Shown one piece after another: positions 1 through 43,010 of a DNA stretch of 43,010 nucleotides. Position numbers and translations under genes: made by a program. Under the pieces are notes generated by a model. The model did not search any database. It saw nothing but the letters and a program-made list of their open reading frames with translations, and was not told where the DNA came from. The stretch's first letter is position 1. Each line of letters starts with the position of its first letter. This DNA comes from Methanoculleus frigidifontis (GTDB taxonomy: Archaea > Halobacteriota > Methanomicrobia > Methanomicrobiales > Methanoculleaceae): the NCBI RefSeq assembly GCF_030464345.1, contig NZ_VCYH01000015.1, forward strand, positions 1 to 43,010, given 5' to 3'.

Positions 1-2
1 AG

Positions 3-122
3 CACATGACTGCCACGATTGCACAGGCATTTGAGAAACTGGCGACGAAGAGAACCTATTGGGAGAAATGGGTGAAGAAATTTATGAGTCCGAAGTATGC
101 TTCAAAGCTGTTGAGCGAGTAA
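3..122 (+). CDS. 3' end of an unidentified gene (cut by window edge)
   Basis: The frame starting at base 3 is open from the window edge to a TAA at 120-122. It gives a short basic C-terminus that ends in SPKYASKLLSE. An in-frame ATG lies at 6-8, but it has no visible ribosome site, so this is more likely the tail of a gene that begins outside the window. The tail is rich in Lys, Trp and aromatic residues (motif YWEKWVKKF). I do not recognise the family; a transposase or other mobile-element protein is possible but not shown. Base composition is lower in GC than the core genes. It converges on hsdS. Confidence 0.4.
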   Translation, partial: HMTATIAQAFEKLATKRTYWEKWVKKFMSPKYASKLLSE

Positions 123-235
123 CTATAGTGTGTATGACCATAATTATTTGCACCGAGCGGGATGAAAGTATTCTGACGTACGTATTCAGCCCCCTCCGGG
201 AGGTGAACCTGAACATATCCTTCGAGCCGCCGGGG

Positions 236-1699
236 CTACATCGGAGAGGACGCCCGTCGCCCGGATAAATGATTCTGCTCTGCTGTTATCCGCTCCAGCA
301 GCACCGCCGCCGGCTCATACTCCCGCCCCTCCCGCCGGGCGAGCTCTGCCTCGGTGGGCACCAGCTGCCCGGAGAACGCCTGAGCGAGGATGGACTGCCG
401 GAGGGCTTCGGTGCGCTCTTTCGCGGCGGCAACTTTGGCCTCAATCTGGTCGGCGAGGGCGAGGAGGGCATCGACGCGGCGGACGATCTCGTGTTGTTCG
501 GGGAGGGGAGGGAGAGATATTTTTTTGCTAAGAAGGTTTGGCTTTGTTATGAAAGGTTGATCAACACCTCTAAGATCTGTTCTCAATTCTTCAATGAACA
601 AAGGAGAGTTTAAAAAGGTATAGATGTACTTTTTTAAATCGGTGCAGTAAAAGTCAAATCGTCCAACTCTTTGGTACAATATTGCGGGTTCATCTTCATC
701 CGAAAGAAATGCTATTTTTAGATTGTCTCCTAAGAGGGGTCTATTTAATGCCATCAATAGATCCCCCGATTTTAGTACTAAATCGGGGTATTTTTCAACA
801 TAATTATCAGGTAAGAACGCTTGTTTTTCCCAGATTATTTTACCGAAAGTAACATTTGCTATTTGGAGCAATTTCACTCCTTGTTGAGAGTACTCACTCT
901 TTTTAAATGCGATGCCTGATGTTAAATTTAATAAGCAACCTAGTTGAGTCCATTTCCATGTTTTTGGGATGTCACTTAGCTCTTCAGGATTAATTTTGTG
1001 ATATTTTCTTGAACTATTTGTTTTTTGAATGCTTCTTGCAATATCCAATAACAGCCGATGCGCATCCTCAACCTCAGAATGTTCTTCTCGCCAATCCTCC
1101 GTCAGCCGCCCATCACACGCAGCAGCAAGTACCGCCTCCCGGAACTGCTGCACGATGCACGGCACTCGATCAAGCCGGGCTTCCACCGCGTCCAGCCGGG
1201 CGAAGAGCGCCTCGATGGCGGCGACGATGCGGTGCTGTTCGGCGAGAGGGGGAAGAGGTATTCGAAAACTTGAGATTTTTTGATAACTAATTCTCGGTAA
1301 TTGGACACCTGACATGTTATTATTCGCATAATCAACAAATTCTGGTGTCGAAAGAAAATGCATCAGATATCGATTATTCAAATTAGGCTGCTTATTGAAA
1401 ACAATAATATCGGTGGAGCAGATGCCTTCAAATTCGGGAATACACACCTTATTTAGGTAGGGTCGTAATTTTCCATAGAGCACATCCCCAATACGAAAAC
1501 GCGTTTTCGTACTTTTCGCATCACTCGCAATACCCGAACTGATTATTCGGCAAGTATTGGCTTCAATATGCTCTAATCCGACATACTTGAGATCAGGAGT
1601 GTCAGAAGGTTCAATTTTTTCTCTTGATGGGGAAATCAAATCGCCTAACGGAACAGAAACCCACCCCTCCGGCAGCTCACTCCTCTGCTGCATACCCAT
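236..1699 (-). CDS. hsdS: Type I restriction-modification specificity subunit HsdS
   Basis: This 487-residue protein selects the bipartite DNA target for the HsdM methylase and HsdR translocase. It has the usual two-repeat plan: target recognition domain 1 at about residues 10-150, a conserved helical spacer containing LPPLAEQHRIV at about 150-200, recognition domain 2 at about 245-395, and a second helical spacer with LPPLPEQHEIV and the typical QAFSGQLVP near the C-terminus. The two spacers are GC-rich, while the recognition domains (about 1250-1670 and 514-1060) are clearly AT-rich, as expected if domains are swapped between strains. The ATG at 1699 lies inside the 3' end of hsdM (23-base overlap), so translation is probably coupled. 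An alternative in-frame ATG is at 1693. Confidence 0.93.
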   Translation of the reverse strand: MGMQQRSELPEGWVSVPLGDLISPSREKIEPSDTPDLKYVGLEHIEANTCRIISSGIASDAKSTKTRFRIGDVLYGKLRPYLNKVCIPEFEGICSTDIIVFNKQPNLNNRYLMHFLSTPEFVDYANNNMSGVQLPRISYQKISSFRIPLPPLAEQHRIVAAIEALFARLDAVEARLDRVPCIVQQFREAVLAAACDGRLTEDWREEHSEVEDAHRLLLDIARSIQKTNSSRKYHKINPEELSDIPKTWKWTQLGCLLNLTSGIAFKKSEYSQQGVKLLQIANVTFGKIIWEKQAFLPDNYVEKYPDLVLKSGDLLMALNRPLLGDNLKIAFLSDEDEPAILYQRVGRFDFYCTDLKKYIYTFLNSPLFIEELRTDLRGVDQPFITKPNLLSKKISLPPLPEQHEIVRRVDALLALADQIEAKVAAAKERTEALRQSILAQAFSGQLVPTEAELARREGREYEPAAVLLERITAEQNHLSGRRASSPM

Positions 1700-3101
1700 T
1701 CCCCATCAGATCGAGAATCGCCTGCAGCTCTGCAACCGCCGCCTCAAGCTCATCGATAGCCTCCGCCGCAAGTTCCTCCGGCAGGGGAAGGTCTTCACCG
1801 TTCTCCAGCGACTCATCCCGCAGCCACTTCAGGGAGTCGATCTTGTAGTCCCGCTCCTTCAGCTCCGAGATGTGGAACCGGTGCCAGCGGTCGCCCTCGG
1901 AGTCCTTCGGGTCACGGGGGGATCTACCGTTCGGGTCGTCCCCGAAACAGCGCTCAAATTCAGCGAAGTGCTCCCGCGTGAGGGGGCGGTCTTTCTTCGT
2001 GATCTTCGGCACGTTGGTGCGGCAGTCGTACACCCAGGTATGCTCGGTCGGGATGCCCTTCGTGAAGAAGATCACATTCGTCTTCGTGCCCGGGGAGTAG
2101 GGGGTGAAGGTGCCATCCGGCAGCCGGATCACGGTGTGGAGGTCGCAGTCCTCGCAGAGCACCTTGAAGACCTCCCCCGCCGCGTCGGCAAAGAGCACGT
2201 TGTCCGGTACTACCACCGCCGCCCGTCCGCCGGGCTTGAGGATCGTCATGACATGCTGGATGAAGTTGAGCTGCTTGTTCGAGGTCTCGATCGTGAAGTC
2301 CTCGCGCCCCGGTGACTGGTTCGCCCCCTTCGTCCCGAACGGCGGGTTTGTGAGCACCACATCAAACCGCCTCGCGTCCGGCACCTCGTAGATCGAGTCG
2401 CCCAGTTCGATCTCCGGCTCGATGCCGTGCAGGTAGAGGTTCATCAGGGCAAGCCGCCGCGGGCGTTCGACGAGCTCCTGCCCGAAGTAGGTGCTGGATT
2501 TAATACGCTTTGCAAGATCCCGGTCGAAGGCTCCGCCAGCGGTCACCGCCTTCAGCCACTCGTAGGCGCAGACCAGAAACCCGCCTGACCCGCACGCCGG
2601 GTCCATGATGAAGAACTCACGCTTGCCCCGCGGATCGGGTTTCATGCACCGCACAATCGTCTGGATCACGATGCGGGGAGTGAAGTACTGCCCGGCACCC
2701 TTTTTCCCCTCGCTCGCCGCCTTCTCGAGCAGCCCCTCGAACGCCATTGCCTTGACATCGATATCAAGCCCCGTCCACTCCGTCTCATCGATCAGCGAGA
2801 TGATCTTCTTGAGACTCACCGGGTTATGAAACCGGGAGAGGGCACCGGCGAAGATATCCCCCAGAAGGTCGTCCGCCTTTCCAAGGGTTCTGAGCGTGTC
2901 GGTGTAATGGTCGGTGAGTTCCGTGCCCGAAAGCTCCTTGAGCGTCTGCCAGTCGCATTTCTCCGGGAGATCGATCCCGCGTTCATCGGACATCTTCAGG
3001 AACAGCAGATAGGTGATCTGTTCGATATAATCCCCGTAATCGATCCCTTCATGCCGTAAGGTATGGCAAAAGCCCCAGAGTTTCTGCACGATATCGCTCA
3101 T
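1677..3101 (-). CDS. hsdM: Type I restriction-modification N6-adenine methyltransferase HsdM
   Basis: This 474-residue protein methylates adenine in the site chosen by HsdS and protects host DNA. The N-terminal helical HsdM domain (about 1-125) is followed by the methylase fold. GQYFTPR is at 137-143, the S-adenosylmethionine motif DPACGSGG at 167-174, and the catalytic NPPF at 252-255. Length is typical. The C-terminal tail (about 440-474) is a predicted coiled coil rich in Glu, Ala and Leu that would contact HsdS. Its start overlaps the hsdR stop by four bases (ATGA), and its end overlaps hsdS, giving an hsdR-hsdM-hsdS operon. No lesion is visible. Confidence 0.95.
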   Translation of the reverse strand: MSDIVQKLWGFCHTLRHEGIDYGDYIEQITYLLFLKMSDERGIDLPEKCDWQTLKELSGTELTDHYTDTLRTLGKADDLLGDIFAGALSRFHNPVSLKKIISLIDETEWTGLDIDVKAMAFEGLLEKAASEGKKGAGQYFTPRIVIQTIVRCMKPDPRGKREFFIMDPACGSGGFLVCAYEWLKAVTAGGAFDRDLAKRIKSSTYFGQELVERPRRLALMNLYLHGIEPEIELGDSIYEVPDARRFDVVLTNPPFGTKGANQSPGREDFTIETSNKQLNFIQHVMTILKPGGRAAVVVPDNVLFADAAGEVFKVLCEDCDLHTVIRLPDGTFTPYSPGTKTNVIFFTKGIPTEHTWVYDCRTNVPKITKKDRPLTREHFAEFERCFGDDPNGRSPRDPKDSEGDRWHRFHISELKERDYKIDSLKWLRDESLENGEDLPLPEELAAEAIDELEAAVAELQAILDLMGNGYAAEE

Positions 3102-5770
3102 ACTGCAACTGCCTCGTTGAATTCCTGAATAAGCGCTGAAAGTTGGTTATTGAAGACGCGGTTTGCCCGGCCCCATCCGCCGTGATCCGTGAAGATGGGG
3201 ATGGTTTCAAAATCCTCCTTATCGATTGAGAGGTTCTCGATTAAATGTGCACGGATACGTTTGAGCCAGTCCTTCTGCTCGGCGGTGAAGGTCTTCCCGG
3301 CGGTCACCTTCTCGCAGGCCAGCAGTATCCGCTCTTCAGCCGTGAGGAGCTCGTTCTCCTCCCGGGCTGCGTGTTTGACCATCGAGATGATGTCCACCAG
3401 CGCCTTGTGATACTGCACCCGGTGCGCACGCTCCAGGTTCTCCGGGGTGAACCGCTGCGGGGTGACCGCAAGCTTCTGTTTCAGCTCGCTGAGTGCGTCC
3501 GTGCCCCACTCCTGCGGGCGGTCGAGGAGGATGCGGATCGCCTCGATCTTCTCGGGATTCTCCCGGACAAACCGGGAGAACTGGGTGAGATAATCCGCCG
3601 GTTTGTACTCCTCCCCGGCAGCGTCCCGCACCAGCCAGGTCGAGGTCACCTCATCCTGCGTGCCGTAATCGATGATGAAGTTCTTCGGTGGGCGCGGATA
3701 GTTCTGCAACAGATTCTGGAAATCGGGATTGCGGAGGAGTTCCATCGTCCCGGTGAAATCGTCCCGGAGCTGCCGCTCCAGACTGACGGCGAACTTCTTA
3801 AGATCGCCCTTCTCGACAAACGCGCTGAAGAGATCCCGCGCCTCTCCCGACATCTCCTTGTCGATCCGGTTGAGGCGCTTGACCAGCACGCGGGTATTGT
3901 ACTCCCGGTCACGGTTGTTCCAGATCTCCTCGATCACCTGGGTGATCGGCTTCGTCTCCCTCTGGGGCGGTTCTGCGGTGATGCCGGTCACCTGCTTGAA
4001 GTAGTCCAGCAGCGTCCCACCGAAACAGTCGAAGACCACAAAATGGGACTTGTCGGGGTGATGCTCTCCCTTCCGCGTGCCGCGTCCCATCATCTGTTCA
4101 AAGAGGATACGGGACTTCACCGATCTCAAAAAGACAATGTATTCAAGGTCGGGAATGTCCACGCCCGTCGAGAGCAGATCCACCGTGACCACAATCCCCG
4201 GCACTTTCCGGTTCCTGAACTCACGCAGGTGCTGGAGCGGGCGGTCAACCTTCCCGGTGATCTTCTGCACAAAGGAATCGCCTCTCCCGAAGACATCGCG
4301 GGCTGTCTCGACCAGCTGGTCGGCGTGCGAGATGTGCGGCACATCCTGGGCGGCAAAGATCAGCGTCTTCGGAAAGCGTCCATACCGCTCTTCGTGCTCC
4401 AGCGCATACCGCTGGATCTCCTCGATGATCTTCCGGTTGGAATCGATGGACGTAATGCTCCGCTCAATCTGCTCCGAAGGGAACTCGCGCTCGTCTTCGA
4501 GGACATCAAGCGTCCGCTGTCCGGTCACCGGATCGACCAGATCGACGGCCTCTCCCTCGTTCAGGAAGATGCCCCGCATCCGCACCCCCGATTCGATAGT
4601 CACAATATCGTAATCGACCAGATACCCCTCCCGAACAGCCCGTTCGTAGCCGTATTCGTACACCTTGTGCTTGAAATAGGCCATTGTGTGGGAGGCCGGA
4701 GTCGCGGTGAGCCCGATCTTTATTGCATCGAAGTGGTCGAGCGTGTTGCGCCAGACCGAGAGTTCCTGCGCTGTATAGCCCCGGTGACACTCATCCGCGA
4801 TGATGAGGTCGAACGCATGAATGGGGATATCGATCTTCTTGGCATCGTCTTCTGACTCCTCATCACAGGAGAACCGGGCTGAGTTTCCGAAGAGGTTGAT
4901 CGTCATCCGCTGGATGGTGGAGACGTAGACGAAGCTGTGCCCCGGCTGCGGATCGGTGAGATAGGACTCGGGCAGGACGTTGATATCATACGGCTCGTTT
5001 TCGTCGAGGTCGCCCCGCTGGAACTGCTGGCTATAGACCTCGTAGGTCTTGTCGAACTTCAGCCCCTGCTCGGTCTCAAAGGAAGAAAACGCCCGGACAG
5101 CCTGCGCAGCGAGTGCTCGCCGGTCAACGAGAAAGAGGATGCGCTTTGCCACGCCCGCCTTCATGAGCCGGTATATCAGGTTGACCATTGTGTAGGTCTT
5201 ACCCGTTCCGGTCGCCATTGCAACCAGCATTGCCCGCTTTTTATCGGAGATGGCCTCACCGATGGCATCGCAGGCTTCCCGCTGATACGGGCGCATCAGG
5301 GAATTGTCCGGCACACGGAAGAACTGCGTGCAGGATGCATCGATATCAGCAGGCAGGCGTTCGAGAAGGGCGTCGGGCGTATGGAATCCCGAAACCTGCT
5401 GCGAGCGGTTGAGAGAATGACGGACATCATGATGCCAGATGACCTCGCCGTTCGTGGAATAGAGAAACGGCGCACGGAACCCATCGAAGTTGAACGGGTT
5501 TGCCGTGATCCCGCGGGCATACCGTTCGGCCTGGGTGAGCACGTTCTGCGGGCCGAGAGAGAGCCGCTTTGCCTCAACAACGCCGATGATGGAACTGTTC
5601 ACACAGAGCGCATAATCCGCGGGACCGTTTGTGGTGGGATACTCCGTGATGGCGCATCGGTCATATGCCGGGAGATCCTTCCTTTCGTCAAAGGGAACCA
5701 CTTTCCAGCCCGCAGCCAGCAGCTTCGGATCGATTCGCTGCTTGCGGGTCTGACGTTCGCTCTCTTCCAT
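3098..5770 (-). CDS. hsdR: Type I restriction endonuclease/translocase subunit HsdR
   Basis: This 890-residue ATP-driven motor and nuclease of the type I complex translocates and cuts unmethylated DNA. An N-terminal PD-(D/E)XK nuclease is visible as Asp52, Glu66 and Lys68 (VVEAKR), followed by a QAERYAR element at about 80. The SF2 helicase core has Walker A ATGTGKT at 186-192, a DECHRG Walker B at about 326-331, and a late GRGTRKG arginine-finger region. A C-terminal helical domain (about 700-890) should bind the methylase. All catalytic motifs are present, so the system looks active. It is the first gene of the operon. The 195 bases before it are AT-rich, with no clear single TATA box. Confidence 0.95.
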   Translation of the reverse strand: MEESERQTRKQRIDPKLLAAGWKVVPFDERKDLPAYDRCAITEYPTTNGPADYALCVNSSIIGVVEAKRLSLGPQNVLTQAERYARGITANPFNFDGFRAPFLYSTNGEVIWHHDVRHSLNRSQQVSGFHTPDALLERLPADIDASCTQFFRVPDNSLMRPYQREACDAIGEAISDKKRAMLVAMATGTGKTYTMVNLIYRLMKAGVAKRILFLVDRRALAAQAVRAFSSFETEQGLKFDKTYEVYSQQFQRGDLDENEPYDINVLPESYLTDPQPGHSFVYVSTIQRMTINLFGNSARFSCDEESEDDAKKIDIPIHAFDLIIADECHRGYTAQELSVWRNTLDHFDAIKIGLTATPASHTMAYFKHKVYEYGYERAVREGYLVDYDIVTIESGVRMRGIFLNEGEAVDLVDPVTGQRTLDVLEDEREFPSEQIERSITSIDSNRKIIEEIQRYALEHEERYGRFPKTLIFAAQDVPHISHADQLVETARDVFGRGDSFVQKITGKVDRPLQHLREFRNRKVPGIVVTVDLLSTGVDIPDLEYIVFLRSVKSRILFEQMMGRGTRKGEHHPDKSHFVVFDCFGGTLLDYFKQVTGITAEPPQRETKPITQVIEEIWNNRDREYNTRVLVKRLNRIDKEMSGEARDLFSAFVEKGDLKKFAVSLERQLRDDFTGTMELLRNPDFQNLLQNYPRPPKNFIIDYGTQDEVTSTWLVRDAAGEEYKPADYLTQFSRFVRENPEKIEAIRILLDRPQEWGTDALSELKQKLAVTPQRFTPENLERAHRVQYHKALVDIISMVKHAAREENELLTAEERILLACEKVTAGKTFTAEQKDWLKRIRAHLIENLSIDKEDFETIPIFTDHGGWGRANRVFNNQLSALIQEFNEAVAV

Positions 5771-5965
5771 GCATATGCCCCACGGTAGACGGATAGTAAA
5801 CTGAGAACTAATTCAAGTCATTAGGTGACTCGATCAGCACCATACATCAATATTACGAAATCGATTTCCTATTGCTCGAAGCTATCAGCGAATATCTATG
5901 TGCATTGAACTGAGTATCTCAGGCACCCCGGAACATTTCAGGATCAAGATCCTGTTAAGAACAGA

Positions 5966-6048
5966 TGCGAGTGGCAGGATTCGAACCTGCGAACTCCTAC
6001 GAGAATCGATCTTGAGTCGATCACCTTTGGCCGCTCGGTAACACTCGC
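5966..6048 (-). tRNA. tRNA-Leu (anticodon CAA)
   Basis: Read on the minus strand, the acceptor stem GCGAGTG pairs with CACTCGC. The D-arm contains GAGCGG, and the anticodon loop CTCAAGA places CAA at positions 34-36. A long class II variable arm (TCTCGTAGGAG region) and the T-arm with GTTCGAATC follow. The discriminator base is A and CCA is not encoded. Class II shape plus CAA means leucine, reading UUG. The only matching promoter element is a TATA-like ATATATTC on the minus strand near 6101-6109. The restriction operon begins about 195 bases beyond its 3' end, so the tRNA may mark an island boundary. Confidence 0.95.
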
Positions 6049-6198
6049 ATTGTGCGGGCACACGGACAGAGGGTTGTGTACCCCAGAGAGACGTGCAACA
6101 GAATATATGAGGTATAGGGTTATGAGCTTGGCGGCAGGAGGGTGGGAGCCCGCGGGTCTGCCGCCCGCACCCCTGCCGGGGATGACCCCGCCGGTCGC

Positions 6199-6474
6199 CT
6201 ACAGGCCCAGCGGTATCCCGATAGCCTGCAGGATGACGACGATGATCACGCCGAGCACGCCGCCTATCGCGCAGATCAGGATGGTTATCAGGTTTATCGG
6301 GATGTCGGGACGGCCGATGAGGCTCATCAGGTTGAAGAGGTTGATGAGCCAGAGCAGGATGATGCCGACGACGGCGTTGACGACGAGCCCGACGATGCTT
6401 TTGAAGACCCGGAACAGCAGGGCGGCGACGATGATGACCAGGATAAGGACGAGAAGCCCGGTAAGAAGACTCAT
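6199..6474 (-). CDS. BofA-like small membrane protein
   Basis: This 91-residue protein is almost entirely hydrophobic, with about three transmembrane segments (residues about 3-22, 26-48 and 62-88), and resembles the SigmaK-inhibitor BofA family of short membrane proteins. In Bacillus, BofA restrains a membrane protease. Archaeal members have no known role and there is no sporulation here, so the family name should not be read as function. I chose the ATG at 6474 because the longer frame adds 29 polar, non-membrane residues. It is transcribed toward the tRNA gene and diverges from the zinc-ribbon gene at 6676. Confidence 0.7.
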   Translation of the reverse strand: MSLLTGLLVLILVIIVAALLFRVFKSIVGLVVNAVVGIILLWLINLFNLMSLIGRPDIPINLITILICAIGGVLGVIIVVILQAIGIPLGL

Positions 6475-6675
6475 ACCAGTTCCAAGGGCGCGGCAGGTAT
6501 TGAATGTTGCGCCATGCGGGGCGTTCTCGGTATGATGTAGTTCCGGAAGATACGGGGGCACGGCGGATGGACGCTCCGTACCCCGTTTCGGAATGAACGG
6601 TTCTTGCGAGAAGATGCGGCTCCCCGGAATCTACATGATAAATAATTATAAATCCTCGGGCGCAGGAGGTGGTGT

Positions 6676-6843
6676 GTGAGCGGCGTGCTACGCCATGACA
6701 GTGCATGCCCTCTCTGCCGGAGCACCGGAGAGAGGACTACCGTAACGCGGCTTGACGGCACGGTGGGCATGTACTGTCCGGTCTGCAAGTATATCGAACC
6801 AATCGGTGCGCGCACGGATCGGAGAGATACGCACCCTGCATGA
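6676..6843 (+). CDS. Small zinc-ribbon protein, 55 residues
   Basis: A GTG-started frame gives 55 residues with two CxxC knuckles, CPLC at about residues 11-14 and CPVC at about 34-37, about 20 residues apart. This is the layout of a single zinc ribbon. A strong GGAGGTGG ribosome site lies just upstream (6665-6672). A TATA-like TTATAAAT at 6646-6653 lies about 26 bases before the GTG. The other GTG codons next to it run into early stops. The C-terminus is short and charged. No enzyme domain fits in this length; it may bind nucleic acid or a partner protein, but this is not shown. It diverges from the BofA-like gene. Confidence 0.65.
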   Translation: MSGVLRHDSACPLCRSTGERTTVTRLDGTVGMYCPVCKYIEPIGARTDRRDTHPA

Positions 6844-7077
6844 CCCTTCTCCGCCACGCGGGGCGGAATCGGCAGAGGGGTGCCGGGCATAATTCCGTCC
6901 GGCGGGACGCCGGATGCCGCCCCCATGATGACGCCCGTCCGCTGCCCCGAGCCCCGCCGGAGATCGGGGGCGAAAAGACGTCCCCGCGGGTCTATTCAGC
7001 GTTCCGGCATATCTCCACTTCCCTTCCGGGAAGAACGCGGGGCGTCTTTTGGAAGGATTGTCCCCGTCTTCTCTTCC

Positions 7078-10000
7078 TCACATAAAATCCGCGAGGCCGA
7101 GCTGCTGCTCCGGCGGCGTGCCGAAGGTCGACTCGATGGACATATCGATGACGCGCACCCGCTGTTTCGTATACTCGGAGATGGCGTAGACCTCGCAGAT
7201 CTCCCGGGAGACGGCGAGGTACTTCTTCACCGAACCCTCGTGGACGGTGGCGATGACGTTCCCCTTGCACTTCGTACATTTCCCTGCAAGCGGCATCCTG
7301 CGGTACTTCGCATTGCACTTCGTGCACCGGAGTTTCTGCTTCGAGAACGCGTTGAGGTTCCCCATCAGGTCGCGGATGAAATGGGTGTTCAAGACCCGTT
7401 CCGCGACGTCGTCGGCATCCACCGCCCGGATCATCTTGGCAAGGTCCAGCTCCGCCTCGAGTTTCTCGAGCATCGTCCCGAGGATGGTGTAGGTGGAGAC
7501 GAGCGGCCCTGCGGAGATGTCGCTCGTCGCATGGGTGTAGGAGAACCCCTCAAGCTGTGCGGGCGTGCCGAGCCTTCTTTCCACCCGGTCGATGAGTTTG
7601 TCGAGGTCTTTTGGGTGGGTGTAGTCCAGCGCCGCGAGGTAGAACTCCAGCGGGTAGTGGTCGCAGACGTCGACGTTGTGGCTCTCCTTGTCGACCTCGG
7701 CGGGATCGAGGTGGGTGGTCAGGACGAGGGGAGCATCCATCGTCCCGCCCCGCGTCTCCGGCAGGTACGAGCGCGAGAAGTTGATCAGGCCGTCGAGGAG
7801 CAGCATAACGCAGTCCTCGTCGCCGTCGCACTGGCCGGTGAAGATCCCGTTGGCGACGAGCGTATGGGTCTCGGCGACCGTCAGGCAGTAGACCCGGTCG
7901 TCGAGGGCTTTGACGATCTCGCGGCCCGCGATCTCGTCGCAGATCGGGAGCGTCCCTTCGAGCACCGGGACGCGGTCTCCGATCGCGACCTCCTGCGCAG
8001 TGATCTTTCTCAGATAGTCCGTGTCCCAGACGAGCATGGTATGCTCCGGCGTCACCGAGAGGATCCTGCCCCGCTTTGTCGTAAAGCGGATCAGGTGCGC
8101 GGGAGCGCGGTGCACCGAGACCGACGTGACCTTCTTCATCCTGACCGTCCCCTGAGAATCGATGCTCCGCACAAAGAATGGCCGGACGGGGTCGGAGTAG
8201 AACGTCCCGAGGTGGTCGAGGCCGGGTCTGCTGATATCGAAGTTCTCGACGACGAAGTCCCGGATGGGCACGACCGTTCCGCCGCCCTCGCCGAAGACCT
8301 CGATCTCGGTGTCGCCCGCAAAACAGTTCCGTCGTTTCGCTGCGTGGAAGAAGGGGTGGCCGTAGCCGACACCGGCCTTCGTGAACCCGATCACCCGTGC
8401 GAGGACGCCGGCGCTCGTGTGGGGGGCGAGCCCCATAACGAGGTGGCCGACGAGATCGCTCCTGGTCTTCACGTTGTAGAACGGCTCAAGCCCGTAGACC
8501 TTCTCCAGGAGTTCGTCGATGAAGTTCGCTCCCCGGATCAGCCATTCGCCGCAGTCCTCCGAGACCAGGATGTCCTGGTGGCGCAGTTCGAGCACCTGGG
8601 AGGGCTCGGTGAGCTCGGCGCCGTGGATGTCGTGCGTATACCCGGTCGAACGGAGTTTCTCGACGGAGACGCCGACCTCGTCGGGCCGGAAATGGGTGAG
8701 CGGGAGATCGATCATGTCGTAGCGCGAGGTGCCGTCCTTGAAGACGTAGAGGTCTTGTTTGGCGCGGAGGATTCCCTTCTCGATCGGCTCCACCGGCCGG
8801 TCGCGGGAGATCAGCCCCTTGACGCCCTTCAGTAGCGGGATGGCGTTCTCACGCATCCCGAGGTGTGCAAGCGCGGCCGCAAACTCCGTCTTGATATTCA
8901 CCGTCACCTTCTGGAGGCAGACGGTGGACGCGCCGCAGGCGGGGCAGGACTCCTCTGCCGTCTCCCTGCCGCACCGGGAGCAGCGGAAGACCGGCACGGT
9001 GTGGCTGCCGCATTCGCAGAGGTTCTTATACGTCATCTTCCCGCAGGCGGTGCAGCGGCGCTCACCGACCTCGGCCTCGATGAGCCCGCCGTCGGTGTTC
9101 GACCGGGGTTTCGCGGCTATCGCCGCCTGGAACGACCGGCGAGAGCCCCCGGCATCGCCGACCGGAAAGAGGGAGTGGGGCGGCGGACGCATCTCACGCG
9201 CCTTGGACTTGCCCGGCCGACCCATCCTGCCGCCGACGCGGGTGCCGGCACGGGAACGGAGTCTGAACCCGGAGAGGTGCATCACCAGCGCAAGCGGGTC
9301 GCCCGCAGGCGCGTCCGTCCATGTCTCGCGCCGTTTCAGCTGGATCGTCAGCCCCAGGCAGGCCAGCAGCACCAGGTACTCGGCGATAACGATCCGGTCG
9401 TCCTTGAGGTGGTGGAAGACGAGGAGCTCTTCCAAGACCGCCTTGACCTCCGGGGTATTCGGAACCGTCAGCGCCCCGTCCTCGACCGCTCCTGCTTCGA
9501 CGATCCGGTCGGCAAGAAGGGCGATCTCGCCCGGCGTGACGTCGTCCCAGAGATAGGTATAGTCGGGATGGAGGTAGGCGCCGTCGAGCGCGAACTCGAT
9601 CGCCTCCATCTCGCTCTCCGGGTGGCTCGGCCCTCCCTCCTGCAGCCACCACTCCTCGCAGTAGCAGGGCGGCATCAGCGGGTGGTTGTTCTCGAGGAAC
9701 TCACCGTAACTGATGAGGATCTCCCCGATATCGATGATCGCCTCCACCTGCCCTCCAAGCTCCCGTGCCTGCTTCGCGTCGTCTATCCGGAGGACCTCCC
9801 CGCTCTTCAGCCGCACAGTCGGCCCCTGGATGGTGTCGACCGGCACGACTCCTGCCGCCTTTCCAGGCCGTTCGACCTTCATCTGCGTACCGACGGCGAG
9901 AAAATTGCCGAGGATGTGCAGGGTTGCGGGATGAAACCCTGCGGCGGCGAAGCCGGTGTTTCGCGCCCTGCCGAAACGGAGGCGAAAGCCCCCTTTCCGC

Positions 10001-10938
10001 ATCGGGTAGGAGAAGACCGGCCGCCCGCCGATGAGATCGCGGAGGTATTTGTCCCTGGGTTTGACGGCGGCCTTTTTATCGTCGTCATCGCTGCTCGTCG
10101 TCACCCCGCCGATGAGATCTTCGAGCCAGTCCCAGCCCTCCATCTTCATCTTCCGGACGTTCTTCAAGACTTTCGGTGCCTTGAGCGCCAGCCCTTCCGC
10201 AACGACCAGCGCCATGCCGCCCCGCACCGTGTTCGTCTCCACCCGCTCGAGGTTCCGGTAGCCGCTCACCTCCTGCTGCTCCGTCGGCTCGCCGTCGATG
10301 CAGACCGGGCAGTTGGAGATGATCGTGCGCAGTTCCTTCTCGGTCGGCAGGTACTGCAGGCTCATGATGTTGTTGTACTGCCGGATCTCCTCGATGTAGC
10401 GCTCGACCTCCTCGGGGCGGGGGATGTAGCGGTTGATGCCGAGAGCCTGCCGGACGTAGTCGCCGACGAGAACCGAGAGCGCCTGGGCAGTTCCGCCGGC
10501 GCTCCGGATAGGCCCGGCATAGTAGATCTTGAGGTACTCGGTCCCGTCGTCGTTCTTGCCGAGCGCCACCTTCCCGATCCCCTCGGTCGGGGCGGCCACG
10601 ACGCCCTCCGTCAGCAGCGCCATCGACGCCCTGATGGCATGGTCGAGGATCTCCTCCGTCGTCGTCTCACCAAACTCCTTCCGGGCAAAATCGTCGCCGA
10701 TCTTGAGCGCCACCTCTTCACGCGACATCTGCTGCTCCAGTTCGCGCAGGCGGGCGGCAATCCCCGTGTAGCCGAGGAGCGCCTCCACGCGGTCCGCAAG
10801 GTCGCTGGCGACGGGGATCTCCGGCTCCGTGGCGGGGTCGAGGCCGCGGGAACGGGCGGCTCTGGCAACCGCCATGGCTGCTTTCAGCCCGGCATCGAGC
10901 CGATCGAAGTAGACCCCCAGCGCAGGTGAGAACTCCAT
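7078..10938 (-). CDS. polC: DNA polymerase D large subunit DP2 (contains an intein)
   Basis: This 1286-residue precursor of the catalytic subunit of the archaeal replicative polymerase D works with the small exonuclease subunit DP1, which is not in this window. The N-terminal half has the conserved [14 protein letters not shown] stretch (148-161). Two zinc-binding clusters follow: CTAC with CECG at 629-643, and CSRCG with CPACG at 653-669. The catalytic motif DGDED starts just after residue 1037. A 165-residue intein (872-1036) interrupts the protein between Asn871 and Cys1037, directly before that motif; without it the enzyme is 1121 residues, normal for the family. Further Cys knuckles (CTKCNAKY and CTKC) lie near the C-terminus. 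The ATG at 10938 has no obvious ribosome site, so a leaderless message is likely. Confidence 0.97.
7831..8325 (-). other. Mini-intein in DP2 (165 residues, no homing endonuclease)
   Basis: In-frame protein intron within polC, residues 872-1036 of the precursor. It starts with Cys ([10 protein letters not shown], block A). It has a block B with TPEHTMLVW, a block F containing [16 protein letters not shown], and ends GIFTGQ followed by the extein Cys1037. The terminal residue is Gln, not the usual Asn; the same substitution is known in the PolII intein of Pyrococcus abyssi. There is no room for a LAGLIDADG endonuclease, so this is a splicing-only element that can no longer home by itself. The joined extein reads KRRN followed by CDGDED, the DP2 catalytic motif. 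Confidence 0.95.
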
Positions 10939-11004
10939 ATCATTCTGATGGGCATCTATCGATTTATCATTTGGGAATCACGCCGGGAGAGGGCGCTGGG
11001 CGGG

Positions 11005-11538
11005 TCAGGGCGTCCGTGACCGTTCTTCCTGCAGCGCCTCGGTCAGGGGCGCTGCCCCCGGCTCTCCCATCTTCCAGAGCAGCAGCGCCGCACACGTCTG
11101 GATCTTCCGGTCGGGATGCTCCTTCATAATCTCGGTGAGCGGCTCGACGGCCGGCTCCCCGATTGCGCAGAGCGCCGTCACTACGTAGGGGCGGAGCTCC
11201 TCATCCTCGCTGATGAGGTCTTCGATGAGCGGGTCGACCGCAGCCTCCCCGATCTCGGCGAGGGCGGCCATCGCGTAGCGGCGAAAGTCCTGGTCGCCGG
11301 TCTCGTGCATTGCCCGGAGGAGCGGCTGCACCGAGGGGCTGCCTATCCGGACCAGCGCCCGGGCGGCGTACCAGCGGAGATCGTTGCCCGACTCAAGCAT
11401 CGCCCGGATCAGGGGTTCTACAGCCGCTTCCCCGGCAGAGCCGAGCAGCTCCGTCGCCGCCCGCCTGGCATGCATATCGCCGGTTTTCAGGGTCTCGACT
11501 GCTTCCCGGATCTGCTTTTCATCACTCATGTCGTTCAC
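11005..11538 (-). CDS. HEAT-repeat protein (soluble, about 177 residues)
   Basis: A string of about five PBS-lyase-type HEAT repeats, each with a D-x-x-V/L-R-x-x-A core and an AxxALxxIG turn, predicted to form a curved helical scaffold for protein binding. There is no signal peptide or catalytic domain. I chose the GTG at 11538 because GGAG lies 7 bases before it. The in-frame ATG at 11529 (174 residues) is 16 bases from that site and remains possible. It follows the membrane HEAT gene after 17 bases on the same strand, so the two are probably co-transcribed and may act together, the soluble one docking on the anchored one (inference). Confidence 0.8.
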   Translation of the reverse strand: MNDMSDEKQIREAVETLKTGDMHARRAATELLGSAGEAAVEPLIRAMLESGNDLRWYAARALVRIGSPSVQPLLRAMHETGDQDFRRYAMAALAEIGEAAVDPLIEDLISEDEELRPYVVTALCAIGEPAVEPLTEIMKEHPDRKIQTCAALLLWKMGEPGAAPLTEALQEERSRTP

Positions 11539-11555
11539 ATCGTCACTCCGGGGTA

Positions 11556-12824
11556 TTATGTCTTCTTGATATGCTTCAGCGCGGCCCGTGCCGCGGCCGT
11601 CACCTCGGGTTGTTCGTCGCCGAGTGCTTCGATCAGGGCATCCACCGCGCCCGGATCGGCGACCTCGCCGAGAGCTCGGGCCGCGCCTGCCCGGACAGTC
11701 CGGCGTTCGTCGTGCAGCGCAGCGATGAGGGGGCGGGTCGCCGGTTTGCCGATATAGCCGAGCGTCTCGGCAACGGTTGTGCAGACCGACGGACTGCACC
11801 CGGCAAACGCTTCGATGAGGTGCGGCACCGCCGGATCGCCGATCTCCTCGAGGGCGCCGGCAGCCCGGTGTCGAACGTGCTGGCTTGGGTCATCGAGGGC
11901 ACCGATGAGCGCCTGTATGGCGCTCGCTCCCCCGATCTCCCCGAGTGCCATCGCCGCACCCCATCGCAGGTCCTCCTCGTCGGATCGGATGGCGACCTCA
12001 AGGACGTCCCTGGCGGGATCGCCCATCTTCCCGAGCGCCAGCGCCGCTCTGCTCCGGACATAGGTGTCGGGGTCTTTGAGTGTCTCGATGAGCGGGTCTA
12101 TCGCTCGCGGATCGCCGATCTCCCCGAGGGCGATCGCCGCCATCCACCGGACGTCGACGCTCTGGTCGCGGAGGCTCTGCGTCAGGGGCTCGACGGCCCG
12201 GTGCCCGAGTTTTCCGAGCGCTTCGGCCGCCTTCCACCGCACACCGCTCTCCTCATCGGCAAGAAGAACCGCGAGCAGTTCTACGGCGCAGGGGTCGCCC
12301 TGTTCGCCGAGCGCTTCCGCAGACTGGTATCTGACATCGGGGTCCCTGCTCTGCAGGCCGGCGAGCAGCCGCCGCATGTCACGCTGCTGCAGAGCGGGCC
12401 CGGCGCCCTCTTCGCCGGGGGTGAGATGGCGGCCGGAAGCGGCGGGGCGGTCGGCATAGCCGGCCAGGTATGACCGGAGATCGACGTTTCGCCGTTCCAG
12501 GAGCTCGAAAAGGTAGCCGAGAATATAGGCGACGGCGATGAACATTGCGGCGCGCACCACCACGCCGGGGCCAAGCACCCCCGCCTGCAGGTATTCAACG
12601 GCGATGTGTGCCGCGGCGAGGAACAGCCCGAGATAGACGGCACTGCGGTGGTACCAGTATGCGACGAGGATCAGCAGGGGGTAGAAGAAGTGGGTGTAGA
12701 CGATATCGATGCCGAAGAGAAAATGGACGAGCAGCTCCAGGATGATGAAGAGCCCTGTCACCAGAACGATGATGACGATTTTGACGCGTTCGGAGGCTTT
12801 CCACCCGGCGTTTGCTGTACTCAT
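11556..12824 (-). CDS. Membrane-anchored HEAT-repeat protein
   Basis: This 422-residue protein has two parts. Residues about 14-110 hold four hydrophobic segments and should sit in the membrane. Residues about 145-420 form nine consecutive HEAT-like repeats, recognisable by the recurring VR(W/Y) and ALGEIGDP turns. Such repeats usually give a protein-binding superhelix, here probably cytoplasmic. The two parts are linked by a Gly/Ala/Pro-rich stretch. It is the first gene of a pair with the soluble HEAT gene downstream. No known enzyme domain is present; the partner is unknown. The ATG at 12824 is followed directly by a polar N-terminus, and no strong ribosome site is seen. Confidence 0.8.
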   Translation of the reverse strand: MSTANAGWKASERVKIVIIVLVTGLFIILELLVHFLFGIDIVYTHFFYPLLILVAYWYHRSAVYLGLFLAAAHIAVEYLQAGVLGPGVVVRAAMFIAVAYILGYLFELLERRNVDLRSYLAGYADRPAASGRHLTPGEEGAGPALQQRDMRRLLAGLQSRDPDVRYQSAEALGEQGDPCAVELLAVLLADEESGVRWKAAEALGKLGHRAVEPLTQSLRDQSVDVRWMAAIALGEIGDPRAIDPLIETLKDPDTYVRSRAALALGKMGDPARDVLEVAIRSDEEDLRWGAAMALGEIGGASAIQALIGALDDPSQHVRHRAAGALEEIGDPAVPHLIEAFAGCSPSVCTTVAETLGYIGKPATRPLIAALHDERRTVRAGAARALGEVADPGAVDALIEALGDEQPEVTAAARAALKHIKKT

Positions 12825-12980
12825 GCCTACTGCTGATCTGGACGCGGTGTCTTAATAGCATTTGCGTGTCGGCGCCGGATGTCCGGAGTGCTGGTGGAAT
12901 TGTATAAAGCCCAGTACATTTGCGAGGCCTGCAGGAAAGGCATATATGGTCTCCGCCTATCAAGACTGGTTGGTGTTGCC

Positions 12981-13172
12981 ATGACATGCCTGACGTATGC
13001 GGATCTCCCGGAAGAAAAAGTGAAGAAAGTTGCCGGACTGGAAAAAGACATCGACGTGATCCTGCTGGCGTATGAAAAACCGCCTGCCGCTGCCGATCTC
13101 TCGAGCGAGAACCTGCGCCGGGTGAAGCAGCTCGAAGAGGAGCTCGGTGTCCGCCTGGTAGCGTACGCGTGA
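12981..13172 (+). CDS. 63-residue protein built from two copies of one module
   Basis: A small protein that I do not recognise. Residues 7-31 and 38-62 align without gaps as two copies of a 25-residue unit (ADL...V..LE....V.L.AY), with 11 identical positions. Each unit reads as an acidic turn, an amphipathic helix and a short strand. The ATG at 12981 was chosen because the repeat starts right after it and a TATA-like CATATATGG lies near 12940-12949. Longer frames upstream add unrelated, Cys-containing sequence. There is no signal peptide or metal motif apart from one Cys at residue 3. It lies between the HEAT operon and the DJ-1 gene without being co-directional with either. Confidence 0.7.
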   Translation: MTCLTYADLPEEKVKKVAGLEKDIDVILLAYEKPPAAADLSSENLRRVKQLEEELGVRLVAYA

Positions 13173-13210
13173 TGCTGCAGGTGTGGGGATAACGGTTATC
13201 CCCACCGGTA

Positions 13211-13762
13211 TCACCGGGAACGCGCCTCGGCCGTCTCCATCCGGACGCCCGACGTCTCGAGCATCTCCAGCGCCGCGTCGATGAACGCCGGAATGTCGCC
13301 CGGGTTCCTGCTGGAGACGAGATTGCGGTCCACCACGACTTCCGCATCGACGAACTCGGCGCCTGCATTTTTGATGTCCTGCACGATCGATCGCCACCCG
13401 GTGACGCGGCGGCCCCGGAGCGCCTGCGCCGTGATGAAGAGCTGCGGCGCGTGGCAGATCGCAAAGACCGGCTTTCCGCTCTCCAGGAACTGCTGTGCAA
13501 ACCGCACCGGCTCCGGGTGAGCCCGCAGTCTGTCCGGCGAGTAGCCTCCCGGGATGAAGAGAGCGTCGAACTCGTCCACCGCTGCGGCATCGGCAGCCCG
13601 GTCGATCCGCACCGACGCCTCGCTCCGCTTTCCGCGAACCGTCTCGCCCGCCTGCAGCCCGACGTGGACGAGCGTGTGGCCTGCGTCCGCAAACGCCCCT
13701 GCCGGTTTTGTGTACTCGACGTCCTCGAACCCATCGGTGATAAGAACGGCAATTCTGCTCAT
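13211..13762 (-). CDS. DJ-1/PfpI family protein
   Basis: This 183-residue single domain belongs to the class I glutamine amidotransferase-like superfamily. The nucleophile Cys103 sits in AICHAPQ (nucleophile elbow) followed by His104, and the Glu of DGFED near residue 13 supports the Cys. This is the PfpI/YhbO arrangement, associated with peptidase, deglycase or stress-protection activity; the actual substrate cannot be read from sequence. The ATG at 13762 is preceded by GGGAG six bases upstream, and the start matches the family's usual first strand (SRIAVLITDGFED), so the longer frame is not used. It stands alone. Confidence 0.88.
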   Translation of the reverse strand: MSRIAVLITDGFEDVEYTKPAGAFADAGHTLVHVGLQAGETVRGKRSEASVRIDRAADAAAVDEFDALFIPGGYSPDRLRAHPEPVRFAQQFLESGKPVFAICHAPQLFITAQALRGRRVTGWRSIVQDIKNAGAEFVDAEVVVDRNLVSSRNPGDIPAFIDAALEMLETSGVRMETAEARSR

Positions 13763-14034
13763 ACGTCTCTCCCACCCCATGCAAACCGGATAAAGGTATC
13801 GGGGGATTGCAGGCCCGCTCCGGGTGCGGCGGACCCGGGCATTTTCCGTCGATTCAGGGGCGTTGCTTTGGGTTCCTGCGCCGCACGATCGATATCGTGA
13901 AACGCGGGGTAAACCTACACTCTTCTCTGAATACAGACGACTTCGGCGAACAGTATGGTTCTCTCTCTTCTCTCTGCCACTGCATCAGCGACGCCTGCCC
14001 TGATCTCCGGTGTACCGGCTCGGGGAGGGCGGAC

Positions 14035-15316
14035 ATGAACGCTCCCGAACTGATCGCGATTGCGGTCTTCCTCTTCACCTACGCCCTCATCATCGACGAG
14101 CGGATCCACCGGGCGGTCGCGGCGATGCTCGGGGCTTCCGTCATCGTGCTCCTGCAGATCGTCCCTTGGGAGATGATCCCCGAGTACATCGACCTCGGCA
14201 CCATCTTTTTCCTGATGGGGATGATGATCATCGTGAACACCGCGAGGAACAGCGGTCTCTTTGAGTATATCGGCATCATTACGGCAAAAAAAGGCCGGCG
14301 GCAGCCCGCTGCGTGCCCTGATCCTCTTTGCAATCGTCACCGCCCTCGTCAGCGCGTTCCTGGACAACGTCACGACGGTGCTCCTGCTCACGCCGATGCT
14401 GCTCTACATCGCCGAGGCGATGGAGATAAACCCGGTTCCGTTTATCATCACCGAGATATTTGCATCCAACATCGGCGGAGCGGCCACGCTCATCGGCGAC
14501 CCGCCGAATATCATGATCGGCTCTGCAGCGGGCCTCTCGTTCAACGAGTTTTTGATCACGCTCGGCCCGATCATGGCGATCAATCTGGTCGTCGTCATCG
14601 GCGTGCTCATTCTCGTCTACGGCCGGGTGCTCCGCGTCGACCCTGACCGGCAGACGGCCATCGCCCGGACATTCGAAGCGCTTGACGAAGATGCGGCTAT
14701 CCGAGACCGGGTACTCTTCAATAAATCCGTCGTCACGATCCTGCTCGTCGTCGGCATGTTCTTCATTCACGACGCGCTCGGTCTCGAACCGGCGCTCGTC
14801 GCGCTCATTGGAGCCTCGTTCCTCCTTTTCTGGAGCCGCGAATCCCCCGAGGCGATCTTCGAGAAGATCGAGTGGCCCGCTCTCTTCTTCTTCGGCGGGC
14901 TCTTCGTCGTCGTCGGAGCACTCGTTGAGACCGGAACGATTGCAGTTATTGCGAACATGGTGGTGAACACCGTCCACTCGACGGGCGAGGCGATCCTCAT
15001 CATCGCCTGGTTCGCTGCCATTGCATCGGCCCTTGTCGACAATATTCCGCTGACCGCCACCCTGATCCCGCTGATCGAGGACCTCGGCGGTTCGATGGAT
15101 ATCTACCCCCTCTGGTGGGCGCTCTCGCTCGGAGCGTGCCTCGGCGGCAACGGGTCGGCGATAGGCGCGTCTGCAAACGTCGTGGTGCTCGGGATCGCCT
15201 CACGGGAAGGAACGCTCATCACGTTCATGGAGTTTCTGAAGATCGGCATGCTGATCCTGGTCATCACCGTGGGGATCGGCACCGGGATCCTCTGGCTTAT
15301 GTTCGCGTTCCCGTGA
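14035..15316 (+). pseudogene. SLC13/ArsB-type anion permease, frameshifted at an A7 run
   Basis: Two overlapping frames together encode one 12-helix-type transporter. Frame 1 (ATG 14035, preceded by GGGGAGGG) encodes the first helices, ending in EYIGIITAKK. The rest of the protein, starting AGGSPLRALILF and including the signature GDPPN, runs in the +1 frame to 15316. The switch falls exactly at seven A residues (14286-14292); six A's would restore one frame of about 426 codons. Both halves keep strong family features, so decay is very recent or the base count is wrong. The family exchanges anions such as arsenite, citrate or sulfate, or Na+/H+; the substrate is not predictable. Confidence 0.8.
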
Positions 15317-15319
15317 CCC

Positions 15320-15604
15320 TTACCTCTGCGGCGGCGGGCTTGTGGGCGTGCCCTTCGTCGCCTCCACCTCCGCGAGCCTGCCGGCGACCCACCGGTAGGC
15401 GGTCTCTGCGGCCTCCCGGACGGACGCGCTCGCATCTTCCGACCGGAGCCGGTCGAGCGGCTCTTTTGCCGCCGGATCGGCGATTGCACCGAGCGAAAGC
15501 GCGGCCTCTGCCCTGACAAACTCGTCGTCGTCGCCGAGCGCCCGGATCAGCCCCTCAACGTCCCGCTCATCACGCATCCTGTCGACATCATCCCGGTCCG
15601 TCAT
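15320..15604 (-). CDS. Small HEAT-repeat protein A (94 residues)
   Basis: About two HEAT repeats (DDEFVRAEAALSLGAI, then ASVREAAETAYRW) with an acidic N-terminus and a Pro-rich tail. It shares the line DVEGLIRAL and the C-terminal R-x-A-x-x-A-x-x-W-x-x-x-RL pattern with the gene at 16502-16771, so the two are paralogues. The ATG at 15604 has GGGAG about ten bases upstream and a TATA element about 45 bases upstream. Its stop is only a few bases from the end of the permease gene, with which it converges. It diverges from the lipoprotein gene. Function unknown; a protein-binding scaffold is the reasonable guess. Confidence 0.75.
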   Translation of the reverse strand: MTDRDDVDRMRDERDVEGLIRALGDDDEFVRAEAALSLGAIADPAAKEPLDRLRSEDASASVREAAETAYRWVAGRLAEVEATKGTPTSPPPQR

Positions 15605-15645
15605 CGTTCTCTTCTCCCTCTGCAGGGCATCTGCTCCCGTGCACA

Positions 15646-15654
15646 GTATTTAAG
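15646..15654 (-). promoter_or_regulatory. TATA box for small HEAT gene A
   Basis: The minus strand reads CCTTAAATAC here, a good archaeal TATA box. It is 42-50 bases before the ATG at 15604, leaving room for a 15-20 base leader that contains the GGGAG ribosome site. Confidence 0.5.
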
Positions 15655-15783
15655 GATTCCTTCCCGTCGGGCAGTAAGGTATTAGCATCTCGCCACCCTA
15701 CACCCACGCCTATGTCGGATCCGCAGGTGCGCAGGTCCGGGCAGCACCGCCGCCGTCCCGGCGTGGGCGCCAGAAAGGCGGCC

Positions 15784-16491
15784 ATGAAGCCGGCCGTCCT
15801 CTCTGCGCTGCTCCTGCTTCTGCTTGTGGTGCCGCTCGCCGGGTGCATGGAGCTCGGGAACCAGGAGATGACGGCGGGCGACATCAGGCGGGAGTATCTT
15901 GCTCACCAGGAGAGCGTCCGCGAGTACTCGGCAACGCTGCAGATGACCGGACCTGCGGGAGTGCGGGACGGGCAGACCGTCGTGACGGCGAAGGCGCCGT
16001 GCAGGTACCGCCGCGAACATCTCGACGAGGCGGGTCTGCCCGAGAGGATAGAAGTCTGCAACGGGAGCGTGCTCTGGCGCTACACGCCCGGAACCGGGGC
16101 GGTGGAGCAGGTGCCCGCAACCGGCGAGATCTGCACGGCTCTTCTCCACGAGGATTACCAGCGGGTCGTTGCCCGGGTCGTGGCGGAGAATGCGATCGCG
16201 TATCGCGGGGTGGAGGGGGTGAACGGCAGCAGGGCGCACGTCGTCGAGGCGGCGCCGGACAACCCGTGCCGGTATACCGGCCGGGAGTTTGCCCTGATGC
16301 GGGCGTGGATCGATACCTCCACCTGGATGGTCGACCGGGTGGACTTCGCGGACGGTTCCGGGGACTGTCTCCTCTCGGCCGAGTACGCAAACATCGCCGT
16401 CAACCCGGGGATTCCCGACAGCACGTTCACGTTCGTGCCGCCGGAGGAGGCGGGAGAGGCGCCGCTCATCCCGCTCACCTTCCCCCTCTAG
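15784..16491 (+). CDS. Exported lipoprotein with LolA/RseB-like fold
   Basis: This 235-residue protein starts with a charged residue, a hydrophobic run of leucines and a lipobox (LAGC), so it should be lipid-anchored outside the cell membrane. The mature part resembles the LolA-like beta-fold group: alternating strands, a substrate-independent WxxDTSTW-type strand (MRAWIDTSTWMVDRV) and a closing IPDSTFTFVPPE, a typical ending in this group. The ATG at 15784 was chosen because it puts the signal at the N-terminus; an ATG at 15712 would add 24 Arg-rich residues. Archaea have no outer membrane, so the family may bind lipids or other hydrophobic ligands. It sits between two HEAT paralogues on the other strand. 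Confidence 0.78.
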   Translation: MKPAVLSALLLLLLVVPLAGCMELGNQEMTAGDIRREYLAHQESVREYSATLQMTGPAGVRDGQTVVTAKAPCRYRREHLDEAGLPERIEVCNGSVLWRYTPGTGAVEQVPATGEICTALLHEDYQRVVARVVAENAIAYRGVEGVNGSRAHVVEAAPDNPCRYTGREFALMRAWIDTSTWMVDRVDFADGSGDCLLSAEYANIAVNPGIPDSTFTFVPPEEAGEAPLIPLTFPL

Positions 16492-16501
16492 GTTCCGGCT
16501 A

Positions 16502-16771
16502 TCACGGGGCGTACCGGCCGCCCTTCAGCATCCGCTCTGCCTGCAGCCGTGTGACGAGCCAGGTATGGGCTGCCGAGGCCGCCCTGCGGACGTCCGGACT
16601 TCCATCAGAAAACTTTGCATGCTTCAGGGGCTCCGCCGCCCGGCTGTCCCCGACCGCCCCGAGCGCCGTCGCCGCGGCCGCCCGCACGGTCTCCGAGGGG
16701 TCGGCAAGTGCCCGGATCAGCCCCTCCACGTCTCTCTTCCGCTGCATGGCGGCAACATCCGTCCGTGGCAT
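16502..16771 (-). CDS. Small HEAT-repeat protein B (89 residues)
   Basis: Paralogue of the gene at 15320-15604: same DVEGLIRAL segment, a HEAT turn AAATALGAVGD, and the ending R-x-A-x-x-A-x-x-W-L-x-x-RL. It holds about two repeats. It converges on the lipoprotein gene with only 10 bases between the two stop codons. Upstream on its strand a TATA-like AATATTCATATG lies near 16796-16807, about 30 bases before the ATG at 16771, so it probably has its own promoter. No catalytic or targeting sequence is seen; function unknown. Confidence 0.72.
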   Translation of the reverse strand: MPRTDVAAMQRKRDVEGLIRALADPSETVRAAAATALGAVGDSRAAEPLKHAKFSDGSPDVRRAASAAHTWLVTRLQAERMLKGGRYAP

Positions 16772-16850
16772 ATCTCGTGCGGTCTATTCCCGCGGGTGCA
16801 TATGAATATTGCTGCAGGCAGAAAGAGAGAAGAGAGGGCGGGGTGCGGGG

Positions 16851-18014
16851 CTACGACGTCGCGACGTCGATGCACTCTTTCCGCGTCCCGATACGGGCGA
16901 GCGCCCCGCACATCCCGGGGACATAGGCGAAGGCCTTGCCGGAGTCGACCATAATAGCCCGGTAGCGGTCCATCGCCGGCGAGACGACCATGCAGGTGTC
17001 GGGGACGACTTTTGCGCCGCTCCGCTCGATGGCGCCGACGAGGTCCGGGTTCTCCCGGGCGACCGCCCGTGCGACGAAGACGAGGAGCGGTTTTGTCGTC
17101 TGCTTGTCCCGGAGGAGGTTGGCGACCTCCCGGAGCTCGTCCGGCGAGCAGTGGGGGCAGCCGATGGCGACCGCGTCCACGTCCAGCGCTGCGAAGAGGT
17201 CTTCGATATCCTGCTGCCCGACGGTTATCCGCTCAAGGCTTTCTGTCTCGAAATGAAAGACCCGCGTCTCCGGCGTAATCTTATCCACGTGGAAGAGGGC
17301 GACCGCGCCGCTTGCCGCCATCGCCGCCCCGAGCGCCTTGAGCTGGTCGCGGCCCGGCCGGATGCCGGTGAAGATCGGTATCCGGTTGCCGACCTCGCGC
17401 CCCGCCAGGTAGCCGATGGCGCCGTAGTGATCGGCGTGGGGCGCGTCGCCCGCCTCGACCTCGACGACGACGCCCGGCCGGCGGTTCTCGACAATGTGCA
17501 GCCCGTAGAAGGGCGTCTTGCCGACGATCGCCGCGGCAAGGGCGCTCGGGCCGCCCTCCCGGTTCGTCCGCGCCCCGATCACCGAATTTGCGTAACAGAC
17601 CGCGCTCGACTCGGACCACGCCAGGTGTTCGCCGTACTCGGTCCGCTGGAGGTAGTAGGGCGTGCAGGTGCACTCCAGTTTGATCCCGAGCCTGCGGTAC
17701 GCGGCGAGCACCTCCTCCTGCTGGTGGGCAAACTCCGGGGTGATCCCGTCGAGCTCCCGCCACTCGTCCCGGGGCATTCCGATGGGGTTTAAGACCGCCG
17801 GCACCGCCACCCGGGCGTTCATCGTGGAGAGCCAGTGCAGCCCCCATTTTCCGATCGTCTTGTAGGACGCGCCGCTCACCTGCGCACTCGCGATCGGCAC
17901 CAGTTTCTCGGCGTCGTAGACCCGGCCGAGAGCGACCAGGATCTCCATCATCTTCTGCCGGGTCTCGCCGAACTCGCCGGCCAGCACGTTCTCGTCTTCT
18001 GCGTCAAGGTACAT
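16851..18014 (-). CDS. Aconitase X catalytic subunit, likely mevalonate 5-phosphate dehydratase large subunit
   Basis: This 387-residue protein of the AcnX large-subunit family has conserved Cys positions, including GCPHCS and DTCMV, suitable for an iron-sulfur cluster. In archaea the AcnX pair is phosphomevalonate dehydratase, which removes water from mevalonate 5-phosphate to give trans-anhydromevalonate 5-phosphate (shown in Aeropyrum pernix). The next genes upstream encode a UbiD decarboxylase and UbiX, the remaining steps of that route, which supports this assignment over hydroxyproline-type AcnX enzymes. The ATG at 18014 follows GGAGTGA by 7 bases and starts 4 bases past the ubiD stop. 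The small AcnX subunit is not in this window. Confidence 0.85.
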   Translation of the reverse strand: MYLDAEDENVLAGEFGETRQKMMEILVALGRVYDAEKLVPIASAQVSGASYKTIGKWGLHWLSTMNARVAVPAVLNPIGMPRDEWRELDGITPEFAHQQEEVLAAYRRLGIKLECTCTPYYLQRTEYGEHLAWSESSAVCYANSVIGARTNREGGPSALAAAIVGKTPFYGLHIVENRRPGVVVEVEAGDAPHADHYGAIGYLAGREVGNRIPIFTGIRPGRDQLKALGAAMAASGAVALFHVDKITPETRVFHFETESLERITVGQQDIEDLFAALDVDAVAIGCPHCSPDELREVANLLRDKQTTKPLLVFVARAVARENPDLVGAIERSGAKVVPDTCMVVSPAMDRYRAIMVDSGKAFAYVPGMCGALARIGTRKECIDVATS

Positions 18015-18018
18015 CGTT

Positions 18019-19260
18019 TCACTCCCATCCTGCCCGCACAAACTCGTCTTCTTTGCCCATCACCATCGTGGCGTCGACGCCGACCTTCACGTTCGTGCCG
18101 TCGCCGAGCCGGGTCGGGTCGAGGGACGAGCCCCGCACGCCGGTGATCACCATGATATCGGTATCCCCCCGCACCCGGGTCGCGATGGCGAACTCGACGT
18201 CGGTCGGGTCGTGGATATCGATGTCCTCGTCCACGATCACCACGTGCTTGAGCGAGGTGTGCGCCGCGAAGGCGGCCATGATGGCGTTCTTCGCATCGCC
18301 CTGCGTGTTTTTCCGGATCTTGACGACGGCGTGGAGGTAGCCGGCTCCCCCTTTGGTGAGGAGGACATCGCAAACGCCGGTCACCTCGCCGACCGCCCGG
18401 TAGATCTTCGGCTCGTACGGCGCTCCCATCAGGAGCTTGTGCTCGTCGCCGGCGGGAAGGATCCCGTGGTAGATCGGGTCGGGTTTGCAGTACATATGGG
18501 TGAATTCGATCACCGGCTCCTGCCGCACGGGGTCGTAGGTGCCGGTGATGTCGACGAACGGCCCTTCGGCGGCACGCTCCGCACCGATGTATCCTTCGAG
18601 CACGATCTCGGCGTCGGGAACCAGGACGCCGTTTGCACACTCCCGGACCGCAAGGGTGCCGCCCAGCAGTTCTGCGGCGTAGGCGAGCTCTTTTCCCTGC
18701 GGAACGCGGGTGCAGGCCGCGAAGGTCACCAGGGGGTGGGTGCCGATCGTGACCGCAACCGGCAGCTTCTCGCCCCGGGCGAGGGCTTCTTTGAGCATCG
18801 TGTGGGTGTGGCGCCCCTCCACCAGGCGGGCGGCCACGCGCTTTTCGTCGAGCACCATCATCCGGTGGATGGAGGCGTTCTCCATATCGCCGGCGCGGGA
18901 GAAGACGATCCCGGAGGTGATGTAGCGGCCTGCGTCCCCGGGGAAGTGCTTCATGATCGGAATGCGCGAGAGGTCTGCCGGCTGCGGGTCTGCAAGCGCT
19001 CCTGCGTCGACCACATCTCCCGCATAGGCCGCACCCGCCAGGTGCGGGACGAGCCGCCGCTCCCCGACGCCGAGCGCCGCCGCCAGGGCCGACCGGTCGG
19101 CCATCAGGTTCATCACCGCCCGGTGCCCCTCCAGGTCGTGGAAGAAGAGTATCCTATCGCTCGCCTTCGATCGCTTCGGGGCGTCGAAGACCGTCGAGCA
19201 CGGCTCGCGGATATCTTCGACCCGCCCCTTCTGTCGCATCATCTCGATAAATTCACGCAT
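18019..19260 (-). CDS. UbiD-family decarboxylase, likely anhydromevalonate phosphate decarboxylase
   Basis: This 413-residue enzyme of the UbiD family uses prenylated FMN to decarboxylate unsaturated acids. The family's IPxxKHFPGDAGRYIT-type segment, a GTHP turn, EGPFVDITG, and the acidic DEDIDIHDPTDVE motif near the C-terminus are present. In the archaeal modified mevalonate pathway this enzyme converts anhydromevalonate phosphate to isopentenyl phosphate. Here it sits between UbiX, which makes the cofactor, and AcnX, which makes the substrate, so the role is well supported by context. The ATG at 19260 overlaps the ubiX stop by 8 bases. The longer frame upstream is ubiX read out of phase and was not used. 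Confidence 0.87.
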   Translation of the reverse strand: MREFIEMMRQKGRVEDIREPCSTVFDAPKRSKASDRILFFHDLEGHRAVMNLMADRSALAAALGVGERRLVPHLAGAAYAGDVVDAGALADPQPADLSRIPIMKHFPGDAGRYITSGIVFSRAGDMENASIHRMMVLDEKRVAARLVEGRHTHTMLKEALARGEKLPVAVTIGTHPLVTFAACTRVPQGKELAYAAELLGGTLAVRECANGVLVPDAEIVLEGYIGAERAAEGPFVDITGTYDPVRQEPVIEFTHMYCKPDPIYHGILPAGDEHKLLMGAPYEPKIYRAVGEVTGVCDVLLTKGGAGYLHAVVKIRKNTQGDAKNAIMAAFAAHTSLKHVVIVDEDIDIHDPTDVEFAIATRVRGDTDIMVITGVRGSSLDPTRLGDGTNVKVGVDATMVMGKEDEFVRAGWE

Positions 19261-19807
19261 CGTATCCGCTCCATCGTGTGCCGAGCGCGTGCTCGACGCC
19301 CAGGTGGTCGAGCACCCGTGCGGCGACCATGTCCACCAGGTCGTCGATCGTCGCCGGGTTGTGGTAGAACGGCGGGCTGGCCACCATGACCGTCGCTCCC
19401 GCCTCGTCCGCACGCAGCATGTTCGTTAAGTGTATCCGCGAGAGCGGCATCTCCCGCAGCACCAGGATGCACCGCCGCCGCTCTTTTAAGCAGACGTCCG
19501 CTGCACGGGTGATCAGGTTGTCTGCAAATCCGTTGCTGACGGCGGCGAGCGTCTTCATGCTGCAGGGCACGATCGCCATGCCGTCGTAGCAAAACGACCC
19601 GCTGGCGATGTCTGCGGCGAGGTCGCTGTTCTCCGCATAGATCGCGTCGAACCCGTCGAGGCCGACCTTCTCGAGGTCGGCGATCTGCTGGCCGACCTCT
19701 GAGATGACGATATGGACGGTCGCCTTCTCGCAGAGCACCTCGAGGATCCGCCGGGCGTAGACAACACCGCTTGCTCCCGTGACCCCGATCACATATTCTT
19801 TCGTCAT
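19253..19807 (-). CDS. ubiX: UbiX flavin prenyltransferase
   Basis: This 184-residue enzyme attaches a dimethylallyl group to FMN to make the prenyl-FMN cofactor used by UbiD decarboxylases. The N-terminal nucleotide loop GVTGASGVVYARR, the CSMKTLAA segment in the middle, and LREMPLSRIHLTNML are classic for the family. Length is normal. The ATG at 19807 has GAGG four bases before it. It lies 13 bases after the HD-domain gene and overlaps the UbiD gene by 8 bases, so all are in one operon. The prenyl donor is itself a product of this pathway. Confidence 0.93.
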   Translation of the reverse strand: MTKEYVIGVTGASGVVYARRILEVLCEKATVHIVISEVGQQIADLEKVGLDGFDAIYAENSDLAADIASGSFCYDGMAIVPCSMKTLAAVSNGFADNLITRAADVCLKERRRCILVLREMPLSRIHLTNMLRADEAGATVMVASPPFYHNPATIDDLVDMVAARVLDHLGVEHALGTRWSGYDA

Positions 19808-19820
19808 AGTTCCTCACATG

Positions 19821-21029
19821 TCAGGTAAAAACCAGTTTGTCCTGTTTCGTCGGCTTCTTCACCCGGAGCACCTCTATCGCCGCCGCCTCGACGGTCGTCC
19901 GGTGCTCCGGCAGGGTATAGACCCCGAGCCGCCACTGCTGCCGCCGGGTGTCGTTTAAGGTGTTGATCAGCGGGGAGACCTCCTCGATCTCCACCATGGT
20001 GTGGCTGCTCCGGACCCGGACCTCCATCGACATCTCCCCGGGCAGCGGGGGGATATCCACGAGCACCTGCCACTCCTCGACCCCTGCCGCCCCGGCGATC
20101 TCCCGGGCGAGGCTTCGCTCCTTTGCAAGGTCGAGGCCGCTGACGGCGGATGTCAGGTTCACGCGCCCCTCGCCGACGTAGAGCGCCCGTTTGTAGAGCC
20201 GGCGGTTGTAGACGCCTTCGGCAAGGCTCCGGGTGACCGGGTGCGGCGATGCCAGGAGCGTCTGCATGCAGGCGGCGTCGTCCATCCGCATCATCGCCGC
20301 GGCGTCGGCGCCCGGGACGTGCTGCAGGTGCTCGGTCGCGGCGAGAACGAACATGCTGGTGGCAATCCTGCTGACGTGATGGAAGTAGACGGCCGGCCGC
20401 ATCAGTGTCCGGGCGATCAGGAGCGACTCCGCGGCGTTGATGCCGCTCTCCTCGATCCCGATCCCTGAATCGGTGAGGAGAATGCTCCGGATCAGGCGCT
20501 GTGCGTCGACCGTCCCGTAGGGAGCGCCGGTATAATGCGCATCCCGCATCAGGTAGTCCATCCGGTCGACGTCGAGGCTGCCGTGGATGATCCCGGCAAG
20601 CCGGTGGCGCCCGCTGATGATGGCGTAGACCTCGGCAGGGCTGATCCCCTCGCCCTCCAGGATCCCGGCGACGGGCCCCGCCCTGACAAGGTCGGCGATC
20701 TCGTGGTGCCGCCTGCCGGTGCATGCCTCCATGACCGGTTCGATGACGTGGGAGAACGGGCCGTGGCCGATGTCATGGAGAAGCGCTGCTGCCGTGACGA
20801 TCTGTATTTCGTTCTGGTACAGGCCGAGCTGCCGGGATATCATGGAAGCAAGGTGCATCGTCCCGAGCGAGTGTTCGAAGCGGGTGTGGTTCGCTCCGGG
20901 GTAGACGAGATTGGCGAACCCGAGCTGGGAGACGTGGCGGAGGCGCTGAACCCGCTGTGAGTCCAGCAGGCGAAGAGCAAGAGCGTCCACCTCCACATAT
21001 CCGTGCACCGGGTCCTTGATAATCTTCAT
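19821..21029 (-). CDS. HD-domain phosphohydrolase (dNTPase/SAMHD1-like)
   Basis: This 402-residue HD-superfamily protein has the metal ligands visible as H...HD...D: an early His in NHTRFEHSLG, HDIGHGPFSH, and DVDRMDYLMRD further on. It starts with KDPVHGYVEVD, the signature of the YdhJ/SAMHD1-like group that removes triphosphate from dNTPs. Whether this archaeal member acts on dNTPs is not shown. The ATG at 21029 is preferred to one 11 codons earlier because the family begins at KIIKDPVHG. A TATA-like CTAATTAATG lies about 35-40 bases upstream on the minus strand. It is first in the operon with ubiX, ubiD and acnX, an unexplained link to isoprenoid synthesis. Confidence 0.88.
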   Translation of the reverse strand: MKIIKDPVHGYVEVDALALRLLDSQRVQRLRHVSQLGFANLVYPGANHTRFEHSLGTMHLASMISRQLGLYQNEIQIVTAAALLHDIGHGPFSHVIEPVMEACTGRRHHEIADLVRAGPVAGILEGEGISPAEVYAIISGRHRLAGIIHGSLDVDRMDYLMRDAHYTGAPYGTVDAQRLIRSILLTDSGIGIEESGINAAESLLIARTLMRPAVYFHHVSRIATSMFVLAATEHLQHVPGADAAAMMRMDDAACMQTLLASPHPVTRSLAEGVYNRRLYKRALYVGEGRVNLTSAVSGLDLAKERSLAREIAGAAGVEEWQVLVDIPPLPGEMSMEVRVRSSHTMVEIEEVSPLINTLNDTRRQQWRLGVYTLPEHRTTVEAAAIEVLRVKKPTKQDKLVFT

Positions 21030-21148
21030 CGGTTTTCTGTTGAAAGTTCGCCGACTGTGCATTAATTAGTTTCTCCCGCCTCCGGTCTGCCGTTCCCGGG
21101 CGTTCTATCCGTCGATCGCGGTCACCTCCGACGGGGTGGAATCGCCGG

Positions 21149-21180
21149 TAATTTTATGGCTCTCCGGTGCGGAACCGGAG
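21149..21180 (+). promoter_or_regulatory. TATA-like box and 7-bp inverted repeat before the 21194 gene
   Basis: A TATA-like AATTTTAT at about 21150-21157 is followed by CTCCGGT (21162-21168), a 5-base gap and ACCGGAG (21174-21180), a perfect inverted repeat. It lies between the probable TATA box and the start codon at 21194, where it could be an operator or a short hairpin at the 5' end of the message. Confidence 0.4.
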
Positions 21181-21193
21181 CCCGGTGAACGGT

Positions 21194-21511
21194 ATGGCAG
21201 AACAGATCTACCGCGAAGTGAACGATGTCGACGACATCGCAGCGATCAACGAGACGATCCGCCAGGAGATCCGAAGCGCCGGTTCACGCGACAGGGTGAC
21301 CGAGCTGAAGCGGAGGAGCAGGTACCTTGTCGTCCTGCTTGCGCCGGACAACCCGACGGGTCTTGCAGAGAAGTTCCGGGAGATGGGATCGCTGGACGAG
21401 GCACAGAGACGGGCGTGGGAAGAGTACGAAAAGACCACTGAGGTTGCAAACAGCAACCGGCACGGCGGCGATGCGTATTCCGTCGGTGAGAAGCCCGACT
21501 ACGTGGGGTGA
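21194..21511 (+). CDS. Unknown charged protein, 105 residues
   Basis: I do not recognise this protein. It is soluble, acidic and basic in alternation, mostly helical in appearance, and has no Cys. It begins MAEQIYREVNDVDDIAAIN and carries the hydrophobic strand YLVVLLAP in the middle, followed by a helix-rich second half and a disordered Asn/Gly/Asp tail. The ATG at 21194 was chosen because GGTGA lies 7 bases upstream; a start nine codons earlier has none. The gene at 21518 follows after 6 bases, so the two form a bicistron. No motif suggests an enzyme. Confidence 0.65.
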   Translation: MAEQIYREVNDVDDIAAINETIRQEIRSAGSRDRVTELKRRSRYLVVLLAPDNPTGLAEKFREMGSLDEAQRRAWEEYEKTTEVANSNRHGGDAYSVGEKPDYVG

Positions 21512-21517
21512 CCGGCT

Positions 21518-21880
21518 ATGGCGTATACGGAGACGACCGCGAAGTATGCAGGAGAGACCCGGACATACTGGATAACCTACGAGGTTCCAAGCAGCAGGAC
21601 CAGAGAGCCGGTGGATAAGGCGAAACGGTTCTATGTCCCCGGCGACCTGAAAAAGACGGAAGGGCCGGACTATTTCGAGAACCGGATGGGCAACCGGACG
21701 TACGGGATCCGGGTGACGTACGAAAACCCACGGAAAGGGTATACGGCAGAACGGGGGGAGACCGGGTACGAGGTCGAAGCGACGACAACAACGGTGACGA
21801 AGATCGTCAAGTTGCCCGAGGACGCACTCCACGTGCAGGTTACCGAGAAAGAGCCCAAAGCTGCACTGTCGGTTGCGTGA
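21518..21880 (+). CDS. Unknown protein, 120 residues, likely beta-rich
   Basis: Not recognised. The sequence alternates polar and hydrophobic residues with many Thr, Tyr and Val (TYWITYEVPS, TYGIRVTYENP, EVEATTTTVTKIVKLP), which suggests a small beta-sandwich or barrel. It has no signal peptide, Cys or membrane segment. GGGGTGA lies 8 bases before the ATG at 21518. It follows the 105-residue gene closely and probably shares its transcript; the two may form a complex, which is only an inference from spacing. Confidence 0.7.
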   Translation: MAYTETTAKYAGETRTYWITYEVPSSRTREPVDKAKRFYVPGDLKKTEGPDYFENRMGNRTYGIRVTYENPRKGYTAERGETGYEVEATTTTVTKIVKLPEDALHVQVTEKEPKAALSVA

Positions 21881-21940
21881 CCGCACGGCGGGAGGCCCGA
21901 TCAACCTTCTTCACCTCAGAGCGCCCACCACTTCTGAAGC

Positions 21941-22849
21941 ATGATCACCTTCCTCTCGGGCGGGGCGGGAACGCCGCGGCTGGTTCAGAGCGTCCGGCAG
22001 ATCCTCTATGACGGCGAGATCGCCGTCGTTGCCAACACCGCCGACGATCTCTGGATCAGCGGCGGCTACCATGCTCCCGATCTCGAAACACTCCTCTACC
22101 TCTTTGCCGGCATCCTGAACACCGGCACCTGGCAGGGGATCGGGGGAGATACCTTCTCGACACACCGATACCTGAAGAGAGCCGCCGGGGAGGAGTGGCT
22201 CGAGATCGGGGACAAAGAGCGTGCGGTGCAGATCGCCCGCGGCGAGATGCTGCGGAGCGGAGTGACGGCGACGGAGGCGGCCCGCCGGCAGGCGTCCGCC
22301 TTCGGCATCGAGGCGACGATTCTTCCGATGACCGATACCGGCATCACCACCTTCGTCGAGACCGGCGAAGGTGCCATGCATATCCTGGAGTACTGCAGGG
22401 CAGCACCTGCCGATCCGGCGATCCGGCGGATCCTGCGTGCCGGCGAAGAGGAGCCGGCGGCGACGCCTGAGGTGCTGGGCGCGATCGCGGCGGCCGATGC
22501 CGTCATCATCGGGCCGTCCCACCCGGTGCAGGGCATCCTGCCGATCCTGGACTGTGCCGGCGTCCGCGAGACGCTCGACGGGCAGCTCGTTATCGCGGTC
22601 TCCCCGTTCCGGGCCGACAAACCGGTGAGCCCCGTGGATACGGCACTGATGCGTGCCGCAGGCGTTGAACCGACAGCGTCCGGCGTCTATTCTCTCTACC
22701 AGGACGTCGCGGATATCTTTGTCCAGGACCTCCGCGACCCGGACGTCGTCGAGGGTGCGCTGCGCCTCGATACCCGGCTCTGGCGGGGCAGAAATCTGGA
22801 TGCGCTCGCCTGGGATCTCATGGCGGTTATCCGAAAGGCCGTTTCGTGA
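21941..22849 (+). CDS. CofD paralogue (divergent 2-phospho-L-lactate transferase-like)
   Basis: This 302-residue protein has the fold and order of motifs of CofD, which joins a phospho-acid to the flavin Fo in coenzyme F420 synthesis. It differs from the neighbouring gene at key places. The N-terminal loop is FLSGGAGTPRL in place of GGTGTPKL. The metal/substrate segment reads SGGYHAPDLETL in place of [15 protein letters not shown] pair is WQ here. The core IIGPSHP and the C-terminal half are well conserved, so it is a true homologue and not a fragment. It may use a different phosphorylated substrate, such as a 3-phosphoglycerate-like or phosphoenolpyruvate donor, or have lost activity. It lies 122 bases before the second copy on the same strand. 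Confidence 0.85.
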   Translation: MITFLSGGAGTPRLVQSVRQILYDGEIAVVANTADDLWISGGYHAPDLETLLYLFAGILNTGTWQGIGGDTFSTHRYLKRAAGEEWLEIGDKERAVQIARGEMLRSGVTATEAARRQASAFGIEATILPMTDTGITTFVETGEGAMHILEYCRAAPADPAIRRILRAGEEEPAATPEVLGAIAAADAVIIGPSHPVQGILPILDCAGVRETLDGQLVIAVSPFRADKPVSPVDTALMRAAGVEPTASGVYSLYQDVADIFVQDLRDPDVVEGALRLDTRLWRGRNLDALAWDLMAVIRKAVS

Positions 22850-22937
22850 GGGAATCGCCGTATCGACGCGAAAAGGCTATTTTGAGGAATATTTTCCGGT
22901 TTCCGGTGTGTAGCCTCCGGTATGCAATTTGGTAACG

Positions 22938-22947
22938 TTCATATAGG
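22938..22947 (+). promoter_or_regulatory. TATA box for cofD
   Basis: TTCATATAGG lies about 30 bases before the ATG at 22972, the distance expected for a leaderless or near-leaderless message. It gives cofD its own promoter separate from the paralogue upstream. Confidence 0.5.
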
Positions 22948-22971
22948 CCCGCCATGCACCCCTATGATTGC

Positions 22972-23871
22972 ATGATTACGTTCCTCTCGGGCGGGACGGG
23001 AACGCCGAAGCTGCTCCGCGGGTTCCAGGAGATCCTGGACGAACGCGAGATCAGCGTGATCGTCAACACCGCCGAGGATATGTGGCTCACGGGAAACCAT
23101 CTCTCACCCGACGTGGACACGGTGATCTATCTCTTCGCCGGGCTCCTCGACACGGCGAAGTGGTGGGGGATCCGGGACGATACCTATATCACGCACGATT
23201 TTTTGCAGAAACTCGGGATCGAGGAGTTCATTGCCGTCGGCGACCGCGACCGGGCGGTGCATGCGGCCCGCGGCGAGATGCTCCGCTCTGGCATGACCCT
23301 GACGGCGTCGACGCGGGTGCTCTGCAGACGGCTCGGTCTGCGGGCGACCGTCCTGCCGATGACCGACGCGGAGGTGACGACCTACGTCCGCACCGCCGAT
23401 GCGCAGATGCACTTTCAGGAGTACTGGGTGAAGCACCGGGGCTCGGTGGAGATATCCGGCGTCGAGCGGGTCTGCCGGGATGCGCCGGAGGCGACGCCGG
23501 AGGTTCTCTCCGCCATCGAGGAGAGCGACGCGGTCATCATCGGCCCCTCAAACCCCGTGACCAGCGTCTCCCCGATCCTGGAGTGCGCCGGCGTCCGCGA
23601 GGCGCTCAAAAAACAGCGTGTGATAGCGATCAGCCCGTTCATTGGCGACACCCCGGTGAGCGGCCCGGCTGCGGCGCTGATGCGTGCGTTCGGGTTGGAA
23701 CCGACCTCTGCAGGGACGTTCCGCCTCTACGAGGACTTCCTTGACATTTTCGTGCAGGACGTCCGCGATCCGGTGGAGATCGATGGCACTCTCCGTCTCG
23801 ATACCCTGATGATCAACCGGGGCAAGAGCCTGCACCTTGCAAAGAACCTCATGGCGCTCCTGGCCCGGTGA
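22972..23871 (+). CDS. cofD: 2-phospho-L-lactate transferase CofD (coenzyme F420 biosynthesis)
   Basis: This 299-residue enzyme forms F420-0 (or its dehydro form) by transferring the phospho-acid moiety to the flavin Fo. Canonical motifs are intact: [11 protein letters not shown] at the N-terminus, [34 protein letters not shown] with [15 protein letters not shown], and IIGPSNP. The third ATG (22972) was chosen because the family begins at MITFLSGG and a TATA box lies about 30 bases upstream. Two ATG codons at 22954 and 22964 would add only a few residues or be out of frame. It converges on iscU with 6 bases between stops. F420 is essential for hydrogenotrophic methanogenesis. Confidence 0.95.
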
Positions 23872-23877
23872 CCCCGG

Positions 23878-24267
23878 TTACTCCCCCTGTCTGCTCCGGT
23901 AGTCCCGGATCGCCTCGTGGAGTGCGTCCGCTGCCAGGTTCGAGCAGTGCATCTTCCGGGGCGGCAGCCCCTCGAGCTCGGTAGCCACGTCGTCACGGGT
24001 GATCGCCATCGCCTCGTCGAGGGTTTTGCCCTTCGCCATATCGGTGACCATGCTGCTCGTGGCGATGGCCGAGCCGCAGCCGAAGGTGCGGAACCTGATA
24101 TCCTCGATACGGTCATCTTTTACGGTAATGAAGATCTCCATGATGTCCCCGCAGACGGGGTTGCCCACCTTGCCGTAGCCGTCTGCGTTCTCGATGACCC
24201 CGACGTTGTGCGGGTTCATGAAGTGCTCCATGACCTTTTTGCTGTACCCGATCTGTTGCTCTGCCAT
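23878..24267 (-). CDS. iscU: Iron-sulfur cluster scaffold IscU/NifU-like
   Basis: This 129-residue scaffold assembles Fe-S clusters and passes them on. The three cluster Cys are present: Cys39 (in NPVCGD, with the conserved Asp41), Cys64 (in FGCGSA), and Cys108 (in KMHCSN). Length and start (SKKVMEHFMNPHNVG) fit the family. It follows the IscS-like gene by 19 bases on the same strand. Because that IscS lacks its PLP lysine, the source of sulfur for this scaffold is uncertain and may be DsrE/TusA or sulfide directly (inference). Confidence 0.95.
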   Translation of the reverse strand: MAEQQIGYSKKVMEHFMNPHNVGVIENADGYGKVGNPVCGDIMEIFITVKDDRIEDIRFRTFGCGSAIATSSMVTDMAKGKTLDEAMAITRDDVATELEGLPPRKMHCSNLAADALHEAIRDYRSRQGE

Positions 24268-24286
24268 AGTATCGGTCCACCTCGGA

Positions 24287-25438
24287 TTAGAGCGGTGTAA
24301 TGGCTCGCAGCCGTTTAACTGTTTCCCTCGCCGCGTGCAGGACGGCCGGGACCTGCTCGGTGGTGTTCGACCGTCCGAGCGTTGCGATCATCGAGCCGTG
24401 CGCCTCCGCGTGCGCAAGGCCGATTGCGAGGAGGACGTGGGACGCTTCGAGCGTCCGCGAGGTGCAGGCAGACCCGGTAGCGACGGCGACGCCGAAGAAG
24501 TCCATGCCGAGCTGGATGCTCTCCCCTTCGATCCGGGAGAAGCGGAAACTCGCGTGGTGCGGCAGGCGGTCGGTCGGGTGGCCGGTCAGGGCGGCCTCCT
24601 CGAGGGTGAGGATGCCTTCGATCAACCGGTCGCGGATGGCGGCGAGCCTCCGTCTCTCCCCCGGCATATCGGCGGCGGCGATCCGGGCAGCCTCGCCCAT
24701 CCCGACGATCCCGAAGAGGTCCTCGGTCCCGGACCGCAGGCCCCGCTCCTGTCCGCCGCCGAGGACCACCGGCTGCGATCGGACGCCCGGGCGGATGTAG
24801 AGGGCGCCGGTGCCTTCCGGGCCGCCGAGTTGGTTTCCTGAGAGGGTGAGGAGATCGATGCCGTCCCGCTGGACATCGATCGGGATCCGGCCGCCTGCAT
24901 CCGTGGCGTCGACGTGGAGATACTTCCCTCTCTCGTGGACAATCTCGCCGATCTCGCGGATCGGTTCGACGGTGCCGATCTCGTTGTTCGCGTACATGAC
25001 CGAGGTCACGGTCGTATCGGGCGTCACGGCCTCGCGCAGCGCCTCGCAGTCGACGACTCCCCATGGATCGACCGGCACCGTGGCGTAGGTAAACCCGCTC
25101 TTCTGGAGGTCTTTTGCAGGATTGAGCACCGATATATGTTCTATGGCGCTCGTCACCACCTTCTTTCCGGTCCGGGCGTTCCGCAGCGCCGTCCCCCGGA
25201 CCGCGATGTTGTTCGACTCGGTGGCGCCGCCGGTGAAGACGATCGACTGGGTATCCTCCGCGTTGATGAGGTCGGCGACCCTGCCGCGTGCCTCCTCGAT
25301 GGCGGATTTTGCCATGAGCCCCTCCTCGTAGAGGCCGGAGGGGTTGCCGACCTTCCCGGCCAGGTACGGGAGGGCGGCGTCGATGACCCGCGGATCGACC
25401 GGCATCGCCGCCGCGTGGTCGAGGTAGATTCGCTCCAT
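24287..25438 (-). CDS. iscS: IscS/NifS-like protein lacking the PLP-binding lysine
   Basis: This 383-residue protein of the cysteine desulfurase fold has the mobile-loop Cys325 intact (GSACTSRTLE) and the His at 101 (AIEHISVL), as well as the RSGTED segment. The cofactor site is altered. Where IscS has S-A-H-K-x-x-GPKG, this protein has SGNQLGGPEG at 200-209, so the Schiff-base Lys is Gln203 (codon CAA, 24830-24832) and the His before it is Asn202. The PLP-contacting Gln of DATQ is Asp180. Archaeoglobus fulgidus IscS also lacks this Lys and binds no PLP as isolated. It probably works as a sulfur-carrying partner or scaffold for IscU, not as a desulfurase. Confidence 0.93.
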   Translation of the reverse strand: MERIYLDHAAAMPVDPRVIDAALPYLAGKVGNPSGLYEEGLMAKSAIEEARGRVADLINAEDTQSIVFTGGATESNNIAVRGTALRNARTGKKVVTSAIEHISVLNPAKDLQKSGFTYATVPVDPWGVVDCEALREAVTPDTTVTSVMYANNEIGTVEPIREIGEIVHERGKYLHVDATDAGGRIPIDVQRDGIDLLTLSGNQLGGPEGTGALYIRPGVRSQPVVLGGGQERGLRSGTEDLFGIVGMGEAARIAAADMPGERRRLAAIRDRLIEGILTLEEAALTGHPTDRLPHHASFRFSRIEGESIQLGMDFFGVAVATGSACTSRTLEASHVLLAIGLAHAEAHGSMIATLGRSNTTEQVPAVLHAARETVKRLRAITPL

Positions 25439-25447
25439 ACGACCGCC

Positions 25448-25807
25448 CTAAAAGGTTATGACGGCGTCGGCATCGATCGCGATGTCGTTCAAGGTCGTGG
25501 CGCCGACGATTGTGCCTTCGGGTATGAAGTCGCCCCGCTCCATCCCGAGCAGCTGCGTGCTCTGTTCGCAGATGTAGATCTTCACGCCCGCGGCGATCGC
25601 CTGCTGCATGATCTCGGCGAGGCTCGGGAAGTTCCCGATCCGGATCTTCTCAGCCTCGCCCCGCTTGACGACGGTCACGCCCTTGATCATGAAGAAGATC
25701 TCCGCATCCATGTCCATCGCCCGTGCGGTCATGGCGAGGACGAAGGGGGCGTAGAGCCTCTCGGGGGTATCGGTACCGCTGGTCTGGATGTACAGCACTC
25801 TGGCCAT
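25448..25807 (-). CDS. DsrE-family sulfur carrier protein
   Basis: This 119-residue protein has the DsrE/DsrF/YchN fold: an N-terminal strand VLYIQTSGTDTPERLYAPF, a middle helix MAILTARAMDM-like, and a Cys-containing strand YICEQST that carries the likely persulfide Cys. The family passes sulfur between TusA and downstream partners in other organisms. It precedes the IscS-like gene by 9 bases, so the three genes dsrE-iscS-iscU form one transcript. A strong TATA box lies about 25-30 bases before the ATG at 25807, so the message probably has almost no leader. Confidence 0.85.
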   Translation of the reverse strand: MARVLYIQTSGTDTPERLYAPFVLAMTARAMDMDAEIFFMIKGVTVVKRGEAEKIRIGNFPSLAEIMQQAIAAGVKIYICEQSTQLLGMERGDFIPEGTIVGATTLNDIAIDADAVITF

Positions 25808-25829
25808 GCGCTCACTTGCCCCCCTTCCG

Positions 25830-25839
25830 TATATAAATT
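25830..25839 (-). promoter_or_regulatory. TATA box for dsrE-iscS-iscU
   Basis: The minus strand reads AATTTATATAC, one of the best TATA boxes in the window, 23-32 bases before the dsrE ATG (25807). The rest of the 161-base gap back to the TusA-like gene holds no gene, so the TusA pair and the dsrE operon can be expressed separately. Confidence 0.7.
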
Positions 25840-25968
25840 GTCGTTACGCCGCCGGTCTCTTTCGTCTCCGCGAACCCCCACCCGCACTGCCCGGTAGAAC
25901 GAGCCCGTCCGGTCGCCGTCCCGTCCCGGCGGCGATCGCCCGCCACCGGATCTGGGTCGTCTGTCCCG

Positions 25969-26247
25969 TTATCGCTGCTGCTCCGCAGTCTGCATTGTCG
26001 GTTCGATCTCCTCGGACCACTCCTTCGTTTTGCGGATCCAGATCGAGGTCACGCCGGCGACCTTCTCCTGCTCTTCGATACTGAACCCGAGATTACCTGC
26101 CCAGTCCTCGACATCCCTCACGACCGCGGGTTTGTCGGTCTCGACCTTCAGCACCTGCCCTTTCTCGAGCCTTCCGAACTTCTCCTTCACCAGCAGCATC
26201 GGCGCCTCGCAGGCCCCGATGCAGTCGGCGGTCGAATCAGCATACAT
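25969..26247 (-). CDS. TusA-like protein with altered active-site motif
   Basis: This 92-residue SirA/TusA-fold protein shares the strand-helix pattern LLVKEKFGRLEKGQVLKVETD and VxDVEDWAGNLGF with classic members. The usual sulfur-carrying CPMP box is replaced. It reads CIGACEAPM, so the Cys before Pro is gone, although two other Cys (9 and 13) are kept nearby. It lies 11 bases after the canonical TusA gene and is probably co-transcribed. It may pair with the normal TusA or carry sulfur on Cys13 (inference). The C-terminal tail is Glu/Gln-rich. Confidence 0.82.
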   Translation of the reverse strand: MYADSTADCIGACEAPMLLVKEKFGRLEKGQVLKVETDKPAVVRDVEDWAGNLGFSIEEQEKVAGVTSIWIRKTKEWSEEIEPTMQTAEQQR

Positions 26248-26258
26248 TTTCCATCACC

Positions 26259-26501
26259 TCATTTCATCCGACGAATGTAGAACGTCATAATCCCGCTTTC
26301 TTTCTCAAACTGCACGATCTCGTGCCCGACACGCTCTGCCCAGCGTTTGATGTCCTCTTCGGCTGCGGGATCGTCCGCCTCCACCTTCAGGATCTCCCCG
26401 ACGCCGATCGCGTCGATCTGTTCTTTGGTCATGGCGATCGGCATCGGGCAGTAGAGCCCGATGCAGTCCACTTCTGCTGCCGGTTCGATAGATGCACTCA
26501 T
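26259..26501 (-). CDS. tusA: TusA-family sulfurtransferase
   Basis: This 80-residue protein has the canonical LYCPMPI box (Cys18) that carries persulfide sulfur, the DCIGL lead-in with Cys13, the helix ITKEQIDAIGVGEILKVE-like, and the final strand IMTFYIRRMK. The ATG at 26501 was chosen because GGAGGAG lies upstream (about 13 bases away) and the frame before it is unlike the family. A TATA element lies about 100 bases upstream. In bacteria TusA relays sulfur from IscS to tRNA or other acceptors. In this neighbourhood with DsrE, a lysine-less IscS and IscU, a sulfur delivery role for Fe-S assembly or thiolation is likely. Confidence 0.88.
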   Translation of the reverse strand: MSASIEPAAEVDCIGLYCPMPIAMTKEQIDAIGVGEILKVEADDPAAEEDIKRWAERVGHEIVQFEKESGIMTFYIRRMK

Positions 26502-27053
26502 CCTGTGTCTCTCCTCCTGTTGCACCGGCCTGTTTTCCCGCCTGCGTCCGGTGGCGGCGAACCCATGGTCGCTGTCGGCCGCACGGTCTCGTGCATTCGA
26601 TGATATAAGTGTTGCGCTGCCCCGGGTGCAACCGGACCTGCCGGCGGCCGTCGCCGGCAAACGCTGCAAAGCAGCCACGAAATGCCGGGATGGTCTCCGG
26701 AATAGGTTTTCACCTCCCGTGGGTGTATTCCCCGGCGCTCTCCGGATCCGGGATGCGCATGCGCTCGGCGGCTGCCGGGTCTCCGACTATGCCGGGCGCT
26801 CCGTGCCCTCCGCAGGGGGCGATTTTCGCACGAGAAGGCTTCTGCTGTTGCATTTCCCTCCCCGTCATGCGGATTGCCGGAGCAGCCTTCGTCCATTCTC
26901 CTGCCCCTTTTCGGGCAGATATCTTCCTTGATTCGTCTTTTGGCGAAAATTTGCCTTCATATTGTAAATATACTGAAATAATAGACGTATTTTCAGAATT
27001 GCTGCTTGGGAAGACCAAAAATATTAAAAATTCTCACGATGAGAAGCTTGACA
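26502..27053 (+). other. 552-base region without a gene: divergent promoters for tusA and pdaD
   Basis: I see no credible gene. The minus strand has a TATA-like ACTTATATC at about 26601-26609, serving tusA. From about 26935 the DNA turns AT-rich. Next to pdaD the plus strand has AAAAATATTAAAAA at 27017-27030, centred about 30 bases before the pdaD ATG at 27054. A second AT-rich box (TGTAAATATACTG) at about 26962-26974 could be another promoter. The GC-rich middle part (about 26610-26930) has only short frames with no ribosome site. Confidence 0.6.
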
Positions 27054-27596
27054 ATGTTTGTTCCGAGCAAATGTTTCTTTACGAAAGGTGTCGGTGTCCA
27101 TAAAGACAAACTGGCCTCCTTCGAGCTGGCGCTCAGACAGGCCGGTATCGAGAAATACAATCTGGTATACGTCTCCAGTATCTTCCCACCAAACTGCAAA
27201 CTGATCACCCGGGAGGAAGGGCTTGCCGAACTGCAGCCGGGTTCCATCGTCTACGTCGTCATGGCACGGAGCGAGACCAACGAACCCAAACGGCTGACCT
27301 CTGCAGCCATCGGCCATGCGATGCCCAAAGAGAGCAACGAATACGGATACCTCTCCGAGCACCATGCCTTCGGGGAGACCGAGGAGATCAGCGGTGAGTA
27401 TGCCGAGGACCTTGCAGCAACCATGCTCGCAACCACGCTCGGCATCGAGTTCGATCCCGACCGCGCCTGGCAGGAGCGTGAACAGATCTACAAGGCCAGC
27501 GGCAGGATCATCTACACGACCAACATCTGCCAGGCCGCCGAAGGGGATATGAACGGCCGGTGGACAACGGTCATTGCAGCAGCGGTCTTTGTCTGA
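27054..27596 (+). CDS. pdaD: Pyruvoyl-dependent arginine decarboxylase
   Basis: This 180-residue proenzyme makes agmatine from arginine for polyamine synthesis. It cuts itself between Ser41 and Ser42 (VYVSS then IFPP), turning the second Ser into the pyruvoyl group. The motifs [18 protein letters not shown] and the C-terminal [18 protein letters not shown] match the family. I chose ATG 27054 over 27039 and 27006 because the protein then begins as in relatives ([12 protein letters not shown]), and because the AT-rich box at 27017-27030 would sit too close to an earlier start. It is monocistronic. A T-run follows the stop. Confidence 0.93.
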
Positions 27597-27617
27597 ATAC
27601 AGACTGAGAGTCGCCAA

Positions 27618-27625
27618 TCTTTTTT
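27618..27625 (+). terminator. T-run terminator after pdaD
   Basis: Six T residues (27620-27625) lie about 25 bases after the pdaD stop at 27596. Archaeal RNA polymerase stops at such runs without needing a hairpin. Confidence 0.5.
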
Positions 27626-27715
27626 CTCCGCTCCGGACGGGGCTGCCTGATGCGAAGGCGGTTCACGAGCGGAAAGCACAATATCTACCAGACTCAATAG
27701 TATTCGGGTTTTGCT

Positions 27716-29005
27716 ATGCGCATCGCAATACAGGACGTAACTCCAGAGACAGACTATGCTGAAATTATCGGATGGGTTCACGAAATCCGCGATCTCGGTG
27801 GGCTGGCATTCTTCATCGTGCGTGACAGAACCGGTCTCATTCAGGTGACGATCCCGAAGAAGAAGGCTCCGGAAGCGGTTGTCGAGGCTGCAAAGGAGGT
27901 TTCGCGCGAGTCGGTCGTCAGGGTGGCGGGCACCGTCAAGGCTATTGAGAAGGCGCCCGGCGGCCGGGAGCTCGTGCCGGAGGAACTTGAGATCGTCAGC
28001 CTCGCAGCAAGCCCGCTGCCGCTCGATGTCGCCGAGAAGGTGTCTGCGGAGATGGATACCCGGATAGATTCCCGGTTCCTGGATGTCAGGAAGCCCCGCG
28101 TCGGAGCGATCTTTTTCATTCGCAGCGTGGCGGTCCGGGCTATCAACGAGTTCCTCTTCTCCCGTGGATTTATCAATATCACCACGCCGAAGGTCGTTGC
28201 TGCGGCGACCGAGGGCGGGACGGAGCTCTTCCCGATCGCGTACTTCGAGAAAGAGGCGTTCCTCAACCAGAGCCCGCAGCTCTATAAGCAGATGATGATG
28301 GCGGCGGGCTGTGAGAAGGTCTTTGAGATCGGCCCGATCTTCCGTGCGGAGGAGCATAACACCGTCCGGCACCTCAACGAGGCGACGAGCCTCGACGTGG
28401 AGGTCTCGTTTGCGGACCACAACGACGTGATGCAGCTCCTCGAGGACCTCATCATCGCGGTCTACCGGCGCGTGACCGAAGACTGCGCCGATCAGCTCGC
28501 GACCCTCGGGGTCGACCTGACGGTTCCGGCGACGCCGTTCCCGAGAATCTCCTACGCCGAGGCGATCGAGATCGCCAACCGGACGGTCCCCGAGAAGATC
28601 TCGTTCGGCGACGATCTCGGCACTGCCGCTGAGAAGGCGATCGGCGAATATATCGGTCAGCACTACTTCATCGTCGACTGGCCGACCGCGATCAAGCCCT
28701 ACTACGCCATGCCGTATCCCGAGAACCCGGAGCTCTCCAAGGCCTTCGATATGATGCATCCCCGGATGGAGCTCTCCTCCGGAGCGCAGCGTATCCACCA
28801 GCACGACCTCCTCGTCGAGCAGATCCGTGCAAAAGGGCTCTCCCCCGAGAGTTTCGAGTTCTATCTCAAGACGTTCGAGTACGGCATGCCCCCCCACGCC
28901 GGGTGGGGGCTCGGTGTCGAAAGGTTAATTATGACGATGCTCAATCTCCCCAATATCCGTGAAGCCGTTCTCTTCCCGCGGGACCGGCACCGGCTGACAC
29001 CATGA
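27716..29005 (+). CDS. aspS: Aspartyl-tRNA synthetase (archaeal type, probably non-discriminating)
   Basis: This 429-residue class IIb synthetase has an N-terminal OB anticodon domain (about 1-105), then the catalytic core with motif 2 [14 protein letters not shown] and motif 3 [11 protein letters not shown]. In the anticodon domain it has His22 in [11 protein letters not shown] and Pro81 in KAPGG. Archaeal enzymes that also charge tRNA-Asn carry His and Pro at these sites, while strict ones have Trp and Lys. So it probably makes Asp-tRNA-Asn as well, needing the GatCAB amidotransferase, which is not in this window. An AT-rich CACAATATC at about 27679-27688 may be its TATA box. The stop overlaps the metE start by four bases. 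Confidence 0.95.
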
Positions 29006-29898
29006 CGCTCATCAGCAAGACCCTGCCCACAACGGTGGTCGGCAGTTACCCCGTTGTCGCGAAGAAGGGACTTTTTGCCCTCGACCCCCTCAAGCACGCC
29101 GTCGAGACGGCGGTCGCCGACCAGCTGGAGGCCGGGATCGACATCATCTCGGACGGCCAGGTCCGGGGGGATATGGTGCAGGCGTTTACGTCCCGGCTTC
29201 CCGGCATCAAAGGCCAAGCGGTCGTCGGGAAGGTGCAGCCGCCGGCAAAGCCGCTCACCGTGGCGGACACCCGGTATGCCCTCTCGAAGCACGCCAAGGT
29301 CAAGGGTATCCTCACCGGCCCCTCGACGCTTGCGCATGCGCTCAAGATCGAGACCCCGATGTATCGCAACCGGGAGGAGCTGGCGCTCGACCTCGCTCAG
29401 GCGCTGGCGGTCGAGGCGAGATATCTTGAGGCTGCCGGCGTCACGCTCGTCCAGATCGACGAGCCCATCTTCTCGACGGGCGCCGCCGATCTCGCAGCCG
29501 GCCGGCAGGCGGTGAACGCCATCGTCTCGTCGCTGCGCATCCCGACCTGCCTCCATGTCTGCGGCGATCTTGCGTCGGTCATCGACGAGGTGCTGAAGGT
29601 GAACGTCGCGATCCTCGACTTCGAGTTCGCCGTCAGTCCCGGGAACCTTGAGGTGCTCTCGGCACGGGATCTCCGGGGGCGGTCCGTCGGCTACGGCTGC
29701 GTGGACTCGAGCAGTTCGGCGGTCGAGAGCGTCGAGACGATAGTGCGGCGGATCGAAACGGGGATCGAGGTCTTCGGTGCCAGGGCGATGCTCGTCGATC
29801 CCGACTGCGGCCTGCGGATGCAGAGCCGCGAGACCGCGTCTGGAAAATTGAAGAATATGGTCGCCGCCGCCGGCGAGTTGCGACCGGAATACACTTAG
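29002..29898 (+). CDS. metE: Core-type methionine synthase (MetE C-terminal domain homologue)
   Basis: This 298-residue protein corresponds to only the catalytic half of bacterial MetE, with the zinc ligands His185 and Cys187 (HVCGD) and Cys269 (DPDCGLR), and a DEP motif (QIDEP) at about 152-155. Methanogen enzymes of this short type lack the folate-binding N-terminal half and take the methyl group from methylcobalamin or a corrinoid protein to make methionine from homocysteine. The ATG overlaps the aspS stop (ATGA). The final TAG shares two bases with the convergent gene's stop codon. Confidence 0.92.
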
Positions 29899-30479
29899 AT
29901 GACACGGGTCGTCGTCGAGAGTTCGAGGCCCTTTGCGGTGATGTTGTAGGGAACCGCTCGCGAGGGCACCTGCATCCCCCGTATCTTTTCCACGGCAAGC
30001 GTCCGCTCGAACTCGTTGCCGTGCAGTTCCTGCCGGAGGAGGAGCACCACGTCCGCGGCACGCATGAGGCAGACCTCTTCTACCGGCGTGTGGATCCCCT
30101 TGTAGAGCAGAAAGAGGACGTTTCCGCCCGCATCGACGACGTCCCTGGTGGTATGGGTGAGAAATTCGGCCGCAGCGTCGATGCCGTAGTTATGGATGAG
30201 CGTTGAGAGCGAGTCCACGACAATCCGGTTCCCCTGCAGTGCAGCGCCGAGCTCTTTGAGGGAGAGCTCGCGTGCGTCATACATCCCCTGCGTGGGTTCT
30301 GCGTCCAGCATCAGGTACAGGCCGGTCTCGTCCTCGGTCTTCCAGAACTGGTGAGCCAGATGCTCAAGGCCGCTCAGCACCGATCCGGAGACGACGATCC
30401 TGGCGCCCACCGGGAATCCGCCGTCGAGGGCGAGGTCCAGGCCGGCGATCCCGGTTGAACGTTTCTTTACAGGTGTCAC
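29895..30479 (-). CDS. RecA/KaiC-superfamily protein with a degenerate Walker A
   Basis: This 194-residue protein starts like RadA/KaiC ATPases (RSTGIAGLDLALDGGFPVGARIVVSG). The nucleotide loop, normally GxxGxGKT, reads GSVLSGLEH, so Lys is Leu38 and Thr is Glu39. The Walker B-like strand NRIVVDSLSTLI is still there, followed by VLFLLYKG and a terminal beta region. ATP hydrolysis is unlikely; it may be a regulatory relative. A GTG start at 30479 has GGGAG seven bases upstream. A TATA-like AATATATTAT at 30525-30534 is about 50 bases away. Its TAA stop overlaps the convergent metE TAG. Confidence 0.82.
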   Translation of the reverse strand: MTPVKKRSTGIAGLDLALDGGFPVGARIVVSGSVLSGLEHLAHQFWKTEDETGLYLMLDAEPTQGMYDARELSLKELGAALQGNRIVVDSLSTLIHNYGIDAAAEFLTHTTRDVVDAGGNVLFLLYKGIHTPVEEVCLMRAADVVLLLRQELHGNEFERTLAVEKIRGMQVPSRAVPYNITAKGLELSTTTRVI

Positions 30480-30930
30480 GTATCTGCTCCCGGGTGCACC
30501 CAGCGGTACACACGTATCTGGTGAAATATATTATCGGGCGGAATATAATTGTGCCTCTCCGTGTTTCGGCCGCCTATACGAGTGTCCGGAGATATACTCG
30601 ATGCTGCGTTCTTCATCGCGCCCGATCCGGAATGCCGCTCCGTGCTTTGGCGGCAGGCGCACCCACGATCTGCTTCCCCTGCCGTTCGGGAGCACCCTCT
30701 CACCGCCAGCGCCCGAAGACGAGCGGCCGGCAGCGTCCAGGGCGATGCGAGAGGCGTCGGGATTCTGCCGGAGGAACAGGTCGCATCCGACCCGATCTTT
30801 GACGACGGGGCGGTGCGTCGCATCTCCGGAAGTGCCGTGCCGCTGCCGGACGGGAACGGCAGGTCCGGCAGCGGGACGAACGAGATCGTGCTGCGGTACG
30901 AGAAGGAGCTGGTGCGGGGGCGTTCCTTTC
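30480..30930. other. 451-base region without a supported gene
   Basis: It holds the promoter of the RecA/KaiC-like gene near 30525-30534. The rest, about 30545-30930, is GC-rich and open in several frames on both strands, but none has a ribosome site or recognisable protein. The plus-strand frame that runs through it starts at TTG and continues antisense to the DUF3795 gene. I see no tRNA, repeat or terminator. Confidence 0.5.
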
Positions 30931-31329
30931 TCACCACGCCCGGCCGCAGTGCAGGCAGCGGTCCCGATGAACGGAGAGGATGTGTCCGCACTGCGGGCAT
31001 CTCCGGCGGACCTCTTCCTGCTCGACGAACGCCGCGATTCCCCGCTCCCGGATCTCGCAAAGGTTCTCCAGCATGCTCATCCGGTACTTCGTTGTGTAGC
31101 GCTTGTCCAGGCGTTTCAGCCGCGGGCAGGGGTAGTTCGCGCAGTCGAAGCAGTAGTCTCCCGTGCGGTCTTCGCAGTTCCTGATGGTGCACCGGGCGCA
31201 GGAGGGGCGCAGCCTGCTGGCATCGCCCGCCCGGCAGCCGGGGCACCGGTCCTTCTCCCGCAGGTAGCCGATGCAGAGGGCGCAGTTCATGCCGCAGGGG
31301 GCTATCAGGGCCGGGGAGAGGCGGGTCAT
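30931..31329 (-). CDS. DUF3795-type cysteine-rich protein
   Basis: This 132-residue protein has at least fifteen Cys. The N-terminal part carries APCGMNCALC, then CPGCRAG, CARCTIRNC and CFDCANYPCPRL, the layout of the DUF3795 family, which probably binds metal. The C-terminal part adds a separate zinc ribbon, CPQCGH...CLHCG. The function of the family is unknown. The ATG at 31329 was chosen because the domain begins right at it (SPALIAPCGMNC). It is flanked by non-coding DNA on both sides and seems to be transcribed alone. Confidence 0.85.
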   Translation of the reverse strand: MTRLSPALIAPCGMNCALCIGYLREKDRCPGCRAGDASRLRPSCARCTIRNCEDRTGDYCFDCANYPCPRLKRLDKRYTTKYRMSMLENLCEIRERGIAAFVEQEEVRRRCPQCGHILSVHRDRCLHCGRAW

Positions 31330-31470
31330 TATGTTCCGTGTGGTCGCGGCAGGGGAAGAAGTCTCGCTTTCGGATTTGCGGCCGGGCGCGGTGCGGCAGG
31401 GGTATGGGCGGATTCAGTCGTGAAATACTCATTTAGGAGAGATGAGTAGTTCGTTAGTAGTTCGATCTGG

Positions 31471-31701
31471 CTAACCTATCCGGGCGAGCATCTCCTTCAG
31501 TCGCTCGAGCCCTTCGCCGGCGGCGTCGAGGGTTTTCGCGCCGGTTATAGAGAAGATGAGGAGGGAGACGCCCCGGTCTGTACCGAAGGGGAGATACCCA
31601 TACCTTTCCGCGGCTGCTTTCTCTATCACCGGGAGGGATCGGTTGTAAGTAGTCAGATGCCGGCAGACCTGCTTGTGTATATCGAAACCCCGATCCGACA
31701 T
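31471..31701 (-). CDS. Unknown 76-residue protein under a half-site array
   Basis: Not recognised. The protein begins MSDRGFDIHKQVCRHL, has a strand GVSLLIFSITGA in the middle and ends with an amphipathic helix GLERLKEMLARIG. This helix-strand-helix mix might be a small alpha/beta domain. I chose the ATG at 31701 because a TATA-like GTGTATATTC (31725-31733, minus strand) lies about 28 bases upstream, which would give a leaderless message; an earlier ATG would overlap the box. The 120 bases in front contain eight TTGTG/CACAA half-sites. The strong regulation suggests a conditional role, possibly autoregulation. Confidence 0.6.
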   Translation of the reverse strand: MSDRGFDIHKQVCRHLTTYNRSLPVIEKAAAERYGYLPFGTDRGVSLLIFSITGAKTLDAAGEGLERLKEMLARIG

Positions 31702-31702
31702 A

Positions 31703-31823
31703 CACAATGTACCTTGTGCGTACCAGAATATACACAAACCCTATATGCCGGGGAGCGGTTGTGCGACACCTGCGACCCACAACGGAGTTTGTGCGACATG
31801 AACATGCGTTTTGTGTCCCACAA
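31703..31823. promoter_or_regulatory. Array of eight TTGTG/CACAA half-sites around a TATA box
   Basis: CACAA occurs on the plus strand at 31703, 31733, 31778 and 31819, and TTGTG at 31714, 31759, 31789 and 31811. Two dyads are identical in form, CACAA-N6-TTGTG at 31703-31718 and 31778-31793, exactly 75 bases apart. TTGTGCGACA is repeated at 31759 and 31789, 30 bases apart. TTTGTG-TCC-CACAAA at 31810-31824 is a tight palindrome. The first dyad covers the probable transcription start of the 31701 gene, and another half-site abuts its TATA box (31725-31733). This looks like multiple operators for one repressor. Confidence 0.7.
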
Positions 31824-31884
31824 ACGATGGTGCAAGGGTTCAGGGTGGCGTTACTGCATCCGCTGCAGGGCTTGTTTCCGTGGT

Positions 31885-32547
31885 TCACGCCGCTGCCGGT
31901 TTTTCGTAGAACGGGGACGGGAGCGCCGGACACACACGGTAGACGTGGCGATACACTTCGTCCACCCTGGCCTGCACGTCGTCTTCGGTATAGTGATCCA
32001 CCGGCAGGCCGGTTGTATCGCTCCAGAGGAAATCGCGGATGGTAAGGAGAACGGCATCGCGGTCCTTCTGCAGGCTCCGGTAGATGACGCTGATCGCGTC
32101 GCGCTCGCTTTGGTGCGCGTTGATCCTTGCTACGTTGAGAATCTCGCGGCTCCAGCCATGCTCAAAGGTTTTTTGGGCATACCATACGCGCAGATCCGCG
32201 TCTTTCAGTTTGTCGAGCAGGGCACCGTTGCTGCGCCACGGAATGTGTGCAATGGTGCGTTGCACAAACTCGCGGTCGGGCCAGGACCCAGAGAAGGTGC
32301 GCATATACTTCAGGTTGCGCGGGGAGAACCCCGTCATCTCGGGAAAGGCGATCTTCAGGTCGTGTGACAGACGATCGATCACCTTCGCGCCCCATCCCTC
32401 GCTCTTCTGGCGATCCAGGATAATCCTTCCAATATCCCATTACAGCAGGATCATGGCTGCGTTGGCCGCAAGCGTGACCCGCAGGCGCTCCGACCAGATT
32501 CGCTCTTTGATCTCTCCGAGTACCCCGGCGTAGTCTGCAGGCAGATC
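31885..32547 (-). pseudogene. Decayed DUF1016 (YhcG-type) nuclease gene fused to a foreign tail
   Basis: One frame runs from about 32547 to 31885 and is broken by a TAA at 32440-32442, where the family has Tyr (expected LLYWDIG, found LL-stop-WDIG). Before the stop it reads LPADYAGVLGEIKER. After it come DRQKSEGWGAKVIDRLSHDL and GFSPRNLKYMRTF, all typical of the DUF1016 N-terminal domain. The nuclease domain is missing. After HGWSREIL the sequence switches to an unrelated tail (RDFLWSDTTGLP...YRHVYR), which resembles the end of restriction-type large subunits; that match is from memory and weaker. A GTG at 32382 could start a shortened product. Confidence 0.75.
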
Positions 32548-32584
32548 GCTTCTGCCTGCCGGGACAGATTGTGCGATTCCGTCG

Positions 32585-32924
32585 TCATACCCTAGGTACC
32601 TCGCACCTCTTCCCGTTCAGGCGAACCTGCCGTTTCAGGATACCTGGATTGTGACTCCGGCCAATTTCTCGCACCAGGTGTGCGAGTTTTGCGGGGGCCG
32701 GCATACGCCTCGAAAGGCGACTGCATCCGCCGGAGATCGGAGGCGGAAAAGCCGCCGATGCCGGGAAACTCCCTCTGCAGATCTCCAACCGGTTGTTGGA
32801 GAATTGACCTGCCCCGGGCATCGCCGGCCTGCCGATCCACAATCGGCCTCGCAACATCCCGGTACAGCCCGACCAGTTCTGTATTGGCCGTCCGGATCGC
32901 CCGGTACCGGGCGGCCGAATTCGC
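32585..32924 (-). pseudogene. Second decayed DUF1016 (YhcG-type) gene fragment
   Basis: Adjacent to the first remnant and on the same strand. One frame gives ANTELVGLYRDVARPIVDRQ, then LQREFPGIGGFSASDLRRM and FEAYAG. The homologous continuation AKLAHLVREIGRSHN is in another frame, so a frameshift lies near the G/C run at about 32692-32703. Upstream, the first frame begins after a stop codon. It covers the N-terminal DUF1016 region again, so this is a second gene copy and not the rest of the first. No intact product is possible. It ends 45 bases before the divergent EVE gene. Confidence 0.72.
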
Positions 32925-32969
32925 TCATATCCCTCCATCTTTTTGTAGTACTCCTGCATAGGAGCGACC

Positions 32970-33425
32970 ATGACACGCTGGCTCGCGATATCCAACCGGG
33001 AGAACTCCGACGTCGTGATCAGGAAACACGTCTGGGGCGTGCCGAAGCGGTACGCCAACACCATCGGCCGGGTACAGCCCGGCGATACTGTGCTCGTCTA
33101 CGTCGGGCAGAAGATCGTCGACAGAGACGTGCTCCCGCCGGCGCTCACCGGAGCTTTTGCGGTCACCTCGGGAGTGTACGAGGACACCTCCCGGATCTTC
33201 ACCGCACCGCAGAAGCTCGGCGACGAGGTCTTCCCGCTCCGGATCACCCTCAAGCCCATCAAACTCTTCGATCCGCCGATGGAATTCAAACAGCTCCTCG
33301 AGCACCTGCAGTTCATCACCAACAAACAGCAGTGGTCCGGGCATCTCCGCGGGAAGGCGATGCGGGAGATCCCCGAGGAGGACTACGCCTACATCATGCA
33401 GGCGGCGGAGACGCCGCGGGACTGA
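32970..33425 (+). CDS. EVE-domain protein
   Basis: This 151-residue single-domain protein of the EVE/PUA-like fold opens RWLAISNRENSDVVIRKHVWGVPKRY and contains PGDTVLVYVGQKI and the EIPEEDYAYI ending typical of the family. EVE domains bind modified bases or modified nucleic acid and often accompany restriction and other defence genes in mobile regions. The ATG at 32970 has TAGGAG five bases upstream. It sits between decayed DUF1016 genes and a truncated primase, and is itself intact. Its stop marks the point where the opposing primase homology ends. Confidence 0.88.
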   Translation: MTRWLAISNRENSDVVIRKHVWGVPKRYANTIGRVQPGDTVLVYVGQKIVDRDVLPPALTGAFAVTSGVYEDTSRIFTAPQKLGDEVFPLRITLKPIKLFDPPMEFKQLLEHLQFITNKQQWSGHLRGKAMREIPEEDYAYIMQAAETPRD

Positions 33426-33641
33426 GCGCCCACGCCGGGCGAGGAGCGCACCGTTGACGGGGTTGAGCGTTATGTAGATCCCGGCGACCGAGGGGTCGGC
33501 ATCGAGGACTTCGACTCTGCCGGCGAGTTCGCTGCGGTCGTCGAAGTAGCCGGAGTGGACGCCCGCCTCGCTGAGCGCCCGGACCTCGACGACGCCGTCA
33601 GGGGCGAGCAGGCGCACGATCCGGAGGATTTCGTCCGTCAT
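33426..33641 (-). pseudogene. Truncated primase N-terminus (mobile-element type)
   Basis: Starting at ATG 33641, about 72 residues resemble the N-terminal region of primases found in phages and integrated plasmids: VVEVRALSEAGVHSGYFDD, then IYITLNPVNGALLARR. Homology stops near 33426, at the end of the EVE gene on the other strand. The frame stays open to 32925, but that part is only antisense to EVE. The catalytic primase and helicase parts are absent, so the gene is a remnant left by a deletion or insertion. Its ATG overlaps the stop of the gene upstream (ATGA), so it was once translated with it. Confidence 0.7.
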
Positions 33642-33976
33642 CCAGTCACCCCCGGAAGAAGGGGAAAGAGGGGGGCGCTTGCGGCCTCCCCGCGGGTCAC
33701 CCGCTGGAAACTGACGAGCGGGATGACGTAGGAGCCGGCGCGGGTGTGGAGCGCCACGGCCTGTCCCGTGCAGTTCAATGCTGCATACCCCTCGATCGTC
33801 GTCCTGCCCATCGGCGCCCCACCGCCGCGGACGACGCGGATCTGCAGCACCGACGCCGATCGGCCGGAGAAGAGCAGGGCCTGCACGTCCGCAGGATCGA
33901 TCCGGTAGTGCTCGGCGTCGACCATGACGTGGAGCACCCCGCCGCTGCCGTAGGCGAGCGTCCCCGGCTCAGGCAC
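33638..33976 (-). CDS. Unknown protein, 112 residues, next to primase remnant
   Basis: Not recognised. It reads as a mostly beta protein (GGVLHVMVDAEHYRI, VLQIRVVRGG, YAALNCTGQAVALHT, YVIPLVSFQRV) without membrane or metal motifs. The GTG at 33976 was chosen because GGTGAG lies a few bases upstream, within the end of the previous gene, and the two frames overlap by 8 bases. The longer frame from an ATG near 34096 is out-of-frame sequence of that gene. Its stop overlaps the primase remnant by ATGA. The three genes look like a compact cassette from a plasmid or virus. Confidence 0.62.
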   Translation of the reverse strand: MPEPGTLAYGSGGVLHVMVDAEHYRIDPADVQALLFSGRSASVLQIRVVRGGGAPMGRTTIEGYAALNCTGQAVALHTRAGSYVIPLVSFQRVTRGEAASAPLFPLLPGVTG

Positions 33977-34292
33977 GCTTCTCACCGCCGCTGATGACGG
34001 TCGTGACCGTGTAGTAGTGGCCGGCGGCGCCGACGACGTGGATCTCCCTGACCGCCCGTTTGTGCCGGGCGACAGCGGCCGCCACCGCCTGCGCAATGAG
34101 GTAGAGCGGGACCGCGTTCGAAGTGGGCATGCTTATATCGTTGCAGTGCCGAGTACCATTGGCGGTCTGGTGCATCCCGGTGCTGGAAACATTCGGTTGT
34201 GCCCGGCTGCCGCCGCAGATATCTTCGTCTTCTCTTCTTGATTCGGCCGGGGTTCGGATGCCCCGGGGTATCGGGTCTGGTTTCGGTTTCAT
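33969..34292 (-). CDS. Unknown protein, up to 107 residues, first in the cassette
   Basis: Not recognised. The C-terminal 53 residues (from MPTSNAVPLYLIAQAV to GGEKRA) look like a genuine small domain, with a helix AQAVAAAVARHKRAV followed by strands EIHVVGA and YYTVTTVISG. The ATG at 34292 has GAGAGGT five bases upstream and gives 107 residues, but the first half is polar and of low complexity. The ATG at 34130 has no ribosome site. I report the longer form on that basis, with the shorter one possible. It overlaps the next gene by 8 bases, so the cassette is translationally coupled. Confidence 0.5.
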   Translation of the reverse strand: MKPKPDPIPRGIRTPAESRREDEDICGGSRAQPNVSSTGMHQTANGTRHCNDISMPTSNAVPLYLIAQAVAAAVARHKRAVREIHVVGAAGHYYTVTTVISGGEKRA

Positions 34293-34500
34293 GAACGACC
34301 TCTCTGCTGTTTTTCGCGATGCACCGGCTCTCGCGGAGGAAACCGCATCCTGAGCATCACTTGATTCAGGGTGAGCGTACGCGGTTTAAAAACGTGCGGG
34401 GTGTATGCCGGCAGTGAAACCGGGTGTTATTTATCCGTTACTTGACCGGGAAACGTGAAATTGGCCGGATATTGGCCTGATTTCCCGCCGGAAAGAGGCA

Positions 34501-34662
34501 TTATGCATGTTCGGGTTTTCCCGGCTTTTCGCAGGCGGCGAGCACCTGTTCGGGGGTGAAGCGGAGCAGGATCTCCCGCGGCCGTCCCCGGTCGGCGGGG
34601 GGCGACAGGAACCCCTCGTCCTCGCCGCTCGGGAAGATCTCGATTGCGTGTTTCTGCGACAC
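34501..34662 (-). CDS. Unknown 53-residue protein
   Basis: A short frame from GTG 34662 to TAA 34501 gives SQKHAIEIFPSGEDEGF followed by LSPPADRGRPREILLRFTPEQV and LAACEKPGKPEHA. GAGG lies five bases before the GTG. Codon use matches the GC-rich genes, and the frame between start and stop is free of low-complexity runs. A 13-codon frame (34672-34713, starting MIPTVEM) ends just before the ribosome site and might be a leader. Not recognised; perhaps part of the nearby mobile cassette. No domain can be assigned. Confidence 0.5.
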   Translation of the reverse strand: MSQKHAIEIFPSGEDEGFLSPPADRGRPREILLRFTPEQVLAACEKPGKPEHA

Positions 34663-34839
34663 TCCTACCTCTCAAGCACGGGCGGCCTCTTTCATCTCCA
34701 CGGTCGGTATCATGCAAAGCCCTCCGGCGAAGAGAATGGGGGGGCGGAATGTATCACCGCTCGCCGTTCCGCTTCTTCTCTTCGATCAGCTCGTCGAGCA
34801 GCTTCTTCAGGAGATCCGGATTTGCAACCACATCGTTGC

Positions 34840-36387
34840 TTAGCTCTTCCTGCGTTGCCGCAGCCTGGTGATCTCTCCGACCAGCACCCGGTATGCCCGG
34901 CGCTCTTCGGTGAGATCCTCGCAGGTGACGTACTGCGTCCCGTCAGAGAGCTCCACCGGACTGAAGAGGATCGTCTTCTCCTCGCCGTCCCTGCACCGGA
35001 CCGAAAACGTCCGGGGGCGGGGTGTGCCCCTGCCGGCCTGCGCCAGGTCCGCCTTCCAGGCGGCGATCGCTTCGCTTCTGAGATCAGGGTCCGGGAACGC
35101 CTGTCGGAACCAGTCCCGCCCGGTGGGGATATCCGCGAGCGTGTAGCCGAAAAGATCGGTGAACGCCCGGTTGAGGTAGGAGTACCGGCCGTCGCTCTCG
35201 ATGATCGCGGCGGCAACAGGGGAGGAGTCGATCACGTCCCGGAACCGGGATTCGCTCCGGCGGAGCCGATCCTCGGTCTGCCGTCGGGCGAGGGCGATCG
35301 AAGCCTGGCGGAGGAAGGATTCGACCGCTTGCTGATCCTCGAGTTTCTCATGTGGTGCCATGAATATCCCGACATCCCCGAAGAGCTGCTCCCCCCAGAC
35401 TAAGAAGGTAATATACACCTTCCCAAGATTCCATGTCCGCCGGATCTCCTCGCAGATATCTTCTGGGATCTGCCGGAAGCAGAGATCATAAAATGACAGC
35501 CCTTCCGGACCGATCTCCGGATAGAAGATGAGCTCCTTGATGCCGCCATGGAGCAGGCTCATGGGGCTTCCTCCAGAGGGAAGGGAAAATATCTCGGTTA
35601 AGGGCACTACCAGGCCGATCGGATCCCGCCCCAGTATCTGGATCAGTCCGTCATGGAAGCCCTCACCTTCCGTCGCCCGCAGAGAAAACTGCTGGTAGAT
35701 CTCGTCGTACGAAAAGACATATACACATCCCCCCGGGACGAGTTCGATGATCCGCTTCCCGATGTACTGGTAAATATCCGCTTCCGCTGGCATATCCACA
35801 AGTTCCATCGCAGTCCGGGCGAGAAACTCCATGTTCCGGACGTATCGCTTCCGCTCGGTGATATCCTCGAGGACGAGGGTGCACCCCGTCTCCCCGTCGT
35901 CGAAGGTCGTCGGAATCGCCTGCATCTGGTAGAAGAAGTCCTTTCCGTCACTCCGGCAGCGCAGATCGGTGACGACCTGCTCGCGCTCCAGCCCCTCGAT
36001 GAAGCTGATGGCCTCCGGCGTGGAGACGACCGGGAGCGCCGCCTCCTCAAGGGTCAGCCCGATGAGGTCGTCCTTCGACCGCCGGAGGGCTTTTAGGCAC
36101 TGGTCATTGACCTGGACGATCCGCTGGCTTTCGTCCAGGATGAGGATCAGGTTCTTTGTAAAGCAGAGGAAGGCGGACATCGGCACCCGCTGGGCGAGCG
36201 AGTACACCTTCGCGTTGCCGACGACCCGCACGTCGACTTTGCCCGCGATCTGCAAAATTTCGAGGTGTTTCGAGACCGAGTTCCGGGTCGCTCCGATCTG
36301 TTTTGCCACCTCGGTGATCGTCATGCCCTTCGGCCGGAACCGGAGAGCACGCAGGATGCGGGTGGGGGTATCGTGCTCTTCCTGCAT
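34840..36387 (-). CDS. HTH-PAS-GAF-PAS sensory regulator (no kinase domain)
   Basis: This 515-residue protein has an N-terminal winged helix (residues about 5-65, ITEVAKQIGATRNSVSKHLEIL) of the ArsR/MarR kind. A PAS domain follows at about 75-185 (ILILDESQRIVQVND), then a GAF-like region at about 190-370, a second PAS domain at about 380-500 (PVAAAIIESDGRYSYLN), and a short basic end. There is no histidine kinase, GGDEF or phosphate receiver, so it probably reads a signal through PAS/GAF and acts directly on DNA. Such one-component sensors are common in Methanomicrobiales. The ATG at 36387 lies about 25 bases after a good TATA box, so the message should be leaderless. Confidence 0.87.
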   Translation of the reverse strand: MQEEHDTPTRILRALRFRPKGMTITEVAKQIGATRNSVSKHLEILQIAGKVDVRVVGNAKVYSLAQRVPMSAFLCFTKNLILILDESQRIVQVNDQCLKALRRSKDDLIGLTLEEAALPVVSTPEAISFIEGLEREQVVTDLRCRSDGKDFFYQMQAIPTTFDDGETGCTLVLEDITERKRYVRNMEFLARTAMELVDMPAEADIYQYIGKRIIELVPGGCVYVFSYDEIYQQFSLRATEGEGFHDGLIQILGRDPIGLVVPLTEIFSLPSGGSPMSLLHGGIKELIFYPEIGPEGLSFYDLCFRQIPEDICEEIRRTWNLGKVYITFLVWGEQLFGDVGIFMAPHEKLEDQQAVESFLRQASIALARRQTEDRLRRSESRFRDVIDSSPVAAAIIESDGRYSYLNRAFTDLFGYTLADIPTGRDWFRQAFPDPDLRSEAIAAWKADLAQAGRGTPRPRTFSVRCRDGEEKTILFSPVELSDGTQYVTCEDLTEERRAYRVLVGEITRLRQRRKS

Positions 36388-36408
36388 AGCAGGAACATCT
36401 GAGTATTC

Positions 36409-36417
36409 TATTTATAG
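36409..36417 (-). promoter_or_regulatory. TATA box for the PAS-GAF regulator
   Basis: The minus strand reads CCTATAAATAG here, centred about 25 bases before the ATG at 36387, with no ribosome site between them. This fits a leaderless message. Confidence 0.6.
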
Positions 36418-36585
36418 GTTGCGGCTCCGGGAGGCGGGGGAGGCGTGCCGCACCGGACGATACCGGAACCGGGAGGTGCATCGCCCCTGGCAGGAGGGAA
36501 CACGGTCGAGGGGCTGGTACACAGAAAAAGAGACCATGTGTGGTTGGTCGGGCCTCGCGTCATCCTCCAGACCGTGGCGATGTGG

Positions 36586-36697
36586 CCGGGGAGATCAGAA
36601 ATGAAATCTGAGGGGTAGGATTTGAATCTTCGGACCATCGGGTGAGTTTCCTCACTCGCTTTTGCTCGCTTCGTAACATCGCCCTGATCTTCCCCGG
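36586..36697. repeat. Inverted repeat, 13/14-base arms about 85 bases apart
   Basis: The left arm CCGGGGAGATCAG (36586-36598) matches the reverse complement of the right arm CTGATCTTCCCCGG (36684-36697) apart from one extra base. A small internal hairpin, GTGAG-TTTC-CTCAC, is at about 36642-36655. It could be a structured RNA end, a small mobile repeat, or an attachment remnant. Confidence 0.4.
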
Positions 36698-36876
36698 TTG
36701 ATCGGGAGTGCAGACGCCCTCATTCGCTCGGCAAGGCCTCAGAGCGCGTCCGGATGCGCCGGGACTGTACGTCCGATCGAATCCTTCCTATGCGGGGCTG
36801 CGATGCGTCCGTCCCCGACATACGGGCAGGCTGATGCCTTCTCGCGTTCGGGCGCATCCCGGGATTGCCCGCCCTC

Positions 36877-38406
36877 TCACCCCGGACAGAACTGCTCCCG
36901 CAGCACCTTGCGCAGAATCTTCCAGCCGTTCACCCGGGGCAGTTCGTCGACGATCAGCACCGTCCGCGGCACTTTATACCCAGCGAGCCGTTCCTTTGCG
37001 TAGGCGACGACCGCCTCCGGAGGTAGGGTGTTTCCTTCCGGCACGACGGCCGCTACCGGCACCTCGCCGCGGTGCTCGTCGCTGCACCCGAAGACCGCCG
37101 CATCCCGGATCCCGGGGTGCTGCAGCAGGACGTTCTCCACCTCGGTCGGGTAGATCTTCCAGCCCGACATGACGATCATATCCTTTTTCCGGTCGGTGAT
37201 CGAGAGCATGCCGGCATCGTCCAGGTAGCCGATGTCGCCGGTCAGGAACCAGCCGTCCGGGAGGAAGACCTCCGCCGTCTCGGCGGGCATCTGCCAGTAT
37301 CCCGCGGCGACGGCCGGGCCGCGGAGCGCGATCTCGCCGGTCTCGCCGGGGGAGAGTTCCCGCCCGGGATCGCTTTCGTCGACGATCTTCACCTCCGAGA
37401 ACCCGACCGGCGTGCCGACGCTCCTAAACTCGTCCGCGGTGGCGTAGTGCTCCGGGCGGATCGCGGTCCCGGTGCCGACGACGATCGTCTCTGAGAGGCC
37501 GTAGGCGTTGACGATCGGAATGCCGAACCGCTCGTGAAACTCCTTCCAGATCTCCGGGGCAAGCGGCCCGCCGCCGCTGATCATCGCCCGTGCCGAGGCG
37601 AGCTGCTCTTCGGTCCCCGGCGGCGTGCGGAGGAGCGAGTGGATCACCGGCGGCATGCCGGCGACGACGGTGGCGCGGTAGCGGCCGGCGAGGTCGAGGT
37701 AGGCGTCGAGGTCGAACCGCTCCATCGTCACGTAGGTGCCGCCGGCGCGGAGCGCGGCGATCCCCCAGCTCACCCCGACGTGCCCCATCGGGTAGATCCC
37801 GAGGTAGACGTCGGCCGCCGTCAGCCCCAGCACGTCCCGCTCCGCGTCCATCGCCGCGATCCAGTTGCCGTGCGTCAGCATCGCGCCCTTCGGCCTGCCG
37901 GTCGTGCCGGAGGTGTACTGGATCTGGCAGAGGTCGTCGAACCGGCAGTGGGCGGCCCGGAGGTGGGGAGAGGATGTAAGGAGGTCGTCCCAGGAAACAG
38001 CGCCCTCCCCGCCGCCGACGGCGACCACCTGCCGGAGCGCCGGTGCATCGCTCCGGATCGCCGCAACCGATGCGCTGCCGGGCGTGTCGGTGATCACCGC
38101 CGCCGCCCCGGCGTCCTTCACCGCGTAGAGGAGCTCCGACTCGCGGTAGACGCGGTTCGTCGGCACCGCGACGGCACCGATCCGCCAGACGGCAAAGTAA
38201 CTGACGAGGTACTCGGGAGAACTGTCAAGGTAGATGCAGACCCGGTCTCCCGCCGTGATCCCAAGGTCGAGCAGGCCGTTTCCGATACGGTTCACCCGGT
38301 CGAGGAGATCCGCGGCGGTGTAGGCTTCTCCTCGCGAGGGGACGACCAGAGCGGGCTGTGTGCTGGTGCGGGCGGTGATATCGAGAAATGTGGTGCAGTT
38401 CGGCAT
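36877..38406 (-). CDS. AMP-forming acyl-CoA ligase
   Basis: This 509-residue class I adenylate-forming enzyme activates a carboxylic acid with ATP and transfers it to CoA. The P-loop YTSGTTGRPKG is at about residue 165, the YGLSE motif in the middle, GDIGYLDDAG and DRKKDMIVMSGWKIYPTEVE in the second half. The C-terminal catalytic Lys is present in VNGWKILRK, where the family usually has GK before ILR, so one neighbour is Trp. The acid substrate is not predictable. I chose ATG 38406 because GGAG lies upstream; a GTG four codons earlier sits too close to that site. A TATA-like CTATACATTA near 38452-38460 is about 50 bases before it. Confidence 0.88.
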   Translation of the reverse strand: MPNCTTFLDITARTSTQPALVVPSRGEAYTAADLLDRVNRIGNGLLDLGITAGDRVCIYLDSSPEYLVSYFAVWRIGAVAVPTNRVYRESELLYAVKDAGAAAVITDTPGSASVAAIRSDAPALRQVVAVGGGEGAVSWDDLLTSSPHLRAAHCRFDDLCQIQYTSGTTGRPKGAMLTHGNWIAAMDAERDVLGLTAADVYLGIYPMGHVGVSWGIAALRAGGTYVTMERFDLDAYLDLAGRYRATVVAGMPPVIHSLLRTPPGTEEQLASARAMISGGGPLAPEIWKEFHERFGIPIVNAYGLSETIVVGTGTAIRPEHYATADEFRSVGTPVGFSEVKIVDESDPGRELSPGETGEIALRGPAVAAGYWQMPAETAEVFLPDGWFLTGDIGYLDDAGMLSITDRKKDMIVMSGWKIYPTEVENVLLQHPGIRDAAVFGCSDEHRGEVPVAAVVPEGNTLPPEAVVAYAKERLAGYKVPRTVLIVDELPRVNGWKILRKVLREQFCPG

Positions 38407-38491
38407 GGGGTACGACACTCCGATAGGGATGCGGCGGCATCGCTGATCCGTAATGTATAGAGTTGTTCATCGGCGAATATTACAGTATCGC

Positions 38492-38498
38492 AAAAAAA
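38492..38498 (-). terminator. T7 run ending the CDC48 transcript
   Basis: Seven A's on the plus strand read as T7 on the minus strand, 13 bases after the CDC48 stop codon. This is a usual archaeal termination signal. Confidence 0.55.
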
Positions 38499-38511
38499 GA
38501 GCGGGTGGGGG

Positions 38512-40947
38512 TTACTGGTACTCCGGTGGCTGCACCTCTTTCGGGAGGCCTCCCTTGAAGTGCTGCTGGATCTTCTGGTAGTACTGCCGCATCCGCTCGT
38601 TCATGGTCGGGTGGACCTTCCCCCGTCCCTCCTCGAAATGCCTGGGCTCGACCGTCCGCGAACCGTCGCGGAGTGCTGCCATGGCAGCCTCGCGGCAGAG
38701 CGCCTCGAGGTCGGATCCGACGAACCCTTCGGTTTCTTTGGCAAGTTTCGCGATAAGCTCTTCGCGTGCCGGATCGGCCAGGTCGAGCCGGTGCTGGGAG
38801 AGCAGGTTGACGAGCATCTTCCGCCGCGGCGTCCGTTTCGGCACCTCGCTCTCCCGTTCCTCGTCAGGCGCGGCCCGGGGGTCGTCCGGCAGGTGCGCCC
38901 GAACGTCGTCGAGGGTGATCCGTTTCTCGACACCGAGCGACCCGACAAGATCCTCAAGCCGGGTCTCGGAGAACCCGTCCGTCATATCCACGAGTTCCTC
39001 GAGGGTCGATCCGGTGATCGGCACCGTCCGGCTGTGGATGTTGAGGATCTTGTGCCGGTCAGCGGGTGTCGGTTCGCTGATGTAGACCAGCCGGTCGAAC
39101 CGCCCCGGCCGCAGGAGCGCCGGATCGATCATATCGGGGCGGTTCGTGGCTCCCATGATGACGACACCGCGGAGCTCCTCGAGCCCGTCGATCTCGGTGA
39201 GGATCTGGTTTAAGACGCTCTCGATGACGTGCGACTCGGAGCCGCCGCCCCGTGCCGGCGTCAGGGCGTCCATCTCATCGAAGAAGATGATCGCCGGGGC
39301 GACCTGCCGGGCCTTTTTAAAGATCTCCCGGACCGCCCGCTCGCTCTCGCCGACCCACTTGGAGAGGAGCTGCGGGCCGCGGACCGGGACGAAGTTCGCG
39401 CCGCTCTCGCTTGCGATCGCCTTTGCGATCAGGGTCTTGCCGGTTCCGGGCGGGCCGTAGAGCAGGACGCCCTTCGGCGGTTCGATACCGAGATCATCGA
39501 ACCGTTCCCGCTGGGTGAGCGGGTACTCGACCGCCTCGCGGATATCCATCTTTGCCTCTTCGAGCCCCCCGACGTCGTTCCACGACGTGTGCGGGACTTC
39601 GAGGAGCACCTCACGCATCGCGCTCGGGCCGACGTCCCGGAGTGCGTCGCGGAAGTCGTTTGGCTGCACCTCCATCTTCTCGAGTATCTCCGGCGGGATC
39701 TCATCGGCATCGAGGTCGATCTCGGGAAGATACCGGCGGAGCGCCTTGATTGCCCCCTCCCTGGCGAGTGCGGCGAGATCGGCGCCGACGAACCCGTGCG
39801 TCTGCTGGGCGATGCTCTCGATATTGACGTCGCCGGCGAGCGGCATCCCGCGGGTATGGATGTGGAGCACCTGGATCCGGTCGTCTTCCGGCGGGACGCC
39901 GATCTCGATCTCGCGGTCGAACCGGCCGGGCCGGCGGAGTGCCGGGTCGATGGCGTCCAGCCGGTTCGTCGCCCCGATCACCACGACCTGTCCGCGTTCC
40001 TCAAGTCCGTCCATCATCGTGAGCAGCTGGGCGACGACACGCCGTTCGACCTCGCCGGTCACCTCTTCCCGGCGGGGTGCGATCGAGTCCAGCTCGTCGA
40101 TGAAGATGATGGCGGGAGCATGCTGGCGTGCGTCTTCAAAAACCTCACGCAGCCTCTGCTCGCTCTCCCCGTAGTACTTGGAGATGACCTCCGGGCCTGC
40201 GATGGAGATGAAGTGGGCGCCGCTCTCGCTTGCGACCGCCTTTGCGATCAGCGTCTTGCCGGTCCCGGGCGGGCCGTAGAGGAGCACGCCTTTTGGTGGT
40301 TCTATGCCGAGTTTAGAAAAGATCTCGGGGTGGCGCATCGGCAGCTCGATCGTCTCTCTGACCCGCTGGAGTTCGTCCTTGAGGCCGCCGATATCCTCGT
40401 AGCTGATCTTCTTTGCCCCTTCAAACCCGGCGGCGGGCTTTTCGGAGAACTCTATCTTGGTATTCTTGGTGATGATCACCGCGTTCTCCGGCTCCACGAC
40501 GACGGCCTTGAACGCCACAAGCTGCGGCTGCATGAACGGAAGGCCGGCCTGAATCGGGACGGAGTCGTTCTTCACGACCGGGAAATCGATCAGTTTGTTG
40601 ACGACGCTGCTGTAGTTGATGGGAAGCTGCTTGGGGAGGTCTTCCGGCGGGGCGAGAACCACCCGCTTTGCCTCGACCTCCTCGTCGAGCGTCCTGATCT
40701 TTACCCGATCGCCGATACTGGCACCGGTATTGAGCCGTGTGAAATTATCGATGCGGACCTTCCCCTGATGCCAGTCGTTTACCATGGCACGCCAGACCTT
40801 TGCCACGGTCGGGCGTTTCCCTTCGATGGCGATGAGGTCACCCGGGCTCAGCCTGAGCTGGAGCATGGTATCAGGGTCGAGCCGTGCCTTTCCCGCGCCC
40901 TGATCCTCCGGATATGCGCTATCGACTTTCAAGTATATCTCGGGCAT
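38512..40947 (-). CDS. CDC48/VAT-type AAA ATPase
   Basis: This 811-residue unfoldase has the Cdc48 N-domain (about 1-170), and two AAA rings. D1 has Walker A GPPGTGKT at 225-232, Walker B IIFIDEL at about 280-286, and an [11 protein letters not shown] arginine-finger region. D2 has GPPGTGKT at 498-505 and IIFFDEM at about 553-559. It pulls proteins apart for the proteasome. D2 has an insertion of about 75-80 residues (650-727) inside its C-terminal lid, carrying what looks like a second copy of the lid helix. ATG 40947 is preceded by GAGGTA and by a TATA box, about 30 bases upstream. A longer frame upstream is antisense to the next gene and was rejected. Confidence 0.95.
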
Positions 40948-40960
40948 TACCTCTAATTCA

Positions 40961-40980
40961 TATATTCTCGGATTTATAAG
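40961..40980. promoter_or_regulatory. Crossed divergent promoters of the CDC48 and larC genes
   Basis: The start codons of the two divergent genes (ATG 40947 on minus, ATG 40993 on plus) are only 45 bases apart. TATATT at 40961-40966 fits the plus gene, 27-32 bases before its ATG. TTTATAAG at 40973-40980 fits the minus gene, about 26-33 bases before its ATG. Each TATA box lies on the far side of the other, so the two promoters overlap and would compete for the same DNA. Confidence 0.6.
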
Positions 40981-40992
40981 TACTGTCCACGC

Positions 40993-42186
40993 ATGAAGAT
41001 CCTCCTCGTAGACCCGTTCCACGGCGCAGCAGGCGACATGATCATCGGCTCTCTCCTCGATCTGGGGGCGGACGAAGGGCTTGTCCGGGCAGCCATGCGT
41101 TCTGTCGTGGGCGAACCGGCGTTCGAGCACGTAGACCGGGCAGGTATCCGGGCGGTCCGGGTCAGGACACATGCAAAGGCAGCACACCGCAGCCTCGCCG
41201 AAGTGCTCGCACGGCTCGACGAGAGCGTCGCTCCAAAGGAAGCCCGCGAGATGGCACGGAGGGTCTTTCTCCGGCTGCACCGGGCCGAGGAGAGCATCCA
41301 CGGCGCCGGAGCCCACTTCCACGAGGTCGGTGCCGACGACGCCGTTGCCGACATCGTCGGGGCATGCACCGCTCTCCTCTCGCTCGGTGTCGACGGTGTT
41401 GCGGTTCTTCCGGTCGCTCTCGGCCGGGGGTTTGCGACCGGGGCGCACGGCACCTTCCCAATCCCGGCACCCGCCACGCTGGCCGTTCTCCGGGATTCGG
41501 ACCTGCAGACGAGCCTTGGTGCGGAGGAGCAGGAGCTCTGCACGCCCACGGGGGCGGCGCTCCTTGCCGAGTTCTCCACGCTCAAGGCTGCGGATATCGG
41601 GCCTGCGAAGATTTCGGCGATCGGCTACGGGGCGGGGACGAAAGACCCGCACCACACGCCGAACGTCCTCCGGACGCTGCTGCTCACCGTCGATACCGCC
41701 GTCTCCCACGACCACGTCGATCTCCTGGAGACGAACGTGGACGACGTGACCGGGGAGGTGCTCGCCTACACCCTCTCCCGGCTGATGGAAGAAGGGGCAC
41801 GGGATGCCAGCGCGTTGCCGCTGGTGATGAAGAAAGGAAGAAACGGCTACCTGGTCCGCGTCATCTGCAGGCCTGAGAGGACGGACCACCTCGCCGCCGT
41901 GATGGCACGCGAGCTCGGGACGCTCGGCATCCGGTGTTTCTCCACCGTCCACCGGTTCACTATTGAGCGGACGGTCGAACCGGTGACGGTCACGATACGG
42001 GGAAGAAGCTATACCGTCGATGTCAAGTGCGGGTGGTTCGACGGGAAGATCTCCTCGTTCAAGGCGGAGTTCGAGCAGGCACGCGCCTGTGCCCGCGACC
42101 TCGACCTGCCCCTCCGGGAGGTTTCGGGGATCGTGGAGGACGCGGCACGGCAGATCTTCCGGGAACGGGGGGTGCTCGACGAGTGA
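40993..42186 (+). CDS. larC: LarC nickel-insertion protein (nickel-pincer cofactor)
   Basis: This 397-residue LarC family protein inserts nickel into the pyridinium dithiocarboxylate cofactor of lactate racemase-type enzymes. It opens MKILLVDPFHGAAGDM, has the His-rich region HFHEVGADDA, and the ELCTPTGAALLAEF and ETNVDDVTGEVLAY motifs. The two LarC halves that bacteria often join by a ribosomal frameshift are one continuous frame here. The message is probably leaderless (TATA about 29 bases upstream). LarA is not in this window. It overlaps radB by four bases (GTGA). Confidence 0.93.
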   Translation: MKILLVDPFHGAAGDMIIGSLLDLGADEGLVRAAMRSVVGEPAFEHVDRAGIRAVRVRTHAKAAHRSLAEVLARLDESVAPKEAREMARRVFLRLHRAEESIHGAGAHFHEVGADDAVADIVGACTALLSLGVDGVAVLPVALGRGFATGAHGTFPIPAPATLAVLRDSDLQTSLGAEEQELCTPTGAALLAEFSTLKAADIGPAKISAIGYGAGTKDPHHTPNVLRTLLLTVDTAVSHDHVDLLETNVDDVTGEVLAYTLSRLMEEGARDASALPLVMKKGRNGYLVRVICRPERTDHLAAVMARELGTLGIRCFSTVHRFTIERTVEPVTVTIRGRSYTVDVKCGWFDGKISSFKAEFEQARACARDLDLPLREVSGIVEDAARQIFRERGVLDE

Positions 42187-42860
42187 AGCCGGAGAAACCG
42201 GGCACCGGCAGTCCGGAACTGGACGCCCTGCTCGGCGGCGGGCTCGAGCGGCGGGTCATCACCCAGATCTACGGCGAGCCTGCGAGCGGGAAGAGCACGC
42301 TCTGTCTCATGGCCGCCGTCGAGTGCCTGAAAGCGGGCAAATCCGTGGTCTTCATCGATACCGAGGGGTTCTCGGTCGACCGGTTCTCCCAGATTGCCGG
42401 CGAGCAGGCCGAAGAGCTCGCCGAACACCTCTACCTCTTCGAGCCGGTGGACTTCGAGCAGCAGGGGCTGATGATCGCCGAGAGCGAAGGGCTGCTCCGC
42501 GCCGGCCGGGAGTATCCGGTCGACCTGATCGTCATGGACTCGGCGACCGCCCTCTACCGGACCGAGTTTGAGGCTGGAAAGGAGGCGGTGCGGAAGCTCT
42601 CGCACTACATGGTCAAGCTCCTGGGGCTTGCAAAAAAGTATGATGTTCCTGTCCTGATAACGAACCAGATCTACATGGACATCGACCGCAGCCGCGTCAT
42701 GGGGCTCGGCGGGACGGCGCTCGCCCATATCTCGAAGGCCATCGTCAGGCTGGAGAAGACGGACAGCGTGCGGCGTGCGGTGCTGCAGAAGCACCGGTGG
42801 CGGCCCGAAGGGCTCTCGTTCGAGTTCGTGCTGACGGAAGACGGCATAAAAGGGGTTTAG
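42183..42860 (+). CDS. radB: RadB, archaeal RecA/RadA paralogue
   Basis: This 225-residue RecA-fold protein has Walker A GEPASGKST at about 32-40 and a Walker B-like strand DLIVMDSAT. It lacks the N-terminal HhH domain of RadA, which is diagnostic for RadB. It binds DNA weakly and modulates RadA and Holliday junction enzymes in other archaea. The GTG start at 42183 overlaps the larC stop codon (GTGA), so both genes are co-translated. There is no functional reason for this pairing that I know. Confidence 0.95.
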   Translation: MKPEKPGTGSPELDALLGGGLERRVITQIYGEPASGKSTLCLMAAVECLKAGKSVVFIDTEGFSVDRFSQIAGEQAEELAEHLYLFEPVDFEQQGLMIAESEGLLRAGREYPVDLIVMDSATALYRTEFEAGKEAVRKLSHYMVKLLGLAKKYDVPVLITNQIYMDIDRSRVMGLGGTALAHISKAIVRLEKTDSVRRAVLQKHRWRPEGLSFEFVLTEDGIKGV

Positions 42861-42922
42861 GGGTTTCGCTGGGTAGTCAAACCTCGTTGCCGGTATATTT
42901 TTGCAGCAGGAACGGGGGAGTG

Positions 42923-43010
42923 ATGGAGCTGGTGCCTCCGCGATCGCCTCCTGAGCCTGGGACTATACGGGCAATCGTGTCGGGGGAGGGGTACCAGGGG
43001 AGGGGGCATG
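42923..43010 (+). CDS. Start of a possible gene cut by the window edge
   Basis: ATG 42923 is preceded by GGGGGAG (6 bases before) and a TATA-like GGTATATTTTTG about 24 bases earlier (42892-42903). The frame stays open to the end of the window (29 codons), beginning MELVPPRSPPEPGTIRAIV. The product cannot be identified from this stub. Confidence 0.35.
   Translation, partial: MELVPPRSPPEPGTIRAIVSGEGYQGRGH

Follow-up and report, generated by a model that had tools for sequence, protein, structure and literature searches.

A worn array of paired TTGTG sites in Methanoculleus frigidifontis as a probable relic of the putative operator of a SoFic-like Fic clade

The SoFic proteins, represented by Shewanella SO_4266 (structure 3EQX) and by E. 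coli Sofic, are anti-phage AMPylases with a C-terminal winged helix, and the E. coli gene is reported to be followed by a 47-aa antitoxin gene, AS1 (PMC12249575). For defence loci of other kinds, dedicated regulators have been described. The BrxR WYL regulators of defence islands bind inverted repeats with 11-bp arms and a 5-bp spacer (PMC9122601), and in a type I restriction island with an embedded DarTG2 toxin system, RptR acts on a multi-site operator made of TAGCTA repeats (PMC12255303). The array presented here bears on two general questions, the silencing of Fic-type defence toxins and the timing of restriction operons. In the open-access full-text literature we found neither a described DNA target of the SoFic winged helix, or an operator for it, nor any report of this array.

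The array lies in a 43,010-nucleotide stretch of the M. frigidifontis genome (the window), and in related genomes it is linked to a Fic protein of the same family as the SoFic enzymes, with the same fold and the same C-terminal winged helix. Where E. coli Sofic has the AS1 gene downstream, these loci have the array instead. As in the BrxR systems, a winged-helix regulator would be paired with long inverted repeats beside a defence operon; BrxR, however, is a separate WYL protein whose single dyad precedes the gene that encodes it, whereas the array, most often placed after the AMPylase gene, has six half-sites in three dyads of fixed arrangement, and Pfam finds no WYL domain in the array-linked Fic. 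With the RptR system the array would share the character of a multi-site operator at a toxin-bearing restriction island, but RptR is a small alpha-helical repressor acting on direct repeats of a 6-bp palindrome, and both motif and protein are unrelated. Further, BrxR and RptR are dedicated regulators, whereas in the putative Fic operator the AMPylase itself would be the regulator.

The array was noticed in a sequence-only reading of the window as an eight-site cluster at 31703-31823, and its description of the sites was accurate. CACAA stands at 31703, 31733, 31778 and 31819 and TTGTG at 31714, 31759, 31789 and 31811; a ninth site, TTGTG at 31673, lies just beyond that span, and the true left edge is a degenerate dyad at 31643. 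The pair of CACAA-N6-TTGTG elements (31703 and 31778, 75 bases apart), the 10-base direct repeat TTGTGCGACA (31759 and 31789, 30 bases apart) and the compact palindrome TTTGTG-TCC-CACAAA, which ends at 31824, are all present. The proposed excess over chance was borne out as well: with the rest of the window as background, the Poisson probability of at least eight sites in 121 bases is about 4e-13, the remaining 43 kb holding 39 TTGTG/CACAA sites and, away from the array, no 121-base stretch with four or more. The 3.17-Mb genome contains three copies of CACAA-N6-TTGTG, of which this array supplies two, and one of the reversed control; this one spaced pattern served as the genome-wide measure of motif density. 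Among the matches listed for 61 related genomes, the longer pattern TTGTG-N14-CACAA-N6-TTGTG (T19C11T) has 36 strand matches and the reversed control one.

A BLASTN search with the array gave matches in 31 of the 61 related genomes, and about 40 of these places were taken with their flanks for comparison. The aligned copies follow a fixed plan built of half-sites with a TTGTG core: a 24-bp dyad, 6 bp, a dyad of 34 or 35 bp, 6 bp and a second 24-bp dyad. Because the common half-site spacings are 8, 19 and 30 from T to C and 11 and 22 from C to T, the half-sites fall near one face of the helix. In Methanoculleus two such modules stand in tandem, A with the half-site TTGTGNRTA and B with TTGTGSGWC; the window copy has a complete module A with a worn first dyad and a module B that lacks its last dyad, as follows.

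31643-31666, plus strand: module A, dyad D0, 24 bp, worn, TTGTAAGTA..GCCGGCAGA, placed by alignment with relatives
31673-31707, plus strand: module A, dyad D1, 35 bp, TTGTGTATATC..GACATACACAA, at the same position in relatives
31714-31737, plus strand: module A, dyad D2, 24 bp, TTGTGCGTACCAGAATATACACAA
31759-31782, plus strand: module B, dyad D3, 24 bp, TTGTGCGACACCTGCGACCCACAA
31789-31823, plus strand: module B, dyad D4, 35 bp, TTGTGCGACAT..GTGTCCCACAA

The final 24-bp dyad of the relatives (D5) is not recognisable in the window copy. Elsewhere the same plan is written in other letters, as in Nitrococcus (TTGTGTAGGGGCTGGACTCCACAA-6-TTGCGGAGTC..-6-TTGTGCCGTTTGCGGACTCCACAA), where the module fills the gap between fic and res, its end lying about 20 bp short of the start codon of res, and at locus L214 (TTATGGTAACAATCTGTTACACAA-6-TTGTGTAACA..TGTTACACAA-6-TTGTGTAACAAATCTGTTACTCAA).

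The copies sit in many genomic contexts, about 20 of them directly after a Fic-family gene and most others after a broken one. Their recurrent 5' flank is the C-terminus of fic (..ITEGDRL-stop, the stop being contained in TTGTGA), and on the 3' side the recurrent flank runs into the beginning of hsdS. The array-linked fic mostly lies within restriction operons, in the order hsdM-fic-array-hsdS or mod-fic-array-res, and the clearest complete locus, that of a Methanoculleus sp. (L117), reads hsdM-fic-array-hsdS with a 4-bp overlap of fic and hsdM. When 84,980 genomes were scanned with one of these Fics, relatives were found in Methanoculleus, Methanolinea, Methanothrix, Armatimonadota, Legionella, Opitutales, Nitrococcus, Magnetovibrio, Olsenella and others, many of them with the same module plan right after fic in different letters. 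The sequence-only reading had noted no described archaeal regulator with this site; we likewise found none, but the element is not specifically archaeal, since its geometry also occurs in several bacterial phyla. At one locus from a record titled as bacterial (L132, Bacteroidales bacterium Bact_23), both Fic and array cluster with those of Methanothrix, and misbinning of the contig or a recent transfer is the probable explanation.

To test the association, the highest-scoring module in the roughly 320 bases that follow fic was compared with shuffled versions of that DNA, with a cut-off of z>=3. In the clade to which the Methanoculleus Fics belong, a module was found downstream in 39 of 50 loci (median z 10.2), with exact spacing in 35 of the 39, whereas among other, canonical SoFic-family genes it was found in 2 of 97 (median z -0.2). 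The wing differs between the two groups, ITGKxRYKxY in canonical SoFic vs GxGRRxxxY in the array-linked Fic. The score had been refined after these 50 and 97 loci were viewed, and the same function was then used unchanged on a hold-out of 16 new gammaproteobacterial relatives, of which 15 gave usable loci: 12 had a module beside fic (9 downstream, 3 upstream), one was borderline and two had none. Four canonical plasmid-borne copies had no module, as expected. The module is also missing in a plasmid-borne copy from Novosphingobium that lies near the clade (L309) and in L131, L269, L320 and L326, which speaks against the module being an operator of Fic. Four loci of a Methanosarcina-type family on another Fic branch (f8; L245, L249, L251 and L254) have downstream TTGTG/CACAA sites in GTGCA/TGCAC contexts; they had been picked up by a loose site count and were rejected when they failed the geometry test, and they may represent a separate array built differently.

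The array-linked Fic is a member of the SoFic family (E 5e-114 against the PADLOC SoFic model PDLC03963) and, by its motifs, a predicted AMPylase. It carries the Fic motif HPFx(D/E)GNGRxxR as HPFCDGNGRIGR and the inhibitory (S/T)xxxE(G/N) helix as SSRIEGT, both invariant or nearly so in A3. Pfam reports only Fic_N and Fic, plus one sub-threshold HTH match, and the structural model (pLDDT 92.6) places a winged helix at the C-terminus, with the recognition helix at 325-337 and the wing at 342-356, the nearest solved structure being Shewanella SoFic 3EQX (TM 0.82).

The letters of the half-sites go with the recognition helix. In Methanomicrobiales, all 8 loci with an RRAxER helix have mainly GCGAC half-sites, and 12 of 13 with a KKTxNR or K(E/V)SGAK helix have mainly GGGTC or GGGAC, the remaining one being a tie. 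On the tree of the Fic N-domain the helix type switches at least twice (four times on the best tree), and a single origin is found in 0% of bootstrap trees. Recognition by Fic's own helix explains this correlation simply, although recombination could also exchange helix and array together, as they are neighbours on the DNA, and the covariation may then reflect linkage. The half-site of module A, TTGTGNRTA, also counts against recognition by Fic, as it stays constant whatever the helix type. On balance, the array is probably the binding site of Fic's own DNA-binding domain, as judged from these sequence comparisons. The natural pairs RRAAER/GCGAC and KKTANR/GGGTC can be used for testing recognition, and the array offers a specific candidate target sequence of fixed architecture, in archaea and in bacteria.

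Fic might instead be a mere passenger in the cassette, and the array an operator of another protein such as a host regulator or a restriction subunit. Fic proteins are indeed frequent in restriction operons, and the match of wing type to array presence is imperfect, with 13 and 8 discordant cases under a loose wing pattern. The genes beside fic, however, vary from type I HsdM/HsdS and type III Mod/Res to MmeI and Eco57I enzymes (type IIG) and a Druantia-like helicase. As the neighbours change from locus to locus and Fic does not, Fic is the partner that the arrays share; moreover, canonical SoFic loci are without it and the half-site letters track the Fic helix, and we consider a different owner of the sites unlikely.

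Cumulatively, we think it somewhat more probable than not that the window array is a vestigial copy of a cis element belonging to one SoFic-like Fic clade, and that this element is a putative multi-site operator for the winged helix of Fic. The intact unit would comprise fic, often between a methylase gene and a specificity or nuclease gene, and one or two adjoining three-dyad modules. Each dyad would be bound by a Fic dimer through its winged helices, with three such dimers on a module near one face of the DNA, and bound Fic would repress the adjacent dangerous gene, that is, the downstream nuclease or specificity gene, or fic itself where the array is upstream. When Fic leaves the array, abortive defence based on AMPylation would become coupled to expression of the restriction operon. 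Against this stands that the array is more often downstream than upstream of fic, which is unusual for an autoregulatory operator. A variant that we regard as a minor possibility is that the array works as a DNA antitoxin, holding Fic dimers at their own locus with the AMPylase off until a phage-induced loss of contact frees the toxin. Release could come about by degradation or modification of the DNA or by a competing protein, and the enzyme would thereby be its own DNA-bound alarm.

The res site of resolvases has three subsites, and the run of 24-, 34- and 24-bp dyads recalls them. Copies of the array occur in many contexts, and at one locus (L155, Mailhella) near-identical direct repeats of it, each over 100 bp, are found on both sides of fic, as could be expected if it were a res-like recombination or transposition site by which the fic cassette spreads from locus to locus. 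A recombinase, however, lies beside only one locus (L152) in the subset whose neighbouring genes were scanned, the half-site letters vary with the Fic helix, and arrays stay put while their flanks decay; a role in moving the cassette thus seems very improbable.

In type III toxin-antitoxin systems such as ToxIN, a repeated, foldable RNA element lies beside the toxin gene, and in this outward respect the array resembles it. The array could accordingly be imagined as a series of RNA hairpins that form part of the fic mRNA, serving as a type III-like RNA antitoxin, an attenuator or a processing element. It is mostly on the sense strand of fic, past the stop, and single copies fold well, with z of -5.9 on the plus and -6.5 on the minus strand at L104 and of -3.8 on the minus strand of the window array; the plus strand of the latter, however, folds no better than its shuffles (z -0.4). 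Compensatory changes of the kind expected for paired RNA occur in dyads D4 and D5, a point in favour of RNA and against an operator of Fic. Mismatches in the dyad arms, on the other hand, are of the G-U type in 49 cases and of the A-C type in 43, so that no strand is favoured. Further, the half-site letters are common to the dyads of one array and not merely shared within a pair (2.0 of 4 variable positions, vs 1.2 between arrays), which together with the lack of a strand signal fits protein half-sites in DNA. Unlike the ToxIN element, the array has palindromic half-sites, occurs on either side of the gene (upstream of fic at several loci) and matches no Rfam family at gathering score; matches to mir-15 and other miRNAs at L139 and L214 were below gathering score, driven by the palindromes, and were discarded. 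The centre of D1 can also be inverted relative to fic, as at L244 (G037), where about three tandem modules lie downstream of fic and their centre matches the D1 centre of Methanoculleus in reverse complement. We therefore favour a DNA element and view an RNA function as doubtful.

In the window itself, the array stands in a decaying defence island, of which the following relics can be recognised.

31584-31645, plus strand: relic of the fic 3' end reading into the array, with TTGTAA in place of TTGTGA at the stop
31888-32082, minus strand: relic of the HsdR C-terminus, 74% over 65 aa (E 1.6e-30) with the array-bordering HsdR of the sister genome
32134-32382, minus strand: DUF1016 N-terminal remnant (DUF1016_N, E 8e-21), fused in frame to the HsdR relic

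The chimeric frame of the two minus-strand relics spans 31885-32382, and the decayed island is flanked by genes for a DUF3795 protein (30931-31329, minus strand) and an EVE-domain protein (32970-33425, plus strand). The DNA at 31603-31718 matches the intact fic end and array of locus L086 at 78% (E 6e-21), and in tblastn Fic residues 350-367 fall on 31584-31637, the right place, with an E of 0.32 taken alone. A survey for SoFic genes found no intact fic of the array-linked type in this genome, the relic at the array being the only trace; the sole SoFic-family gene found is canonical, lies elsewhere and has no array (L196, G000:C2:190677-191774). The window array is consequently an orphan and, with its fic gene gone, probably idle. 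Between the sister genomes G000 and G001 it shows no excess conservation (87% in the array vs 83-91% in the left-hand DNA). As a DNA mark, the array allows the Fic clade and such relics to be located in genomes.

The sequence-only reading had assigned the array to a small leaderless gene of 76 residues at 31471-31701 on the minus strand. That the array is real, conserved and operator-like stands; that it controls this gene does not, and we give the idea almost no credence. The array does lie ahead of the frame and has a TATA-like stretch among its sites. In the sister species, however, the same frame carries a TGA and a TAG; Pfam has no match for it, it belongs to no family, and outside the genus it finds matches only through residues 1-40, which are encoded by the array. 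We judge it not to be a gene. Its homology is explained by its position antisense to the decayed fic 3' end and the array, which together make up its N-terminal half. A coding reading of the other strand, a cysteine-rich frame at 31657-32367, was rejected as well, having no significant Pfam match and differing in frame between copies. The last 33 residues of the 76-residue frame weakly resemble the C-terminus of TBP, with a score of 52 against a shuffled maximum of 44 and nothing in Pfam. This stretch (31474-31592, minus strand; LLIFS..ITGAKTLDAAGEGLERLKEML) is 88% conserved in the sister genome and, going by this resemblance, is a possible remnant of an extra TBP gene.
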